Source: Halomonas campaniensis
GTDB taxonomy: Bacteria > Pseudomonadota > Gammaproteobacteria > Pseudomonadales > Halomonadaceae
Assembly (NCBI RefSeq): GCF_014193375.1
Contig: NZ_JACHZF010000002.1
Coordinates: forward strand, 62,001-126,000
Reading direction: 5' to 3'
DNA length: 64,000 nucleotides
Below are positions 1-64,000 of the stretch, in pieces (the first letter of the stretch is position 1; each line of letters begins with the position of its first letter). Under the pieces are notes generated by a model. It searched no databases. It was not told the DNA's origin and saw only the letters and a program-made list of their open reading frames with translations. The translations under genes and the position numbers were made by a program.

Positions 1-124
1 CGCCATGCTCCAGGGGGTGGGTGGTGAAGCCGCTGCCCTCCAGGTAGTCGGCCACCAGCCGGGCGATCTTGGGCTCGTCCTCGACGATCAGGATGCGTTG
101 GGTGACGGTGTCCTGCGGGCTCAT
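1..124 (-). CDS. Response regulator, N-terminal fragment (cut by window edge)
   Basis: The first 41 residues are present. They read as the start of a receiver domain: a hydrophobic strand ILIVEDEP carrying the acidic residues that bind magnesium in CheY-like receivers, then helix 1 (KIARLVADYLEGSGF). The phosphoacceptor aspartate and the output domain lie beyond base 1. The start codon at 124-122 overlaps the stop of the upstream histidine kinase gene (ATGA), so the two are translationally coupled. Position after an RND pump and a kinase suggests an OmpR-type regulator of envelope stress or efflux, similar to BaeR, but the output domain cannot be checked here. Confidence 0.85.
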   Translation of the reverse strand, partial: MSPQDTVTQRILIVEDEPKIARLVADYLEGSGFTTHPLEHG

Positions 125-1557
125 GCCTTCTCCTCCTTGAAGCGGTCGTCATCGAGTCGTGGAAACGCCAGCGACCAGCATAACCCACCCAGCGCGGAGC
201 GCGACGCCTCCATCCGGCCGCCGTGGGCCTTGACCAGGGCCGCGGCGATGGAGAGTCCCAGGCCGCTGCCGCCGCTGGCCCGGTTGCGCGATCCCTCGAC
301 ACGGTAGAGCCGCTCGGTGAGCCGCGGTAGGTCGGGCTCACCCACCCCGGGGGCGCTGTCCTCCCAGGTGATGCGGACCTCCGCCGGCGAGCCGGCAAGG
401 CGCACCCGCAGCTGCCCCGGGGCCCGGGTATAGGCGCAGGTGTTGTCGAGCAGGTTGTTCCACAGCTGGCGCAGGCGCTGGACGTCGCCGCGGATCCAGG
501 CCTCGCCCGGGATGTCGGCGTCCAGTGCGATGCCGCTGTCGGCGAGCCACCCGCCCGCCTCGTCGAGCCGCTCGGCGAGGCTCTCGGCCAGGTCCAGCGG
601 GGCGAGCTGCACTTCCAGGGCCCCGGCGTCGCTCTGGGAGAGCAGGCGCAGGTCGGCCACCAGGCGCTCGAGCTGGCCCACCTCCTGGGCCAGGGAGTGC
701 AGGCTGTCCTGATCCAGGCGGCGGATCCCGTCCTGCATCGCCTCGATCTCGCCGCGCAGCACCGCCAGCGGGGTGCGCAGCTCGTGGGCGATGTCCGAGA
801 CCCAGCGGCTGCGCGCCTCGCGGCTCGCCTCCAGGGTGGCGGCCAGCACGTTGAAGTCCCGGGAAAGCCGGGAGAGCTCGTCGCGCCCCTGCTCGGGGAG
901 CCGGGTGCTGTAGTCGCCCTCGGTGAGGCGGCGGGTGGCCAGGGCCATGCTGCGGGTGCGGCGACCCAGCCACCAGGAGAGGCCGCCGGCCAGCAGCAGC
1001 GAGGCGACCCCCAGCGACGCGACGATGATCGCCAGGTTGCGCTGCTGGCGGGAGAGGAAGATGCGGTCCATGCGCGCCATCAGCTGCTCCGGCGGCCGAT
1101 AGCCCAGGGTGCCGACCCGCTCCCCCTCGTGGAGGATCGGCAGCCAGCGCAGGGTGGCGGCCTCCTCCTCGTCGTCCGGCGGCAGGCCGATCACCGGCAG
1201 GCCCGCGGCGTCGTGGAGCACGAAGTCCTTGGGGTCGCCCAGGCGGCGCTCGATGCCGTGGGGCGGCGGCCCCGCCCCGGGCCACAGCTGCTGGCGGACC
1301 AGGCGCTGCCAGGCCGAGGGCGAGACACGCAGCCACTGCCAGTCGCCGCGACGCGCCCACTCCTCGCCGAGCCCCTCGGCCAGGGTCTCGGCGCGGTTGG
1401 CCTGGGTGGTGTCCAGGTACTCCAGGAAGCCGCGGTCGAGGCTGCGCGAGACCGCCAGGAAGACCAGGCCCGAGATGGCCACGTTGACCACCAGGATCAC
1501 CACGAAGAGCTTGATGCCCAGCCGTGACACGGCGGGGCGGGGCAGGCGCAGGCTCAT
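121..1557 (-). CDS. Two-component sensor histidine kinase (BaeS-like)
   Basis: A 478-residue inner-membrane histidine kinase. Two transmembrane segments (about residues 15-36 and 174-197) flank a periplasmic sensor region of about 135 residues. A HAMP-like linker follows, then an H-box with the phosphoaccepting His258 (SDIAHELRTPL), an N-box (WNNLLDN) and a glycine-rich ATP lid (GSGLGLSIAAALVKAHGG). The same frame stays open far upstream, into antisense-type coding of the RND gene. I place the start at 1557 because the signature membrane N-terminus (MSLRLPRPAVSRLGIK) begins there and because that ATG overlaps the RND stop by ATGA. It is coupled to the response regulator downstream and probably controls this pump operon. 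Confidence 0.93.
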   Translation of the reverse strand: MSLRLPRPAVSRLGIKLFVVILVVNVAISGLVFLAVSRSLDRGFLEYLDTTQANRAETLAEGLGEEWARRGDWQWLRVSPSAWQRLVRQQLWPGAGPPPHGIERRLGDPKDFVLHDAAGLPVIGLPPDDEEEAATLRWLPILHEGERVGTLGYRPPEQLMARMDRIFLSRQQRNLAIIVASLGVASLLLAGGLSWWLGRRTRSMALATRRLTEGDYSTRLPEQGRDELSRLSRDFNVLAATLEASREARSRWVSDIAHELRTPLAVLRGEIEAMQDGIRRLDQDSLHSLAQEVGQLERLVADLRLLSQSDAGALEVQLAPLDLAESLAERLDEAGGWLADSGIALDADIPGEAWIRGDVQRLRQLWNNLLDNTCAYTRAPGQLRVRLAGSPAEVRITWEDSAPGVGEPDLPRLTERLYRVEGSRNRASGGSGLGLSIAAALVKAHGGRMEASRSALGGLCWSLAFPRLDDDRFKEEKA

Positions 1558-4500
1558 GAACGGGCCTCCTGTGGGGTGATGCTGCGGCCGCCGAGGCGCT
1601 CGCGGAGCCCCTCCAGCATCAGGTAGAGACAGGGTACCAGCAGCAGCAGGATCAGGGTGGCGAAGAGCATGCCGAAGCCCAGCGAGATCGCCATGGGAAT
1701 GATGAAGCGGGCCTGGCGCGAGGTCTCGAAGATCATCGGGGCGAGCCCCAGGAAGGTGGTCAGGGTCGTCATCATGATCGGGCGCAGGCGTCGGACCGCG
1801 GCGGCGACGATCGCCTCCCGGGCGGCCATGCCCTCGCGGCGACGGCGGTTGGCATGGTCGATCAGCACCAGGGCGTCGTTGATCACCACCCCGGAGAGGG
1901 CCAGCATGCCCATCAGGCTGATCACCGAGAGCCCGAAGCCCATGATCAGGTGGCCGGCCACCGCGCCGATGATCCCGAAGGGGATGGCGGCCAGCACCAG
2001 CAGCGGCTGCAGGTAGCTGCGGAAGGGGATCGCCAGCAGGGCGTAGAGGGCGGCCAGGGTCAGCCAGGCGGCGCGGGTGAGCGCCGAGACGTTGTCTGCG
2101 GCCTCCTGCTGGCGCCCGCCGGCGGTGATCTCGAGCCCCGGCCAGCCGGCCTGCAGGGCGGGGAAGACGTCGGCCTCCAGGGTGGCCATCACCTGGTTGA
2201 TGGCAGCCTCCTGGCTGGCGTCGGCGGTGACGGCGATGATGAGTCGGCCGTCGATGCGCTGCAGGGTCGTGGCGGCCTGGCCCAGCGTGATCTCGGCGAC
2301 CCGCGCCAGCGGTACCTGGCTCCCCTCGGGGGTGCGGACCGGCAGCCGGTGAAGGTCGGCGAGGCTGCGGCGCGCCTCGGCGGGCAGGCGCACCTCGACG
2401 CTGATCTCCTGGCGGCCGACGAACTGCTCCAGGGCGGTGATGCCCTGCAGGGGAGCGCGCAGCTGGCCGGCGAGATCGGCGCCGGTGAGCCCCAGCGCGC
2501 GCCCCTCCGGCGACAGGCGCAGCTCCAGCTGCGGCTTGCCGTCGGCCAGGCCGCTGTCGATGTCGGTGATCCCCTCGAACTCGCCCAGCGCCTCGGCCAG
2601 GCGGGTGGCCGCCCCCTCCAGGGCGCGGCTGTCCGGGTGGGAGAGGCGCAGGGTCAGGGCGGCCCCGGCGCCGGGGCCGCCGACGTCGGACTCGAAGCGT
2701 ACCGCCTGGGCGCCGCCGAACTCGCCGGCCAGGCCTCGCCACTCGCGGGCCACCCGGGAGGGCGGCCAGGCGTCTAGGCTCTCGCCCGCCAGGGTCAGCT
2801 GCACCGTGAGCCGGTCGCCGTCGATCTGCGCGCGGCTGGCGGTGAACGCCGGGCCGTCGTCGCGGGCCGCCAGCGCCTCGGCGGCGTCCAGCAGGCGGTC
2901 GCGGATGGCGCGGTCGTCGGCGATGGGGCTGCCCACCGGCAGGGTCACCGTGGCCTGGACCCGGTCCGACTCCACCCGGGGCATCAGCGAGAAGCCCAGC
3001 CGTCCGCTCATGGCCCAGGCCAGGGCCACCGCCAGCACCGCCACGGCGAGGCTGACGGTCAGCAGCCGCTGGTCCAGGCAGCGCTCCAGGAAGGGGGCGA
3101 AGTGCTGCCGGGTGACCCGCGCCAGCCATCCCTGAAGCCCCTGGCGCACCCGGTCCAGCGGTCGGCGCCAGGCCGGCGCCTCGCGCCCCCCGGCGCGGTG
3201 GGCCAGGTGGGCGGGCAGGATGAACAGCGCCTCCAGCCAGGAGGCCAGGAACACCGTGACCACCACCAGCGGCACCACGGCGAAGATCATGCCCAGGAAG
3301 CCCGGCAGGAAGAGCAGCGGCAGGAAGGCCACGATGTTGGAGAGGATGGCGAAGCTGATCGGCACCGCCATCTCCCGGGCGCCGCGCACCGCCGCCTCGC
3401 GCAGGGAGTGGCCCTGCTCGCGGTAGCTGTGGATGTTCTCGCCGACCATGATGGCGTCGTCCACCACGATGCCCAGCGCGATGATGAAGGCGAACATCGA
3501 CATCATGTTGATCGAGACGCCGAACCAGGGCAGGAAGAGCATCGCGCCGAGGAAGGCGGTGGGGATGCCCAGGGTCACCCAGAAGGCCAGCCGCGCCTCG
3601 AGGAACAGGCCCATCAGCACCAGCACCAGGGCCAGGCCCAGGAAGGCATTCTTGAGCAGCAGGTCCAGGCGGTCGCGATAGACTTCGGAGCTGTCCCGGG
3701 AGACGGTGAGGCTCACCCCCTCGGGCAGGCCGGCCCTCAGGCGATCCAGCTGGGCGTGGACGGCATCGGAGATGCCGATCGGCGTCTGGTCGCCGAGCTG
3801 GTAGACCTCCAGGGAGAGGCTCGGCTCGCCGTTGTAGAGCACCTCGCGGTCGGTCTCGGCGAAGCCGCGCTCGACCCGGGCGATGTCGCCCAGGCGCAGC
3901 TGGCCGCCGTCGGGGGTGCCGAGGATCGGCAGCGCCGCGAACTCCCGGGCCTCGTCGCGACGCCCCTGGTAGCGGATCAGCCATTCGCCCTCGCCGGTGG
4001 TCAGGCGCCCCCCGGCCAGGTCCAGGGCCTCGTCGCCGATGCGGCCGGCCAGCTGGCGGTGGTCCAGGCCGTGGCGCCGCATCGCCTCCTCGTCCAGCAG
4101 CACCTGGATCTCGCGCTCACGGTTCCCGGAGAGCTCCACCCGGGAGATGCCCGGGGCCGCCTGCAGCTCGGCGCGTACCTCCTCGGCCACGTCGTGGAGC
4201 AGCGGGTCGTCCACCGCGCCGTGGAGCTGCAGGCTCATCACGCTGCGCGAGCGCCCGGCCAGGCCGAAGCGCGCCGGGTCGGCGGCCGCCGGCAGGGTGG
4301 TGATGGCGCCCACCGCCTGCTGGATCTCCTGGTAGACCCGCATCACCTCCACGCCGTCGATCAGGGTGGCGGAGACGCGGCCGGCTCCCTCGTTGGCGGT
4401 GGCGGTGAGTTCGTCGATGCCGTCCACATCGGCCAGGGCCGCCTCCAGGGGCAGCAGCAGGCTGCGCTCGACCTCCTCGGGGGTGGCGCCGGGATAGCCG

Positions 4501-4655
4501 ATGGCGACGGTGATGATCTCCAGCTCGAAGTCGGGGAAGACCTCCTTCTTGATGGTGGTGGAGGCCAGCAGGCCGCCCACGATCAGCAGGATCATCAGCA
4601 GGTTGGGGGCCACCCCGTGGTGGACCATCCAGGCGATGGGGCCACGGCGGATCAT
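1554..4655 (-). CDS. RND efflux pump inner-membrane permease
   Basis: A 1033-residue transporter of the AcrB/MexB-type HAE-RND superfamily, which exports substrates using the proton gradient. The length is typical of a full permease with two six-helix repeats and two large periplasmic loops. Visible family features are the N-terminal helix followed by a porter domain (VAIGYPGATPEEVERSLLLPLE), the helix-4 acidic region (IIALGIVVDDAIMVGENI, carrying the two Asp residues of the proton relay) and its second-half counterpart (SGVVINDALVLIDHANRRRREG). Start and stop overlap the adaptor and kinase genes by ATGA-type junctions, so adaptor, pump, kinase and regulator form one operon. No outer-membrane TolC-like gene is present in the window. 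Confidence 0.95.
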   Translation of the reverse strand: MIRRGPIAWMVHHGVAPNLLMILLIVGGLLASTTIKKEVFPDFELEIITVAIGYPGATPEEVERSLLLPLEAALADVDGIDELTATANEGAGRVSATLIDGVEVMRVYQEIQQAVGAITTLPAAADPARFGLAGRSRSVMSLQLHGAVDDPLLHDVAEEVRAELQAAPGISRVELSGNREREIQVLLDEEAMRRHGLDHRQLAGRIGDEALDLAGGRLTTGEGEWLIRYQGRRDEAREFAALPILGTPDGGQLRLGDIARVERGFAETDREVLYNGEPSLSLEVYQLGDQTPIGISDAVHAQLDRLRAGLPEGVSLTVSRDSSEVYRDRLDLLLKNAFLGLALVLVLMGLFLEARLAFWVTLGIPTAFLGAMLFLPWFGVSINMMSMFAFIIALGIVVDDAIMVGENIHSYREQGHSLREAAVRGAREMAVPISFAILSNIVAFLPLLFLPGFLGMIFAVVPLVVVTVFLASWLEALFILPAHLAHRAGGREAPAWRRPLDRVRQGLQGWLARVTRQHFAPFLERCLDQRLLTVSLAVAVLAVALAWAMSGRLGFSLMPRVESDRVQATVTLPVGSPIADDRAIRDRLLDAAEALAARDDGPAFTASRAQIDGDRLTVQLTLAGESLDAWPPSRVAREWRGLAGEFGGAQAVRFESDVGGPGAGAALTLRLSHPDSRALEGAATRLAEALGEFEGITDIDSGLADGKPQLELRLSPEGRALGLTGADLAGQLRAPLQGITALEQFVGRQEISVEVRLPAEARRSLADLHRLPVRTPEGSQVPLARVAEITLGQAATTLQRIDGRLIIAVTADASQEAAINQVMATLEADVFPALQAGWPGLEITAGGRQQEAADNVSALTRAAWLTLAALYALLAIPFRSYLQPLLVLAAIPFGIIGAVAGHLIMGFGLSVISLMGMLALSGVVINDALVLIDHANRRRREGMAAREAIVAAAVRRLRPIMMTTLTTFLGLAPMIFETSRQARFIIPMAISLGFGMLFATLILLLLVPCLYLMLEGLRERLGGRSITPQEARS

Positions 4656-5977
4656 GGGCGCTCCTCCCCGGGCGAGGGGCTGGCCTCCCCGGCCGGGCGT
4701 TCGTCGCCCGGGGGGCGGGCGCGCAGCGCCATGCCGGCGCGGGGCTGGCCCAGCGGCGAGGTGATCACCCGCTCGCCGGAGGCCAGGCCCTCGGCCACCA
4801 GCACCAGGTGGTCATCGCGGTGCACCACCGTGACCGGCCGGCGCTCCAGCCGGTCCCGGTCATCCAGCAGCCACGCCTCGTCACCGGGACGCAGGGCGGC
4901 GGCCGGCAGGGCGATCAGATCGTCGCGTTCGCGGGTCGCGAAGGACAGCCGCACCACGTCGCCCAGTCGCAGCGCCGGGGCGCCCCGGTTCTCCTCGGCC
5001 AGCGCCAGGGGGTCCTCCACGGCGACCAGCAGCTGGGCCTGCAGGCCGTTCTCCTCGAGCGCCGGCAGCACCGAGAGCAGCTCGCCCCGGCGCCGGCTGT
5101 CGGCGGGCCAGCTGCGGCTGGTCAGGGTCACGGGGCTGCCCGGGGCCGCCGCGGTGGCCGGTGTCAGCCAGGCCAGCGCCTCGCCGGGCAGCGAGACGCG
5201 CACCCAGAAGCGCGACACATCCACCAGGTGGACGAGCTCGGTGCCGCTGCCCACCTCGCTGCCCTCGCCGAGCAGGCGTTCCTGGAGCATGCCCTGCCAC
5301 GGCGCTCGCAGGGTGGCCCGCTCGAGATCCAGGCGGGCGCGGTCGCGGGCGGCCCGGGCCCGGGCCACCTCGGCCTCGGCGCTCCTCAGCTGGGGCTCGC
5401 GCAGCACCAGGGCGCGTCGCTCGGCCGGCAGCTCGCGGCCGAAGCTCCGGTACTCGGCCTGGGCGCGCTGCTGCTCGCCGCGCTCCATGGCGAGCGCCGC
5501 CTCGGCCTGGGACAGCGTCGCCTCGGCCTCGCGCAGGGCCAGGGCCAGGTCGTCATCGTCGAGCCGTGCCAGCGGGGCCCCGGCCTCCACCACCCTGCCG
5601 GGCAGCGCTCCGGGGGCGAAGGCTTCCAGCCGGCCGGCCACCCGGCTGGCCAGGCGCGCCTCGCGCTCGGCCACCACGCGGCCGAAGCCGTGCAGCTCGG
5701 GGGCAACGGGCCCGGGTGCCACGACCAGGGTCTCCACCAGGGGAGGCGGCGCCTCTACCCGGGGGCGGCGCTCCACGCCCGGCGGCTGGGTCATCAGCCA
5801 GCCGGCCAGGGCGAGGCCGGCCGCCAGCACCAGCAGGGCCAGCAGGGGGCCGAGGCGAAGTCGCCCGCGCTGACGGGTCGGGCAGGGCGCGGGAGGGGAG
5901 AGGGGGCGACGCATGGGCGACTCGGGCAGGAAGACGGAGTCCACAGCATCGCCGCTGGCGATGCAGTCAATGGTCAT
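4652..5977 (-). CDS. RND efflux periplasmic adaptor (membrane fusion protein)
   Basis: Links the RND permease to an outer-membrane channel. The protein is up to 441 residues. It has a single N-terminal membrane anchor (LGPLLALLVLAAGLALAGWLM), then a lipoyl half-motif (VVAEREARLASRVAGRLEAF), a long Ala/Glu/Arg-rich coiled-coil hairpin, a second lipoyl half (LRAPWQGMLQERLLGEGSEV) and beta-barrel and membrane-proximal domains. The start is uncertain. ATG 5977 gives the longest form, but ATG 5914 (MRRPLSPPAP, 420 residues) lies closer to the membrane anchor. Neither has a strong ribosome binding site. The gene overlaps the permease start by four bases. Confidence 0.9.
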   Translation of the reverse strand: MTIDCIASGDAVDSVFLPESPMRRPLSPPAPCPTRQRGRLRLGPLLALLVLAAGLALAGWLMTQPPGVERRPRVEAPPPLVETLVVAPGPVAPELHGFGRVVAEREARLASRVAGRLEAFAPGALPGRVVEAGAPLARLDDDDLALALREAEATLSQAEAALAMERGEQQRAQAEYRSFGRELPAERRALVLREPQLRSAEAEVARARAARDRARLDLERATLRAPWQGMLQERLLGEGSEVGSGTELVHLVDVSRFWVRVSLPGEALAWLTPATAAAPGSPVTLTSRSWPADSRRRGELLSVLPALEENGLQAQLLVAVEDPLALAEENRGAPALRLGDVVRLSFATRERDDLIALPAAALRPGDEAWLLDDRDRLERRPVTVVHRDDHLVLVAEGLASGERVITSPLGQPRAGMALRARPPGDERPAGEASPSPGEERP

Positions 5978-6019
5978 GAAATGTGCAAGCCCCGTGCAAG
6001 CCCGGGCGTCGCCCCGCGG

Positions 6020-6946
6020 TCACAGCGACAGGAAGAAGAGGATCAGCGGCGGCGAGAGCAGCGAGAGGAGAAAGCCCGAGACCACCGCCACCGGCACGCA
6101 GGTCACTCCGCCGTGCTGCTGGATCACCGGCAGCGTGAAGTCCATGGAGGTGGCGCCGCCGTAGCCGATGGCCAGGGCCGCCCGGCGGCGGATCACCAGC
6201 GGGATCAGCACGAAGGCCAGCAGTTCCCGGGCCAGGTCGTTGAAGAAGGCCACGCCGCCCAGCAGGGGGCCGAGCTGGTCGCCCACCAGGATGCCCGAGA
6301 GCGAGTACCAGCCGAAGCCGGCGGCGAGGGCCAGCCCCTCGCTGGCGCGCAGCGCCAGCAGCGGGGCGGCGATCAGCCCGCCGACCAGCGAGGTGGCGGC
6401 GAGGGTCAGGGCGATGGCCAGGCCGTGGCGGTTGAGCAGGATCTGGCGCAGCGGCATGCCGGAGTTGCGCAGCTGGCAGCCGATCAGCGCCAGCAGGGCA
6501 TAGAGCACCCACTCGGCCAGGGTCTCGGCATGCCCGTGCAGCGCCTCGCCGACCAGCCGCCCGCCGGCCAGGCCGAGCAGTACGCCCAGCACCACCACCC
6601 CGACCAGGGCCAGGGAGCCGCCCATGGCGGCGAGCTTGCTCACCGGCGCGCCGGGCACCACCCGGCTGGGGTCGGCGCGCAGGGCGAGGCGGTTCGACAG
6701 CCACCACAGGCCGGCCAGGTTGCAGGCCGTGATCACCAGGAACAGGGCCAGCGCCTGCCCGCCCATGCGCGACAGCTGGCTGGCCAGGTCGTCCAGCCCG
6801 GCCAGGCCGATACCCATCAGCAGCAGGATGACGTAGACCGAGGCGTTCACGCCGCGGTTGATCAGTGCCATGGCCCCGGCATGGCGAACCGGCACCAGGT
6901 AGCCCAGCACCAGGGGCAGCAGGACGATCACGAGTCCGCTCAACAT
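6020..6946 (-). CDS. lysO: Lysine exporter LysO family protein
   Basis: A 308-residue polytopic inner-membrane protein. The N-terminus (MLSGLVIVLLPLVLGYLVPVR) and the next segments (VYVILLLMGIGLAGLDDLASQL) match the pattern of the E. coli lysine exporter LysO (YbjE), and the C-terminal half carries the family region GYGGATSMDFTLPVIQQ. LysO exports L-lysine and toxic analogues such as thialysine. It lies 42 bases upstream of the adaptor gene on the same strand. It may be co-transcribed with the pump operon, although the function is separate. In E. coli lysO is regulated by lysine and ArgP; no such control element is recognisable here. Confidence 0.9.
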   Translation of the reverse strand: MLSGLVIVLLPLVLGYLVPVRHAGAMALINRGVNASVYVILLLMGIGLAGLDDLASQLSRMGGQALALFLVITACNLAGLWWLSNRLALRADPSRVVPGAPVSKLAAMGGSLALVGVVVLGVLLGLAGGRLVGEALHGHAETLAEWVLYALLALIGCQLRNSGMPLRQILLNRHGLAIALTLAATSLVGGLIAAPLLALRASEGLALAAGFGWYSLSGILVGDQLGPLLGGVAFFNDLARELLAFVLIPLVIRRRAALAIGYGGATSMDFTLPVIQQHGGVTCVPVAVVSGFLLSLLSPPLILFFLSL

Positions 6947-7065
6947 CGAGATTCCCTTCCCTTCACGATGACCGCCGCCGGCGGTCGAAAGCCCGCTACT
7001 CTAGCAGCCCGGCGGCCGGAAGGCAGGGCCTCGGTCGAGGAGGGCGCACCGATGCGTTGCCGGGA

Positions 7066-7776
7066 TCATTCGCCGAAGGAGAGGTGGGTCAGGGAGAGGC
7101 GGCTACGGCGTTCGCCGTCGCGGTGGTAGTCCACGGCCAGCAGCAGTCCGGGGAGGTCGGGGTGGAAGCGGAACACCAGGCGACGCTCAGGCTTGCCGGG
7201 CTCGGTGACCTCCACCGCCACGGCGTCGAACTCGCCGGCGGGCAGCGACAGGGCCTCGGGGCCCGTCACCCGGTACTCCATCCGCTCCTCGCGGCCGCGG
7301 TGGTCCTGATAGCGCAGGGTGCAGGTGGCCGGGCAGTCGCCGCTCAGCGCCCGGCGGGAGAGCTCGAAGAGCGCCGCCTGGCGGTCGGGAAGCCCTTCCA
7401 GCTCGCCGGGGGCGAGACGGTAGTCACCGCCGAAGCCCAGCAGCGAGTAGCCGCTGGCGTACTGCAGCGAACGAACGCCCCCCTCCTTGACCAGGAAGCG
7501 GCTCTGCTCCTCGCCGCGAGCCACGGCGATGGCGGCGCTCATCCGGCTCTGCCAGGAGCCGCCGTCGCGGGAGAGGCGGTGTTCGACCTGGGTGCTGGGC
7601 CAGCCGCTCACCTCCAGGCGGTAGCGGGCGTCGAAGGGGCGGGGGGCCACCCGGAGGGGGTTCTCCGCCGCCGGCAGCGCCTTGCGATAGGCGGGGTCCG
7701 GCGCCGCCGGCGCCTGGGCCGCGGCGACCAGCGGCAGGCAGAACAGCAGGGCGGTCAGCAGGCGTCTGAGGGGCAT
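7066..7776 (-). CDS. DUF3108 domain secreted protein
   Basis: A 236-residue protein beginning MPLRRLLTALLFCLPLVAAAQA, a clear Sec signal peptide. The frame is open further upstream but the signal peptide fixes the start at 7776. The mature part begins FDARYRLEVSGWPSTQVEHRLS and contains YRVTGPEALSLPAGEFDAVAVEV and a WLAVDY-like C-terminal pattern (LLLAVDYHRDGERRSRLSL). This matches the DUF3108 family of periplasmic beta-rich proteins. Two cysteines lie close together (DCPATC) and may form a disulfide. The biochemical role is unknown. It stands alone between lysO and pncB on the same strand. Confidence 0.85.
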   Translation of the reverse strand: MPLRRLLTALLFCLPLVAAAQAPAAPDPAYRKALPAAENPLRVAPRPFDARYRLEVSGWPSTQVEHRLSRDGGSWQSRMSAAIAVARGEEQSRFLVKEGGVRSLQYASGYSLLGFGGDYRLAPGELEGLPDRQAALFELSRRALSGDCPATCTLRYQDHRGREERMEYRVTGPEALSLPAGEFDAVAVEVTEPGKPERRLVFRFHPDLPGLLLAVDYHRDGERRSRLSLTHLSFGE

Positions 7777-7942
7777 GGGGCGTCCGTATCGCTGGGCGAG
7801 TTCAGTGCGGTGGACCCGCCGGCCGGGCGCGGGTTCCGGCATGCGGAGAACTTGCATATTCACCCCGCGGGACGACAGGGCCATGGCGGGACCGCACCGC
7901 CGCACCCCTGGCCTGGCCGCGGCGGCAGCGTCACGGCGCGGC

Positions 7943-9289
7943 TCAGCTGCCTGCCTGCAGGCGCTGGAGCTCGGGGCTCAGGTCGACCGGGTAGCCGTCG
8001 TCACCCGGGGCGAGTCGCCGCAGGGCGTCCGGCAGGCGCTCGAGACTCTCCCGTACCCGCTCCCGGGCCTCGTCGGCCCTGGCCATCTCGTCATCGTCGA
8101 GCCGTCCCGCCCGGACCAGCGGGCGCAACAGCGGCTCCCCGTCGATGCCCGGCTCGTCCCGCAGGGCAATGACATCGCCGGCATAGCGGCCGTCGGCGTC
8201 CCGCCGGCGATAGAGCTGCTTGCGACACGGCAGGTTGATCTTGCCGGGAGAGTGCTTGACCCGCGGGGTGCCGGCGTACTCCACCAGCTTGTAGGAGAGG
8301 TCGATCACCGGGGCATCCGCCGACACGCCCATCTGGGTGCCGACGCCGAAGGCATCGATGGGGGCGCCGTCCTCGAGCAGCGTCTCGATCTGGACCTCGT
8401 CGAGGCCGCTGCTGGCGACGATGGTGATGTCGTCGTGCCCGGCCGCGTCGAGCAGCTCGCGGGCGCCCCTGGCGAGCTCGCCCAGGTCCCCGGAGTCGAG
8501 GCGGATGGCCCTGACGGCGACCTCGGGCTCCTCGCGCATGATCTCGATCACCTTGCGTACCCCGGCCAGGGTGTCATGGGTATCCACCAGCAGGGTGGTG
8601 CCGGGGTAGTGGCGGGCGAAGGCCCGGAAGGCCTCGCGCTCGTCGTCGTGGGCGAGGATATAGCTGTGGGCCATGGTGCCGCTGAGCGCCAGGTCGTGGC
8701 GCAGGCCGCCCAGCACGTTGCTGGTGCCGGCCAGCCCCGCGCTGCGGTAGGCCCGCACGCCGCGCACCGCGGCATCCACGCCGTGCATGCGGCGCATGCC
8801 GAAGTCCACCACCGGCCGGCCCCGGGCGGCGATCACCAGGCGCACCGCCTTGGAGGCGAGCACCGTCTCCAGCTGCACCAGGTTCATCACCAGGCTCTCG
8901 AGCAGCTGGGCCTGGGCGATGGGGGCTTCCACCTCCATGAGCGGCTCGTTCTCGAATACCGGCGTCCCCTCGGGCAGCGTCCAGATGTCGCCCTCGAAGG
9001 ACCAGTCGGCCAGCCAGTCGAGGAAGCCCGCGTCGAACAGGCCGGTGCCGGCCAGGCGCTCGAGGGCCGTGTCGCCGAAGCGCAGTTGGCACAGCAGCGC
9101 CGCGGCATGCTGCTGTCCGCAGGCCAGCATGAAGCGCCGGGTCGGCGGCATCTGGCGGAAGAACAGGCTGAAGGTGGCCCGCTCCTGCATCGCCTCCTTC
9201 CAGTAGGCCTGGGTCATGGTCAGCTGGTAGAGGTCGGTGAGCAGGACCAGCTCGTCATCGTCCACCCGCGGGGAGCTCGGTGCCGTCAT
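7943..9289 (-). CDS. pncB: Nicotinate phosphoribosyltransferase
   Basis: A 448-residue cytoplasmic enzyme that makes nicotinate mononucleotide from nicotinate and PRPP with ATP hydrolysis, the entry step of the Preiss-Handler NAD salvage route. Family features include LLTDLYQLTMTQAYWKE near the N-terminus, the active-site region VVDFGMRRMHGVDAAVRGVRAY containing the His-loop that is phosphorylated in this family, and VRAIRLDSGDLGELARGARELLD near the PRPP site. The start at 9289 (MTAPSSPRVDDDELVLLTD) overlaps the stop of pncA by four bases. The frame continues upstream only as antisense-like sequence. With pncA it makes a complete nicotinamide-to-NaMN salvage pair. Confidence 0.95.
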   Translation of the reverse strand: MTAPSSPRVDDDELVLLTDLYQLTMTQAYWKEAMQERATFSLFFRQMPPTRRFMLACGQQHAAALLCQLRFGDTALERLAGTGLFDAGFLDWLADWSFEGDIWTLPEGTPVFENEPLMEVEAPIAQAQLLESLVMNLVQLETVLASKAVRLVIAARGRPVVDFGMRRMHGVDAAVRGVRAYRSAGLAGTSNVLGGLRHDLALSGTMAHSYILAHDDEREAFRAFARHYPGTTLLVDTHDTLAGVRKVIEIMREEPEVAVRAIRLDSGDLGELARGARELLDAAGHDDITIVASSGLDEVQIETLLEDGAPIDAFGVGTQMGVSADAPVIDLSYKLVEYAGTPRVKHSPGKINLPCRKQLYRRRDADGRYAGDVIALRDEPGIDGEPLLRPLVRAGRLDDDEMARADEARERVRESLERLPDALRRLAPGDDGYPVDLSPELQRLQAGS

Positions 9290-9852
9290 GGGCGTACCTC
9301 GGCGCCGGCCTCGGTGAATTCGCGCCGGCACTCGCTCGCGGCGTCCGGGTCCACCGCGGCGGAGAGGCCCTCCAGCAGCAGGGTGGCAAAGCCCTCCCGG
9401 CGGGCCTCCAGCACCGTGGCGCGGACGCAGACGTCCAGGGCCAGGCCGCAGACGATCACCCGCGCGATGCCCTGCTCCTTCAGGTAGCCACCGAGCCCGG
9501 TGCCGTCGAAGGCCGAGTAGGCGTCGGCGTCGAAGGCGGTGGCCTTGCTGACGCGGATGGTGTCGGCCTCCAGCGCGAGGTCGGGATGGAAGGCGGCGCC
9601 GTCGGTGTCCTGGACGCAGTGCACCGGCCAGGGGCCGCCGCGATGGGCGAAGCTCACATGGTCGACGGGGTGCCAGTCCCGGGAGGCCACCACCAGGGCG
9701 CCGGCCGCCCGGGCGGCGGCGATCTCGGCGTTGATGCCCGGCACCAGGGCCGCCCCGCCCTTGACGGCCAGGGCGCCGCCCTCGCAGAAGTCGTTCTGCA
9801 TGTCGACGACGAGCAGCGCGTCGCCGGGGCCGTAGTCCACGTTCATGCTCAT
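9286..9852 (-). CDS. pncA: Nicotinamidase
   Basis: A 188-residue isochorismatase-fold hydrolase that converts nicotinamide to nicotinate and ammonia. The catalytic triad is visible: Asp17 (VVDMQNDF), Lys103 (VSKATAFDADAYSAF) and Cys142 (GLALDVCVRATVLEA). The metal site appears as Asp59, His61 and His65 (SRDWHPVDHVSF). The ATG at 9852 is preceded by GGAGG at a normal distance, which favours it over the in-frame ATG two codons later. It is translationally coupled to pncB, so nicotinamide is processed straight to NaMN. Confidence 0.96.
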   Translation of the reverse strand: MSMNVDYGPGDALLVVDMQNDFCEGGALAVKGGAALVPGINAEIAAARAAGALVVASRDWHPVDHVSFAHRGGPWPVHCVQDTDGAAFHPDLALEADTIRVSKATAFDADAYSAFDGTGLGGYLKEQGIARVIVCGLALDVCVRATVLEARREGFATLLLEGLSAAVDPDAASECRREFTEAGAEVRP

Positions 9853-9930
9853 CGCGCACCTCCTCGGAGGTTGTCGGGTTCACCTGCCTTCAGCGTAAGG
9901 CCTTCCCGGGGCTTCTTGTAGGGGCCGGGC

Positions 9931-10866
9931 TCAGTAGCCGGCGTCGGGGTCGACGGTCTCCTGCGCCTCGCCCGCCTCGAAGGCGCGCAGCGCCTCGGCC
10001 ACCTGGTCCAGGGCCGCCCCGAGGGGCGTGGGCCCGGCCATGTGCGGGGTGACCCACACGCGCGGGTGGGACCACAGCGGACTGTCGGCGGGCAGCGGCT
10101 CCTCGGGGAAGGCATCGAGCAGCGCGCCGCGCAGCCGCCCCTCGCCCTCGCCCTCGCCGAGCGACTCGAGCAGCGCGGCCTCGTCGATCAGGGTGCCGCG
10201 GCCGGGGTTGATCAGGCTGGCCCCCTCGGGCAGCCGGGAAAGTGCCCGGGCGTCGATGATCTGGCGGGTCCCACGCGTGTCCGGCAGCAGCAGCACCAGG
10301 CTCCTCACCTGGCCGAGCAGCGCCTCGAGGCCGTCATCGCCGTGGTGGCAGGTGATGCCGTCGAGGGATTTCGGCGTGCGGCTCCAGCCGTGCACCGGAA
10401 AGCCGTCGTCGGCCACCATGGCCGCCACCTTGGCGCCGATGGCGCCCAGCCCCAGCACCCCCACCGGCCAGTCGGCCTTGTCCACCACCGCGTGTTCGCG
10501 CCACTCCCGGCGCGCCTGCTGGCGGCGGTAGCGGTCGAAGTCGCGCTGGAAGTGGAGGATGCCGTAGCGCACGTAGTCGCCGATCAGCTCCGCCATGCCG
10601 GCGTCACGCAGCTTGACGATGGGCACCCCCGCGGGCAGGCCGGGGTTGCCCAGCAGGGCATCCACCCCGGCACCCAGGTTGACGATGCCCTTGAGGTTTG
10701 CGGGCTCGCGCAGCAGGGCCTCCGGCGGCTTCCAGACCGCCAGGTAGTCGGCCTCGCGACGCTGCTCGGGCGGTGCCGCGGGGGTGATCACCTCGGCCTG
10801 TGGCAGTCGTTCGGCCAGGGCGTCGCGCCACTGCTCGGCATCGTCGATATGTACCAGTACCTTCAT
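9931..10866 (-). CDS. ghrA: Glyoxylate/hydroxypyruvate reductase A
   Basis: A 311-residue D-2-hydroxyacid dehydrogenase that reduces glyoxylate and hydroxypyruvate with NADPH. It has the GhrA layout: VNLGAGVDALL early, the Rossmann motif GVLGLGAIGAKVAAMVADDGFPVHGWSRTPK, then LINPGRGTLIDEAALL and the catalytic His region VTPHMAGPTP. The frame stays open 87 codons upstream, but the family N-terminus MKVLVHIDDAEQWRDAL begins at 10866 with GGGAGG just before it. It is divergent from doeA. An unusual repeated Gly-Glu run (GEGEGEG, about residues 236-242) lies in a surface loop. Confidence 0.93.
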   Translation of the reverse strand: MKVLVHIDDAEQWRDALAERLPQAEVITPAAPPEQRREADYLAVWKPPEALLREPANLKGIVNLGAGVDALLGNPGLPAGVPIVKLRDAGMAELIGDYVRYGILHFQRDFDRYRRQQARREWREHAVVDKADWPVGVLGLGAIGAKVAAMVADDGFPVHGWSRTPKSLDGITCHHGDDGLEALLGQVRSLVLLLPDTRGTRQIIDARALSRLPEGASLINPGRGTLIDEAALLESLGEGEGEGRLRGALLDAFPEEPLPADSPLWSHPRVWVTPHMAGPTPLGAALDQVAEALRAFEAGEAQETVDPDAGY

Positions 10867-11126
10867 GTCGCCTCCCGGGGTCGTCGTGCCCTTCATCATG
10901 GGAGCGGGCGAGGCTGTGAACAAGGGTGTCGGATGATAAGGAAATGCTTGACCGCCTACCGTGGGTTGGCAGTAACCTCCCTTCATGGGGACCCTCCCCA
11001 CTGCCTGGTGCGACTGACCGGCTTGCGCCCCGATCAGGCATCTCGTCAGTGACCCGTCACCCTGGCCCGGCCTTCTCCTCATCAGAGAGGGCCGATTTTC
11101 TTGATGTTGCGATGGCGAGTGGCCCA
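10867..11126. promoter_or_regulatory. Divergent intergenic region ghrA/doeA
   Basis: This 260-base gap separates the divergent starts of ghrA and doeA and must hold both promoters. A TTGACC hexamer at about 10949-10954 followed by TAACCT near 10974 could be a sigma-70 promoter for doeA, but the spacing (about 19 bases) is long. No clear operator palindrome was found. Confidence 0.35.
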
Positions 11127-12326
11127 ATGACCCAGGTAAACCTGCCCTTCACTCGTGAGGAATATGCCAGCCGCCTGTGGAAGGTGCGCGCCGAGATGGC
11201 CAGCCGAGGCATCGACGTGCTGATCATCAGCGACCCTTCCAACATGGCCTGGCTGACCGGCTATGACGGCTGGTCCTTCTACGTGCACCAGTGCGTGCTG
11301 CTCGGCCTGGAGGGCGAACCGGTCTGGTATGGTCGGCGGATGGACGCCAATGGGGCGCTGCGCACCTGCTGGATCGATCCGGACAACATCACCTACTACC
11401 CGGACTACTACGTCCAGAATCCGGACATGCACCCCATGGATTACCTCGCCCAGTCGATCATGCCCGATCGTGGCTGGCACGAGGGCGTGGTGGGCATGGA
11501 GATGGACAACTACTACTTCTCCGCCAAGGCCTACCAGAGCCTGCTGCGTGAGCTGCCCCACGCCCGCTTCATGGACGCCAACTCGCTGGTCAACTGGTGC
11601 CGGGCGATCAAGTCGCCCCAGGAGGTCGCGTACATGCGGGTCGCGGCGAAGATCGTCGAGGGCATGCACTCGCGGATCCTCGAGGTGATCGAGCCCGGCC
11701 TGCCCAAGAGCAAGCTGGTCTCCGAGATCTACCGGGTGGGCATCGAGGGCTGGACGGACGCCAACGGCAAGGTCTTCGGCGGCGACTACCCGGCCATCGT
11801 GCCGATGCTGCCCACCGGCAAGGATGCGGCAGCACCCCACCTGACCTGGGACGACACCCCGTTCCGCGAGGGTGAGGGCACCTTCTTCGAGATTGCCGGG
11901 GTCTACAAGCGCTACCATGCGCCGATGTCGCGCACGGTGTTCCTGGGCAAGCCGCCGGCGGAGTTCGTGCGCGCCGAGTCGGCGCTGCTCGAGGGCATCG
12001 AGAACGGCCTGGCCGTGGCCAAGCCCGGCAACCGCACCGCGGACATCGCCATGGCGCTGGGCGCGGCCATGGACAAGTACGGTTTCGACCGCGGCGGCGC
12101 CCGCTGCGGCTATCCCATCGGCATCAGCTACCCGCCGGACTGGGGCGAGCGCACCATGAGCCTGCGCCCCTCGGACGAGACCATCCTCCAGCCGGGCATG
12201 ACCTTCCACTTCATGCCCGGCCTGTGGGAGGACGACTGGGGCCTTGAGATCACCGAGAGCATCCTGATCACCGAGACCGGCTGCGAGACCCTGGCCAACT
12301 TCCCGCGCCAGCTCTTCGTGCGCTGA
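11127..12326 (+). CDS. doeA: Ectoine hydrolase DoeA
   Basis: A 399-residue M24-family (pita-bread fold) hydrolase that opens the ectoine ring to N-alpha-acetyl-L-2,4-diaminobutyrate, the first step of ectoine catabolism. The N-terminus MTQVNLPFTREEYASRLWKVR and the creatinase-like region MAWLTGYDGWSFYVHQ agree with DoeA. The following doeB and doeX genes confirm the assignment. The frame is open further upstream, but only the ATG at 11127 gives the family length; an in-frame ATG at 11109 is the alternative. The enzyme works in the cytoplasm and lets the cell recover carbon and nitrogen from its osmolyte when salinity drops. Confidence 0.93.
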   Translation: MTQVNLPFTREEYASRLWKVRAEMASRGIDVLIISDPSNMAWLTGYDGWSFYVHQCVLLGLEGEPVWYGRRMDANGALRTCWIDPDNITYYPDYYVQNPDMHPMDYLAQSIMPDRGWHEGVVGMEMDNYYFSAKAYQSLLRELPHARFMDANSLVNWCRAIKSPQEVAYMRVAAKIVEGMHSRILEVIEPGLPKSKLVSEIYRVGIEGWTDANGKVFGGDYPAIVPMLPTGKDAAAPHLTWDDTPFREGEGTFFEIAGVYKRYHAPMSRTVFLGKPPAEFVRAESALLEGIENGLAVAKPGNRTADIAMALGAAMDKYGFDRGGARCGYPIGISYPPDWGERTMSLRPSDETILQPGMTFHFMPGLWEDDWGLEITESILITETGCETLANFPRQLFVR

Positions 12327-12526
12327 CCTCGATACACCACCCAAGGAGGGGCGCCGGGGACGAGCCGAAGAGGAGGTCTTTTGCCAGGGAAGGCAAAAGT
12401 AGCTTACAGGGAAGTATTCACAGCGCCTCCTCGCAGGCTTGTCGCCGGAACAGCCCCGTGTCGGGCCGCCATTCGTCGCGAGAATGGAGTCTCGAAAGAC
12501 CTGTACAAGAACATGGAGACCAGCCA
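12327..12526. other. doeA-doeB gap with a perfect hairpin
   Basis: This 200-base gap is unusually long for an operon whose other genes lie close together. It holds CTTTTGCC (12378-12385) and its exact complement GGCAAAAG (12392-12399) with a six-base loop and no T-run. This could be an RNA-processing or stability hairpin. Just before doeB there is a TCGCGA-centred imperfect palindrome (about 12473-12486). No open reading frame of convincing coding character lies here. Confidence 0.5.
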
Positions 12527-13540
12527 ATGACCAAGCGTCCCAGCCCCATCAGCGCCACCGTCGACTTCGACGCCGACGGCGTCCAGCACGGCTTCCTCAA
12601 GCTGCCCATCTCGGTGGACGACTCCGCCTGGGGGGCGGTGATGATCCCGGTCACCGTGGTCAGGAACGGCGAGGGCCCCACGGCGCTGCTCACCGGCGGC
12701 AACCACGGCGACGAGTACGAGGGGATCACCTCGCTGCTCAAGCTCTCAAGCCAGCTCGAGGCCGAGGAGGTGACTGGCCGGGTGATCATCGTGCCCTGCA
12801 TGAACACCCCCGCGGTAATGGCCGGCAAGCGTACCTCCGGGCTCGACGGCGGCAACCTCAACCGCAGCTTCCCCGGCGACCCCGACGGCACCGTCACCGA
12901 GAAGATCGCCGACTACTTCACCCGGGTGATGGTGCCGATGTGCGACGTGGTGCTCGACCTGCACTCCGGCGGGCGCACCCTGGACATCATCCCCTTCGGC
13001 GCCTCCCACGTGCTCGACGACGCCGAGCAGCAGCGCCAGGCGCTGGAGGGCGCCAAGGCCTTCGGTGCCCCCTACGCCATGATGATGTTCGAGCTCGACG
13101 CCGCGGCCCTCTTCGACACCGCGGTGGAGAGCCAGGGCAAGGTCTTCGTCGCCACCGAGCTCGGCGGCGGCGGCACCTCCACCCCCGAGAGCATGGCGAT
13201 CACCGAGCGTGGCGTGCGCAACTTCCTGATCCACTACGGCCTGCTCGAGGGCGAGGTGGCGATGCCGGACGAGCCCCAGGTCTACCTCGACATGCCCGAT
13301 GCCAGCTGCTACGTGCAGAGCGAGCACTCCGGCGTGCTGGAGCTGGCCTTCGCGCTGGGCGAGCGAGTCGAGAAGGGCGAGGTGGTGGCCCGGGTCTACG
13401 ACATGACCCGCAGCGGCACTCCCCCGGTGGAGTATCACGCCGGGCGCAGCGGCGTGCTGGCGGCGCGGCGCCATCCGGCGCTGGTCAACATGGGCGACAC
13501 CATCGCGGTGATCGCCGATGTTGTCGACTCCCTGGGATGA
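12527..13540 (+). CDS. doeB: N-alpha-acetyl-L-2,4-diaminobutyrate deacetylase DoeB
   Basis: A 337-residue zinc-dependent deacylase of the succinylglutamate desuccinylase/aspartoacylase family. It removes acetate from N-alpha-acetyl-L-2,4-diaminobutyrate to give L-2,4-diaminobutyrate. Zinc ligands are visible as His60 and Glu63 (TGGNHGDEYEG) and His146 (DLHSGG). The substrate-binding segment DGGNLNRSFPGDPDG is also typical. The start at 12527 (MTKRPSPISATVDFD) is preceded by GGAG at about eight bases. Upstream in-frame codons have no family resemblance. It acts directly after DoeA. Confidence 0.94.
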   Translation: MTKRPSPISATVDFDADGVQHGFLKLPISVDDSAWGAVMIPVTVVRNGEGPTALLTGGNHGDEYEGITSLLKLSSQLEAEEVTGRVIIVPCMNTPAVMAGKRTSGLDGGNLNRSFPGDPDGTVTEKIADYFTRVMVPMCDVVLDLHSGGRTLDIIPFGASHVLDDAEQQRQALEGAKAFGAPYAMMMFELDAAALFDTAVESQGKVFVATELGGGGTSTPESMAITERGVRNFLIHYGLLEGEVAMPDEPQVYLDMPDASCYVQSEHSGVLELAFALGERVEKGEVVARVYDMTRSGTPPVEYHAGRSGVLAARRHPALVNMGDTIAVIADVVDSLG

Positions 13541-13556
13541 GGCGGCCGGCATCACG

Positions 13557-14033
13557 ATGAAACTGGACCGCTACGACCTCAAGATCCTCGAGATCCTCTC
13601 CCGGGATGGCCGCATCACCAAGTCGAAGCTGGCCGAGGCGATCAACCTCTCGGTCAGCCCCTGCTGGGAGCGGGTGCGCCGCCTGGAGAAGGCCGGGATC
13701 ATCGAGGGCTACAGTGCCCGCATCAATGCCGCGGCGCTGGTGCGCCGTACGCCGGTGTGGGTGCAGATCGAGCTCAAGCAGCACAACGCCGAGAGCTTCG
13801 CCCGCTTCGAGGCGCTGGTGCACGACACCCCGGAGGTCACCGAGTGCGTGGCGGTGGGCGGCGGCGTCGACTACCTGATCAAGGTCGAGGCGGACACCGT
13901 CGATGCCTACCAGCGCCTGATCGACACCTGGCTCACCGGCGAGGCCGGCATCGAACGCTACTTCACCTATATCGTCACCAAGACGGTCAAGCGCCCCGAC
14001 CCGGGCTTCTCCCGCGACGACTTCACCGCCTGA
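13557..14033 (+). CDS. doeX: Lrp/AsnC-family regulator DoeX
   Basis: A 158-residue transcription factor. An N-terminal winged helix-turn-helix (LDRYDLKILEILSRDGRITKSKLAEAINLSVSPCWERVRRLEKAGII) is followed by a RAM ligand-binding domain (VWVQIELKQHNAESFARFEALVHDTPEVTECVAVGGGVDYLIKVE). The position right after doeB identifies it as DoeX, the AsnC-type regulator of ectoine catabolism. DoeX is reported to sense pathway intermediates such as acetyl-diaminobutyrate or diaminobutyrate. ATG 13557 lies 16 bases after the doeB stop. Likely targets are the doe promoters and, by inference, the inverted repeat at 14079-14099. Confidence 0.92.
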   Translation: MKLDRYDLKILEILSRDGRITKSKLAEAINLSVSPCWERVRRLEKAGIIEGYSARINAAALVRRTPVWVQIELKQHNAESFARFEALVHDTPEVTECVAVGGGVDYLIKVEADTVDAYQRLIDTWLTGEAGIERYFTYIVTKTVKRPDPGFSRDDFTA

Positions 14034-14078
14034 CCCCGCCCGGCGGCGCTCCGTCGCCGCCGGACCGGCCGGCCAGGG

Positions 14079-14099
14079 TCAACGAAATATCAGCGTTGA
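14079..14099. promoter_or_regulatory. Inverted repeat upstream of the cassette (candidate DoeX site)
   Basis: TCAACG (14079-14084) and CGTTGA (14094-14099) form exact six-base arms around a nine-base AT-rich spacer. An AT-rich centre between short arms is the usual form of Lrp/AsnC operators. It lies between doeX and the nitrilase-family gene. Assignment to DoeX is inference. Confidence 0.4.
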
Positions 14100-14261
14100 T
14101 TCCCTGTGAGTGCGATGTGGCTTAAGCTGGTAGCGAGAGGCGAGCATGTGCTCGCCGGCCGGGCGATCTTGCCGGCACGCTCCTCAGGTGCCGGACATGC
14201 GGGATGTACTCCCGACAGCGCCCTGGAAGTTTTCGAGATCGCCTGACGCAGAGAGACCAAG

Positions 14262-15131
14262 ATGTCCTACTTCACGATTGCCGGGGTGCAGATGCATGCC
14301 CTGCACCATGGCGACAACACCGAGGCCATGCGCCACCGGGTCGACGTGCTGATGAGCCGCTTCCCCCAGGTGCAGATGGTCCTGTTCAGTGAGCTGATGC
14401 CCATGGGGGCCTCGCCCCACCATGCCCAGCCGATGCCGAGCCACGCCGAGCAGTTCTTCTGCGAACTCGCCGAGCGCCACCGCATCTGGCTGATTCCCGG
14501 CTCGATGTTCGAACAGACCGACCAGGGGGTCTACAACACCCTGTCGGTGATCAACCCCCGCGGCCAGGTCGTGGCCCGCTACCGCAAGATGTTCCCCTTC
14601 CTCCCCTACGAGGCGGGCGTGGAGAGCGGTACCGAGTTCGTGGTCTTCGACGTGCCTAACGTGGCGCGCTTCGGGGTATCGATCTGCTACGACATGTGGT
14701 TCCCCGAGACCACTCGCACCCTGGTGGCCATGGGCGCCGAGGTGATCCTGCACCCGACCATGACCGATACCATCGACCGCGACATCGAGCTCTCCATCGC
14801 CCGCACCAATGCCGCGGTCAACCAGTGCTACTTCTTCGACATCAACGGCGCCGGCGCCATCGGCAACGGCCGATCCATCGTGGTCGGCCCCTCCGGGGAT
14901 GTCATCCACCAGGCCGGCACCGGCGAGGAGGTCATGCCCATCGAGGTGGACCTCAACCGGGTGCGTCGCGAGCGCGAGACCGGGCTGCGCGGCCTCGGGC
15001 AGCCGTTGAAGAGCTTCCGCGACCGGCGCGCCGACTTCACGCTCTACCGCAGCGAGTCCGGCTCGTCGCCCTTCCTCGATACCCTGGGGCCGCTGCAGAA
15101 GCCGCTGCGCGCCGACGTCGAGGAGTACTGA
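14262..15131 (+). CDS. Carbon-nitrogen hydrolase (nitrilase superfamily)
   Basis: A 289-residue amidase-type enzyme. The catalytic triad of the superfamily is complete: Glu44 (FSELMPMG), Lys109 (RYRKMFPF) and Cys142 (SICYDMWFPE). The family hydrolyses or condenses amides, ureido groups or nitriles; the substrate here is not predictable. It opens a four-gene same-strand run with an ATP-grasp enzyme, a C45 enzyme and an amino-acid decarboxylase, all placed between doeX and doeC. Gaps within this run are short or absent, so an operon is likely. It is not a known ectoine-pathway step, although an amidase of this type could act on acylated diaminobutyrate derivatives. Confidence 0.88.
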   Translation: MSYFTIAGVQMHALHHGDNTEAMRHRVDVLMSRFPQVQMVLFSELMPMGASPHHAQPMPSHAEQFFCELAERHRIWLIPGSMFEQTDQGVYNTLSVINPRGQVVARYRKMFPFLPYEAGVESGTEFVVFDVPNVARFGVSICYDMWFPETTRTLVAMGAEVILHPTMTDTIDRDIELSIARTNAAVNQCYFFDINGAGAIGNGRSIVVGPSGDVIHQAGTGEEVMPIEVDLNRVRRERETGLRGLGQPLKSFRDRRADFTLYRSESGSSPFLDTLGPLQKPLRADVEEY

Positions 15132-15315
15132 CCCCGCTGCCCGCCCGGCAGCGCCCGTGAAGGAGATCGCCGTGCTGGAGTCCCTGCTGCGTGCCCTGCG
15201 TCGCCTCTTCGGCGGGGCCCCCGAAGGGGACTCCGCTTCATCACCGCCCCCCGCCCGGCCCGCCGCCGGGGGGGAGGCCCCCGAGACCCCTCCCGCCACA
15301 CCTGGAGCGACAACG

Positions 15316-16788
15316 ATGAGCAAAATAACAACCATTGCCGACGTCCGCCGCCACTTCCTCAACAACAAGGAGCCGATCTACTTCATCTCGGCCACCAACT
15401 TCAACCTGCTGGGCATCGGCGACTGGGTGGGCAACTTCCGCCACATCAACTACATCGACTGCTTCGACGGCCAGCAGCGCAACGTCTTCGTGCCGAAGGA
15501 GAAGTTCCCGCGGGACTTCGAGAGCATCGAGGACATCAACAACTACCTCCTCGAGCACAAGGAGGTGATCGACTTCATCCAGTCGAGGGCCGACGGCGAC
15601 AACGCCGGTGTGGCGGCCTTCCTGATGTTCGACGAGCATACCGAGGAGGTCTGCCAGCAGCTCGGGCTGCGGGTGGCGTTCCCGCCGGCGAACCTCCGGC
15701 AGCGCATGGACAACAAGATCGAGACGGTGCGCATCGGCAACAAGGCCGGCGTGCCCAGCGTGCCCAACGTGCTGGCCCGGGTGGGCAGCTACCAGGAGCT
15801 GCTGGAGGTCAGCCAGGAACTCGGCTCCGACCTGGTGGTGCAGACCGCCTTCGGCGACTCCGGCCACACCACCTTCTTCATCGCCAGCGAGGACGACTAC
15901 TACAAGCACGCCGAGGAGATCGAGGCCGAGGCCGAGGTCAAGATCATGAAGCGGATCAACTGCCGCGGCTCGGCCATCGAGGCCTGCGCCACCCGCTGCG
16001 GCACCGTGGTGGGGCCGCTGATGACCGAGCTGGTCGGCTTCAAGTCGCTGACCCCCTACAAGGGTGGCTGGTGCGGCAACGAGATGTTCGCCGGCGCCTT
16101 CACCCAGGAGATCCGCGACAAGGCCCGGGAGTACACCTTCAAGTTCGGCGAGGCGCTGCGCGAGGAGGGCTACCGCGGCTACTTCGAGCTCGACTTCCTG
16201 ATCGACATGGACAACGGCGAGGTCTACCTGGGTGAGCTCAACCCGCGGGTCACCGGCGCCAGCTCGCTGACCAACGTGGCGGCCTTCGCCCACTCCGACA
16301 TCCCGCTGTTCCTCTTCCACCTGCTGGAGTTCTCCGACGTCGACTTCGACCTGGACATCGAGGAGATCAACGAGCGCTGGTCGCATCCCGAGAGCGTCGA
16401 CAGCTGGAGCCAGCTGGTGATCAAGCACACCGACGAGAGCGTCGACCTGCTCACCGCCGCGCCGCAAACCGGGGTCTGGAGGATGGCCGGCGACGGCAGC
16501 GTCGGCTACGACCACTACAGCTACCATCCCCACGCCGCCGAGAACGAGCAGGAGGGCTTCTTCCTGCGCATCAGCGGCGCCGGCGACTTCCGCTACGAGG
16601 GGGCGGACCTGGGCATCCTGATCACCCGCGGCCGGCTGATGGACGACGACTTCCAGCTCAACGAGCGGGCGAAGGCCTGGATCGACGGCATCCGCGGCCA
16701 GTACGCCGGCCAGTCGCTGCAGGACCCGGTGGTGGAGGAAGTGGCCGTCAATCATGCCGTCGGTGGCGGCAACTTCAAGATCCTTTGA
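15316..16788 (+). CDS. ATP-grasp ligase (biotin carboxylase-like)
   Basis: A 490-residue ATP-grasp enzyme from ATG 15316 (MSKITTIADVRRHFLNNKEP), which has GGAG eight bases upstream. ATP-grasp features include NKIETVRIGNKAGVPSVPNVL, the FDLDF-like strand YFELDFLIDMDNGEVYLGELNPRVTG with the metal-binding Glu and Asn, and GWCGNEMF. Such enzymes join a carboxylate to an amine or thiol through an acyl phosphate. An alternative start is GTG 15172, preceded by a perfect AAGGAG. It would add 48 residues: a short amphipathic helix (LESLLRALRRLFGG) and a Pro/Ala-rich linker. The stop overlaps a possible TTG start of the next gene. The substrate is unknown. Confidence 0.85.
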   Translation: MSKITTIADVRRHFLNNKEPIYFISATNFNLLGIGDWVGNFRHINYIDCFDGQQRNVFVPKEKFPRDFESIEDINNYLLEHKEVIDFIQSRADGDNAGVAAFLMFDEHTEEVCQQLGLRVAFPPANLRQRMDNKIETVRIGNKAGVPSVPNVLARVGSYQELLEVSQELGSDLVVQTAFGDSGHTTFFIASEDDYYKHAEEIEAEAEVKIMKRINCRGSAIEACATRCGTVVGPLMTELVGFKSLTPYKGGWCGNEMFAGAFTQEIRDKAREYTFKFGEALREEGYRGYFELDFLIDMDNGEVYLGELNPRVTGASSLTNVAAFAHSDIPLFLFHLLEFSDVDFDLDIEEINERWSHPESVDSWSQLVIKHTDESVDLLTAAPQTGVWRMAGDGSVGYDHYSYHPHAAENEQEGFFLRISGAGDFRYEGADLGILITRGRLMDDDFQLNERAKAWIDGIRGQYAGQSLQDPVVEEVAVNHAVGGGNFKIL

Positions 16789-16835
16789 GCGGGGAGGGCG
16801 GCGGCACCCCCTGGCGGGTGCCGTCGCCGGCCGAA

Positions 16836-17837
16836 ATGGACGACAAGACGCTGGTTTTTCGTACCGTGCTCGAGGCGGCACCGGGGGCCAAGTGGCAGTC
16901 GCTGTTCGACTACCACTGGCCGGCCTACGAGCCCTGGTACCTCGCCGAGGGGGAGCGCGAGCGCCCCGGGTATCTCGCCTGCTACAACGCCCTGCGCCGG
17001 CACATGCCGGAGCTGCTCGATACCTATCGGGCGCTGTGCGAGCTGGCGGGCGGTGGGGACCTGGCCTCGCGCTTCCTGAGCCTCTACCAGCCGCCGCCCT
17101 ACATCACCGGCTGCTCCCAGGCGGTGCTGGCGCGCCCCGGTGCCACCCTGCTGGCCCGCAACTACGACTACCCCCCGGAGCTGTGCGAGGGCACCATCCT
17201 CTATACCCACTGGAACGAGCGCCGGGTGATCGCCATGTCGGACTGCCTGTGGGGCGTGCTCGACGGCATGAACGACCGCGGGCTCGCCGTGTCGCTGGCC
17301 TTCGGGGGGCGCCAGGTGGTGGGCGAGGGTTTCGGCGCGCCGGTCATCCTGCGCTACCTGCTGGAGTTCTGCGATACGGTACCCGAGGCGGCGGAGGTGC
17401 TCTCCCGGGTCCCGACCCACATGGCCTACAACATCACCGTGGCCGACGCTTCCGGGCGCTACGTGACGGCGATGATTGCCCCGGATCGACGGGCCAGCAT
17501 CCGCCGCGTGCCGGTGGCCACCAACCACCAGAAGCGGATCGAGTGGTACGCCCATGCCCTGGCCTCGGAGACGCTGATCCGCGAGCGCCAGCTCTCCATC
17601 CTGGTGGACGACGAGGCCACCAGCGAGGAGCGGCTGGTCGCCGCCTTCTCGGCGCCGCCGCTGTTCCGCCACGACTACCGGCGGGGGCTAGGCACCGTCT
17701 ATACCGCCTTCTATCGCCCCCGCGAGGGCCGGGCCTGCTTCCACTGGCCCGGCATGAACCTTGACCTGAGTTTCGATGACTTTCCCGAGGAGCGGATCAC
17801 CGTTCGCTACGGCAGGCGCGGGCTGCAGACCGGCTGA
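16836..17837 (+). CDS. C45-family autoproteolytic acyltransferase/hydrolase
   Basis: A protein of about 333 residues related to penicillin acyltransferase (peptidase family C45, Ntn-hydrolase fold). The self-cleavage site is visible as YITGCSQAVLA: cleavage before the Cys would expose it as the nucleophile. The motif LLARNYDY just downstream resembles the RN-x-D segment of the family. Members form or break amide bonds between acyl groups and amino acids or peptides. The start is uncertain: ATG 16836 (MDDKTLVFRTVLEA) is used here, but TTG 16785 would overlap the ATP-grasp stop (TTGA) and add 17 residues. The cysteine is residue 93 from ATG 16836. It lies third in the cassette. Confidence 0.83.
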   Translation: MDDKTLVFRTVLEAAPGAKWQSLFDYHWPAYEPWYLAEGERERPGYLACYNALRRHMPELLDTYRALCELAGGGDLASRFLSLYQPPPYITGCSQAVLARPGATLLARNYDYPPELCEGTILYTHWNERRVIAMSDCLWGVLDGMNDRGLAVSLAFGGRQVVGEGFGAPVILRYLLEFCDTVPEAAEVLSRVPTHMAYNITVADASGRYVTAMIAPDRRASIRRVPVATNHQKRIEWYAHALASETLIRERQLSILVDDEATSEERLVAAFSAPPLFRHDYRRGLGTVYTAFYRPREGRACFHWPGMNLDLSFDDFPEERITVRYGRRGLQTG

Positions 17838-17895
17838 CCCGATGCGCCGGGCGGCCGATGCCCCTCGTCAACAACAAGCAAGGATGGGTGTCGCC

Positions 17896-20679
17896 ATGCA
17901 AGAGACCAGCCAGACCGAAACGCCCTATACCGCGCTGGGCTTCTACCACAAGATCTCCCAGCTGCGTGCCGATACCTGGAATGCGCTGAAGCGCGACCTG
18001 GGCCAGCTGGTGCGACTGACCGACGATAGCCGGGCGAGGAACCTGGTGAAGGCGATCGACGTCAAGCTGACGCGGCTCGAGATCATCGAGGACTACCACG
18101 CCTTCCCCTCCAAGGAGGACTTCCGCCACCTCTGGTCGCTGTTCGACCGCGAGGAGTACGTGCTGCTGGAGAAGGTGGTCAAGCGCCTGGTACGGGCGCT
18201 GATCAGCGAGTCCTACCGGCGCCGCCACGTCGACCTCTCGGAGACCGACGCCGATGCCGAGGACATGGAGACCCTGGATGCCCTGGCCCAGCTGCGCCGC
18301 GGCCACCCCGCCTCCAACAGCTCCGCCCAGCCCTACTTCGAGCTGCTGATCGTCGACAACCTCTCGGCCCAGGAGGAGGAGGTGGTCCGCGAGGCGTTCC
18401 GCAACATGCGCCGCCCCGAGGACCGCTTCGTCTACGACGTGGTGACGGTGAGGAGCTTCGAGGACGCGCTGATCGCGGTGCTGGTCAACCCCAACATCCA
18501 GGCCTGCCTGATCCGCTACGAGTTTCCCTACAAGTCCAAGTACAACCTCAGCGCCCTGCGCAACTACCTGGAGGGGCTCTCCGAGCAGGCACTGGAGAAC
18601 CAGTCCGAGGCCGAGCGCAGCATCCTGCTGAGCTCGATGATCCACGAGCTGCGCCCGGAGATCGACCAGTTCCTGGTCACCAGCGGCGACGTGGAGGCCA
18701 CGGCCAGCCGTGACATCCGCCACTTCAACCGCATCTTCTACCGCGAGACGGACTACATCGAGCAGCACCACACCATCCTGCGTGCCATCGACAACCGCTA
18801 CCGCACGCCCTTCTTCGATGCCCTGCGCGAGTACAGCAAGAAGCCCACCGGGGTCTTCCACGCCATGCCCATCTCGCGGGGCAAGTCGGTGACCCGCTCC
18901 CACTGGGCGGGCCACATGATCGACTTCTACGGCATCAACATCTTTCTCGCCGAGACCTCGGCCACCTCCGGGGGGCTGGATTCGCTGCTGCAGCCCTACG
19001 GCCCGATCAAGAAGGCCCAGGAGTACGCCGCCCGCGCCTTCGGTTCCCGGCAGAGCTTCTTCGTCACCAACGGCACCTCCACCGCCAACAAGATCGTGGT
19101 GCAGGCGCTGGTCAAGCCCCGCGACATCGTGCTGATCGACCGCGACTGCCACAAGTCCCACCACTACGGCATGGTGCTGGCGGGGGCCCACGTCAGCTAC
19201 CTGGACTCCTATCCGCTGCATGACTACTCCATGTACGGCGCGGTGCCCCTCAAGGAGATCAAGAAGACGCTGCTCGAGTACAAGCGGGCGGGCAACCTGG
19301 ACAAGGTGAAGATGCTGCTGCTGACCAACTGCACCTTCGACGGGGTGGTCTACAACGTGCGCCGGGTGATGGAGGAGTGCCTGGCCATCAAGCCCGACCT
19401 GGTGTTCCTGTGGGACGAGGCGTGGTTCGCCTTCGCCGGCTTCAACCCCACCTACCGGCCGCGCACCGCCATGCATGCCGCCCGCACCCTGCGCGACCGC
19501 TACCGCAGCGAGGCTTACCGCGAGGAGTATGCGGCCTGGAAGGCCGAGTTCGACCAGCTCGACCCCGACGACGACGCCACCTGGCTGGAGCGTCGGCTGC
19601 TGCCCGACCCCGACGCGGTGCGCATCCGTACCTACGCCACCCACTCCACCCACAAGACCCTGACCTCGCTGCGCCAGGGCTCGATGATCCATGTCTGGGA
19701 CCAGGACTACCGCCAGAAGGTCGAGGCGCCGTTCCACGAGGCCTACATGACCCATACCTCGACCTCGCCCAACTACCAGATCATCGCCTCGCTGGACGTG
19801 GGCCGCATGCAGGCCGAGATGGAGGGCTTCGAGCTGGTGCATGCCCAGGTGGAGGCGGCGCTGTCGCTGCGCGAGCAGCTCTACACCCATCCGCTGCTGC
19901 AGAAGTACTTCCGGGTGCTGGTCAACAAGGACATGGTGCCGCTGGAGTACCGGCAGTCCGGGGTCGACACCTTCTACGACCCGGTCACCGGCTGGAACAA
20001 GATGGAGGAGGCCTGGGCCAATGACGAGTTCGTGGTCGACCCGAGCCGCATCACCATCGCCATCGGCGCCACCGGCATCGATGGCGACACCTTCAAGAAC
20101 GAATACCTGATGAACAAGTACGGCATCCAGATCAACAAGACCTCGCGCAATACCGTGCTGTTCATGACCAACATCGGCACCACCCGGGGCTCCATCGCCT
20201 ACCTGCTCGACGTGCTGATCAAGCTGGCCAAGGAGTTCGAGACTCGCTGGGAGGAGAGCAGCCGGCCCGAGCGCAAGATCATCGAGCACCGGGTGCGCTC
20301 GCTGACCCAGGAGCTGCCTCCGCTGCCCGACTTCAGCCGCTTCCACGACGCCTTCCGCCCGGACCCCGGTGGCCACACCCCGGAGGGGGACATCCGCCGC
20401 GCCTACTTCCTCAGCTACGACGAGGAGAACACCGAGTACCTGCGCTTCGACAACGGCGAGCTGCAGGCGGCGATGCGGGCCGGCCGCGACGTGGTCTCGG
20501 CGAGCTTCGTGATCCCCTATCCGCCGGGATTCCCGGTGCTGGTGCCGGGCCAGGTGGTCAGCGAGGAGATCCTCTACTTCCTGCAGGCCCTGGACGTCAC
20601 CGAGATCCACGGCTACCGGCCGGAGCTGGGCCTGCTGGTATTCACCGAGGCCGCGCTGGTCGACCCGGCGGCCGGCTGA
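17896..20679 (+). CDS. Large Orn/Lys/Arg-family PLP decarboxylase
   Basis: A 927-residue fold-type I PLP enzyme. The major domain is that of the bacterial ornithine/lysine/arginine decarboxylases: LLQPYGPIKKAQEYAARAFG, FFVTNGTSTANKIVVQAL, the aspartate region LVFLWDEAWFAF and the Schiff-base lysine in THSTHKTLTSLRQGS. The C-terminal lobe ends with the typical IPYPPGFPVLVPGQ. It is clearly longer than the inducible decarboxylases (about 710-755 residues) because of a helical N-terminal extension of about 170 residues before the receiver-like wing domain (LLIVDNLSAQEEEVVREAF). The start at 17896 follows AAGGA. Substrate is unknown; basic amino acids or diaminobutyrate are candidates from context. 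Confidence 0.88.
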   Translation: MQETSQTETPYTALGFYHKISQLRADTWNALKRDLGQLVRLTDDSRARNLVKAIDVKLTRLEIIEDYHAFPSKEDFRHLWSLFDREEYVLLEKVVKRLVRALISESYRRRHVDLSETDADAEDMETLDALAQLRRGHPASNSSAQPYFELLIVDNLSAQEEEVVREAFRNMRRPEDRFVYDVVTVRSFEDALIAVLVNPNIQACLIRYEFPYKSKYNLSALRNYLEGLSEQALENQSEAERSILLSSMIHELRPEIDQFLVTSGDVEATASRDIRHFNRIFYRETDYIEQHHTILRAIDNRYRTPFFDALREYSKKPTGVFHAMPISRGKSVTRSHWAGHMIDFYGINIFLAETSATSGGLDSLLQPYGPIKKAQEYAARAFGSRQSFFVTNGTSTANKIVVQALVKPRDIVLIDRDCHKSHHYGMVLAGAHVSYLDSYPLHDYSMYGAVPLKEIKKTLLEYKRAGNLDKVKMLLLTNCTFDGVVYNVRRVMEECLAIKPDLVFLWDEAWFAFAGFNPTYRPRTAMHAARTLRDRYRSEAYREEYAAWKAEFDQLDPDDDATWLERRLLPDPDAVRIRTYATHSTHKTLTSLRQGSMIHVWDQDYRQKVEAPFHEAYMTHTSTSPNYQIIASLDVGRMQAEMEGFELVHAQVEAALSLREQLYTHPLLQKYFRVLVNKDMVPLEYRQSGVDTFYDPVTGWNKMEEAWANDEFVVDPSRITIAIGATGIDGDTFKNEYLMNKYGIQINKTSRNTVLFMTNIGTTRGSIAYLLDVLIKLAKEFETRWEESSRPERKIIEHRVRSLTQELPPLPDFSRFHDAFRPDPGGHTPEGDIRRAYFLSYDEENTEYLRFDNGELQAAMRAGRDVVSASFVIPYPPGFPVLVPGQVVSEEILYFLQALDVTEIHGYRPELGLLVFTEAALVDPAAG

Positions 20680-20809
20680 GGGCCCGCAGAAAAACTTCGC
20701 GTCAGACCGGCGAGGACGAAAAAAAAGCCCATTCGCCTCGCCGGCCAACGAAAAGTCCCCCCGCCCTCCTTCCCCTATCATGACCCCATCGAGCCGCACC
20801 GGACGCAAC

Positions 20810-20831
20810 CGGGCGGCTCGCCCGTTTTTTT
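20810..20831 (+). terminator. Intrinsic terminator before doeC
   Basis: A perfect six-base stem CGGGCG/CGCCCG with a GCT loop is followed by seven T residues. It lies after the decarboxylase gene and before doeC, so the cassette and doeC-doeD are probably separate transcription units. Confidence 0.85.
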
Positions 20832-20883
20832 CCGCACCGGCCACACAACGTCAGTCCGGCCGGTGCGTCAGGGGAGGTGCCGC

Positions 20884-22383
20884 ATGAACATGAAACTGTC
20901 CAGGACGCTGTCCACCATGCTCGACGATCCGCGTCTGTTCCGTCAGCACGCCTATGTCGACGGCAAGTGGACCCACGGCGAGGGCGGCCGCGAGGAGGCC
21001 GTCCAGGACCCCGCCACCGGCGAGGTGATCGGTCACATCCCCTGGCTGGAGGCGCACCAGATCCGCGCCGCGGTGGACGCCGCCGAGGCCGCCTTCGTGC
21101 ACTGGCGCGCGCTGCGCGCCGACGAGCGCTGCGAGCGCCTGCTGGCCTGGTATGACCTGCTGCAGGCCAACCGCGAGGACCTGGCCACCATCATGACCCT
21201 GGAGCAGGGCAAGCCGCTGCCGGACGCCCGTGGCGAGGTCGAGTACGGGGCCAGCTTCGTGCGCTGGTTCGCCGAGGAGGGCAAGCGCACCTTCGGCGAG
21301 ACGATCCCCAGCCACATCCCCAATGCCGCCCTGGGCACCATCAAGGAGCCGGTGGGTATCGCCGCGCTGATCACGCCGTGGAACTTCCCGCTGGCGATGA
21401 TCACCCGCAAGGCCGCCGCCGCCATGGCCGCCGGCTGCCCGGTGATCGTCAAGCCCGCCGGCGAGACCCCCTTCTCGGCGCTGGCGCTGGCCGAGCTGGC
21501 CGAGCGCGCCGGCATCCCGGCCGGGGTGTTCAACGTGGTGCTGGGCGAGCCCGTCGAGGTGTCGAAGATCCTGTGCGCCGAGGACCGCGTCAAGGCGCTC
21601 TCCTTCACCGGCTCCACCCGGGTGGGTCGCCTGCTGCTCGAGCAGAGCGCCAACACCGTCAAGCGGGTGTCGCTGGAGCTGGGCGGCAATGCGCCCTTCA
21701 TCGTCGGGCCGGACATGGATCCCCGGGAGGCGGCCTTCGCCGCGGTGGCGGCCAAGTTCCAGACCGCCGGCCAGGACTGCCTCGCCGCCGACCGCATCCT
21801 GGTCCACGAGTCGATCCATGACGAGTTCGTCGAGCACTTCGCCGAGCGCATGGCGGCGCTGACCGTGGGCAACGGCCTGGAGAGCGAGGTCGACCTGGGT
21901 CCGCTGATCCACCGCCAGGCGGTGGAGAAGGCCGCGGCCATCGTCGATGACGCCCTGGCCAAGGGGGCCACCCTGGTGGCCGGCGACCAGACCCTGGCGC
22001 CGGGCGAGAACTTCTTCATGCCTACCCTGCTGACCGGGGTGACCCACGACATGAAGATCTGGCACGAGGAGAGCTTCGCCCCGGTGGCCGGCATCACCGC
22101 CTACGCGGACGACGACCAGGTCATCGAGATGGCCAACGACACCGAGTATGGCCTGGCGGCCTACATCTACACCCACGACATCCGCCGCATCTGGAAGATC
22201 ATGCGCGCCCTGGAGTTCGGCATGGTGTCGGTGAACTCGGTGAAGATGACCGGCCCGCCCGTGCCCTTCGGCGGCGTCAAGCACTCCGGCCTCGGCCGCG
22301 AGGGTGGCATCACCGGCATCGACGAGTACCTCGAGACCAAGTACTACTGCCTGGGTGCCCTGGGCTCCGTATCCGGGAGCTGA
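20884..22383 (+). CDS. doeC: Aspartate-semialdehyde dehydrogenase DoeC (ALDH family)
   Basis: A 499-residue NAD(P)-dependent aldehyde dehydrogenase. Family motifs are ITPWNFPLAMITRKAAAAMAAGC, the glutamate region VSLELGGNAPFIV and the catalytic cysteine in TAGQDCLAADRILVH. It resembles succinate-semialdehyde dehydrogenases. With the doe neighbourhood this identifies DoeC, which oxidises L-aspartate semialdehyde to L-aspartate, the last step of ectoine degradation. ATG 20884 has an ideal GGAGGT six bases upstream. The codons before it are not conserved-looking. It is followed after 70 bases by doeD. Confidence 0.92.
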   Translation: MNMKLSRTLSTMLDDPRLFRQHAYVDGKWTHGEGGREEAVQDPATGEVIGHIPWLEAHQIRAAVDAAEAAFVHWRALRADERCERLLAWYDLLQANREDLATIMTLEQGKPLPDARGEVEYGASFVRWFAEEGKRTFGETIPSHIPNAALGTIKEPVGIAALITPWNFPLAMITRKAAAAMAAGCPVIVKPAGETPFSALALAELAERAGIPAGVFNVVLGEPVEVSKILCAEDRVKALSFTGSTRVGRLLLEQSANTVKRVSLELGGNAPFIVGPDMDPREAAFAAVAAKFQTAGQDCLAADRILVHESIHDEFVEHFAERMAALTVGNGLESEVDLGPLIHRQAVEKAAAIVDDALAKGATLVAGDQTLAPGENFFMPTLLTGVTHDMKIWHEESFAPVAGITAYADDDQVIEMANDTEYGLAAYIYTHDIRRIWKIMRALEFGMVSVNSVKMTGPPVPFGGVKHSGLGREGGITGIDEYLETKYYCLGALGSVSGS

Positions 22384-22453
22384 TTGACCGACCCCATTGA
22401 TGAACCTTCTCCCCGGCGGGACGCCGGGGAGCCTTGATATCAGAGAGAACGAC

Positions 22454-23881
22454 ATGAGCCAGCAGCACCAGGACCTGATCGACCGCGACCGCAAGGTGAC
22501 CTTCCACGCCTCCACCCACCTGCGTGACTTCGCCAATGGCGATGCGCCGGGCCGCGTGATCACCGGCGGCAAGGGCATCCATATCCGTGACAAGGACGGC
22601 CGCGAGTTCATCGACGGCTTCGCCGGCCTTTACTGCGTCAACATAGGCTACGGTCGCACCGAGGTGGCCGAGGCCATCTACCAGCAGGCCCTGGAGCTCT
22701 CCTACTACCACACCTATGTGGGCCACTCCAACGAGCCGCAGATCGCCCTCTCCGAGAGGATCCTCGAGCTCGCCGGGCCCGGCATGTCCAAGGTCTACTA
22801 CGGCCTGGGCGGCAGTGACGCCAACGAGACCCAGCTCAAGATCGTCCGCTACTACAACAACGTGCGCGGCCTGCCCCGGAAGAAGAAGGTCATCTCGCGC
22901 ATGCGTGGCTACCACGGCTCGGGCCTGGCCACCGGCTCGCTGACCGGCCTCAAGGCGTTCCACGACCAGTTCGACCTGCCCTTCGAGGGCATCCTGCACA
23001 CCGAGGCGCCGTACTACTACCACCGCGCCGCCGAGCAGGAGGGCATGACCGAGCGGGAGTTCTCCCAGCACTGTGCGGCAAGGCTCGAGGAGATGATCCT
23101 GGCCGAGGGGCCGGAGACCGTGGCCGCCTTCATCGGCGAGCCGGTGCTCGGCACCGGCGGCATCGTGCCGCCGCCGGAGGGCTACTGGGAGGCGATCCAG
23201 GCAGTGCTGGCGAAGTACGACGTGCTGCTGATCGCCGACGAGGTGGTGTGCGGCTTCGGGCGCATCGGCGCCGACTTCGGCAGCCACCTCTACGGCATCA
23301 AGCCCGACCTGATCACCGTCGCCAAGGGGCTCACCAGCGCCTACCAGCCGCTCTCCGGCGTCATCGTCGGTGACCGCGTCTGGCAGGTGCTCGAGCAGGG
23401 TACCGGCCAGTACGGCCCCATCGGCCATGGCTGGACCTACTCCGGCCACGCCCTGGGCTGTGCGGCGGCGCTGGCCAACCTGGCGATCATCGAGCGCGAG
23501 GGCCTGACCGAGAACGCCCGTGATACCGGCGCCTACCTGCAGCAGGCCATGGCAGATGCCTTCGGCGACCATCCCATCGTCGGCAACGTGCGCGGCGTGG
23601 GCATGCTGGCGGCCCTGGAGTTCTCCCCCCGTCCGGAGACGCGCGAGCACTTCGACCCGGCCCTCAAGGTCGGTCCGCGCATCGCCGCCGCGGTGCTGGA
23701 GGAGAACTTGATCGCCCGGGCCATGCCCCAGGGCGACATCCTCGGCTTCGCGCCGCCGCTGATCGCCACCCGCGACGAGGTCGACGAGATCGTCGCCCGC
23801 GCCCGCCGGGCGGTGGACAAGGTCGCCGATGCGCTGGTGCGCGAGGGTGCCGTCCAGGCGGTGGCGAAAACGATGGCCTGA
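22454..23881 (+). CDS. doeD: L-2,4-diaminobutyrate transaminase DoeD
   Basis: A 475-residue class III aminotransferase with PLP. The PLP-binding features are visible: YYGLGGSDANETQLKIVRYY, the aspartate region LLIADEVVCGFGRIG and the Schiff-base lysine in ITVAKGLTSAYQPLSGV. In this operon it converts L-2,4-diaminobutyrate to aspartate semialdehyde for DoeC. The chosen start (MSQQHQDLIDRDRKVTFHAS) is at 22454; an in-frame ATG at 22397 is less likely. Together DoeA-B-D-C give the complete path from ectoine to aspartate within this window. Confidence 0.92.
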   Translation: MSQQHQDLIDRDRKVTFHASTHLRDFANGDAPGRVITGGKGIHIRDKDGREFIDGFAGLYCVNIGYGRTEVAEAIYQQALELSYYHTYVGHSNEPQIALSERILELAGPGMSKVYYGLGGSDANETQLKIVRYYNNVRGLPRKKKVISRMRGYHGSGLATGSLTGLKAFHDQFDLPFEGILHTEAPYYYHRAAEQEGMTEREFSQHCAARLEEMILAEGPETVAAFIGEPVLGTGGIVPPPEGYWEAIQAVLAKYDVLLIADEVVCGFGRIGADFGSHLYGIKPDLITVAKGLTSAYQPLSGVIVGDRVWQVLEQGTGQYGPIGHGWTYSGHALGCAAALANLAIIEREGLTENARDTGAYLQQAMADAFGDHPIVGNVRGVGMLAALEFSPRPETREHFDPALKVGPRIAAAVLEENLIARAMPQGDILGFAPPLIATRDEVDEIVARARRAVDKVADALVREGAVQAVAKTMA

Positions 23882-23932
23882 AGCCAGGCCCGACCGACCC
23901 CGGCTCGTCGTTAGGCCGTAATCCCTGAGCAT

Positions 23933-23954
23933 CGCCGCGGGCTGTCCCGCGGCG
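23933..23954. terminator. Hairpin between convergent doeD and potassium channel genes
   Basis: CGCCGCGGG and CCCGCGGCG form a nine-base perfect stem with a CTGT loop. There is no T-run, so it is a weak or factor-assisted terminator for the converging transcripts. Confidence 0.5.
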
Positions 23955-24024
23955 ACGGCATTGGGCGCGACAATTGCGGCCCCCACAGTCAACCATCGCT
24001 TATGAAGGAGCGTCAGGACCGCTC

Positions 24025-25383
24025 CTAGCCAATCTGCAGTTCCTCTTTCATCGAGTCCCGTGAGGAAGCAAAAGCAGAGCCAACCAGGTAGGCCACCGTC
24101 AGCGGACATACGCGACCCACGAACATCATGACCATGATGACGAGCTGTCCCTCGCCGGAAAGCTCCGTCGTCAGGCCCCGAGTGAGGCCAACCGTGCCAA
24201 GTGCCGAGGTGGCTTCAAATGCCACGGTCAGCAGATCGGCGTTTTCGGTGATGGACAGGGCCAGGGTGCCCAGGAAGATGCCGAGGATGGCCATCACCGT
24301 GACGGCAAGTGCCTTGAGCAGGGTAGTGGTGTCAATGGCCTGGGAAAACAGCACCGGTTGGTTTCGTTGCCGGAGATAGGTCCAGGTGGCGGCGAGCAGG
24401 ACAAACAGGGTGGCCACCTTGATGCCACTACCAGTGCCGTTGGCGCCGGCACCGACGAACATCAGCAGCATCAGCACGAGGCAGGTGGGTTGGGTGAGGC
24501 TGCCGATGTCGAGGCTGTTGAACCCTGCGGTTCGCGGGGTTGTGGCCTGTAGCCAGGAGGCCCAGAGCTGATCGGACAGCGCAGGGATTGCAGCCAGTGT
24601 GGCTGGATTGTTGGATTCCAGCACGTAGATCAGGGCGGTGCCCACGAGGCTCAACACCAGAGTACCTGAGAGCACGACCTTGACGTTGATATCCAACGCC
24701 CGGTTGAAGCGATAATCGAGTATTCCCACGATGACAATGAAGCCCAGCCCTCCGATGAGGTAGAGAGCGGGAATCACCGTATTGATGACCGGATTTCCGA
24801 CATAGGACATCAGGCTGTCCGAAGACAGTGTGAAACCGGCATTGTTGAACGCGGAGACAGTGTGGAACAGGGACCACCAGAGTCCCTTGGCCCAGCCATG
24901 TTCAGGCACCCATACCAGTGCCAGTGGGATCAGTGCGAGACCCTCTATTACCAGGGCCAGCTTGACCACTTCCCTGGCAGTACGGAAGACGTCCCGAGGG
25001 TGGGTGGTGACATAGGGGCTGCTGGCGACTAGGTAACGCCGTCCCTTGATGCGTCCACCCAGAGACAGCAAGGCCACCACCGCAAATGTCATCAGTCCCA
25101 GTCCCCCTGCCTGCATCAAGAGGAGAATGATGATCTCGCCCCAGGTCGTGAAGGTGGCGCCGGTGTCGGTGACCACCAGGCCGGTAACGGTTACCGCCGA
25201 GGTGGCGGTAAAGAGGGCCTCGCTCCATGCAATGGGAGTGTTCGTGGAAAAAGGGAGCTTGAGCAATGCCGTTCCGGCAAGGATCAACATTATGAAGCCA
25301 GCGGCAAGCAAGAACGGAGGACTGATACGCCAGGCGCTCTGCAGCCGCCTGAGAAGGTGCTCTCGGCGATGGCCCATGGACAC
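24025..25383 (-). CDS. TrkH/KtrB-family potassium uptake channel subunit
   Basis: A 452-residue membrane protein with the four pore-loop repeats of the SKT superfamily. Filter segments are SAVTVTGLVVTD, SAFNNAGFTLS, TPRTAGFNSLD and SALGTVGLTRG, each with the key glycine. The length and absence of extra N-terminal helices fit KtrB better than the longer TrkH. It imports potassium, usually with a cytoplasmic RCK protein (KtrA/TrkA) that is not encoded nearby. Potassium uptake is the first response to osmotic upshift, so the location beside ectoine-catabolism genes makes physiological sense. A second possible start is the Met two codons later. Confidence 0.9.
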   Translation of the reverse strand: MSMGHRREHLLRRLQSAWRISPPFLLAAGFIMLILAGTALLKLPFSTNTPIAWSEALFTATSAVTVTGLVVTDTGATFTTWGEIIILLLMQAGGLGLMTFAVVALLSLGGRIKGRRYLVASSPYVTTHPRDVFRTAREVVKLALVIEGLALIPLALVWVPEHGWAKGLWWSLFHTVSAFNNAGFTLSSDSLMSYVGNPVINTVIPALYLIGGLGFIVIVGILDYRFNRALDINVKVVLSGTLVLSLVGTALIYVLESNNPATLAAIPALSDQLWASWLQATTPRTAGFNSLDIGSLTQPTCLVLMLLMFVGAGANGTGSGIKVATLFVLLAATWTYLRQRNQPVLFSQAIDTTTLLKALAVTVMAILGIFLGTLALSITENADLLTVAFEATSALGTVGLTRGLTTELSGEGQLVIMVMMFVGRVCPLTVAYLVGSAFASSRDSMKEELQIG

Positions 25384-25636
25384 GGTCCCCCGTGATCATC
25401 ACTGTCCAGTGGATGAACGGAATAGAATCCCGGAAGCAGGTGAACGCAGCATAGGAGGCGAGGGCAGCTACCGCCACCGGTTTGGCAGTGACCGGCCCAT
25501 CTACCACTAACGACTCGACCGCCTTCTCCTGGTGGGGGCCGTTCTGGCAGGGGGCTGGGCATGCTTCTCTTGTGTCTGTATTCACCAGACGTCATGCTGC
25601 TGACATCTGATCAATTTGACCCGAGGAGCTTCGAGG
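25384..25636. other. Divergent gap, potassium channel / HAD gene
   Basis: A 253-base gap that must contain promoters for the two divergent genes. Short open frames here have no recognisable coding features. I saw no clear palindrome or attenuator. Confidence 0.4.
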
Positions 25637-26320
25637 ATGGCAAAAATACTGGCCTTCGATGTCTACGGCACCCTGATCGACACCCATGGGGTGGTCACCG
25701 AACTGGAGGAGCGGCTCGGCGCCCTCGGCAGGGGGGAGCTGGCGGACGAGTTCTCGCGCCGCTGGCGTGACAAGCAGCTGGAGTACAGCTTCCGGCGCGG
25801 GCTGATGGGGGCCTATGTGCCCTTCGGCCAGTGTACCCGGGAGGCGCTGGAGTTCACCGACCGCGCCCTGCAGACCCGCCTGGCCGACGTCGACAAGGAG
25901 CACCTGATGGCGGTCTATGCCCGCCTGCCGGCCTTTGCCGAGGCGTCCAGCGCCCTCGATCGCCTGACCCGGGCCGGGGTGCGCTGCGTGGCGTTCTCCA
26001 ATGGCACCCGGGAGGCGGTGGAGGGGCTCCTCGAGCAGGCCGGCCTCCGGGAGCACTTTGATGAGGTGGTCAGCGTCGACGAGGTCAAGCGCTTCAAGCC
26101 CGACCCCGCGGTCTATGCCCACCTGCGCCAGCGGCTCGAGGTGGCGCCGGGCGACACCTGGCTGGTCTCCAGCAACCCCTTCGACGTGATCGGCGCCCGC
26201 CACGCCGGGCTGCATGCGGCCTGGGTGCGTCGCAGCCCCGAGGCGCCCTTCGACCCCTGGGGCGTCGAGCCGGACATGACCGTCGCCGACCTCGACGCGC
26301 TGGCCGAGCGGCTGGGGTAG
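25637..26320 (+). CDS. HAD-superfamily hydrolase, haloacid dehalogenase type II
   Basis: A 227-residue cytoplasmic hydrolase. All four HAD motifs are visible: the nucleophile Asp in ILAFDVYGTLIDTHG, VAFSNGTREAV, the lysine in SVDEVKRFKPDPAVY and the acidic/asparagine loop in WLVSSNPFDVIGARHAG. The FDVYGTL opening and SSNPFD segment are characteristic of the 2-haloacid dehalogenase subfamily, which replaces halogen by hydroxyl on short haloacids. Many annotated members have other substrates, so the activity is tentative. ATG 25637 follows GAGGAG. Confidence 0.9.
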   Translation: MAKILAFDVYGTLIDTHGVVTELEERLGALGRGELADEFSRRWRDKQLEYSFRRGLMGAYVPFGQCTREALEFTDRALQTRLADVDKEHLMAVYARLPAFAEASSALDRLTRAGVRCVAFSNGTREAVEGLLEQAGLREHFDEVVSVDEVKRFKPDPAVYAHLRQRLEVAPGDTWLVSSNPFDVIGARHAGLHAAWVRRSPEAPFDPWGVEPDMTVADLDALAERLG

Positions 26321-26335
26321 ATCACCGCGCCGACA

Positions 26336-26375
26336 CCACAGCGCCCCGCGGCCAGGGGCCAGCGGGGCGCTGTGG
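26336..26375. terminator. Bidirectional terminator hairpin
   Basis: CCACAGCGCCCCGC (26336-26349) and GCGGGGCGCTGTGG (26362-26375) pair perfectly over 14 bases with a 12-base loop. It lies between the converging HAD and rhodanese genes and can serve both strands. Confidence 0.75.
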
Positions 26376-26404
26376 AGCGTGGCAGTCAGGCTTGCCGGAT
26401 GGCG

Positions 26405-27361
26405 TCAGTCGGCCAGCTCGCCCACGGTGACGATGCCGCGGTCGGCCAGCTGCAGGGGGCGTGCGTCGTCCCGGGTCCACTCGGCCATGGAGCCGTCGTA
26501 CATGCTGACGTTCTCCAGGCCGCCGATCTCGCTGAGCTGGAACCAGCCGCTGGCGGCCCAGTGGCCGGTATTGCAAAACGCCACGGTGGGCGCCTGGCGA
26601 TCCAGCCCCAGGGCATCGATATTGGCGTTCAGCCGCGCCGGCTCCAGGTAGTAGGCGCCGTCGCGCTCGACCAGGGCGCCATCATGGGGCAGGTTGACCG
26701 CGCCGGGAATGGTGCCCGGAGCGCGAGCCGCGGGGGACTGGGCCTCGCCGGTGAAGAAGCCCGGCGGGCGGGCGTCCACCAGTGGCTTGTCGGCCTCCCG
26801 GGCCGCTTCGACTTCCTCGGTGGTGGCGAGCAGGTGCGCCTGCAGGGAGCCTGAGAAGTCCGTGGCCTCGGGCGCGCCGGGGGTGCCCGAGGCGACATCG
26901 AAGCCCTGGGCCTGCCAGCCGGCGAAGCCGCCGTTGAGGATCGTCACCTCGTCGTGGCCCAGCGCCTTGAAGGTCCAGTAGATTCTCGCAGCGCTGCCGA
27001 AGTCGGTGGGGCCGGTGCCGCCGGCGACCACCACCACGGTGTCGTCGTTGCCGATGCCCAGGCCGCCGATCAGCGCCTCTAGGTCGGCGACGTCCGGCAT
27101 CAGGCCGGCCACGTCATCGCGGGTCTCGCGCCAGCCGTCATCGGTATAGCTGCTGTAGCGGCTGCCGGGGATGCGGGCGGCCTCGAAGCTCTCGCGGTCG
27201 CCGCCATCGTCGATGGCCGAGCGCACGTCCAGCACCACCAGGCCGTCACTGCCCAGCTGCTGGTCGAGCCACTCGGCCTCGACCAGCGGCGCAGGATGCA
27301 GGGCATGGGCCGGACCGGCGATGGCCAGGGCGCCGGCGGCGATGATCAGTCGGGATCTCAT
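26405..27361 (-). CDS. Periplasmic rhodanese-type sulfurtransferase
   Basis: A 318-residue protein with a signal peptide (MRSRLIIAAGALAIAGPAHA) and two rhodanese domains. The first (LVVLDVRS... FEAARIPGSRY) is inactive-type. The second carries the catalytic Cys in TVAFCNTGHWAAS, which would hold a persulfide. It probably transfers sulfur from thiosulfate or 3-mercaptopyruvate to an acceptor in the periplasm. ATG 27361 has AGGAGGA seven bases upstream; the longer frame to 27445 lacks a signal peptide at its start. E. coli has a periplasmic rhodanese (YnjE) encoded in the ynj operon; a ynjBCD-like set occurs at 43176-46720 here, but the two loci are not adjacent. Confidence 0.9.
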   Translation of the reverse strand: MRSRLIIAAGALAIAGPAHALHPAPLVEAEWLDQQLGSDGLVVLDVRSAIDDGGDRESFEAARIPGSRYSSYTDDGWRETRDDVAGLMPDVADLEALIGGLGIGNDDTVVVVAGGTGPTDFGSAARIYWTFKALGHDEVTILNGGFAGWQAQGFDVASGTPGAPEATDFSGSLQAHLLATTEEVEAAREADKPLVDARPPGFFTGEAQSPAARAPGTIPGAVNLPHDGALVERDGAYYLEPARLNANIDALGLDRQAPTVAFCNTGHWAASGWFQLSEIGGLENVSMYDGSMAEWTRDDARPLQLADRGIVTVGELAD

Positions 27362-27508
27362 GGGGGATCCTCCTCGTCCGGATTGGGGCATGGTCACCAT
27401 GCTGCAACGGGATGGCGTTCCCTCGCCAAGAATGCTTCCTGACACATCTAGTACATTCGGTTATATCCAGATCTGCTGTTATCCCTGTTTCGCCTTCCGG
27501 CGACAGCT

Positions 27509-28078
27509 TCAGCCCTGCCAGGCGTGACCGGCGAAGGCATCATCCACTTCCGGGTGGTTGACGTGGTTCGAGTAGTTGGAGAGCGTCTTCACGGCCAGGG
27601 CCAGCACGATCTGCAGCACCTGCTGCTCCTCGAAGCCGGCATCCAGGAATGCCTTGACGTCGGTCTGGCTCGGCATGCCGCGGGTCTCGAACATCACCCG
27701 GGTGAACTCGGCCAGTGCCGCGAGGCGCTCGTCGGGGATCGGCTGGCCACCGCGGATCGCCTCGAGCACATCAGCCGGGACCTGGGACATCTTGTCGGCC
27801 AGCATGCTGTGGGCGGACATGCAGTAGGCGCAGCCGTTGAGCCGGCTGATGGTCAGGAAGACCACCTCCTGCTCGGGCGGCGCGAACCCCGAATCGTTGC
27901 GGAACAGCTCATAGCCGTGCAGGTAGGTGTCCAGCACACCCGGCGCCTTGGCCATGCCCTCGTACATGTTGGGCACGAAGCCCAGCTTGGCATTGGCCTG
28001 CTCGAGCAGCGGCCTTGCCTTGGCGTCGGCCGTGTCGAGGGTCTGTGGGGCCAGCTGCATCTGATAGTCGGCTGCCAT
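27509..28078 (-). CDS. AhpD-like carboxymuconolactone decarboxylase family protein
   Basis: A 189-residue alpha-helical protein with the redox CxxC of the AhpD/CMD family in LNGCAYCMSAHSMLADKM. Members of this subgroup are peroxidase-related and reduce hydroperoxides or reactive electrophiles; true decarboxylase activity is unlikely with this motif. The start at 28078 (MAADYQMQLAPQTLDTADAK) is preceded by AAGGAG at seven bases. It follows a TetR regulator gene on the same strand, with operator-like palindromes before both genes, so the pair is probably an inducible oxidant or electrophile defence unit. Confidence 0.9.
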   Translation of the reverse strand: MAADYQMQLAPQTLDTADAKARPLLEQANAKLGFVPNMYEGMAKAPGVLDTYLHGYELFRNDSGFAPPEQEVVFLTISRLNGCAYCMSAHSMLADKMSQVPADVLEAIRGGQPIPDERLAALAEFTRVMFETRGMPSQTDVKAFLDAGFEEQQVLQIVLALAVKTLSNYSNHVNHPEVDDAFAGHAWQG

Positions 28079-28132
28079 GGGGTATCTCCTTCTGTGGCGT
28101 GAGAGTTGATCGTGGGTGTTGTTCACGATATA

Positions 28133-28148
28133 TGGAACGATCGGTCCA
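28133..28148. promoter_or_regulatory. Candidate TetR operator upstream of the AhpD-like gene
   Basis: TGGAACGATCGGTCCA matches its own reverse complement at 14 of 16 positions, centred on CGATCG. It lies 55 bases before the AhpD-like start. A related site lies before the tetR gene at 28783-28798. Confidence 0.65.
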
Positions 28149-28179
28149 CATACGTGGTAAAAAACTGCTTCGAGATATG

Positions 28180-28770
28180 TCATCGGCGCAGCCCGTCGAT
28201 CAGCAGGGCAACGGCCTGTAGAGCCTGATCAGGGTCCGCTCCGCTCTTCAACAGCGTCCTGAGCCCGGCCATCCCCAGCGTCAGGTAGGTGGCCAGTGCC
28301 TCGGCGTCACGCTCCGGCGCGATGTCGCCGTCGCGCTGGGCCTGGACCACCGCCCGGTGGAAGAGGCCCGTGATGGCGGCCAGGCTCTGCCGCGCATGGT
28401 GCGAGGGCGCATCGCCGCGCTGGCCGAGCTCCGTGGCGGAATTGAAGATCAGGCAGCCCAGAGCGGCGCGCTCGCTGCCGGCCTCATCGGCCGTCTCGCG
28501 GAACAGCGCCTCGAGGAAGGCCATGGCCGAAGGGGCCGCTGCCAGGCGTCGACCCAGTCGGCCGATCAGCGCCTCGCGATAGCGACGCAGGGCCTCGAGG
28601 AAGAGCTGCTCCTTGTTGCCGAAAGCCTGGTAGAGGCTGCTGCGCGAGATATGCATGGCCTCGAGCAGGTCCCGGGTCGAGGCGGCATCGTAGCCTCGGG
28701 CCCAGAAGACCTGCATGGCAGCGCTGGCAGCCTCGTCAGGGCTGAAGGCGATGGGGCGTCCTCGTGTCAT
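28180..28770 (-). CDS. TetR/AcrR-family regulator
   Basis: A 196-residue repressor. The N-terminal helix-turn-helix is typical (GRPIAFSPDEAASAAMQVFWARGYDAASTRDLLEAMHISRSSLYQAFGNKEQLFLEALRRY). The C-terminal helical domain would bind the inducer. A Cys in AALGCLIFNSA is at a place often seen in the YxaF/NemR-like subgroup, so redox or electrophile sensing is possible. The start is ATG 28770 (MTRGRPIAFSPDEAA), not the longer frame to 28806, since the upstream codons run through a candidate operator. It likely represses itself and the AhpD-like gene. Confidence 0.9.
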   Translation of the reverse strand: MTRGRPIAFSPDEAASAAMQVFWARGYDAASTRDLLEAMHISRSSLYQAFGNKEQLFLEALRRYREALIGRLGRRLAAAPSAMAFLEALFRETADEAGSERAALGCLIFNSATELGQRGDAPSHHARQSLAAITGLFHRAVVQAQRDGDIAPERDAEALATYLTLGMAGLRTLLKSGADPDQALQAVALLIDGLRR

Positions 28771-28782
28771 GTCCTGTAATTT

Positions 28783-28798
28783 AGTACCGATCGATCCA
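28783..28798. promoter_or_regulatory. Candidate TetR operator upstream of tetR
   Basis: AGTACCGATCGATCCA shares 13 of 16 positions with the reverse complement of the palindrome at 28133-28148. The shared core is ACCGATCG-N-TCCA. The location before the repressor gene fits autoregulation. Confidence 0.5.
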
Positions 28799-28839
28799 TA
28801 AATCAAGGCCGCGACAGATCGTGCGGAAGTTGCTATCGC

Positions 28840-28867
28840 TGTAAGGACCCTGTGCTGGCAACGACTG
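28840..28867 (+). promoter_or_regulatory. Candidate ECF promoter of the TTL-PqqD gene
   Basis: TGTAAG (28840-28845), 16 bases, CGACTG (28862-28867). It lies 58 bases before the TTL-PqqD start. It matches the two-part element found before the sigma factor and other genes in this region. Confidence 0.7.
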
Positions 28868-28925
28868 AATCAGAAAGGCGACCCCGATCCGCGAGGGTCG
28901 CCACGGCCGAGAGGAGATCCCCCGC

Positions 28926-31295
28926 ATGACCGAGCCGCATTCGCCGACCCGACGCTTCTGGCTGGGTGGCCGCCGGGCCGCCGAGCAGGACCGGTTCTTC
29001 CGCGAGGCCCTGGAGCCGCTGGGCTGGGAGGCCGGGGACGACCAGGCGTGGGACGCCGGCTGGATCACCGGCATGCCCGATCCCGCCCAGTTCCGGCGGG
29101 TCTCGCCGGCGCGCCGGCTCAACCACTTCCCCGGCAATGCGGCGCTGACCATCAAGAGCCGGCTCCATGCGAGCCTTTCCACGCTGCGCGAGCGCATCGT
29201 GGCGAGCCACGGGTCAGACAGCGACGCGGCCTCGCGGCTGGCGTTCTTCCCGCACGCCTGGGTGATGCCCCACGACTACCACGCCCTGCAGGAGGCCGCC
29301 CTGGCCAATCCCGAGCAGCGCTGGATCCTCAAGCCCACCAATGCCTCCAAGGGCAAGGGCGTGCGGGTGCTGCGCGATGCGGGCGAGGCGCCGCTGGCGC
29401 ACGACTGGATGGTGCAGGAGTACCTGGCCAATCCGCATACCATCCGCGGGCACAAGTATGTGCTGCGCCTATACGTGCTGATCAGCTCGCTGGAGCCCCT
29501 GCGGGTCTATCTCTACCGTCAGGGGTTTGCCAAGCTGGCCTCGGAGCCCTGGGACCCGGAGGATGCCGACAACCCCTACAGCCAGCTGACCAACCCGGAC
29601 ATCAACGCCCTCAACGACCGCGCCGAGGTGCCGGTGGAGTTCATCGACCTCGACCGCTACCGGACCTGGCTGCGTGACCAGGGGCATGACGACGATCGCC
29701 TCTTCGCCCGGATCCATGACCTGGTCGCCCTGACAATCATCTCGGCGGTGGATGCCATGCGTCGCCGCACCGCCGAGGTGGGGGCCGATCCGCGCGGCTG
29801 CTACGAACTGCTGGGGCTCGACTGCCTGGTGGATGACGCCCTCACGCCCTGGATCCTGGAGTGCAACCTCAGCCCCTCGCTGGGGATCTGCGCCGCCCCG
29901 GAGCACGGCGGGCAGATCGAGGAGGCCGTCAAGGGCGGGCTGGTGAGAGACATGATCGCGCTACTGGACATCCCCGGCAGCGCGCCCGCGGCGACCGGGG
30001 GAGACGACGATGACGCCTCGGCCCGACTGGTGGCCGAGGCCGGGGCGGAGCAGGCGCGAGCGGGTGACTTCCTGCGCCTGCTGCCGGCCAGCGACCCCGG
30101 CCGCTATCTGCCGTTCTTCTCGTTGCCGACCCTGGCCGACCTGCAGCTGGCCGAGGGCCTGGCGGGCCAGCCCCTGCCGCGGCCGGTGCTGCAGCGCCGC
30201 CGGGTGGCGGAGATGCTGGACGATGACCAGCTGGCGCTCCATGACACCCGCAGCGGGCGCTTTTATCGGCCCAACGACACGGCGGCGATGATCTGGCTGC
30301 TGGCCACGGAGGGGCTGGACCCCGATGCCATCGTCGATCAGCTGGCCCTGGCCGCCGCCCAGGGGGAGGGCTCCCCGGACCTGGCGGCCCTGCGACGCGA
30401 CGTCTGGCATACCCTGGGAGAGTGGTGTCGCGATGGCCTGCTCTGTCAGCGTGGCCCGGCCCTGGGCGACGCCCCGGCGACGGAGGCGGTGCCGGCGGCC
30501 CGTGCCCGGCCGCATCTGCTGCAGCTGGACCACGACGGCCGGCGCTGGGCGCTGGAAGTTGGCACCCCCGCTGCCCTGGCCAGGCTGACGCCGCTGTTCG
30601 GCGCGCGGCTCTCCCCGCTTGACGAGGTGGCAGCGATCGGGCTTCCGCGCCTGGCCCTGCTGCCTGCGACGACCGGCTACGCCCTGGTGGCCGATCACGC
30701 GGTGGTAAGGTCGCGGCTGATGCTGTCCCAGCTCGCCCCGGCGCTGCTGGCCCACCTGGTTGGCCAGGCCGCGCGGCCCGGTCGACCGGTGATCGATGCC
30801 GGCCTGCTGGTCACCCCGGAAGGGGAGGGGGTGCTCTGCCTGCTGCCCGACGAGGAGGCCTGCCGGGAGCGGCTGCAGCGGCTGACGGCCTCGGGGGGGA
30901 CCCTGACCCGCGGCCTGCGGCTGCCCATGATGGCGCCCGACGCGGCCGAGCCGCTGGGCCTGCCGCTGGCGACGCCCGCCGGTGAGGCGCCGGCGACGGC
31001 GCCCGGCAGGGTGACAATCCGGGCCGTGCTGGTGCCCGCCGAAACGGGGGAGGCGATGGCCCCCGCCGGGGTGCTGGACGTCATGGGGGCATTGCTGCCG
31101 CGCTGCATCACGTCGCCGGACGAGCCTCTGATGCCCGACGGGGTGACCGCCCTCGGCGACTGGGCCTCCCGGCTGGAACGCCTTGCCGTGGGCGACATCG
31201 ATCCCTCGTCCGCGGCCGATCCGCTGGTCGACTGGCTGGCCGAACGAGACATGGCCGCCCGCCGGCCGGCCGATCCGGCCATGGCGAGGGAGTGA
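28926..31295 (+). CDS. TTL-like ATP-grasp ligase fused to a PqqD-like domain
   Basis: A 789-residue cytoplasmic multidomain protein. Residues 1-350 are a tubulin-tyrosine-ligase-type ATP-grasp domain with all main motifs: Lys136 in WILKPTNASKGKG, VQEYLANP, KYVLRLYVLI, QLTNPDIN, ELLGLDCLVDD and the metal site WILECNLSPSL (Glu312, Asn314). Residues about 427-510 form a PqqD-like peptide-binding domain (LALHDTRSGRFYRPNDTAAMIWLL). The rest resembles HprK-related domains but shows no P-loop. TTL enzymes ligate amino acids to peptide carboxylates or Glu side chains; PqqD domains present leader peptides. A Glu/Gly-rich small protein gene follows directly and is the obvious candidate substrate. SD-like GGAG precedes the ATG. 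The system is not one I recognise. Confidence 0.88.
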   Translation: MTEPHSPTRRFWLGGRRAAEQDRFFREALEPLGWEAGDDQAWDAGWITGMPDPAQFRRVSPARRLNHFPGNAALTIKSRLHASLSTLRERIVASHGSDSDAASRLAFFPHAWVMPHDYHALQEAALANPEQRWILKPTNASKGKGVRVLRDAGEAPLAHDWMVQEYLANPHTIRGHKYVLRLYVLISSLEPLRVYLYRQGFAKLASEPWDPEDADNPYSQLTNPDINALNDRAEVPVEFIDLDRYRTWLRDQGHDDDRLFARIHDLVALTIISAVDAMRRRTAEVGADPRGCYELLGLDCLVDDALTPWILECNLSPSLGICAAPEHGGQIEEAVKGGLVRDMIALLDIPGSAPAATGGDDDDASARLVAEAGAEQARAGDFLRLLPASDPGRYLPFFSLPTLADLQLAEGLAGQPLPRPVLQRRRVAEMLDDDQLALHDTRSGRFYRPNDTAAMIWLLATEGLDPDAIVDQLALAAAQGEGSPDLAALRRDVWHTLGEWCRDGLLCQRGPALGDAPATEAVPAARARPHLLQLDHDGRRWALEVGTPAALARLTPLFGARLSPLDEVAAIGLPRLALLPATTGYALVADHAVVRSRLMLSQLAPALLAHLVGQAARPGRPVIDAGLLVTPEGEGVLCLLPDEEACRERLQRLTASGGTLTRGLRLPMMAPDAAEPLGLPLATPAGEAPATAPGRVTIRAVLVPAETGEAMAPAGVLDVMGALLPRCITSPDEPLMPDGVTALGDWASRLERLAVGDIDPSSAADPLVDWLAERDMAARRPADPAMARE

Positions 31296-31504
31296 CAACC
31301 GTTGCGGCATTGGCGTGACGGGCTGGATAGCCAGGTTGGCAGGACAAACAGGACAAGATGGTACCGAGCAGAGGGTGGCGTCCATGGGTGGGCGTCGCCG
31401 AAGGGAAGTCAGCCTCGATGAGGAGGCTGGCGTCACTGCAAGACGGCGTGCTGCGACATGCCGTCCATCGCATCGCGAGATGCATCACCGAGGAGGTCAT
31501 GACC
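31296..31504 (+). other. Leader region between the TTL-PqqD and AEGE peptide genes
   Basis: A 209-base gap on the coding strand. It has no ECF-type element and no T-run terminator. The peptide gene may be read from the TTL promoter or from an unrecognised one here. Confidence 0.4.
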
Positions 31505-31798
31505 ATGACATTGCAAGACGAGAAACGCCGCAGCCTGCTGGGGCGTCTGGGTCGCCAGCTGGGCTACACGACTCCGGCGCTGCTGCTGGTTGCCAGCGGT
31601 GCGGCCTTCCAGGCAGTGGCCAGCGACACGGCCACCGAGGCGACCTACACCAGCGGCCAGGAAGCCCCGCTGATGCTGGCGGAGGCCCATGCCGAGGGCG
31701 GCGCGGAAGGCGCCGGTGAAGCCCAGGGCGAGGCTGAAGCGGAAGGCGAAGCCGAGGGTGAGGCTGAAGGAGAGGCCGAGGGCGAAGCCGGTAACTGA
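31505..31798 (+). CDS. Small AEGE-tail protein, candidate substrate peptide
   Basis: A 97-residue protein I do not recognise from named families. The N-terminus LQDEKRRSLLGRLGRQLGYT is basic with a twin Arg. A hydrophobic stretch follows (residues 22-40), then a Thr-rich linker, and residues 59-95 are an Ala-Glu-Gly-Glu tail ending in GN. The leader is nearly the same as in the AEGE-cytochrome encoded at 48090, which suggests recognition by a shared enzyme and export, possibly by Tat. AGGAGG lies eight bases before ATG 31505; a second ATG six bases earlier is too close to it. Likely function: a ribosomally made peptide or envelope protein modified by the preceding TTL-PqqD protein (inference). 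Confidence 0.85.
   Translation: MTLQDEKRRSLLGRLGRQLGYTTPALLLVASGAAFQAVASDTATEATYTSGQEAPLMLAEAHAEGGAEGAGEAQGEAEAEGEAEGEAEGEAEGEAGN
31679..31789 (+). repeat. In-frame Ala-Glu-Gly-Glu repeat
   Basis: Imperfect 12-base units encoding AEGE, written with varied Glu and Gly codons (GAG/GAA, GGC/GGT/GGA). Codon variation argues that selection keeps the protein repeat and that it is not a fresh slippage product. Confidence 0.85.
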
Positions 31799-31904
31799 CG
31801 CCTCGCCCGCGACTGACCGAGGGCCGGTCCGCGCGCCATGGGCGCCGGCCCGGCCTTCCCCGAATCGCTCATGTCACCCCACCGGTAACCTGGAGAACCC
31901 GGCC

Positions 31905-32471
31905 ATGACACAGCCTGCATCAGGACAACCCCGCCCGCTGGAGGGGCTCATCGAGGAGAACCTCATGGCGCTGGCCCAGCTCAAGGGCCTGCTGGATGAC
32001 CTGACTCCTGCCGCCTACCGACAGCCCTTCGGCGCGGACGGCCGCCATACCCTGGGCAAGCACGTTCGGCACATCATCGACCACTATGATGCCCTGCTCG
32101 GCGGCCTCGAGGCCGGCGGAACGTCCCTCGACTACGAGCATCGCCGCCGTGACGAGGTGCTCGAGCAGTGGCCCGCCCGGGCCGCCCAGCGGGTCACCGA
32201 CATCCAGGCCGCCCTGCTGGCGCTGGCCGACCAGACGCCCCCGGCGTCCCTGACCCTGGCCTATCCTGTGGGCGAGGAGCCGCTGGCCCTGTCCACCAGC
32301 CTCGCCCGTGAGCTGGCTTTCCTGACCAGCCACACCATCCACCACATGGCGATCCTCGGCCTGCTGGCCGAGCCGCTTGGCCTGGCACTTCCCGAGTCGT
32401 TTGGCGTTCACCCCTCGACCCTGCGCCACTGGCGGCGGGAAGCCCTGCCGGTGATGGCGGAGGGGGCGTGA
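31905..32471 (+). CDS. DinB-family protein
   Basis: A 188-residue helical-bundle protein. DinB-fold metal ligands are plausible as His in GKHVRHIIDHYDAL and HTIHHMAIL (the paired histidines near the end of the fold). DinB-like proteins bind zinc or nickel, and several act as thiol-dependent enzymes; this one has no assigned activity. It is the third gene in the TTL-PqqD run. Its stop overlaps the next start (TGATG), so it is coupled to the DUF302 gene. ATG 31905 is preceded by GGAG. Confidence 0.85.
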   Translation: MTQPASGQPRPLEGLIEENLMALAQLKGLLDDLTPAAYRQPFGADGRHTLGKHVRHIIDHYDALLGGLEAGGTSLDYEHRRRDEVLEQWPARAAQRVTDIQAALLALADQTPPASLTLAYPVGEEPLALSTSLARELAFLTSHTIHHMAILGLLAEPLGLALPESFGVHPSTLRHWRREALPVMAEGA

Positions 32472-32968
32472 TGGTCACGACACGGGGGGGTTCATGGTGG
32501 CTGGCCTTGCTGATGGTGCTGCTGCTGGCTGCTCACGCCGCGGCCGACGCTCGCTGGCCCGAACAGGGTTGGCGGGTCCTGCCGGTGTCATCGACCTATT
32601 CCGAACTGCTGGAGGCCCTGCGTGAAGCGGTCGAGGCAGAGGGCATGTTCATCGTCACCGAGGCAGGCCCTACCGAGGCGGCTGCCCGACGCGGTGAGAC
32701 GATCCCCGGTAACCGTGTAGTGGGGGTCTTTCGCAACGACTATGCCGTGCGCACCCTGCGCCTCAGTGTCCCGGCAATGATCGAGGCGCCGATCCGCTTC
32801 TATGTCACGGAGAACGATGATGGCAGCGCCACCCTCGCCTGGAAGACCCCGAGCCATGTCCTCGCGCCTTATCTCGAGGAGGGCGGTGAGGCATTGGACG
32901 AGATCGGCCGGGAGCTCGATGACGTGTTCGACGCCATCGGACGACGGGCCCAGGCCGCCGCGCAGTAG
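32471..32968 (+). CDS. Secreted DUF302 protein
   Basis: A 165-residue protein with an N-terminal signal peptide (WWLALLMVLLLAAHAAADA). The mature domain matches DUF302: STYSELLEALREAVEAEGMFIVTEAGPTEAAARRG, then VVGVFRNDYAVRTLRL and a DGSATLAWKTPSHVLAPY strand. DUF302 proteins are small periplasmic or cytoplasmic domains found with sulfur, metal or redox genes; their role is unproven. A second DUF302 protein is encoded at 37745. Start ATG 32471 overlaps the DinB stop. Confidence 0.85.
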   Translation: MVTTRGGSWWLALLMVLLLAAHAAADARWPEQGWRVLPVSSTYSELLEALREAVEAEGMFIVTEAGPTEAAARRGETIPGNRVVGVFRNDYAVRTLRLSVPAMIEAPIRFYVTENDDGSATLAWKTPSHVLAPYLEEGGEALDEIGRELDDVFDAIGRRAQAAAQ

Positions 32969-33174
32969 CGAAGCTTTCTCAGGCCGTGTTCTAAGGAGAG
33001 TTCCGAGGAGAACCGCGGATGGCATCCGAGACCCATCGAGAGCTCCCTGCCCCCAGGGGCACCCTTATCGAAGCGGCACTCATCGGTACCCGGAACTGGA
33101 GCTACGGCGATCTGCTGTTTGCATGAGCCGGAAGTCCGGTGCGCTGTCCCCCTTCCATGCTGCCCATCTTCCTC

Positions 33175-33202
33175 TGTAAGTCTGTGCCGCCATCATCGAC
33201 AA
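33175..33202 (+). promoter_or_regulatory. Candidate ECF promoter of doxX
   Basis: TGTAAG (33175-33180), 16 bases, CGACAA (33197-33202). It lies 55 bases before the chosen doxX start. Confidence 0.65.
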
Positions 33203-33257
33203 AGGGTCTCGCCGGTGCGCAAGCACCCGGGCAATGCGTGAAACGTTCCAAGGTACC

Positions 33258-33737
33258 ATGGAGGTGAAAGTGAGAAAGGCACTGGGTCTATTGCTGCTCA
33301 GGGTGTCGCTTGGCGGTCTGCTGCTGGTGTGGGGGGTGAACAAGATTGTCAATGTCGATCACAGCCTGGCTATCGCCGACAATTTCTATGCCGGCTTTCT
33401 GTCTAGCGAGTTCCTGCTGCCGCTGTGGGGCGTTTCTCAGCTGGTGATCGGCCTGCTGGTGATCATCGGGCTGGCCAGGCGGTGGGTCTATCCCCTGCAA
33501 CTGGTGATTAACGGGGCGTCCCTGCTGGCCGTCTTCCCCTCGGTGATCGACCCGTGGGGCTGGTTCCTGGAAGGCACCAATGTGCTGTTCTATCCCTCAT
33601 CGATCATCCTGGCGGCAAGCCTGGTGATGATGGCCTTTCGCGACGAGGACCGCCTCGCCCTGGATGCCAGGCGGAAGTCACGGCCCAGCACCTGGGTGGG
33701 GCGTCACCAGTGTGGCCAGGTGGTGCGCCAGAGGTAG
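33258..33737 (+). CDS. DoxX-family membrane protein
   Basis: A 159-residue inner-membrane protein with four hydrophobic helices. The family opening is seen in ALGLLLLRVSLGGLLLVWGVNKI, followed by helices at LLPLWGVSQLVIGLLVIIGLA, VYPLQLVINGASLLAVF and VLFYPSSIILAASLVMMAF. DoxX-like proteins occur with thiosulfate oxidation, oxidative-stress and ECF-controlled gene sets; the molecular role is not settled. The start is MEVKVRKALG at 33258, preceded by AAGG; MRETFQGT at 33234 is an alternative. It converges on the DUF3047 gene with a 22-base gap. Confidence 0.87.
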   Translation: MEVKVRKALGLLLLRVSLGGLLLVWGVNKIVNVDHSLAIADNFYAGFLSSEFLLPLWGVSQLVIGLLVIIGLARRWVYPLQLVINGASLLAVFPSVIDPWGWFLEGTNVLFYPSSIILAASLVMMAFRDEDRLALDARRKSRPSTWVGRHQCGQVVRQR

Positions 33738-33759
33738 GCGAATGGATGCCGGTGGGATC

Positions 33760-34416
33760 TCAGGGACAATCGGGTGGCTCGTCACTGGCCGAGAACCCGA
33801 GATTCGAGAACCAGGCAGTGGCATCGACGCCGGCATTGTCACCATCGCTCATCAGCGCCACGCCATCGAGTCGGTCGGCTTGGTCACCGAAGAGTGAGGC
33901 GAAATCCTCCCCGACGTGGCGGACTTCCGCTACCCATTCGCCGACACGTGACTCGCCACTCTGCAGTGCCAGCAGATGGGCCCGCGAGGTGAAGGCATTG
34001 GGCCAGTCCGCCCCCTGTGGCTGGCCGGACGCCCAGACATAGTTCACCGACTGGACCTGCCAGGGAAGTATGCCCGTCTTGCGTGCCACATAGACCCGGG
34101 CCGGATAATCATCTCCGGCCCGGGTCCTTTCATCCACTCCATGGTGGATGCCCGAGACCTGCCAGCACCAGTGGAGATAGGGGGTGCGCTCCAGGTTCAC
34201 CTCCATCTCGAGATACTTTGCCGAAGCCTGCTCCTTCGACCTGGCCTGCAGCACGCGCGTGCCTTCCCGCTCGACGACTCGGTACTCCGTTTCTCCTTCA
34301 AAGGAGCGAGTCGGCCAGGCCATCATCGCTTCCGGGGAAAAGCTGATGTCGGCCGCCGTCGCGGGTAGTGCGCTGGCCAGCAGCAACACGCCAGTCAGCA
34401 GGGTGTCCTTGGTCAT
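33760..34416 (-). CDS. Secreted DUF3047 protein
   Basis: A 218-residue protein with a signal peptide (LLTGVLLLASALPATAADI). The mature part follows DUF3047: LEMEVNLERTPYLHWCWQVSGI, then the acidic DDYPARVYVARKTG and NYVWASGQP segments and GVALMSDGDNAGVDATAWFSNLGF at the end. This fold looks like a carbohydrate-binding-type beta sandwich; the ligand is unknown. A TGTCAG-N16-CGACAA element lies upstream, so it may belong to the local ECF regulon. The gene is divergent from dcaP. Confidence 0.85.
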   Translation of the reverse strand: MTKDTLLTGVLLLASALPATAADISFSPEAMMAWPTRSFEGETEYRVVEREGTRVLQARSKEQASAKYLEMEVNLERTPYLHWCWQVSGIHHGVDERTRAGDDYPARVYVARKTGILPWQVQSVNYVWASGQPQGADWPNAFTSRAHLLALQSGESRVGEWVAEVRHVGEDFASLFGDQADRLDGVALMSDGDNAGVDATAWFSNLGFSASDEPPDCP

Positions 34417-34460
34417 CGAGTCGATCCTCTGCGGTTACCATCGGCTGGGGGTGATCGGTT

Positions 34461-34488
34461 TTGTCGGTTGCTGGTGTTATTCCTGACA
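34461..34488 (-). promoter_or_regulatory. Candidate ECF promoter of the DUF3047 gene
   Basis: Read on the minus strand: TGTCAG (34488-34483), 16 bases, CGACAA (34466-34461). The upstream half differs from TGTAAG at one base. It lies 45 bases before the DUF3047 start. Confidence 0.55.
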
Positions 34489-34553
34489 CCTTTCTATATC
34501 CTTTTTTTGACTATCCATAACAGATAATATGCTGCATTCTGTCTTCATCTTTC

Positions 34554-34581
34554 TGTAAGAAAAGCGTCCCTTTCCCTACCG
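34554..34581 (+). promoter_or_regulatory. Candidate ECF promoter of dcaP
   Basis: TGTAAG (34554-34559), 16 bases, CTACCG (34576-34581). It lies 96 bases before the dcaP start. Confidence 0.65.
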
Positions 34582-34677
34582 AATAAAGCGGCCTGGTGGC
34601 CTGAGCGACCCGGCATGCCCTGTCCAGACAATGGACTCGAACCGATCGCCATTAATAACAGCAAAGAGGGAAAGGCA

Positions 34678-36003
34678 ATGGGACACCAACATGACAACAA
34701 GCTCCCGAACGCCCTGAGGCTCTCCACGGGTGTTGCGGCCATGGCCCTGGCCGGCATGAGCCTGCCAGTGTTCGCCCAGGATGCCAGCATCGAGGCACTG
34801 CGTGCCCAGATGCTGGAGATGCAGCGACAGATCGAGCGCCTCGAGCAGCAGCAGGTCCAGGCACAGCAGCAGGAGGCCGAGGCCCGAGAAGCGCTGGCAT
34901 CCAATGTGGTCACCGGCGGAGATACCCCGGGCAGTTTCAAGGTGCCGGGCACCGATACCTCCGTGCAGATCGGGGGGTATGTCAGGCTGGATGCCATCTA
35001 CGATCTCGACCAGGACCTGGGTGACAGCCTGTTCGTCGAGGGTATCGATACCTCGGACGGCTCCAGCAATGCCTCGTTCCGCGCACACGCGCGCCAGTCA
35101 CGCCTGTTTGTCAAGACATCGACGCCGACCGCATTCGGCCCGGCGACCACCCATCTCGAGGGGGACTTCTTCGGCGGTGGGGGCAACGAGGTGTTCTCCA
35201 ACTCGCGCAGCTTCCGCCTGCGGCATGCCTATGGTGAGTGGAACGGCCTGCTGGCGGGTCAGACCTGGAGCAACTTCATGCACTTCGCCGCCTATCCGAG
35301 CACCGTCGACTTCGATGGCCCGGTGGGGGTGAGCTTCATTCGTCAGGCACAGCTGCGCTACACCTTGCCCCTGGGGGCAAGTGCGCTGTCGTTCTCGGCG
35401 GAAAACCCCGAGGCTACCGGGTTCGAGGGTTCCCGCGACACGGCGCCTGACCTGACCGCACGCTATCGCTGGGGGGGAGACAACGCTACCATCGAGACGG
35501 CCGGTCTGGTCCGTCGACTCAAGGTGGACGACGATGCCGCCAACGACTCGGCCACCGGCTACGGCCTGATGTTGGCCGGCAATGTCGGCGTGGGACCTGA
35601 TACCACCCTGATGGCGGGGGCCATCTACGGTGACGGCATCGGCCGCTACCTCTATACGGCAAGCGGGGCCAGTGATGGCAGCAGCGGCATCGGCGAGGCC
35701 TATGTGGATGCCAACGGCAACCTCGAGACCATCGAGGCCTACGGCTTCAATGTGGCCGTGGCCCAGAACTGGACCGACAAGTTCAGCTCCAGCCTCTCCT
35801 ACGGCCAGGCCAGGGGGGATCGTCCGGGTGATCTCTTCCCCGAGTCGACCCGCAAGCTCGAGAGCATCCACTTCAGCCACTTCTACCGGGTGACGGAGCC
35901 GGTCATGCTCGGCTTCGAGGTCTCCCACGGCAGGAAGGAGCTCCAGAGCCGAGACTCCGAGGAGAATACCCGCCTGCAGTTCTCGGCCCAGTACAACTTC
36001 TGA
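34678..36003 (+). CDS. DcaP-family trimeric outer-membrane porin
   Basis: A 441-residue outer-membrane protein. It has a signal peptide (LRLSTGVAAMALAGMSLPVFA), then a coiled-coil segment (IEALRAQMLEMQRQIERLEQQQ), which in DcaP proteins sits in the periplasm. A beta-barrel follows, opening TSVQIGGYVRLDAIYDLDQDLGD and ending with Phe (FSAQYNF), the normal outer-membrane assembly signal. DcaP porins import dicarboxylates and other anionic solutes. ATG 34678 is preceded by a purine-rich GAGGG. Its transcription may continue into the DUF3179 gene. Confidence 0.92.
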   Translation: MGHQHDNKLPNALRLSTGVAAMALAGMSLPVFAQDASIEALRAQMLEMQRQIERLEQQQVQAQQQEAEAREALASNVVTGGDTPGSFKVPGTDTSVQIGGYVRLDAIYDLDQDLGDSLFVEGIDTSDGSSNASFRAHARQSRLFVKTSTPTAFGPATTHLEGDFFGGGGNEVFSNSRSFRLRHAYGEWNGLLAGQTWSNFMHFAAYPSTVDFDGPVGVSFIRQAQLRYTLPLGASALSFSAENPEATGFEGSRDTAPDLTARYRWGGDNATIETAGLVRRLKVDDDAANDSATGYGLMLAGNVGVGPDTTLMAGAIYGDGIGRYLYTASGASDGSSGIGEAYVDANGNLETIEAYGFNVAVAQNWTDKFSSSLSYGQARGDRPGDLFPESTRKLESIHFSHFYRVTEPVMLGFEVSHGRKELQSRDSEENTRLQFSAQYNF

Positions 36004-36086
36004 GCCCTCTGGCCGATGAGGTAAGAACCATGCCCGCGTCGGGGAAACCTGGCGTTGGGCATGGCACCACCTCGAAGGAGGTGACC

Positions 36087-37127
36087 ATGACACTCTCCCT
36101 GTTTCGCGGTGCCGCGCTGAGCACCGCCCTGTTTCTGCTATCGTCTCCCCCTGTGCTGGCCGGACCTCCGGGCGCATCCCCTCCAGACGTGCCCGTGGCC
36201 CACAGTCTGGCGTCCTTCCGTGAGGCCGTTCGCTCGGGAGGGCCGGGAAAGGATGGGATTCCCTCCATTGACCGTCCCCGTTTCCTGCCGGCCACGGAGG
36301 CGCGGCTGGATGACGGTGAGAAGATCATCGGCGTCTACCACCGCGGCCAGGCCAGGGCCTATCCCCAGCGTATCCTGGTGTGGCACGAGATCGTCAACGA
36401 CCAACTTGGAGGGGATGCGCTGAGCATCACCTACTGTCCCCTGACGGGAACCGCACTGGGCTTCAGGCGCGGCGAGACCGAGCTGGGTGTCTCCGGCAAG
36501 CTGGTCAACAGCAACCTGGTCATGTATGACCGGGCAACCGACAGCGAATGGCCCCAGATCCTGGGGGTTGCCATTGACGGCCCCCTGGCCGGCCAGGGGC
36601 TCGAGGAACTGAGGGTCTTCTGGACCACCTGGGGGGCCTGGCGTGCACGTCATCCCGGCAGCGAGGTGCTCAGCGAGCAGACCGGCTTCGTGCGCAACTA
36701 CCGCCGCGACCCCTACGGCAGCTACAACCCGGTCAGCGGGTACTACGCGCCCGACAGTCGCCGCCTCTTCCCGGTGATGCACAGGGACGATCGTTTCCCG
36801 CCCAAGACCGAAGTCTTCGGCCTGCGTGGGCCCGAAGGCGCGCTGGCGATCACCCGACAGGCGCTGCGTGAGGAGGGCGTGATCGATGTCACGCTCGGAG
36901 GATGGCGCTACACGGTGATTCACGACCCGGGGCTGGACACCGGCTGGGCCTTTCGGAACCCTCAGGGTATCGAGATTCGGCCCTCGAGCCTCGACTTTAC
37001 CGCCGAGGGTGCCATCGGTCCGGGGGTCGATCGCCTAGAACCGGTGAACGGCTTCGAGGCCATGTGGTTCGCCTGGGCCGCCTTCTATCCCGATACCCGG
37101 CTCTATCAGGGGGCGGCGTCACCATGA
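36087..37127 (+). CDS. Secreted DUF3179 protein
   Basis: A 346-residue protein with a signal peptide (LFRGAALSTALFLLSSPPVLAG). It carries the DUF3179 signature ALSITYCPLTGTALGFRR, with one conserved Cys, and the family segment LVNSNLVMYDRATDSEWPQ. The fold is predicted to be beta-rich; the activity is unknown. The start is fixed by AAGGAGG directly upstream of ATG 36087. Its stop overlaps the start of the next membrane protein gene (ATGA). Together with dcaP and the following two genes it forms one likely operon. Confidence 0.88.
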   Translation: MTLSLFRGAALSTALFLLSSPPVLAGPPGASPPDVPVAHSLASFREAVRSGGPGKDGIPSIDRPRFLPATEARLDDGEKIIGVYHRGQARAYPQRILVWHEIVNDQLGGDALSITYCPLTGTALGFRRGETELGVSGKLVNSNLVMYDRATDSEWPQILGVAIDGPLAGQGLEELRVFWTTWGAWRARHPGSEVLSEQTGFVRNYRRDPYGSYNPVSGYYAPDSRRLFPVMHRDDRFPPKTEVFGLRGPEGALAITRQALREEGVIDVTLGGWRYTVIHDPGLDTGWAFRNPQGIEIRPSSLDFTAEGAIGPGVDRLEPVNGFEAMWFAWAAFYPDTRLYQGAASP

Positions 37128-37714
37128 GGACGCTTGTCCGGGCGTTGCTCTCGCGTCCCGCCGCGCTTGCCGCCGTGGTGGTGATCATGGTGGCGTACCT
37201 GCTGCTCTACCTCTGGCTGACGGGAGACCTGTCGGGAGGCGGGTCGGGGGGCTGGCAGGCGGTGTTTCCGGCCTGGGACAGGGTCTGGCAACGTCGGGGC
37301 CCGTTCCAGTTTGAGCCCGTTGGGTTGCTTGCCCTGGGCGGGCTGGTCTGGACCTTCAGCCTCCTCAATACCCTGATTGCCGCTTCCATGGGGCTGCTGG
37401 TGGGGCTGAACGTTGTGGCTGGCTGGTGGCTCTGGCACCGCCCGCGTCAGTGCCGCCCGGGTGCCGGCAGCACCGGTCTGCTGGGTAGCCTGCCGGCACT
37501 GCTCGCCGGTGGGGCCTGCTGTGCGCCCCTGATCCTCGTCTGGCTCGGCCTGCCGATTGCCGGCACGGTGGCGAGCCTGGCCCCGGTGCTGCTCCCGGGA
37601 GCGGCACTGATGCTGTCGGTGGGACTGTGGCGCATCTCGAGACACCTGGCGCCGTCGTCGGCAAGCGAATGCCGGGGCTTGGCTTGCAACCCGAGAGAGG
37701 GTCGACGACGCTGA
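37124..37714 (+). CDS. Membrane protein with a paired-Cys motif
   Basis: A 196-residue protein of no family I can name. Helices are predicted at residues about 12-31, 61-80, 85-100, 114-140 and 145-160. The motif LLAGGACCAPLILVWLGLP with two adjacent Cys resembles the first helix of MerT-like mercury transporters and similar metal or thiol carriers, but the rest does not match clearly. The C-terminal tail is Arg-rich and cytoplasmic in appearance. It is coupled to the DUF3179 gene by an ATGA overlap and followed by a DUF302 gene, so a shared periplasmic or membrane job is likely. Confidence 0.75.
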   Translation: MRTLVRALLSRPAALAAVVVIMVAYLLLYLWLTGDLSGGGSGGWQAVFPAWDRVWQRRGPFQFEPVGLLALGGLVWTFSLLNTLIAASMGLLVGLNVVAGWWLWHRPRQCRPGAGSTGLLGSLPALLAGGACCAPLILVWLGLPIAGTVASLAPVLLPGAALMLSVGLWRISRHLAPSSASECRGLACNPREGRRR

Positions 37715-37744
37715 ATGCTGACACCAGAGGAGAGGAGAGACCCC

Positions 37745-38200
37745 ATGAGCAAGTTACCCCTGCTGATGACAGCCTTGCTGTTGACCGCCGGCGGACTGGC
37801 CCAGGCCGGCAACCATGGTATCGAACAGCGTGAGAGCGACGACGGGATCGAGGCGGTGGATCAGCGGCTGCGAGCGGCACTCGAGGAGCGCGGCATGCGA
37901 CTGGTGACGGTGGTGGATCATGCCGGTAATGCCGAGAGCGTCGAGATGTCGCTGCCTCCGACCCGCACCTTCATCTTCGGCAACCCCAATGTCGGTACGC
38001 CCATGATGCAGTGCCAGGGCAGCCTGGCTCTGGACCTGCCCCAGAAGATGGTGATCCGCGTTGATGGCGAGCAGACCCTGGTGGAGTGGAACTCTCCCCA
38101 CTACCTGGCCGAGCGCCATGCGCTGGGCGACTGCGAGCTTCCGCTGGACAGGGTGGCGGAAGCCCTGGAGGGCATCGCCGCCGAAGCGGCGGGTGACTGA
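37745..38200 (+). CDS. Secreted DUF302 protein (second copy)
   Basis: A 151-residue protein with a signal peptide (LLMTALLLTAGGLAQAG). The DUF302 core is clear: GIEAVDQRLRAALEERGMRLVTVVDHAGNAESV, then TFIFGNPNVGTPMMQCQGSLALDLPQKMVI, close to the GNP-GT-M pattern of the better-known DUF302 proteins. Two Cys are present, one in MMQCQ and one in ALGDCEL. It differs from the copy at 32471, so the two are distant paralogues. ATG 37745 lies after GGAGAG. Confidence 0.87.
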   Translation: MSKLPLLMTALLLTAGGLAQAGNHGIEQRESDDGIEAVDQRLRAALEERGMRLVTVVDHAGNAESVEMSLPPTRTFIFGNPNVGTPMMQCQGSLALDLPQKMVIRVDGEQTLVEWNSPHYLAERHALGDCELPLDRVAEALEGIAAEAAGD

Positions 38201-38210
38201 CTGCCACGTC

Positions 38211-38444
38211 CTACTCCCGGCGTCCGGAGCCGCCAGTGCCGGCGCCGTCACCGCCGGGCATCTCTTCGAACTCGGCCTCGAAGCGCTTCCCCGCCCGATG
38301 ATGCAGCAGGGAGAACTGATGGTCGCACTGCCGGCAGGCACCGCACATCGTCAGGTGAAAGCGCAGCGAAATGCTTTCCTGGAACGTCAAGCGGCGATCC
38401 TGCTTGAGTGACATCAGGCGGGTCGCCTCCTTGCACATCATCAT
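38211..38444 (-). CDS. Zinc-binding anti-sigma factor (ZAS type)
   Basis: A 77-residue soluble protein. The zinc motif His-x3-Cys-x2-Cys is seen in RFHLTMCGACRQC (His30, Cys34, Cys37), with a further Cys4 near the N-terminus. This is the layout of short cytoplasmic ZAS anti-sigma factors, which hold ECF sigma factors inactive and often release them on oxidation or metal stress. No membrane segment is present. Three ATG codons are in tandem; the first (38444) has AAGGAG seven bases upstream. The expected partner is the ECF sigma factor at 39262-39879, with one secreted protein gene in between. It carries its own candidate ECF promoter. Confidence 0.82.
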   Translation of the reverse strand: MMMCKEATRLMSLKQDRRLTFQESISLRFHLTMCGACRQCDHQFSLLHHRAGKRFEAEFEEMPGGDGAGTGGSGRRE

Positions 38445-38571
38445 TGGTTATCTCCTTCCCCCATGGCTTCTCGAGGCCTCGGGGTGAAATGGTGACGGGT
38501 GGGCATGATCTGTGAGTCATGGGCGGGTCGCGTCGTGAAGGTCGTCCTTGCAATCCAATCCGTGAGTCCCT

Positions 38572-38600
38572 TTGTAGGGCAGATGGTGGGATTCCTTACA
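38572..38600 (-). promoter_or_regulatory. Candidate ECF promoter of the anti-sigma gene
   Basis: Read on the minus strand: TGTAAG (38600-38595), 17 bases, CTACAA (38577-38572). Confidence 0.6.
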
Positions 38601-38665
38601 TGGATTTTTTTCTGGATATTCAGGGTCATTGTGTAGTTTAAATCCAGTGTTTTTTTAATGGTTCC

Positions 38666-38693
38666 TGTAAGAAATCGCTCGTTGTTGCCACCA
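38666..38693 (+). promoter_or_regulatory. Candidate ECF promoter of PPC-like gene 1
   Basis: TGTAAG (38666-38671), 16 bases, CCACCA (38688-38693). It lies 62 bases before the start codon. Confidence 0.65.
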
Positions 38694-38755
38694 AGGATCA
38701 TGGAACACATTCAATGTGATCCTGGTAATAAAACATCAACGGGGAGATGAAGACC

Positions 38756-39166
38756 ATGAAAACTTCAACCATCATTTCGACTGCCTTATTGACCGCTTCC
38801 CTGACCATGGGGGTCGCGACTCAGGCTTCCGCCATGGCAGGCCACAATACCTTCACCCTGGAGTCCGGCAATACACCGTCCCGCCTGGTGCCCATTGTCG
38901 ACCACTATCGCTTCGAGGTGGAGAATCCTGGTCACCTGCATGTGACCAGCCACCTCTGGAGCCCGGGGGCGGCCACCGGAAGGATGCGGGCCGAGCTTGT
39001 CGACGGCAGTGGCCGAGTGGTCGCGCGGGCCCAGTCCAATGGCAGGGGCTTTGTCCTGAATCAGAGCCTTCAGCCAGGGAGCTATACCCTTCAAGTGGAT
39101 GGTTCCACCCTGGGGGGGCGCAAGGAAACATCACAGCGCTACTACCTCAAGACCGACCTGCGTTAA
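38756..39166 (+). CDS. Secreted PPC-like beta-sandwich protein 1
   Basis: A 136-residue protein with a signal peptide (MKTSTIISTALLTASLTMGVATQASA). The mature part of about 110 residues resembles a bacterial pre-peptidase C-terminal (PPC) domain: VDHYRFEVENPGHLHV, ELVDGSGRVVA and LQPGSYTLQVDG. Usually PPC domains are appended to secreted proteases; here the domain stands alone. It is paralogous to the proteins at 40145 and 40629 (closest to 40145). ATG 38756 has GGGGAG at nine bases; ATG 38747 directly abuts it and is less likely. Function unknown. Confidence 0.85.
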   Translation: MKTSTIISTALLTASLTMGVATQASAMAGHNTFTLESGNTPSRLVPIVDHYRFEVENPGHLHVTSHLWSPGAATGRMRAELVDGSGRVVARAQSNGRGFVLNQSLQPGSYTLQVDGSTLGGRKETSQRYYLKTDLR

Positions 39167-39180
39167 CTCAGGATGCCGGG

Positions 39181-39214
39181 AAGGCCTCGCCCGAAAACAC
39201 CGGGCGAGGCCTTT
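39181..39214. terminator. Bidirectional terminator
   Basis: AAGGCCTCGCCCG and CGGGCGAGGCCTT form a 13-base perfect stem around a seven-base loop, with short A and T runs at the edges. It separates PPC-like gene 1 from the converging sigma factor gene. Confidence 0.8.
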
Positions 39215-39261
39215 CCCGTTGACGTGCCGATGCCACATGGAGAGTCGCGCTTGCCGGCCCA

Positions 39262-39879
39262 TCATCTTGCCGTTTCCTCCTTCAGCCAGCCCTTCTGCAG
39301 GCAGGCTCGCAGCTTCAGGCGGGCGCGATGCAGAATGACCCAGCAGTTGTTTTCCCTGATATCGAGTTCCCTGCAGATCTCCTCGGTGGAGAGCCCCATC
39401 AGCTCCCGTAGCGAGAAGACCCTAGCCGTGTTGTCCGGCAGCGTGATCATGCAGGCATCGAATACCTGCCAGAAGTGCTCGTTCTCGAAGACCTGGTCCG
39501 GATCCCCCCAGCTGGCCGGCCGGGCATGGTCCTGCCAGCGCCCGTTCTCCTGGAACTGCCGGTCGATGGCATCGTCGTCGCTCTCGTCATCCAGGGGCTG
39601 CAGGCGGCCCTGACGTTTCTGGAAGCGCATCACATCGAGGATCTTGTACTTGAGGATACCGAAGACCCAGGTCTCGTAGCCCGAGCGTCCGGCGAAGCTG
39701 GCGTCCTTCTCGATGGCGGCCATCAACGCCTCCTGTACGGCGTCCTCGGCCAGGGCGTTGTCCCTGAGGTGAAGTCGGGCGAAGGAGAGCAGGCGGGGCC
39801 TGACCGCCGCCAGTCGTTCCATGCGGGTGGGGGAGGCTGCCAGGGCGGCATCGTCCTTGGGGGAGGGCTCGTCGGTCAT
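39262..39879 (-). CDS. ECF-type sigma factor
   Basis: A 205-residue sigma-70 family factor with only regions 2 and 4. Region 2 spans about residues 28-90 (FARLHLRDNALAEDAVQEALMAAI and YETWVFGILKYKILDVMRFQKR). Region 4 covers about 148-196 (LPDNTARVFSLRELMGLSTEEICRELDIRENNCWVILHRARLKLRACL). The acidic linker is longer than usual and ends in a WGDPDQVFENEHFW segment. The zinc anti-sigma factor encoded at 38211 is the likely partner. An element like those before its presumed targets lies upstream (39958-39986), which suggests autoregulation. Confidence 0.92.
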   Translation of the reverse strand: MTDEPSPKDDAALAASPTRMERLAAVRPRLLSFARLHLRDNALAEDAVQEALMAAIEKDASFAGRSGYETWVFGILKYKILDVMRFQKRQGRLQPLDDESDDDAIDRQFQENGRWQDHARPASWGDPDQVFENEHFWQVFDACMITLPDNTARVFSLRELMGLSTEEICRELDIRENNCWVILHRARLKLRACLQKGWLKEETAR

Positions 39880-39957
39880 GGGCTGCAGGCTCCAGGTTCA
39901 AGGGCGTGACACTCATCCGCCAGTCCGGCGCTTCGCATCACATGTGGACAAAGGCAT

Positions 39958-39986
39958 CAGTCGCAGGCGAGAGGTGTTTCATTACA
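39958..39986 (-). promoter_or_regulatory. Candidate ECF promoter of the sigma factor gene
   Basis: Read on the minus strand: TGTAAT (39986-39981), 17 bases, CGACTG (39963-39958). The upstream half differs from TGTAAG at one base. Confidence 0.5.
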
Positions 39987-40050
39987 TTGGATTAAAGACT
40001 GTTTTCTCTCAAGGTTATTGCGAAAGCGTTTATCCGGAACACTCGAATAT

Positions 40051-40078
40051 CGTAAGAAAACCGCCTTCCTCACTACCA
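40051..40078 (+). promoter_or_regulatory. Candidate ECF promoter of PPC-like gene 2
   Basis: CGTAAG (40051-40056), 16 bases, CTACCA (40073-40078). One base differs from TGTAAG. It lies 66 bases before the start codon. Confidence 0.6.
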
Positions 40079-40144
40079 ATTCACAAGGATTCACAACGGG
40101 TGATCCTGACAATGAAATGAAATGGCAGAGGAAGGAGAACCATC

Positions 40145-40555
40145 ATGAAACGTTCCACGATGATGACCACGGCGCTGCTCGCCGGCATGCTCACCATGGG
40201 CCTGGCGACCCAGTCATCCGCCATGGTGACCAATGGCACCTTCGAACTCAAGAATGGCAATACGCCATCGCGCATGATCCCGGGAGTCGACCACTATCGC
40301 TTCGAGGTGGACAGCCCCAGCCAGTTGCGCGTGGAGAGCCAGCTCTGGAGCCCCGAGGCGGCCGGCGGCAGGATGAAAGCCGAACTTCGCGATGGCAACG
40401 GTAACGTGGTCGCACGCTCCAATTCGCGCGGCAAGGACTTCGTCCTCCAGCAGAGCCTTGCGCCGGGCCGCTACGTCCTGGAGGTGCATGGCTCCCCGCT
40501 GGGAGGTCGCCAGGAGTCCACACAGCGTTACAACCTGAGTACAGACCTGCGCTGA
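40145..40555 (+). CDS. Secreted PPC-like beta-sandwich protein 2
   Basis: A 136-residue paralogue of the 38756 protein, with a signal peptide (MKRSTMMTTALLAGMLTMGLATQSSA). The mature domain has the same strands (VDHYRFEVDSPSQLRVESQLWSPEAAGG, AELRDGNGNVVARSNS, LAPGRYVLEVHGSPLGGRQEST) and the same ending TDLR. GGAAGGAG lies upstream of ATG 40145. The gene is divergent from the sigma factor and continues, after a 73-base gap with a hairpin, into a third paralogue. Function unknown; envelope-stress or secreted ligand-binding roles are possible. Confidence 0.85.
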   Translation: MKRSTMMTTALLAGMLTMGLATQSSAMVTNGTFELKNGNTPSRMIPGVDHYRFEVDSPSQLRVESQLWSPEAAGGRMKAELRDGNGNVVARSNSRGKDFVLQQSLAPGRYVLEVHGSPLGGRQESTQRYNLSTDLR

Positions 40556-40575
40556 GCGCAAGCCTGCATGGTCTT

Positions 40576-40597
40576 CCGCTCGGCATCTTCCGAGCGG
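40576..40597 (+). terminator. Intergenic hairpin between PPC-like genes 2 and 3
   Basis: CCGCTCGG and CCGAGCGG form an eight-base perfect stem with a six-base loop. No T-run follows, so it probably stabilises or partly attenuates the transcript and does not end it. Confidence 0.5.
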
Positions 40598-40628
40598 GAT
40601 ACCTTGCCAGGCCAATAGGAGACAGGCC

Positions 40629-41039
40629 ATGACGATCTCGAGATACATGTTGGCCACCATTGCTGCCGGTCTGCTCGTCGGTGGGCTGGGTCACGTCTCG
40701 CCGGTGTCGGCCAGTGCGCTCGCACCTCTTGTGGAGGGGCACAGCGAGACACGGCGCATCGACGGTGTCCATCGGTTCTTCCTCGATGTGGATGCCAGGA
40801 CGCGACTGCAGGTGGCAAGCCGGGTCTGGGCCGGAACCAGCCCGAATACGGTCAGTCTGAAGGCAGTCCTCCTCGATGGCGAGAACAGGCGCGTTGCCGA
40901 AGGTCGGCAGCGAAGAGGGGTGTTCGCGCTCGATGAGATGCTTGACGCCGGCCGCTACACGCTGGAGGTGAAGGGTCGATTGCTGGGTGGCAAGCAGGAA
41001 GCATCGAGTCGTTATTACCTGGTCACGCGAATGGACTGA
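40629..41039 (+). CDS. Secreted PPC-like beta-sandwich protein 3
   Basis: A 136-residue protein with a signal peptide (MTISRYMLATIAAGLLVGGLGHVSPVSA). It is the most divergent of the three local paralogues but keeps the pattern VHRFFLDVDARTRLQVASRVW, AVLLDGENRRVAEG and LDAGRYTLEVKGRLLGGKQEASSRYYL. The spacing of these blocks equals that in the other two proteins. It has no separate ECF-type element, so it is probably co-transcribed with the 40145 gene. The YiiX-like hydrolase gene follows after 45 bases. Confidence 0.82.
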   Translation: MTISRYMLATIAAGLLVGGLGHVSPVSASALAPLVEGHSETRRIDGVHRFFLDVDARTRLQVASRVWAGTSPNTVSLKAVLLDGENRRVAEGRQRRGVFALDEMLDAGRYTLEVKGRLLGGKQEASSRYYLVTRMD

Positions 41040-41084
41040 TGTCAACAGGCGCTCCGGGGAGGGCGTTGGCCCGAGGAGGACCCC

Positions 41085-41951
41085 ATGTCAAAGCTGCTGG
41101 AACGCTGTGGCTACCGATTGAGCTGCTGGCTCGCAAGCCCGCGCCCCTGGCATCGGGCCGAGTCCCCTCCCGCTCCAGAGGCGCTGGGCTGCCTGCAGCC
41201 CGGCGATGTGCTGCTGGTCGAGGGGTCCTCCCGGCTGAGCACCGTGATCAAGTACCTCACCCAGTCCTCCTGGTCCCACGCGGCGCTGTTCGTTGGCCAT
41301 GAGGCGGCGAGTCAGGCAGGCGGTAGCGAGCGGGACTGCTTCGTCGAGGCAGACCTGGCCGATGGCGTGCGGCTGGTGGGTGTCGACGAATTTCGCGGCT
41401 TGCCGTTGCGCATCTGCCGCCCGGTGGGGCTGGCCTCCGAGGAGGTCGCCACGCTGGTCCGATTCGCCTGCCAGCGGGTGGGGCACCGCTATGACCTGCG
41501 CAACATCGTCGATCTGGCGCGCTACCTGCTGCCGCTGCCGCCGGTCCCGGCGCCCTGGCGCCGGCGGATGCTGGAGCTGGGCAGCGGGGATCCCACCCGG
41601 GCGATCTGCTCGACCCTGATCGCCCAGTCGTTCCAGTCGGTTCGCTATCCGATCCTGCCCATCGAGTCGTGGCAGGAGGACGAGCAGCGCTGCGTCGGAT
41701 GCCGGCGGCGGGTCCTGCGGCGTCGCCATCACAGCCTGTTCACGCCCCGGGATTTCGACCTGTCGCCCTACTTCCAGATCGTCAAGCCGGCGCTGCTGGG
41801 CGACTTCGACCCGCACCGCCTGCGCTGGGAGGATTCAGCGGAACGCCGACTCCTCGCCCGGGTGGCGACCGGCCCACTCCAGCCAGCGCCGCAGGTCCTC
41901 GGGGCGGTCGACGTCCCAGACCGTGGCGGGGCAGGCCAGGCGCCAGCCTAG
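41085..41951 (+). CDS. YiiX/YebB-like permuted NlpC/P60 cysteine hydrolase
   Basis: A 288-residue protein with the circularly permuted papain-like order, His before Cys. The N-terminal block LQPGDVLLVEGSSRLSTVIKYLTQSSWSHAALFVG gives the His; FVEADLADGVRLVGVDEF and YDLRNIVDL follow; the Cys lies in RAICSTLIAQSFQSV. Such enzymes act on amide or ester bonds in cell-wall or lipid substrates. No signal peptide is clear. Its last 39 codons overlap the end of the converging glycosyltransferase gene, and that tail (RVATGPLQPAPQVLGAVDV) does not look like a folded domain, so read-through into the overlap may be tolerated extra sequence. Confidence 0.82.
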   Translation: MSKLLERCGYRLSCWLASPRPWHRAESPPAPEALGCLQPGDVLLVEGSSRLSTVIKYLTQSSWSHAALFVGHEAASQAGGSERDCFVEADLADGVRLVGVDEFRGLPLRICRPVGLASEEVATLVRFACQRVGHRYDLRNIVDLARYLLPLPPVPAPWRRRMLELGSGDPTRAICSTLIAQSFQSVRYPILPIESWQEDEQRCVGCRRRVLRRRHHSLFTPRDFDLSPYFQIVKPALLGDFDPHRLRWEDSAERRLLARVATGPLQPAPQVLGAVDVPDRGGAGQAPA

Positions 41952-42476
41952 CGTCGCGAGCCGTTCCCGCGTCTCGGCCATGACGCTGCCGGTACCCCAG
42001 GCGATGTCGTTGAACAGCCGCGGGTCGGAATGGCGAACGCCGATCAGGCCATAGCCCCCGTCCTCGGCGGGCAGGCAGACGGCGTCGTGGTTCTTCAGTC
42101 GCCCGGCGCAGGCCGTCAGCAGCGAGGGCGAGAGCACCGGACAGTCGCTGCCGATGACCATGGCGGGGCCGCCTGACAGCGCCAGGGCGCGATGCATCCT
42201 CTCCCCCAGGTCACCCTCGGGCTGGGGGCGCAGAATAATGCCGTGTCGCTCGGCCAGCTCGAGGAACAGCGGGTGGTCAGGGTCCAGCGCCGTCCACAGC
42301 GTGATCCGCGCGGAGGGCAGGGCGTGGCAGGCCACCGCCAGGGTCCGGCGCAGCAGTCGTGCGTGGAGTCGCGCGGCTCCCTCGGGCCCCAGCGCCGGGA
42401 TCAGGCGGGTCTTGGCCCTGCCCGGGATCGGCGCCTTGGCGAGGATGGCGAGCGATACCTCGGCATCAGCGTACAT
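41835..42476 (-). CDS. TIGR04282-type glycosyltransferase
   Basis: A 213-residue nucleotidyl/glycosyltransferase-A fold protein. Motifs are LAILAKAPIPGRAKTRLIPALGP at the N-terminus, AMVIGSDCPVLSPSLL in the middle and DAVCLPAEDGGYGLIGVR. The subfamily has been linked to arsenosugar synthesis in some bacteria, but that label comes from gene context and should not be taken as proof here. It overlaps the upstream TIGR04283 gene by 11 bases and converges with the YiiX-like gene, overlapping its 3' end by 117 bases. It is the last gene of a six-gene minus-strand run. Confidence 0.87.
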   Translation of the reverse strand: MYADAEVSLAILAKAPIPGRAKTRLIPALGPEGAARLHARLLRRTLAVACHALPSARITLWTALDPDHPLFLELAERHGIILRPQPEGDLGERMHRALALSGGPAMVIGSDCPVLSPSLLTACAGRLKNHDAVCLPAEDGGYGLIGVRHSDPRLFNDIAWGTGSVMAETRERLATLGWRLACPATVWDVDRPEDLRRWLEWAGRHPGEESAFR

Positions 42477-43179
42477 GGCGATACTCCCTGGCCAGGTGCT
42501 CCGGCGACTCGCCTCGCCAGTAGCGCCAGCGCAGCCGCCACATCAGCCGGATGGTCGCCCAGGCCCCCTGCCGCTCCCAGCGTCGTCCGCTGCTCACCAC
42601 GCGCTGGCGCAGGCAGGCGGGGGAAGAGCGACGCTTCAGCCGGCGTGACATCTCGATGTCCTCCATCAGGGGCTGCTCGGGAAACCCCCCGGCGGCCGCG
42701 AATGCCTCGCGGGTCATGAACAGTGCCTGGTCGCCGGTGGCGATGCCGGTCAGCCGTGAGCGCAGGTTCATGGCCGTGGCGATGACCGGCAGCAGCGGGT
42801 GGCGCCCTGCCAGTTGGATATCGAAGCGTCCCCAGCAGTGTCGTCCCGCCAGCGCGCCGGCGATCAGGCGGTCGGCGCCGGGCGGCAGGAGGGTGTCGGC
42901 ATGCAGGAACAGCAGCCGTTCACCCCGGGCCACCCGGGCACCGGCGTTCATCTGCACGGCCCGCCCCCTCGCCGCGGCCAGCACCCGGTCCACCAGGGGG
43001 GCGGCGCGCTCCCCGGAGCCGTCGCGGCTTCCGCCGTCGACCACGATCAGCTCGACGCCCTGGTGGCGGAGTCCCTGCAGGTCGTCCAGCAGGGCCTCGA
43101 GGGTGTCGGCCTCGTCGAGCACCGGGATGATGATGCTGAGCCGCCCGGCACGGGACTTTGGCGAGGCGTCCCGGCTCAT
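42466..43179 (-). CDS. TIGR04283-type family 2 glycosyltransferase
   Basis: A 237-residue GT2 enzyme. The nucleotide-sugar site is visible in LSIIIPVLDEADTLEALLDDL and ELIVVDGGSRDGSGE, with the metal-binding region LLFLHADTLLPPGAD (HAD in place of DxD) and GFPEQPLMEDIEMSRRLKR near the acceptor site. The C-terminus is basic and probably lies on the membrane. It is paired with the TIGR04282 gene as in many bacterial genomes and overlaps the ABC ATPase gene by four bases. The sugar product is unknown. Confidence 0.89.
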   Translation of the reverse strand: MSRDASPKSRAGRLSIIIPVLDEADTLEALLDDLQGLRHQGVELIVVDGGSRDGSGERAAPLVDRVLAAARGRAVQMNAGARVARGERLLFLHADTLLPPGADRLIAGALAGRHCWGRFDIQLAGRHPLLPVIATAMNLRSRLTGIATGDQALFMTREAFAAAGGFPEQPLMEDIEMSRRLKRRSSPACLRQRVVSSGRRWERQGAWATIRLMWRLRWRYWRGESPEHLAREYRHVR

Positions 43180-43805
43180 AGCTCGATCACCCGCCCGCCG
43201 GCGGCTTCGGCGTCTTCGCGGTCATGGGTCACCAGCAGGCTGGGCAGGCCGGCTTCACGCAGCCGGTCGAACACCAGCTGGCGCATCTCGCGCCGCCGGT
43301 GAGTGTCGAGGTTGGAGAAGGGCTCGTCGAGGAGCACGGCCCGGGGCGCCGACAGCAGCAGGCGCATCAGGGCCACCCGCGACTGCTGGCCACCCGAGAG
43401 AGTCGAGGGGTCGCGGTCACCGAAGCCCGTCAGGCCGATCTGCGCCAGTGCCTGCTCGACCCGGGCCGTCCTGTCCCGGGTGGCGCGGGGCAATCCGAAG
43501 CGCAGGTTACCCGCCACCGAGAGGTGCGGGAAGAGCAGCGGGTCCTGGAACAGCAGGCCGATGCCGCGCTGTTCCGCCGGCAGCCCGGTGAGGTCGAAGC
43601 CGTTCAGCAGCACCCGCCCCGAGGCGTGAAACACCGGCGCCAGGAAGCCGGCCACCAGGGCCAGCAGCGTCGACTTGCCGGAGCCCGAGGGCCCCATCAC
43701 GGTCAGCACCTCGCCGGGCGCGATGCGGGCATCCACCTCGACCAGCGTCTTGCCTGCCAGGGCGATGCGGATCTCCTGCAGGGTCAGGGTCTGGTGTTCG
43801 GTCAT
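43176..43805 (-). CDS. ynjD: ABC transporter ATPase (YnjD-like)
   Basis: A 209-residue ABC ATPase. Walker A is GPSGSGKST (from residue 39), the signature is LSGGQQSRVALMR and Walker B is AVLLDEPFSNLD, with His in LLVTHDREDA. It is short, as E. coli YnjD is, and lacks a regulatory C-terminal domain. Overlaps of four bases with both neighbours show tight coupling to the permease and to the glycosyltransferase. With the permease and binding protein it forms a YnjBCD-type importer whose substrate is not established. Confidence 0.9.
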   Translation of the reverse strand: MTEHQTLTLQEIRIALAGKTLVEVDARIAPGEVLTVMGPSGSGKSTLLALVAGFLAPVFHASGRVLLNGFDLTGLPAEQRGIGLLFQDPLLFPHLSVAGNLRFGLPRATRDRTARVEQALAQIGLTGFGDRDPSTLSGGQQSRVALMRLLLSAPRAVLLDEPFSNLDTHRRREMRQLVFDRLREAGLPSLLVTHDREDAEAAGGRVIEL

Positions 43806-45496
43806 GGGGCTCCTTGCATGCCGCGGCGATTGGACCAGAGCAGCCGGGGCAGGCCCACGGCGATGACGAAGCCCACCAGCGGCAGGCTGGCCTGGACCAG
43901 GGCCCAGACACCGATCAGTCGCCGGTTGCCGCCGGTGGCCAGGGAGACGGCCTCGGTGGTCACGGTGGGAATGCGGCCGGCACCGAGCAGCTGGGTCGGC
44001 AGGTACTGGCCGATGCTCACTGCCAGGCCCACCGCCATGGCGGTAAGCAGCGGCGCCAGCAGCATCGGCAGCCGCACCCGCCAGAAGAAACCATTATGCG
44101 AGGCGCCCAGGGTGAGGGCCAGCCGTTCCCAGCGTGGGTCGAGACGCCGATAGGCTTCCGAGAGGGACAGGAACACATAGGGCAGCACGAACAGCAGGTG
44201 GCCGAAGATCACCAGGCCATGGGTCGGCGGTCTGCCCAGGGATTCCATGACCACGACCAGCCCGAACAGGAAGGCGATCTGCGGCACGATCAACGGCAGG
44301 TAGAGCAGGCCCAAGGCCGACAGCACGCGGCCCTGGTGGGGGCGGCGCCCGGTGCGCTGCTCGTTCTCCAGGGCCGCCAGGGTCAGGCCCAGGGCGAGCA
44401 GCGTCGAGATGGCGGCGATCACCAGCGTCGAGGTGACCGGGCCAGCCAGCGAGGGCAGGGCACGCTGCCAGTGCTGCAGGGTGAAGGCCTGGGGCAGGGC
44501 ATCGGGAAAGCGCCAGAAACCGGCCAGTGAGTTGAGCGCCAGCCCGGCGATCCCCACCAGGGCGGTGGTACCGGCGAGCAGGATCAGCCCCTTGCCGGCG
44601 GCGCGCAGCGCCAGGTCGCCGCGGCGGCGCTGTCCGCCCTCGACCCAGCCCCGCCCCAGGCGGCGCACCAGGCGCTCCAGACACCACCAGCTGGCCAGCG
44701 CCGAGAGAGTCACGCCCAGCTGCAGCAGCGCGCCCGCCGAGGCCATGAAGCGCCGCGACAGGTCCGGGTCGTTGAACCAGGCGAGGATGGAGACGGCCAG
44801 CGTCGGCGGCAGGGTGGGGCCGAGGATCATGGCCACGTCGACCACCGAGGAGGCATAGGCGATCACCGCATAGACCGGCAGCCGGATCAGCGGGTAGAGG
44901 GCTGGAGCGACCACCTTCAGCCAGGCCAGCGTCGGCCGGTAGCCCAGCGAGCGCGCCATGGCCACGCGACGCTGGGGGTCGAGCTGGGGCAGAGCCGCCA
45001 GGCTCATCAGCAGCAGGAAGGGAATCTCCTTGATCACCAGCCCCGCCATCAGCGACAGCCCCCAGGGGTCCTGGACGATGAGCGCATCCGGGGGTCGCTC
45101 CCAGCCGGTCAGTGCCGGCGAGACCAGGCGGGCCAGCAGCCCCGAGGGGGCGATCAGGAAGGCCAGCCCGAAGGCCGCCGCCGCATGGGGGATCGACAGC
45201 AGCGGCGAGACCAGGCGGCGGATCCAGTCGTCGAGGCGGCTGCCGGAGGCCCCGGCGAGGAACAGCAGTACCACGGCCAGCGACACTGCGGTGGTCACCA
45301 GGCCGCTGGCCAGGCTGATCGCTACCGAACGCGCCAGGCCCGGCTGGGCGAGCAGCTCCCGCCACGGTGTCAGGCTGAAGGCCTCGCCACCCAGCGCCGG
45401 CAGGTAGCCGAAGGCGGGCAGCACGGCCATGGCCAGGCCGGCCAGGATGGGCCCGACCAGCAGGAAGCCGATCAGCCAGGGAGCGAGTCGGAGCAT
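43802..45496 (-). CDS. ynjC: ABC transporter permease, fused double domain (YnjC-like)
   Basis: A 564-residue inner-membrane protein with two binding-protein-dependent permease units in one chain, each of about six helices. EAA-type loops appear as RSLGYRPTLAWLKVVAPALYPLIRLP in the first half and LTLGASHNGFFWRVRLPMLLAPLLTA in the second. This fused layout and length match YnjC and related iron or thiamine-type importers. The start at 45496 lies 12 bases after the binding-protein gene. Confidence 0.89.
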   Translation of the reverse strand: MLRLAPWLIGFLLVGPILAGLAMAVLPAFGYLPALGGEAFSLTPWRELLAQPGLARSVAISLASGLVTTAVSLAVVLLFLAGASGSRLDDWIRRLVSPLLSIPHAAAAFGLAFLIAPSGLLARLVSPALTGWERPPDALIVQDPWGLSLMAGLVIKEIPFLLLMSLAALPQLDPQRRVAMARSLGYRPTLAWLKVVAPALYPLIRLPVYAVIAYASSVVDVAMILGPTLPPTLAVSILAWFNDPDLSRRFMASAGALLQLGVTLSALASWWCLERLVRRLGRGWVEGGQRRRGDLALRAAGKGLILLAGTTALVGIAGLALNSLAGFWRFPDALPQAFTLQHWQRALPSLAGPVTSTLVIAAISTLLALGLTLAALENEQRTGRRPHQGRVLSALGLLYLPLIVPQIAFLFGLVVVMESLGRPPTHGLVIFGHLLFVLPYVFLSLSEAYRRLDPRWERLALTLGASHNGFFWRVRLPMLLAPLLTAMAVGLAVSIGQYLPTQLLGAGRIPTVTTEAVSLATGGNRRLIGVWALVQASLPLVGFVIAVGLPRLLWSNRRGMQGAP

Positions 45497-45508
45497 CGCG
45501 AGACTCGC

Positions 45509-46720
45509 TCAGCGACCCACGTAGCGTTCCTGCCAGGCCTCGGCCAGTGCATCCACCCAGCTGGGGTGGGGCTGCCCCAGGACCTCGCCGAGTTCGTCCG
45601 GCGCCAGGGTGGCGATGCCCAGGTCGATGCCGTCGAAGCGTGCGCGATCGGCCTCGTCGAGGGTGTCCAGCGAGAGTACCGTGTTGCTGCCCCAGACCAC
45701 CGGGTCCTGCTTGTGCGCCTGGGCCTCGGGCCCGAGCAGGTAGTTGGCCACCACCATGGCCCCGGCCTTGTGCTGGGCATTGTAGGGAATGGCCAGGAAG
45801 CTCATGTTGCCGATCATGCCGTGGTCGTGGACATAGCTGCGCACGCTGTCGGGCAGCTCGAAGTTGGCGATGGCGCCGGAGGCCTCGGTGGTGCTGAAGG
45901 AGAGGGCGATGCTGATCTCGCCGTCTCCCATCAGACGACGCAGCTCCGAGCTGTTGGCGGGGAAGGCCCGGCCGCCTCGCCACAGCAGCGGGTGCAGTTC
46001 ATCCAGGAAGGCCCACAGGGGGGCAGTGACCGCCTCGAAGTCCGCTTCCTGCATGGGGGAGTAGAGGATCCCGGGCTCTTCGGCCAGCTCCAGCAGCGCC
46101 TGGGTGATGAAGGCGTTGCCCAGGAAGTTGGGGACCCGGGCGTAGGTGAACTCGCCGGGGTTGTCATGCGCCCATTCGAGCAGTTCGGGCATGGAGCGCG
46201 GGTGGTCATCGACCAGTGCCGTGTCGTGGTAGAACACCACTTGGGAGCTGCTCCAGGGCGACTCGAGGCCGTCTACCGGGATCGTCCAGTCGTAGCGCAC
46301 CGCCGGCGTGTTCTCCGGGTCGGTCAGCGGGTAGTGGGGCAGCCGATCCGACCAGGGGCCGAACAGCAGGTCGTTGGCCTTCATGGTGGCGAAGTTCTCG
46401 CCGTTGATCCAGATCAGGTCGACGTTGCCGCGGTCGTCGTTGCCGGCCTGCTTCTCGGCGAGCACCCGGGAGACCGCCTCGGCGGTGTCGCTGAGCTTGA
46501 CATGCACCAGCTCGATATCGAAATCCTCGGCGACCCGGTTGGCGGTCCACTGGATGTAGTCGTTGGTCCGCTCCTCGCCGGCCCAGGCATACCAGTAGAC
46601 GGTCTGGCCGCGGGCCTCATCGAGCACCGCCTCCCAGTCGGCGGGGTCCGGGGCGGCCTGGAGAGGACCGGTGAGCATCAGGGCGAGGGCGGGAAGCAGG
46701 GCAAACGGGCGGATCGGCAT
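45509..46720 (-). CDS. ynjB: ABC transporter substrate-binding protein (YnjB-like)
   Basis: A 403-residue periplasmic protein with a signal peptide (FALLPALALMLTGPLQAAPD). The mature domain begins WEAVLDEARGQTVYWYAWAGEERTNDYIQW and continues VKLSDTAEAVSRVLAEKQAGNDDRGNVDLIWINGENFATMK, the pattern of E. coli YnjB. The family resembles class II binding proteins for small anions, metals or organic cofactors. The ligand is unproven. It is encoded upstream of ynjC-ynjD, behind a choline/aminoglycoside-kinase-like gene. Confidence 0.9.
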   Translation of the reverse strand: MPIRPFALLPALALMLTGPLQAAPDPADWEAVLDEARGQTVYWYAWAGEERTNDYIQWTANRVAEDFDIELVHVKLSDTAEAVSRVLAEKQAGNDDRGNVDLIWINGENFATMKANDLLFGPWSDRLPHYPLTDPENTPAVRYDWTIPVDGLESPWSSSQVVFYHDTALVDDHPRSMPELLEWAHDNPGEFTYARVPNFLGNAFITQALLELAEEPGILYSPMQEADFEAVTAPLWAFLDELHPLLWRGGRAFPANSSELRRLMGDGEISIALSFSTTEASGAIANFELPDSVRSYVHDHGMIGNMSFLAIPYNAQHKAGAMVVANYLLGPEAQAHKQDPVVWGSNTVLSLDTLDEADRARFDGIDLGIATLAPDELGEVLGQPHPSWVDALAEAWQERYVGR

Positions 46721-46755
46721 TCGGTCAGTCCTTGTCGGGTGGGTCGGGAGGGGGA

Positions 46756-47835
46756 TCAGTCGCCGAGGGCGAGGCGCAGCTCATCCAGTTCATGTCGCAC
46801 ACGGTCGATCACCGCCGGGGAGAGGTAGTGCTCGACCCGCTCGCGGACATGGGCCACCAGGGCATTGTCGCTGAGCTGGGCCGACCAGTCCTCGCCGGCG
46901 GCATCGGCATCGCGGTCCCGGCCGTGCTGTGCCCGCCACTTGGCGCACCAGGTCAGGGACCAGAGCCACATGGCCCGGCGGCAGGCGAGCAGGCTGGAAG
47001 TGTCGCCGGTGGCCCCACCGGCGCGACGCCAGTGGCGATAGAAGTCGGCGACCTCAGTGGGGCTCAGCACGGCGCGGCTGTTCAGGTCCCAGGTGGTGGA
47101 GGTGTAGAGCGTGGCGTGGGCCAGGTCGAACCCCGGCAGGCCGTAGCGGCACTTCTCCAGGTCCACCAGCACCGCCCGCCCCGAGTCGGTGACCAGGAAG
47201 TTGCCGGGGTGGGCATCGAAACTGATCAGCCGCGGTGCCATGCCGGGTGCCTGGGGCAGGTGCTCCGGCAGGGCGGCGAGCTCGGCCTCGATCCGCGTCC
47301 GCGCCTCCCGGGAGAGGCCGGCGTGCCCCAGCCACTCCGCCTGCCGGGCGATCTCATCGCGCATGGCACGCCAGGGATCGCCGGGGGCGTGGAGGGGCGG
47401 TCGCTCCGCCTCGAGGGGCACGTCGAGGCCATGGATGGCGGCCAGCGCCTCGGCGACGGCCGGCAGGTCTTCGGGCAGGCGGGCCGGCCGGCCTCGGACC
47501 GCGCTCACCAGCAGTCCGCCCCGGGGCAGTTCCGGCCCGGGCGGCAGCACGCCATGCAGCGCCGGCGTATGGCCGCTCCGGCTGGCGCGGGCGAAGCAGG
47601 CCGCCTGGTACGCCAGGTTCTCCTCGGCCGCAAGACCCATCTGGCTCTGCTTGGGCAGGCGTGCCACCCAGTCGATGGTGTCGCGCGAAAGCCACACATG
47701 GGTATGCGCCAGGCCGGTATCGGCCATCGGGCGCATCGCGCGGATATCGGCCGCGAGGCTGGCCCGAGCCAGAGCCCTGGCCAGGGCATCGTGTGCGTCG
47801 AGTCGGGTGTCCGCGCAGGAGACGGAATCCGGCAT
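46756..47835 (-). CDS. Phosphotransferase-family kinase (APH/choline kinase fold)
   Basis: A 359-residue small-molecule kinase. The C-lobe shows a variant catalytic loop, LISFDAHPGNFLVT, followed by the metal-binding VLVDLEKCRYGLPGFDLAHATLY. The first His of the usual HxD loop is replaced by Ser, but the Asp and Asn are kept. Likely substrates are amino-alcohols, sugars or similar metabolites. ATG 47835 has AGGA upstream. It opens a six-gene minus-strand run with ynjBCD and two glycosyltransferases, so the imported compound may be phosphorylated and then used in a glycosyl transfer. This link is inference. Confidence 0.85.
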   Translation of the reverse strand: MPDSVSCADTRLDAHDALARALARASLAADIRAMRPMADTGLAHTHVWLSRDTIDWVARLPKQSQMGLAAEENLAYQAACFARASRSGHTPALHGVLPPGPELPRGGLLVSAVRGRPARLPEDLPAVAEALAAIHGLDVPLEAERPPLHAPGDPWRAMRDEIARQAEWLGHAGLSREARTRIEAELAALPEHLPQAPGMAPRLISFDAHPGNFLVTDSGRAVLVDLEKCRYGLPGFDLAHATLYTSTTWDLNSRAVLSPTEVADFYRHWRRAGGATGDTSSLLACRRAMWLWSLTWCAKWRAQHGRDRDADAAGEDWSAQLSDNALVAHVRERVEHYLSPAVIDRVRHELDELRLALGD

Positions 47836-47871
47836 GTCGTTCCTCGGTGTCGGGAGTTCGGCGTCTCATCA

Positions 47872-47899
47872 TGGTCGGGCGAGCCCGGCCATCCTTACA
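47872..47899 (-). promoter_or_regulatory. Candidate ECF promoter of the kinase-ynjBCD operon
   Basis: Read on the minus strand: TGTAAG (47899-47894), 16 bases, CGACCA (47877-47872). It lies 36 bases before the kinase start codon. Confidence 0.65.
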
Positions 47900-47959
47900 C
47901 TACAGTTCCGGTGGCAGAGGGCGTTTCTGGCGGCGTGGGGGCCGTGGCCAGAAGGCGAC

Positions 47960-47987
47960 TGTAAGCCATGCGGCCGTCTGCCGACAG
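47960..47987 (+). promoter_or_regulatory. Candidate ECF promoter of the AEGE-cytochrome gene
   Basis: TGTAAG (47960-47965), 16 bases, CGACAG (47982-47987). It lies 102 bases before the start codon and is divergent from the element at 47872-47899. Confidence 0.7.
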
Positions 47988-48089
47988 AACCTGACCGCAA
48001 CGACATGCGGTGGTCCGGGCGAAGAGGCGTGTGCCTGGCCGAACGACGCTCCCGCGTCGTCACGACTTGCCATCACGGAGGTAGCTACC

Positions 48090-48815
48090 ATGTCACAGCA
48101 TGACGATAAACGCCGCAGGCTGCTAGGACGCCTGGGGCGACAGCTGGCCTATTCGGCGCCGGTGCTCGCCCTGGTGGCGGGCGGTGTGACCCTTCATGCC
48201 ACCGTCGGAGAGGATGAGACCGCGCCAGGCCTGTCCACGCTTTCTGCCACCTCGCTGCTTTTTGCCAACGCCCATGCTGAGGCCCATGCGGAGGGAGGCG
48301 CCGAGGCGCAGGGTGAGGCCGAGGCAGAGGGCGAAGCGGAAGGTGAGGCAGAGGGGGAAGCGGAAGGTGAAGCCGAGGGCGAGGCAGAAGGCGAAGCCGA
48401 AGCGGAGGGAGAGGCCGAGGCGGGGTCTGCCGATGCCGTGCAGCGTCCGGCGGGCTATGAACCGGCCTACAGCGAGAGCGGCGAGAACCCTCCCGAGCTG
48501 CTGGCCCGCGGCGAGGAGCTCTACTATGACACCTCGCTGAGCACCAACGGGCTCTCCTGTGCGACCTGCCACGGCAGTGATGGCCAGGACATGGGCTACA
48601 ACCCGACCTTCGAGGAGGCCTTCCCGCATCAGGTCGCCATGGCCGAGAACCAGTTCGGCATGTCCGAGGTGCACGCCGACGAGATGGTGCAGATCTGCAT
48701 GGTGGCGCCGATGCAGGGGAGTCCCCTCGACTGGGGGGGCGAGGCGCTGCCGTCGCTCTCGGCCTACATGGTGGAGGTCCAGCGCCGCGTGTCCGGCCAG
48801 CCCCACGACCTCTGA
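48090..48815 (+). CDS. AEGE-repeat protein fused to a c-type cytochrome domain
   Basis: A 241-residue protein. The leader MSQHDDKRRRLLGRLGRQLA is nearly the same as that of the 31505 protein, followed by a hydrophobic stretch (residues 23-38). Residues 59-112 are an Ala-Glu-Gly-Glu repeat. Residues about 130-235 form a small cytochrome c domain with heme motif Cys157-Ala-Thr-Cys160-His161 and Met in MVAPMQGSPL as a possible sixth ligand. Heme attachment needs the periplasm, so the leader must act in export or anchoring. GGAGGT lies seven bases before ATG 48090. I infer that the tail is modified by the TTL-PqqD protein before export and that the cytochrome transfers electrons in the periplasm. 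Confidence 0.9.
   Translation: MSQHDDKRRRLLGRLGRQLAYSAPVLALVAGGVTLHATVGEDETAPGLSTLSATSLLFANAHAEAHAEGGAEAQGEAEAEGEAEGEAEGEAEGEAEGEAEGEAEAEGEAEAGSADAVQRPAGYEPAYSESGENPPELLARGEELYYDTSLSTNGLSCATCHGSDGQDMGYNPTFEEAFPHQVAMAENQFGMSEVHADEMVQICMVAPMQGSPLDWGGEALPSLSAYMVEVQRRVSGQPHDL
48264..48425 (+). repeat. In-frame Ala-Glu-Gly-Glu repeat
   Basis: Imperfect 12-base units encoding AEGE, longer than the copy at 31679-31789 and placed between the leader and the cytochrome domain. Third-position changes are frequent. Confidence 0.85.
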
Positions 48816-48833
48816 CGTCCCCGCGGGACCTTG

Positions 48834-48874
48834 CGGACACCGGCGTCACTACGACCCGGTGTCCGTTTCCCTTT
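48834..48874 (+). terminator. Terminator of the AEGE-cytochrome gene
   Basis: CGGACACCGG and CCGGTGTCCG form a ten-base perfect stem with a 12-base loop, followed by a T-rich tract (TTTCCCTTT). Confidence 0.8.
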
Positions 48875-48963
48875 GCACTCTCCCCCTTTGCCTGCTGACC
48901 CGATGACGTGACGGTCTCCCCGACAGGACCGGGCTGTTGCGGCCGGTGGCTGCCAGCACCTAC

Positions 48964-48975
48964 GCTGATATCAGC
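48964..48975. promoter_or_regulatory. Perfect palindrome upstream of nfeD
   Basis: GCTGATATCAGC is self-complementary over 12 bases. It lies 67 bases before the nfeD start. Its regulator is unknown. Confidence 0.3.
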
Positions 48976-49041
48976 ATCGGCTGAACCAACCGCTACGCCG
49001 ACACTCACACCCACTGTACGGGTCGCGCAGGGAAGATCATC

Positions 49042-50592
49042 ATGAGCCGAGTTCATGCCGCCCTGATCGGGCGCCGATTCCTCCTGTTCAGCCTCTTCTG
49101 CCTGGCGCTGGGGGCGCTCCTGGCGCTCTTCCAGTCGGTGGTCCAGGCCCAGCAGAACGAACGCACGGCGCTGGTGATGACCGTGGAGGGGGCCATCGGC
49201 CCCGCCACCAGCGACTACTTCCAGCGCGGCCTGCGCCGGGCCGCCGAGGGCAATGCCGAGATCGTGGTGGTGCAGATGGACACCCCCGGCGGCCTCGACG
49301 CCTCCATGCGCGACATGATCCGCGCCATGCTCACCTCGCCGGTGCCGGTGGCCATCTACGTGTCGCCGAGCGGCGCACGGGCGGCCAGCGCCGGGACCTA
49401 CCTGCTGTATGGCAGCCACGTGGCGGCCATGGCGCCCTCCACCCATCTGGGGTCGGCCACGCCGGTGCAGATGGGCGGGGGCGGCCTGCCGGGCCTGGGT
49501 GGCGACAATGATGACGAAGACAGCGGCGGCGGGGCCAGGGCGGAAGAACCCGAGGGCGCCGACTCCGCCGGCGCGAGCGCCGAGGTGACGGCCGAGGACG
49601 ATGACGCCGCCTCCGAGGGCGTCGCGGCGGCACCGTCGGAGGAACCCGCGGCCGCCGACGAGGATGAGGCGCAGGAGGCCTCCGGCGACGGCCCGCGTCG
49701 CGGCGAGACGGCCATGGAGCGCAAGGTGCTGGAGGACGCCGTCTACTATATCCGCGGCCTGGCCGAGCGCCACGGCCGCAACGCCGACTGGGCCGAGGAG
49801 GCGGTGCGCGAGGCGGTCAACCTCACCTCCCGGGAGGCGCTGGAGAAGAACGTCATCGACGTGGTGGCCAGCGACATCGAGGACCTGCTCGAGCAGATCG
49901 ACGGTCGCACGGTGGTGATGGAGCGCGGCGAACTGACCCTTGCGACCGCCGATCTGGTCATCGAGCGCTTCGATCCCGACTGGCGCACCCAGCTGCTGTC
50001 GGTGATCACCAACCCCAACGTCGCCTACTTCCTGATGATCATCGGCTTCTACGGGCTGATCTTCGAGCTCTCCAACCCGGGCAGTCTGGTGCCGGGCACC
50101 ATCGGCATCATCTGCCTGCTGCTGGCCCTGTTCGCGTTCCAGGTGCTGCCGGTCAACTTCGCCGGCCTGGCGCTGATCCTGGTCGGCCTGGCGCTGATCG
50201 TGGGCGAGGCGCTGATGCCCAGTTTCGGCATATTGGGAATGGGCGGCATCGTCGCCTTCGTGATCGGATCGGTGATTCTGATGGATGCAGACAACCTGAG
50301 TATCTCGCTGCCGATGATCGGCGGCATCGCCCTGCTGGCCGCGGTCCTGATGCTGTGGGTGATGACCCGCTTCATGAGCATTCGCCGGCGCCCGGCCAAG
50401 GGGGGGCAGGAGGAGCTGGTCGGCAGCGAGGCCCGGGTCCTCGAGGACTTCGACGGCACCGGCCACGTGCGCCTGATGGGCGAGCGCTGGAATGCCCGCA
50501 GCGACAGCCCGCTGGTCAAGGGCCAGAGGGTGAGGGTCGCGAGGATCGATGGCCTGACCGTCGAGGTCGAGCCCCTGGAGGAGGATCGCTGA
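49042..50592 (+). CDS. NfeD family ClpP-class serine protease
   Basis: A 516-residue membrane protein. A signal anchor ([24 protein letters not shown]) is followed by a ClpP-type protease domain: [18 protein letters not shown], the Ser in [20 protein letters not shown] and the Lys in [14 protein letters not shown]. Four to five transmembrane helices and a C-terminal OB-like NfeD domain ([25 protein letters not shown]) complete it. Such proteases cut stomatin-type SPFH proteins; an SPFH gene follows. The protease domain is split by an acidic, low-complexity insert (about residues 150-228). Confidence 0.93.
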
Positions 50593-50625
50593 GGCGTCGC
50601 CTTCGACGCCGCCAGGCTTCACCCG

Positions 50626-50668
50626 GAACCTTTTCACGCCAACCTTTCACGCCAACCTTTTCACGCGA
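50626..50668 (+). repeat. Short tandem repeat between nfeD and the SPFH gene
   Basis: Three near copies of AACCTTTTCACGCC, the middle one lacking a T and the last ending CGCG. It abuts the ribosome binding site of the SPFH gene. Confidence 0.7.
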
Positions 50669-50684
50669 ACCATGGAGACAGACC

Positions 50685-51491
50685 ATGTTGATTTCCTATC
50701 TCGTACCGGTAGTGCTGCTGTTCATGCTGATCGCGGCCTCGATCCGCATCCTGCCGGAGTACAAGCGCGGGGTGATCTTCTTCCTCGGCCGCTTCCAGGG
50801 GGTCAAGGGCCCCGGCCTGATCATCGTGATCCCCGGGATCCAGAAGATGGAGGTGGTCGACCTGCGGGTGATCACCATGGACGTGCCGGAGCAGGACGTG
50901 ATCTCCCAGGACAACGTCACCGTGAAGGTCAACGCCGTGCTCTACTTCCGGGTGGTCGACCCGGAGAGGGCGATCATCCAGGTGGAGAACTTCACCGTGG
51001 CGACCAGCCAGCTGGCCCAGACCACCCTGCGTTCGGTGCTCGGCAAGCATGATCTGGACGAGATGCTCTCCGAGCGCGACAAGCTCAACAACGATATCCA
51101 GGAGATCATCGACGCCCAGACCGAGGAGTGGGGCATCAAGGTGGCCAACGTGGAGATCAAGCACGTCGACCTGGACGAGAGCATGATCCGCGCCATCGCC
51201 CGCCAGGCCGAGGCCGAGCGCGAGCGCCGCGCCAAGGTGATCCACGCCGAAGGCGAGCTGCAGGCCTCGCGCAAGCTGGTCGAGGCGGCCAACGTCATGG
51301 CCGAGAACTCGGCGGCCCTGCAGCTGCGCTACCTGCAGACCATGAGCGACATGAGCAACAAGAACGCCTCCACCATCGTCTTCCCGCTGCCCATGGACAT
51401 CATGGAGGCCTTCAAGTACATGAAGGCCTCGCCGGCCGCCCAGGCCCGCACGGGGGGCGCCAAGGCGCCCGACGAAGGCGGCGCCAGCTGA
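50685..51491 (+). CDS. SPFH/stomatin-like membrane protein
   Basis: A 268-residue protein with an N-terminal membrane anchor ([21 protein letters not shown]) and a SPFH/band 7 domain ([63 protein letters not shown]). A helical coiled coil with [20 protein letters not shown] follows, typical of stomatins. It forms oligomers that organise the membrane and regulate partner proteases. Pairing with NfeD is widespread in prokaryotes. The start at 50685 follows GGAG. Confidence 0.94.
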
Positions 51492-51920
51492 GCCTTTCCC
51501 GCCCATGCCGCCACGGCCGCCGGGCCGTGGCGGTTCCTGCCCGCCTGCCCCGGGGGTGCACCGCAGCATCCGTTCTGCTAGAATCTGCGCTCTTTCCGGG
51601 AGCGGTCATCAGACTTTCGTTCAATTCGTTCCCGTCGATGTGATGCAGAGCAAGGGAACCGACAGCACGTGACGACTCACCCGGCAGGGCTAGCCACGCC
51701 GCCCTAGCGCACGCCTCCTTCTCCTTCGGTCGCGCCCTCGTCATCGAGGCGTCACCGCATGGCGCCACCCTGTGGCCGCCGGGGCACGCCCGTGCCCACC
51801 CCCATAGCGGCAATACCCGATGGTCCGTGACATGGACCGCACCGTCAGCGGTGCGGTCGGCGACCCGGCGTTGCCCGACAGCCCTGACGGCATGACACTC
51901 AACCCTGACTGGAACCCAGC
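51492..51920. other. 429-base gap between the SPFH and sulP genes
   Basis: No gene is visible. It begins with a terminator-type stem CCGCCACGGCC (51508-51518) and GGCCGTGGCGG (51523-51533) with a four-base loop. A TAGAAT hexamer near 51578 could be a -10 element. A second strong hairpin, GACCGCACC (51835-51843) with GGTGCGGTC (51850-51858), lies 62 bases before sulP in its probable leader. Confidence 0.55.
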
Positions 51921-53411
51921 ATGTACGAAAAAATGAAGCTGAGTTGGTTTTCCAACTTGAAAGGCGACACCCTCGCGGGAATCGTGGTCGCCCTGGCCCT
52001 GATTCCCGAGGCGATCGCCTTCTCCATCATCGCCGGCGTGGACCCCAAGGTGGGCCTCTACGCCTCCTTCGCCATCTGTGTGATCATCGCCTTCACCGGC
52101 GGACGTTCCGGCATGATCTCCGGCGCCACCGGCGCTATGGCGCTGCTGATGGTCACCCTGGTGCGTGACCACGGCCTGGAGTACCTGCTGGTGGCCACCC
52201 TGCTCACCGGGGTGCTGCAGATCCTGGCGGGATATCTCAAGCTGGCCGAGCTGATGCGCTTCGTCTCGCGCTCGGTGGTCACCGGTTTCGTCAACGCCCT
52301 GGCGATCCTGATCTTCATGGCCCAGCTGCCCGAGCTGACCGATGTGACCTGGCACGTCTATGCCATGACGCTAGCCGGGCTGGCCATCATCTACGGCTTC
52401 CCACTGTTGCCCGTGATCGGCAAGTCGATTCCCTCGCCGCTGGTCTGCATTGTGGTGCTCACCGCCGTCTACATGATCACCGGCATGGATATTCGTGATG
52501 TTGGCGACATGGGCGAGCTGCCGGACAGCCTGCCGGTCTTCCTGTGGCCGGACGTCCCGCTCAACCTCGAGACCCTGATGATCGTGCTGCCCTACTCGCT
52601 GATGCTCACTATAGTCGGCCTGCTGGAGTCGATGATGACCGCCACCATCGTCGACGACCTCACCGACACCAAGAGCAACAAGAACCGCGAGTGCAAGGGG
52701 CAGGGCATCGCCAACATCGGCGCCGGCCTGATCGGCGGCATGGCGGGCTGTGCGATGATCGGCCAGTCGGTGATCAATGTGAAATCCGGCGGCCGCACCC
52801 GCCTCTCCTCGCTGATCGCCGGGGTGGTGCTGCTGCTGATGGTGGTCTTCCTCTCCGAATGGGTCTCGCAGATTCCCATGGCCGCCCTCGTCGCGGTGAT
52901 GATCATGGTGGCCATCGGCACCTTCAGCTGGTCCTCGATCCGCGACCTCAAGCAGCACCCCATGAGCACCAACGTGGTGATGATCGCCACGGTCATCGTC
53001 ACCGTGGTGACCCACAACCTGGCCATCGGGGTCTTCGTCGGCGTGCTGCTCGCCGCCATGAACTTCGCCAACAAGGTCGGCAACATCCTCTACATCGGCA
53101 GCGAGGAAGCCGACGAGGGTAGCCGTCGCATCTACAGGGTGGTGGGCCAGGTCTTCTTCGCCTCCTCCGAGCGCTTCGGCAACGCCTTCGACTTCAAGGA
53201 GACCGTCGAGAAGGTCACCATCGACCTCTCCCGCGCCCACTTCTGGGATATCACCGCCGTGCAGACCCTGGACCGCGTGGTGATCAAGTTCCGCCGCGAG
53301 GGCACCGAGGTGGAGCTGGTGGGCCTCAACGAGGCGAGCGCCACCATCGTCGACCGCTATGCGGTGCATGACGACCCTGCCGCCGTCGAAAAACTGATGG
53401 GAGGACACTGA
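51921..53411 (+). CDS. SulP-family anion transporter with STAS domain
   Basis: A 496-residue membrane protein. The SulP core begins [38 protein letters not shown], with the signature [19 protein letters not shown] and [31 protein letters not shown]-terminal STAS domain ([39 protein letters not shown]) is present. Substrates in the family are sulfate, bicarbonate, dicarboxylates and other anions; sodium-bicarbonate symporters have this length. The universal stress gene starts two bases after its stop. Confidence 0.93.
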
Positions 53412-53412
53412 G

Positions 53413-54267
53413 ATGACCGAACAGGTAATGGCCGCCATCGACGGCTCGACATTCTCCGAAGGCGTCTGCGACGCCGCCGCCTGGGCAAGCCTCGCCCTGG
53501 GCGCGCCGCTGACCTTCCTGCATGTCAACGACAACCATGTGCCGCCGGAGGAGCGCAACCTCTCCGGCAACCTGCTGGCCGGTGGGCGCGAGCGCCTGCT
53601 CGAGGAGCTCGCCCGGCTGGATGAGCAGCGTGCCAAGGTGGCCCAGGAGCAGGGCCGGCTGATGCTGCAGGCCGCCAGGGAGCGAGCCATCCAGGATGGC
53701 GTCGCCGAACCCGGCGCCCGCCAGCGCAACGGTACCCTGGTGGAGACCCTGGAGGAGCTGCAGGGCGACATGCGCCTGCTGGTGATCGGCAAGCGCGGCG
53801 AGGGCGCCGAGCAGGCCAGCGGCCACCTGGGCTCCAACCTGGAGCGGGTGGTGCGCACCCTGCATCGGCCGATCCTGATGGTGCCGGCGTCCTTCGAGGC
53901 CCCGAAGAAGGTGATGCTCGCCTTCGACGGCAGCCCGACCACCCGCAAGGGCGTGGAGATGCTGGCGAAGAGCCCGCTGTTCGCGGGCATCCCGGTGCAC
54001 GTGGTGATCATCGGCGCCGAGACCGGCGACAACCGCTCCCAGCTCGACTGGGCCCTGGCCACGTTGCGCGACGCCGGTCACGAGGCCGAGGGCGCCATCC
54101 GCGCCGGCGAAGTGGAGGCGACCCTGCGCGCCTACAAGGACGAGAACGCCATCGACCTGCTGGTGATGGGCGCCTACGGCCACTCGCGCATCCGCCACCT
54201 GCTGGTGGGCAGCACCACCACCGAGATGCTGCGGCGCGCCAGCGTGCCGATCCTGCTGCTGCGCTGA
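53413..54267 (+). CDS. Tandem-domain universal stress protein 1
   Basis: A 284-residue protein with two UspA units. The first (MTEQVMAAIDGSTFSEGVCDAAAWASLALGAPLTFLHV) ends in a partial nucleotide loop, and the second carries the ATP-binding pattern GAYGHSRIRHLLVGSTTTEM. GGAGG precedes the ATG, one base after the sulP stop, so it is co-transcribed with sulP. In some bacteria Usp proteins are fused to or encoded beside SulP and other transporters and tune them by nucleotide state. It is nearly duplicated at 54802-55656. Confidence 0.92.
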   Translation: MTEQVMAAIDGSTFSEGVCDAAAWASLALGAPLTFLHVNDNHVPPEERNLSGNLLAGGRERLLEELARLDEQRAKVAQEQGRLMLQAARERAIQDGVAEPGARQRNGTLVETLEELQGDMRLLVIGKRGEGAEQASGHLGSNLERVVRTLHRPILMVPASFEAPKKVMLAFDGSPTTRKGVEMLAKSPLFAGIPVHVVIIGAETGDNRSQLDWALATLRDAGHEAEGAIRAGEVEATLRAYKDENAIDLLVMGAYGHSRIRHLLVGSTTTEMLRRASVPILLLR

Positions 54268-54288
54268 AGCCTCGGGACGCGCTCCGAT

Positions 54289-54325
54289 GAACCGGCCCGC
54301 CTTCTGGCGCGTGCCGGTTCTTTTC
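54289..54325 (+). terminator. Terminator after universal stress protein 1
   Basis: GAACCGGC (54289-54296) pairs with GCCGGTTC (54313-54320), followed by TTTTC. Confidence 0.7.
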
Positions 54326-54370
54326 TTCATGCTGGCGGTACAGTGACGTCACGCAGAGGGGGAGTCGCCC

Positions 54371-54712
54371 ATGAATCACCCGGAACTCGATGTGGAGAAG
54401 ATCACCCGCCAGCTGGAAGACACCAGGGCGGAGCTGGTCGATCAGAGCGCCGAGAGCGAGGAGAGCCGTGCCACGGTGGTGCTGGACCAGCAGTCCGTGG
54501 GGCGGCTGTCGCGCATGGATGCCCTGCAGGGCCAGGCCATGGCCAAGGCCGAGGAGGAGCGCCGGCAGCTGGCGATCCGGCGCATCGATGCCGCCTTGGC
54601 CCGGATCGGCCGAGGTGAGTACGGCGAGTGCATCGAATGCGGCGAGTGGATCGCCGCCAGGCGACTCGAGTGGGACCCCACCGTGCTCAAGTGCATCGAC
54701 TGTGCCGAGTGA
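54371..54712 (+). CDS. TraR/DksA zinc-finger protein
   Basis: A 113-residue protein. An N-terminal coiled-coil region (ITRQLEDTRAELVDQSAESEESRATVVLDQQS) precedes the C4 zinc finger with CIECGEWIAARRLEWDPTVLKCIDC. DksA proteins enter the RNA polymerase secondary channel and alter transcription with ppGpp; short TraR/DksA-like proteins act similarly or in redox control. It lacks the DxxDxA tip of canonical DksA as far as I can see. GGGGAG precedes ATG 54371. Its position between two near-identical stress protein genes suggests a joint stress role. Confidence 0.88.
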   Translation: MNHPELDVEKITRQLEDTRAELVDQSAESEESRATVVLDQQSVGRLSRMDALQGQAMAKAEEERRQLAIRRIDAALARIGRGEYGECIECGEWIAARRLEWDPTVLKCIDCAE

Positions 54713-54801
54713 TCCGTTGACCTGTGTCCTATGCAGGCCAGTCCTCATCGGGTAGAAACGATATGACGGACAACGACATGCGCCAGCCAGGAAACGACAC
54801 G

Positions 54802-55656
54802 ATGACCGAACAGGTGATGGCCGCCATCGACGGCTCGAAGTTCTCGGAAGGGGTGTGCGACTACGCCGCCTGGGCAAGCCTCGCCCTGGAGGCGCCGCTG
54901 ACCTTCCTGCATGTGGTGGACAACCATCCCCAGGTCGCCGAGGCGGACCTCTCCGGCAATATCGGCCTGGGGTCGCGGGAGCACCTGCTGGAGGAGCTCT
55001 CCCAGCTCGACGAGCAGCGCGCCAAGGTGGCCCAGGAGCAGGGCCGGCTGGTGCTCAAGGCCGCCAGGGAGCGGGCCATCGAGGATGGTGTCGCCGAGCC
55101 GGCCACCCGCCAGCGCAACGGCACCCTGGTGGAGACCCTCGAGGAGCTGCAGGAGGAGATCCGCCTGCTGGTGGTGGGCAAGCGCGGCGAGACCGCCCAC
55201 CAGGACAGCGGCCACCTGGGCTCCAGCCTCGAGCGGGTGGTGCGCACCCTGCACCGGCCGATCCTGATGGTGCCGGACACCTTCAAGGTCCCCGAGGGGG
55301 TGATGCTCGCCTTCGACGGCAGCAAGACCACCCGCAAGGGCGTCGAGATGCTGGCCAAGAGCCCCCTGTTCGCGGGCATCCCGGTGCACGTGGTGATCGT
55401 CGGTGCCGAGACCGGCGACAACCGCTCCCAGCTCGACTGGGCACTCAGGACCCTCCGCGACGCTGGCCACGAGGCCGAGGGGGCCATTCGCGCCGGCGAG
55501 GTGGAGGCGACCCTGCGCGCCTACCAGGAGGAGAAGGGCATCGACCTGCTGGTGATGGGCGCCTACGGCCACTCGCGGATTCGCCACCTGCTGGTGGGCA
55601 GTACCACCACCGAGATGCTGCGCCGTGCGAGGGTGCCGGTGCTGCTGCTGCGCTGA
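54802..55656 (+). CDS. Tandem-domain universal stress protein 2
   Basis: A 284-residue copy of the 53413 protein, with the same two UspA units and the same ATP loop (GAYGHSRIRHLLVGSTTTEM). Long stretches are unchanged, such as KGVEMLAKSPLFAGIPVHVV, while the region after residue 40 and the middle linker have diverged. ATG 54802 has AGGAA nearby; ATG 54763 in the same frame would add 13 residues without homology to copy 1. It has its own terminator downstream and may be independently transcribed. Confidence 0.9.
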   Translation: MTEQVMAAIDGSKFSEGVCDYAAWASLALEAPLTFLHVVDNHPQVAEADLSGNIGLGSREHLLEELSQLDEQRAKVAQEQGRLVLKAARERAIEDGVAEPATRQRNGTLVETLEELQEEIRLLVVGKRGETAHQDSGHLGSSLERVVRTLHRPILMVPDTFKVPEGVMLAFDGSKTTRKGVEMLAKSPLFAGIPVHVVIVGAETGDNRSQLDWALRTLRDAGHEAEGAIRAGEVEATLRAYQEEKGIDLLVMGAYGHSRIRHLLVGSTTTEMLRRARVPVLLLR

Positions 55657-55680
55657 GTCGCTGTCCTTCCAGGCACGACC

Positions 55681-55714
55681 CGACGCCCCGGGCGCGATAG
55701 CGCACGGGGCGTCG
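55681..55714 (+). terminator. Hairpin after universal stress protein 2
   Basis: CGACGCCCCG (55681-55690) and CGGGGCGTCG (55705-55714) pair perfectly around a 14-base loop. No T-run follows. Confidence 0.55.
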
Positions 55715-55738
55715 TCACATTCGACACCTCGGCACGAG

Positions 55739-55765
55739 AAAGCCCCGACCAGCTGGCCGGGGGCG
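55739..55765 (-). terminator. Terminator of the malEFG operon
   Basis: On the minus strand a GCCCCCGGCC/GGTCGGGGC hairpin is followed by TTTCTC. It lies about 50 bases after malG. Confidence 0.6.
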
Positions 55766-55815
55766 GGCAGCGCCTATCGCCTGAATTCAGGCCCGGGACG
55801 AGGAATAGGGGCGGG

Positions 55816-56706
55816 TCAGCCCTTGACGCCGCCGGCGGTCAGCCCGCCGATGATCCAGCGCTGGCAGACCAGGAAGGCCACGGTGATGGGCAGGCCCGAG
55901 AGCACCGCGGCGGCGGCGAAGTTGCCCCAGCGCTGGTTGTGGTCGGCCAGGTACTGCTGGGCGCCCACGGCCAGCGTCAGCTTGTGCTCGTCGACCAGCA
56001 GCACCGAGGCCATGGGGTATTCCATGATGCTCATCACGAAGGCGAGGATGAAGACCACCATCAGGATCGGTACCGACAGCGGCAGCAGGATGTAGCGGAA
56101 GGCCTGCCAGGTGCTGGCGCCGTCGACCATGGCGGCCTCCTCCAGGGAACCGTCGATGGATTCGAAGTAGCCCTTGATGGTCCAGATATGCAGGGCCACC
56201 GCCCCCAGCGAGGCGACGATCAGGGCGCCATGGGTGTTGATGCCCAGCCAGGGCACCAGCTGGCCCAGGCGATCGAACAGCGCATAGAGCGCCACCAGCG
56301 AGAGCACCGCCGGGAACATCTGGAAGATCAGCATGCCCTTGAGGATCGGCGCCTTGCCGCGGAAGCGCATGCGCGCGAAGGCGTAGGCGCTGGTGGTGGC
56401 GAGCGCCAGGATCAGCAGCGACGACACCAGCGCGACCTTCACCGAGTTCCACAGCCACAGCAGCACCGGAAAGGGGGGCTGGACCACGCTGCCGTCGGCC
56501 CGCTCCCAGGGGATGCCGAAGGCCAGGGCCCAGTGCTCCAGCGAGAAGCGTTCGGGAATCAGGCTGCCGCTGGCGAAGTTGCCCTCGCGGAAGGAGATCG
56601 AGATCACCAGCAGCAGCGGGAAGACGATCAGCGACACGAAGCCGAGCAGCGCCAGGTGGGCGGCCAGCCGCCGGGCGCGGATCGTGCGGGGTTGAACCAT
56701 GGCCAT
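55816..56706 (-). CDS. malG: Maltose ABC transporter permease MalG
   Basis: A 296-residue inner-membrane protein with six predicted helices. The EAA loop appears in [32 protein letters not shown], and the C-terminus ends [15 protein letters not shown], the usual MalG-type ending. A periplasmic loop after helix 1 carries [14 protein letters not shown]. With MalF and a MalK ATPase it imports maltose and maltodextrins. The start may be the first or third codon (MAM). It is the last gene of the malEFG run. Confidence 0.94.
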
Positions 56707-56721
56707 GACGGTATCTCCTTT

Positions 56722-58299
56722 TCAGACCTTGACCCTGGACAGCCGCAGGTTGAGCAGCGACAGGCCTGCCACCAGCAGGAAGATCAGGGTGGCGATGGCG
56801 GCGGCCAGGCCGAAGTTCTGGCCGGCATCCTGGAAGGCGATGCGGTAGGTGTAGCTGACCAGCAGGTCCGTGGTACCCGCCGGCGTGCTGGCGCCGAGGA
56901 TGTCCGGGTTGCCGCCGGTGAGCAGGGCGATCAGGACGAAGTTGTTGAAGTTGAAGGCGAAGGCGGCGATCAGCAGGGGCGTCAGTGGCCTGATGATCAG
57001 CGGCAGGGTGATCCGGAACAGGTTGGTGAGCGGACCGCCGCCGTCCACCGCCGAGGCCTCGAAGAGGTCCCGCGGGATCGACTGGATCAGTCCCATGCAC
57101 AGCAGCAGCATGTAGGGGTAGCCGAGCCAGGTGTTGACCACCAGCAGCATGGTGCGGGCCAGCCAGGGGTCGGTGAACCACTCCGGGCGAATGCCGAACA
57201 GGCTGTCGAGGATCATGTTCACCTCGCCGAAGTGCTGGTTGAACATCCCCTTGAAGATCAGGATCGAGATGAAGGCGGGCACCGCATAGGGCAGGATCAG
57301 CAGCGTGCGGTAGATCGCCTTGCCGCGCAGCTGGTCCCACTGCAGCAGGGCGGCCAGCACGAAGCCCACCGCCAGGGTGAAGAGCACGGTCAGCCCGGCG
57401 AAGGCGAAGGTCCAGACGAAGATCTGCAGGAAGGGGCCGCGGATGTCCGGGTCGGCGAAGATCCGGGTGTAGTTGTCCAGGCCGACCGCCACCGGCCACC
57501 CCGGGGTGATGGTCTCGCCGTCGTCGGTGACGAAGAAGCCGATCTGCTGGTCCGGCGTCAGCACCCGGTCGTCGCGGCGGTCGAACAGGCTGCCGTCGTC
57601 GCGGGCCTCGTAGCGGTCGAGCATCGGGGCGAAATGGCGCAGCCCCGACATGCGAAGCTCGAGGCCCTCGGGCGTGACCAGGCGCAGTCCCTGCAGGGCG
57701 CCGCGGGCGGCGATCACCTCGCGCATCGCCAGCGGTTCGGCAGCCGGGGGGCGGTCGGTGGGCTGTACGCCGATCCGGCGCTCCTCCTGATTGGCCAGGT
57801 TGAGCGGTGGGCTCGCGAAGCGCTTGGTGCCTTCCCCGGCCGGGTCGCCCTCGGCTTCCAGGTAGAGCCTGACGAGCTCGCCCTCGCGATGCAGCGAGAA
57901 GCCGAAGGCGGCGCCCTCTTCCTGGTAGGTGCGCGAGAGGAGCTGCGCGCGGACCCTCTCCTCGCTGAGCAGGTTGCTCGAGCTGTAGTTGCTGAAGCTG
58001 ATGCCGAAGGTGTAGACCAGCGGGAAGATCACGAAGACGCCGAGGCCGGCCACGGCGGGGAAGATGTAGCGATGGCTCATCAGGCTGCGGCGGGTGAAGA
58101 CCACCGCCAGGGCGGCGCCCAGCACCAGGAAGAGCAGCGCGAACATCCATTGGCCGTTGAGGTGGAAGGCGACGACCAGCCACATCAGGCCCACGACCAG
58201 GGCGGCGACCAGGGCGCGGGCCGCCCAGCGGGCGTAGCGTTCCCCGGGATGGCGCGAGCGGTGTCGCGGCAGCCCCCGGGAGGCATTGGTGGTGTACAT
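56722..58299 (-). CDS. malF: Maltose ABC transporter permease MalF
   Basis: A 525-residue permease. As in enteric MalF there are two N-terminal helices, then a large periplasmic domain (about residues 100-260, containing RTYQEEGAAFGFSLHREGELVRLYL) that contacts MalE. The core permease then follows, with the EAA loop SIPRDLFEASAVDGGGPLTNLFRITLPLI. The start MYTTNASRGLPRHRSRH at 58299 is chosen because the frame upstream belongs to antisense-like coding across malE. The length agrees with E. coli MalF (514 residues). Confidence 0.94.
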   Translation of the reverse strand: MYTTNASRGLPRHRSRHPGERYARWAARALVAALVVGLMWLVVAFHLNGQWMFALLFLVLGAALAVVFTRRSLMSHRYIFPAVAGLGVFVIFPLVYTFGISFSNYSSSNLLSEERVRAQLLSRTYQEEGAAFGFSLHREGELVRLYLEAEGDPAGEGTKRFASPPLNLANQEERRIGVQPTDRPPAAEPLAMREVIAARGALQGLRLVTPEGLELRMSGLRHFAPMLDRYEARDDGSLFDRRDDRVLTPDQQIGFFVTDDGETITPGWPVAVGLDNYTRIFADPDIRGPFLQIFVWTFAFAGLTVLFTLAVGFVLAALLQWDQLRGKAIYRTLLILPYAVPAFISILIFKGMFNQHFGEVNMILDSLFGIRPEWFTDPWLARTMLLVVNTWLGYPYMLLLCMGLIQSIPRDLFEASAVDGGGPLTNLFRITLPLIIRPLTPLLIAAFAFNFNNFVLIALLTGGNPDILGASTPAGTTDLLVSYTYRIAFQDAGQNFGLAAAIATLIFLLVAGLSLLNLRLSRVKV

Positions 58300-58358
58300 G
58301 TCGAGTGTCCTGCGGGAGCGGCCGACGGCAGGGCCGCCGGCCAGGGTGGCGGGTCGGC

Positions 58359-59549
58359 TTACTGGCGCATGCGGCGGGCGGCGGCGTCCAGCGCCTCCTG
58401 CGGGGTCTGGCGGCCGCTGCCGATGTTCTGCAGCGCCGGCTCCATGGCGGCCCAGAAGGCGCCCATCTCGGGGATGTTGGGCATCGGCATGCCGATCTCG
58501 GCGTTGGCCAGGGTGGCGGCGATAGCGGGGTCCTCCGCCAGCTCCCGCTGGTAGGCGATATGCGCCACCGCGCCCAGGGTGCCGTCGCCGTTGAAGGTGC
58601 GCAGCCCCGCCTCGTCGAGCAGGTAGTGCTCGAGGAACTCCACCGCCAGGAAGTCGTTGGGCGTGGCGGCGTTGATCATCGCCGTCATGACGCCGAACAT
58701 CGGCCTGGCGCGCTCGTCGCCCACCCTGGGCAGCAGGGCCACGCCGTAGTCGATCCCGCTGCGCTCCAGGTTGCCCCAGGCCCAGGGCCCGCTGATCATG
58801 GTGGCCACCTCGCCGCGATTGAAGCGGGTATCCATCACGCTGTAGTCGGTGCCGCGGGGCACCACGTCCCGATCGATCAGCTCGCGCAGCAGCTCGGCGC
58901 CCTGCAGGGCCCCCGCGTTGTTGACCCCGATGTCGCTGACGTCGAAGCCCGCCTCGGTCTGGCGGAAGGGGTAGCCGCCGTTGGCCGCCAGCAGGGTCCA
59001 GCCGTAGTAGGGCTCGCTGTAGTCGAAGAGGATCGCCTTCCTGCCCTGCTCGGCCAACTCGGCATCCAGCGCCATCAGTTCGGCGAAGCTCTCCGGGGCC
59101 TCGTCGACGAGCGCCTTGTTGTAGATCAGCCCCAGCGACTCCACGGAGATCGGGTAGCCGTAGGTCTCGCCGTTCCACAGGGTGGCGTCCCAGGTGAAGT
59201 CGAAGTAGCGGCCACGGAAGTCGTCGCTCGGAGAGAGCGGCGTCAGCAGCCCGCTCTGGGCCCACTCGCCCAGGCGGTCATGGGCCCAGATCACGACATC
59301 CGGCCCCTGTCCGCTGCCCGCGGCCTGCTGGAAGCGGTCGGTGAGGTTGTCGGGATGGACGATCTCCACCTCGACCCCGGTGTCGGCGGTGAACCGGCGG
59401 CCGACCTCGCGGATGCCCTCCGGCCCCTTGTTGTCGCCCATCCAGATGGTCAGCTTGCCGGCGTCGAAGGCCACGGCGGGCAGGGCGAGGCCGCTCCCCA
59501 GGGCGGCGGCCAGCAGCGGGAACAGGAAACCACGGCGTGATGGCGTCAT
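58359..59549 (-). CDS. malE: Maltose/maltodextrin-binding protein MalE
   Basis: A 396-residue periplasmic binding protein with a signal peptide (FLFPLLAAALGSGLALPAVAFD), preceded by a twin Arg. The mature sequence follows E. coli MalE closely in many blocks: KLTIWMGDNKGPEGIREVG, GPDVVIWAHDRLGEWAQSGLL, TWDATLWNGETYGYPISVESL, IYNKALV, NGGYPF and GPWAWGNLERSGIDYGVALLP. It delivers maltose and linear maltodextrins to MalFG. GGAGGATCC lies upstream of ATG 59549. The 186-base gap to the LacI gene should contain its promoter. Confidence 0.95.
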   Translation of the reverse strand: MTPSRRGFLFPLLAAALGSGLALPAVAFDAGKLTIWMGDNKGPEGIREVGRRFTADTGVEVEIVHPDNLTDRFQQAAGSGQGPDVVIWAHDRLGEWAQSGLLTPLSPSDDFRGRYFDFTWDATLWNGETYGYPISVESLGLIYNKALVDEAPESFAELMALDAELAEQGRKAILFDYSEPYYGWTLLAANGGYPFRQTEAGFDVSDIGVNNAGALQGAELLRELIDRDVVPRGTDYSVMDTRFNRGEVATMISGPWAWGNLERSGIDYGVALLPRVGDERARPMFGVMTAMINAATPNDFLAVEFLEHYLLDEAGLRTFNGDGTLGAVAHIAYQRELAEDPAIAATLANAEIGMPMPNIPEMGAFWAAMEPALQNIGSGRQTPQEALDAAARRMRQ

Positions 59550-59735
59550 GGGACTGGATCCTCCAGGTTGTTGTTGTGCGGTGGCGCCCCGGGTGGAGCG
59601 CCATGACGAAGGCGTCCAGCGTCGCCAATCCCCCGCTCGGCGTCCTCCTCCCCGGGGGGCGCAGGGGTGGCGTACGGGTGGGGCGTAGGGCGTAGGGCGA
59701 AGGAGAGGAGGCGCGGGGCGGCAGGCCCCGTCGGC

Positions 59736-60788
59736 TCAGGGGCAGTTGGCGCCGATCACCAGTTCGGTGGGCAGCAGGCTGGGCTCGGCCGGGGCGAGGC
59801 CGAGGATGATGCGGGCAGCGGTGCGGCCCTTCTCGGTGCTGTCCTGGCGGACCGTGGTGAGGCGCGGGGCCCGGTACTGTCCCTCGGCGATGCCGTCGAA
59901 ACCGGTGATGCGCAGGTCCTCGGGGATGCGCAGGCCGCGCTGTTCGGCCAGGGTGACGGCGGTCAGCGCGATGCGGTCGGACATGCACAGCAGCAGGTCG
60001 GGGCGCTCATCGTCGGGCCGGTCGAGGATCGTCTCGATCACCGGGGCGCACACCTCGAAGGTGTTCTCCTCGATGTTCCACATCGGCACCCCGGCCGGGT
60101 CGATCCCGTGCTCCGCCAGGGCGCGGTGGAAGCCGGTCAGGCGCGAGCGGGTGATGGTCTGCTCGGCTCCCAGCAGGGCATGGGCCGGGGTGATGCGGCC
60201 GTTGCAGGGCTCGGCGGTGAGGCGCAGGTTGACGACGGCCGGCCGCCGCGGGGGCGTCCGCAGGGCGTGGCGGGCGATGGCGAGGCAGGCGGCCTCGTTG
60301 TCGACGTGGACGGTGGGGCGGCCGGCGATGTCGAAGTCCACCGAGACCAGCGAGGCCTGGGCAGGCAGCCGGCCGAGCAGCGAGGGGCTCGGCATCAGGC
60401 CGTAGACGATGAAGCCGTCGGCCATGCTCGCCGAGCCCGGGATCTGGCCCTGGGTCTGGCGCGAGGAGAGCAGCAGCAGGGTATGGCCCTGGGCGTCGAG
60501 CACCTCGGCCACCCCGGAGAGGAACTCGCTCGCCACGGCGTCGTTGAGGCTGTAGGTGAGGCTCTCGGCGAGGATCACCGCGATGATCCGCGAGCGCCCG
60601 GTGCGCAGGCTGCGCGCCTTGGCGTCGGGGCCGTGGTAGCCCAGCCGGCTGGCCTCGCCAAGGATGCGCTCGCGCAGGGCGGGCGAGAGCTGGTCCGGCC
60701 GGTTGAAGGCGTTGGAGACGGTGGCGGTGGAGACCCCGAGCTCCCGGGCCAGGTCCTTCAAGGTGATGCGACGCGTTGGTGCGGTCAT
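59736..60788 (-). CDS. LacI-family transcriptional regulator
   Basis: A 350-residue repressor. The helix-turn-helix and hinge are clear (TLKDLARELGVSTATVSNAFNRPDQLSPALRERILGEASRLGYHGPDAKARSLRTGRS). A periplasmic-binding-protein-like effector domain follows, with FDIAGRPTVHVDNEAA and TGFDGIAEGQYRAPRLTTV. The natural effector is probably a maltose or alpha-glucoside derivative, from its location between malE and malK. ATG 60788 is preceded by GGGAAGG; the longer frame to 60821 is not needed. No clear LacI operator was found in the gap before malE. Confidence 0.91.
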   Translation of the reverse strand: MTAPTRRITLKDLARELGVSTATVSNAFNRPDQLSPALRERILGEASRLGYHGPDAKARSLRTGRSRIIAVILAESLTYSLNDAVASEFLSGVAEVLDAQGHTLLLLSSRQTQGQIPGSASMADGFIVYGLMPSPSLLGRLPAQASLVSVDFDIAGRPTVHVDNEAACLAIARHALRTPPRRPAVVNLRLTAEPCNGRITPAHALLGAEQTITRSRLTGFHRALAEHGIDPAGVPMWNIEENTFEVCAPVIETILDRPDDERPDLLLCMSDRIALTAVTLAEQRGLRIPEDLRITGFDGIAEGQYRAPRLTTVRQDSTEKGRTAARIILGLAPAEPSLLPTELVIGANCP

Positions 60789-60875
60789 GGCCTTCCCTGG
60801 TCGTTGGCGACCCGCTGACAAGGATACCGACCCTGGCCCGCGGGGGACAGGGTCGGTGCGTGCTCATGCGCCGCT

Positions 60876-61982
<1,107 letters not shown>

Positions 61983-62085
61983 CTGATGACTCCTTGCCGG
62001 CCCCGCGCCCTTGGCGTCCTCGTCGGGGCCGGCCTGTTGTTATGGTGAGCTGCTATGGTGAGCTGCCGGCGTGGGCGGCGATCGT

Positions 62086-63720
<1,635 letters not shown>

Positions 63721-63743
63721 ATTTGACAGGGTGAATGGAGGCC

Positions 63744-64000
63744 TCAGCCCTTGACGGCACCGGCGGTCAGCCCCGAGACGATGCGCCGCTGGAAGATGAT
63801 CACCAGCACCACCAGGGGCACGGTGACGATCACCGAGGCGGCCATGATCGGGCCCCAGGGCAGCTCGTAGGCGCTGCCGCCGGAGAGCAGGGCGATGGCC
63901 ACCGGCACGGTGCGCTGGCTGTCGGTCAGGGTGAAGGTCAGGGCGAACAGGAACTCGTTCCAGGCGGCGATAAAGGCTAATAACCCTGTCGTCGCCATGG
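63744..64000 (-). CDS. Sugar ABC permease, C-terminal part (cut by window edge)
   Basis: The visible 85 residues are the end of a MalG-type permease: [20 protein letters not shown], then a periplasmic loop ([17 protein letters not shown]) and the ending [15 protein letters not shown]. They include the last two helices but not the EAA loop. The reading frame continues past base 64000, so the apparent Met near the edge is internal. It differs from MalG at 55816 and therefore belongs to a second sugar transporter, probably an alpha-glucoside system upstream of the alpha-glucosidase gene. Confidence 0.9.

Follow-up and report, generated by a model that had tools for sequence, protein, structure and literature searches.

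A TTLL-type ligase fused to a PqqD-type domain and its leader-bearing AEGE-repeat neighbours: a candidate system for leader-guided glutamylation in Halomonas campaniensis

The window analysed here is a stretch of 64,000 nucleotides of Halomonas campaniensis DNA (contig NZ_JACHZF010000002.1, positions 62,001 to 126,000). It holds a gene for a 789-residue fusion enzyme, P0001, followed by a gene for a short protein with Ala-Glu-Gly-Glu (AEGE) repeats at its end and by a DinB-family gene. A second AEGE protein, carrying a c-type cytochrome domain, is encoded further downstream, and several neighbours that recur at related loci lie in between (Table 1).

Table 1. Features of the window around the enzyme gene and the two AEGE genes
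Feature	Positions	Strand	Basis or remark
TTL-PqqD fusion P0001, 789 aa	28926..31295	+	one open frame
TTL/TTLL ATP-grasp ligase domain, residues 62-326	29109..29903	+	Pfam TTL, E 2.1e-49
PqqD/RRE-type domain, residues 438-506	30237..30443	+	PF05402; E 8.3e-5 in the window protein
C-terminal domain, residues 529-780 (about)	30510..31265	+	structure model
Short AEGE protein, 97 aa, AEGE repeats at end	31505..31798	+	open frame
Leader of short AEGE protein	31505..31678	+	basic KRRxLLxRLxRQL, then hydrophobic YTTPALLLVASGAAFQAVA; signal-peptide-like
(A/G)E-repeat tail of short AEGE protein, proposed modification region	31679..31795	+	sequence
DinB-family protein, third gene of conserved unit	31905..32471	+	PF12867 3.3e-11 on longer frame 31689-32471
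DUF302 protein	32468..32968	+	frequent neighbour, 16/80 loci by ORF clustering
DoxX protein	33234..33737	+	occasional neighbour
ECF-type sigma factor	39262..39879	-	ORF clustering and by eye: similar to L085 protein
Leader of second AEGE protein, same type as 31505 leader	48090..48269	+	sequence, leader profile
AEGE linker of cytochrome, proposed modification region	48270..48425	+	sequence
c-type cytochrome domain, CATCH, SoxA/TsdA-like	48426..48812	+	PF21342 1.7e-4, PF00034 0.0018, below cut-off

P0001 had been read in the original prediction as a protein with TTL-type and PqqD-like parts, and the family scans bear this out. The TTL domain matched PF03133 with 168.7 bits against a cut-off of 20.1, and the fold predicted by the structure model matches TTLL6 over residues 6-398. 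The TTL fold is present with its ATP-grasp and metal residues retained, and the catalytic residues are invariant across relatives. For the whole protein the PqqD score (23.3 bits) falls slightly short of the 23.4-bit cut-off, and for the C-terminal piece alone it exceeds it (24.7 bits); PF05402 was found in 32 of 33 C-terminal pieces of enzyme relatives, with a best E of 1.9e-13 (the set comprised the window's own piece and 32 of the 77 located at the loci). When a profile of these pieces was compared with the PDB, the lasso-peptide RRE proteins TbiB1 (E 6.2e-5) and TfuB1 (E 2.8e-4) were matched, together with one weak match to a lactate dehydrogenase (E 0.12). For the third part, residues 529-780, no Pfam or NCBIfam family scored above cut-off in scans of the window protein and of the C-terminal pieces; the pieces matched PqqD-type families and, weakly and in one or two members each, HvfC/NGO1945_C, DpdG and GntR. 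This part is mostly well folded in the model, with a pLDDT of 84-96 in most 10-residue blocks and lower values at 641-650 (78), 681-690 (61) and 761-780 (79 and 74), while a single-sequence structure model of positions 30195-31292 gave a pLDDT of 42 and no usable fold. A degenerate HprK-like kinase, an idea that came from looking at the sequence of the C-terminal part, was backed by no analysis. By its sequence, P0001 is a TTLL-type ligase fused to a PqqD/RRE domain and a third part. A protein search with P0001 returned 471 relatives at E <= 0.001 among 7995 candidates scored. The best 120 of the 471 were mostly about 750-845 aa long and mostly named 'PqqD family peptide modification chaperone', 'amylase', 'tubulin polyglutamylase TTLL5' or 'hypothetical protein'; the closest organism-named relative among the matches listed is from Halomonas, with 87% identity.

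The closest solved relatives of P0001 by sequence are the polyglutamylases TTLL6 and TTLL7, to which it is far nearer than to 5vlq, which we take to be TTLL3. Of the best 120 listed relatives, 83 proteins were aligned and modelled; these were gathered independently of the two peptide patterns by which the 80 named loci described below were located. The position of TTLL6 Q180 is basic in 83/83, Lys being commoner than Arg (L074 likewise has a motif with Lys there), and that of TTLL6 H362 is Leu in 83/83; the Leu count in the 80 named loci is biased because one of the two locating patterns contains that Leu. A basic residue (K/R) at Q180 and L at H362 may recall an engineered TTLL6 mutant. This resemblance to an initiation signature is a pointer only, because the wording of the source review on H362 is ambiguous, TTLL7, where these positions are Met and Arg, departs from the signature, and Lys outnumbers Arg.

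The 97-residue protein with an Ala-Glu-Gly-Glu end was confirmed as an open frame, and so was its conserved leader, which it has in common with the 48090 protein, otherwise a different protein. Both leaders contain a basic stretch (KRRxLLxRLxRQL), a YTAPALxLVASG-like hydrophobic stretch and an Ala-rich region, after which the (A/G)E repeats begin. An AxA-type motif was found in 113/113 leaders, which is a weak sign of leader removal as the leaders are Ala-rich (the 113 proteins come from 87 loci, duplicates included, and 80 of them are short forms). The repeat forms the C-terminal end of the 31505 protein and is internal in the 48090 protein, where it precedes the c-type cytochrome domain. What had been taken for an AEGE tail in the latter is a linker, and the protein, which runs to 48815, has at its C-terminus a c-type cytochrome domain that contains a single CxxCH motif, every Pfam match of this protein being below cut-off. 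As expected of a RiPP locus, an adjacent precursor-like gene with a conserved leader and a variable core is present. Within single proteins, 313 of 360 neighbouring AEGE units differ in DNA and encode the same four residues, indicating conservation of the repeat at the level of the protein. The 80 short tails read consist of 38% Glu, 25% Ala and 22% Gly, with Glu alternating with small residues.

To define the gene order, 135 relatives were found in the genome collection and 80 named loci were kept. A leader and (A/G)E-repeat protein lies within 6 kb of the enzyme at 78 of the 80, looser search expressions having recovered leader-repeat loci that the first ones missed. The short form is encoded downstream on the same strand at 73 loci (68 measured, plus L098, L106, L119, L128 and L103), and at 59 of the 68 measured loci it starts 300 bases or less from the enzyme stop. 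It lies upstream on the other strand at L135 and L137; only the cytochrome form is present at L082, L124 and L138, and no leader-repeat protein was found at L134 (a 3-kb contig) or L130 (9.4 kb). The DinB-family gene was detected at 73 of 80 loci, 72 times on the enzyme strand. Where it was missed, either the sequence ends some 0.8 kb or less from the enzyme (L096, L109, L119, L134) or the short AEGE gene is absent too (L082, L130, L138); at L124 the short AEGE gene is absent and DinB is present. The DinB-family gene is part of the conserved unit. An ECF-type sigma factor is found nearby in 50 of 80 loci, the L085 protein matching Sigma70_r2 and r4_2 in the family scan. Rhodanese-like genes, DoxX and DUF302 are also recurrent near enzyme loci.

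We then looked at whether the enzyme and AEGE families are associated at random across genomes, a test named in the original prediction, and found a non-random association in 151 genomes of the family and 369 at class level. For this, a leader profile was built from 46 leaders, some of them trimmed (the window's two and 44 from enzyme-bearing loci). Strong matches, with a best E of 4.4e-17 or lower and a cut placed after a gap in the E-values was seen, were obtained in 26 of the 151 family genomes. These are 25 of the 25 genomes with a full-length enzyme match, a count that is partly by construction because the profile used enzyme-bearing loci, some in the same 151 genomes, and 1 of the 126 others (G119), which has no PF03133 match and yet retains an AEGE cytochrome. 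The near-absence of the leader from enzyme-negative family genomes is the informative half of the association; Fisher values ignore kinship among the genomes. Weaker matches, not counted as strong, were seen in G006, G093 and G146 of the family set (E 0.004-0.007) and in G391 and G515 of the class set (E 1.6e-4 and 2.2e-4). In seven genera with both enzyme-positive and enzyme-negative species, their labels transferred by hand, the strong leader match follows the enzyme with G119 as the sole exception. Independently of the leader profile, an AEGEAEGE codon pattern was present in 21 of 151 family genomes. All of these but G032 belong to the 26 genomes that have any enzyme match, which makes 20, and a reversed control pattern matched only G080, twice. 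In G032 (L030) and G127 C2 (L042), the AEGEAEGE pattern lies within genes that look by eye like those of dihydrolipoamide acyltransferases, and was read as chance. At class level, where up to 17 leader candidates were scored per genome, strong matches occurred in G000, G305, G416 and G511, which are the genomes with long TTL frames (for the last three, the PqqD part was read by eye in G511 only), and G344, with a 372-aa TTL frame and no PqqD part seen by eye, gave no leader match. The enzyme-AEGE pairing recurs in Halomonadaceae, Marinobacter, Ectothiorhodospiraceae and one Competibacteraceae bin. Being recurrent across lineages and concerning a repeat maintained at the protein level, the pairing is more than chance.

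The cytochrome offered a further comparison, since orthologs of its haem domain were found in 28 of the 151 family genomes. Sixteen of these are enzyme-positive; the leader and AEGE linker are present in 15 and an NPCA-repeat linker in the other, G008. Among the 12 enzyme-negative genomes, nine have NPCA repeats and a different N-terminus, G020 has neither leader nor linker, G119 has AEGE, and in G118 the region before the haem domain reads ambiguously. DUF6969 was found in 11 of 151 genomes, which are the ten NPCA genomes and G118, and it adjoins the cytochrome in every one. The linker of one cytochrome thus comes in two versions, and each version goes with a partner gene of its own. As the linker type tracks the partner gene, the linkers can be read as substrates, and this swap is the strongest indirect sign that they are substrates and not decoration.

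Altogether, it is very probable that P0001 modifies the leader-AEGE proteins, and probable that it does so by ligating an amino acid onto Glu side chains. The best explanation, to which we give a somewhat better than even chance, is a leader-guided glutamylation of the AEGE Glu side chains before export, with glutamate as the added amino acid. In the cytoplasm, the PqqD-type domain likely docks on the leader that the 31505 and 48090 proteins have in common; the TTLL site would use ATP to activate carboxylates within the flexible repeat, and the activated Glu side chains would be joined to free glutamate by an amide. The leader would afterwards serve as export signal; because it also resembles one, modification would have to precede export. 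In the periplasm, the modified polyanionic segment would then be either a free tail or, for the cytochrome c, a tether. Counting against this explanation are the AEGE cytochrome without a PF03133 match (G119), the NPCA linker on the cytochrome of an enzyme-bearing genome (G008), the loci with the cytochrome form only (L082, L124, L138) and the one with none (L130).

Parts of this arrangement are found in known systems. TTLL6, TTLL7 and TTLL5, the last acting on RPGR, are of the same catalytic family as P0001 by sequence and predicted fold. In the TTLL5/RPGR pair too the acceptor is Glu/Gly-rich and the substrate is recruited via a separate docking element, a helix by which RPGR binds the TTLL5 CID according to a passage of PMC13052805. 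Contrary to eukaryotic TTLLs, P0001 is bacterial, docking would be ensured by the fused PqqD domain on an N-terminal leader, and the substrates look exported, with no microtubule. In RRE-dependent RiPPs (PqqD/PqqA, lasso-peptide B1) as well, the modifying enzyme carries a fused PqqD/RRE domain, and next to it lies a small precursor-like gene whose leader is conserved and whose core varies. It is the leader that an RRE recognises, and an RRE fused to a second domain points to the two working together (PMC12710340, in part). Here, however, the enzyme is of the TTLL type, the cores are repetitive and acidic, one type lying inside a cytochrome, and neither a leader protease nor a dedicated exporter was noticed in passing at the loci. 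Bufferins and oxazolins (MNIO RiPPs) have signal-peptide-bearing precursors with DoxX and sigma-factor genes, as here (from a section of PMC12452194), but no MNIO (DUF692) enzyme was seen among the neighbours examined, and the AEGE repeats shown are without Cys. No description of a TTL-PqqD/AEGE system was found in the open-licence literature: 'tubulin-tyrosine ligase' and 'PqqD' are not co-mentioned, the co-mentions of 'tubulin' and 'PqqD' are not about this system by title and abstract start, and 'tubulin' and 'TTL' are absent from the main texts of the RRE mining studies PMC12710340 and PMC7470986.

Other reactions were considered. That the same system ligates glycine instead, as in the glycyl branch initiation of TTLL3/TTLL8, is unlikely: glycyl initiases likewise use internal Glu acceptors (as stated in part of PMC12340829), but the sequence of P0001 lies far nearer to the glutamylases TTLL6 and TTLL7 than to 5vlq. 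Amide formation between the tail carboxylates and an amine other than an amino acid (a polyamine, lipid head group or wall peptide), which would anchor the protein to the envelope, is rather improbable. The AEGE proteins appear exported, a DinB-family gene is co-inherited and ATP-grasp ligases accept varied amines, but the solved relatives matched by sequence are, going by their names, amino-acid ligases. Glu side chains or the C-terminus had both been proposed as the site, and extension of the AEGE proteins at their free C-terminus, a reaction of which TTL, RimK and TTLL11 are capable, is quite improbable. RimK belongs to another ATP-grasp family than TTL. It adds glutamates to a protein, ribosomal protein S6 (a passage of PMC4431377), TTLL11 can attach Glu to the carboxyl of a free C-terminus (a passage of PMC11574253), and the short proteins have an exposed tail, finishing in ...EG in 34 of the 80 short tails read. 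However, since the repeat of the cytochrome proteins is internal, with the haem domain at the C-terminus, no C-terminal reaction can serve both AEGE proteins, and the long repeat would be left unexplained; the side chains are favoured and the C-terminus falls as the general site. An ATP-grasp enzyme with a leader and a Glu-rich core could also suit graspetide-type internal cross-links from Glu to Ser/Thr/Lys of the repeat, and Lys occurs in Marinobacter tails and in 31 of the 80 short tails read. This is very improbable: 24 of 80 short tails, including that of 31505, are without Lys, Ser, Thr and Cys, so that internal cross-links are not general and the graspetide pairing of core Ser/Thr/Lys with Asp/Glu is absent there, and the catalytic domain is TTL, a YheCD-type match being below cut-off. 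Finally, the AEGE proteins might just travel along with an enzyme acting elsewhere, but this has a very slight chance given that the leader and AEGE are common to separate proteins of one genome and occur almost only in enzyme-positive genomes within the samples searched, and given the linker swap.

For leader-guided glutamylation, the physiological role is the weakest step. The enzyme-bearing lineages are presumably salt-adapted, judging from genus names, and exported-looking polyanionic segments in such lineages suggest that cations or protons are held at the membrane. That a polyanionic brush next to the respiratory chain would hold cations or protons in salt-adapted bacteria is a doubtful proposal, made by analogy. 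In alkaliphilic Bacillaceae, the acidic segment of a membrane-bound cytochrome c, likewise N-terminal and between the membrane side and the haem domain, was proposed as an H+-capacitor, although that cytochrome is different and the passages on it in PMC12457358 mention no modifying enzyme. Metal holding, described for bufferins (section of PMC12452194), may be an alternative for the AEGE segments. Both kinds of holding are analogies.

TTLL-type side-chain glutamylation is known from eukaryotes, on tubulin and a few other proteins. If leader-guided glutamylation is true, it would exist in bacteria too, RiPP-guided and on exported proteins, and would offer a small genetic system in which to study TTLL chemistry, add a new kind of protein modification guided by an RRE, and explain chemically why a bacterial cytochrome carries AEGE repeats. 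Tentatively, and with somewhat less than an even chance, we propose that bacteria have an equivalent of the tubulin code, in which a TTLL-type initiating glutamylase, guided RiPP-style to an export leader, would branch glutamate onto acidic repeats that tether or accompany a periplasmic cytochrome c. In sister species the NPCA-repeat tether, paired with DUF6969, would take its place, modified tethers being exchangeable modules that each have a dedicated enzyme. The NPCA/DUF6969 swap points to a second, unstudied pair.

The unit formed by the TTL-PqqD fusion and the AEGE-repeat protein often includes a DinB-family gene, which was found in 73 of the 80 named loci carrying relatives of the window enzyme. 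No PqqD part was seen in the 372-aa frame of a bacterial TTL protein (locus L172), and its genome gave no hits to the leader, the N-terminal segment common to the AEGE proteins. The c-type cytochrome gene of L216 (genome G020) has neither leader nor linker, and no TTL-PqqD match was found in G020.

Chromohalobacter and relatives have a second short leader protein, in which xPEAE-type repeats (e.g. SPEAEAGPEAE) replace AEGE. Lys occurs in the Marinobacter tails of L097, L116 and L131 (e.g. AEGKAKGEGE), and because of this residue their modification chemistry could be different from that of other tails.

NPCA-repeat proteins adjoin DUF6969 (PF22308) in L234, and the same neighbourhood was observed in L236, L237 and L239. 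This arrangement was detected in genomes G005, G011, G013, G029, G032, G051, G073, G089 and G110, and also in G118, where the repeat itself was not readable; some of these repeat proteins are fused to cytochrome c. DUF6969 may be a partner of the NPCA repeats or act as their modifier. Finally, the three small secreted-looking proteins of the window resemble one another as judged by eye.

Table. Coordinates of the features
Feature	Location	Remark
DinB-family gene	window 31905-32471	third member of TTL/AEGE unit
Second short leader protein	L016:659-907; L018:4359-4631; L019:604-936; L112:8869-9099	xPEAE-type repeats
Bacterial TTL protein	L172:1300-2415	372-aa frame
NPCA-repeat proteins	L234:9467-10252 and 10318-11046	adjoining DUF6969
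Small secreted-looking proteins	window 38747-39166; 40145-40555; 40629-41039	near ECF sigma factor gene
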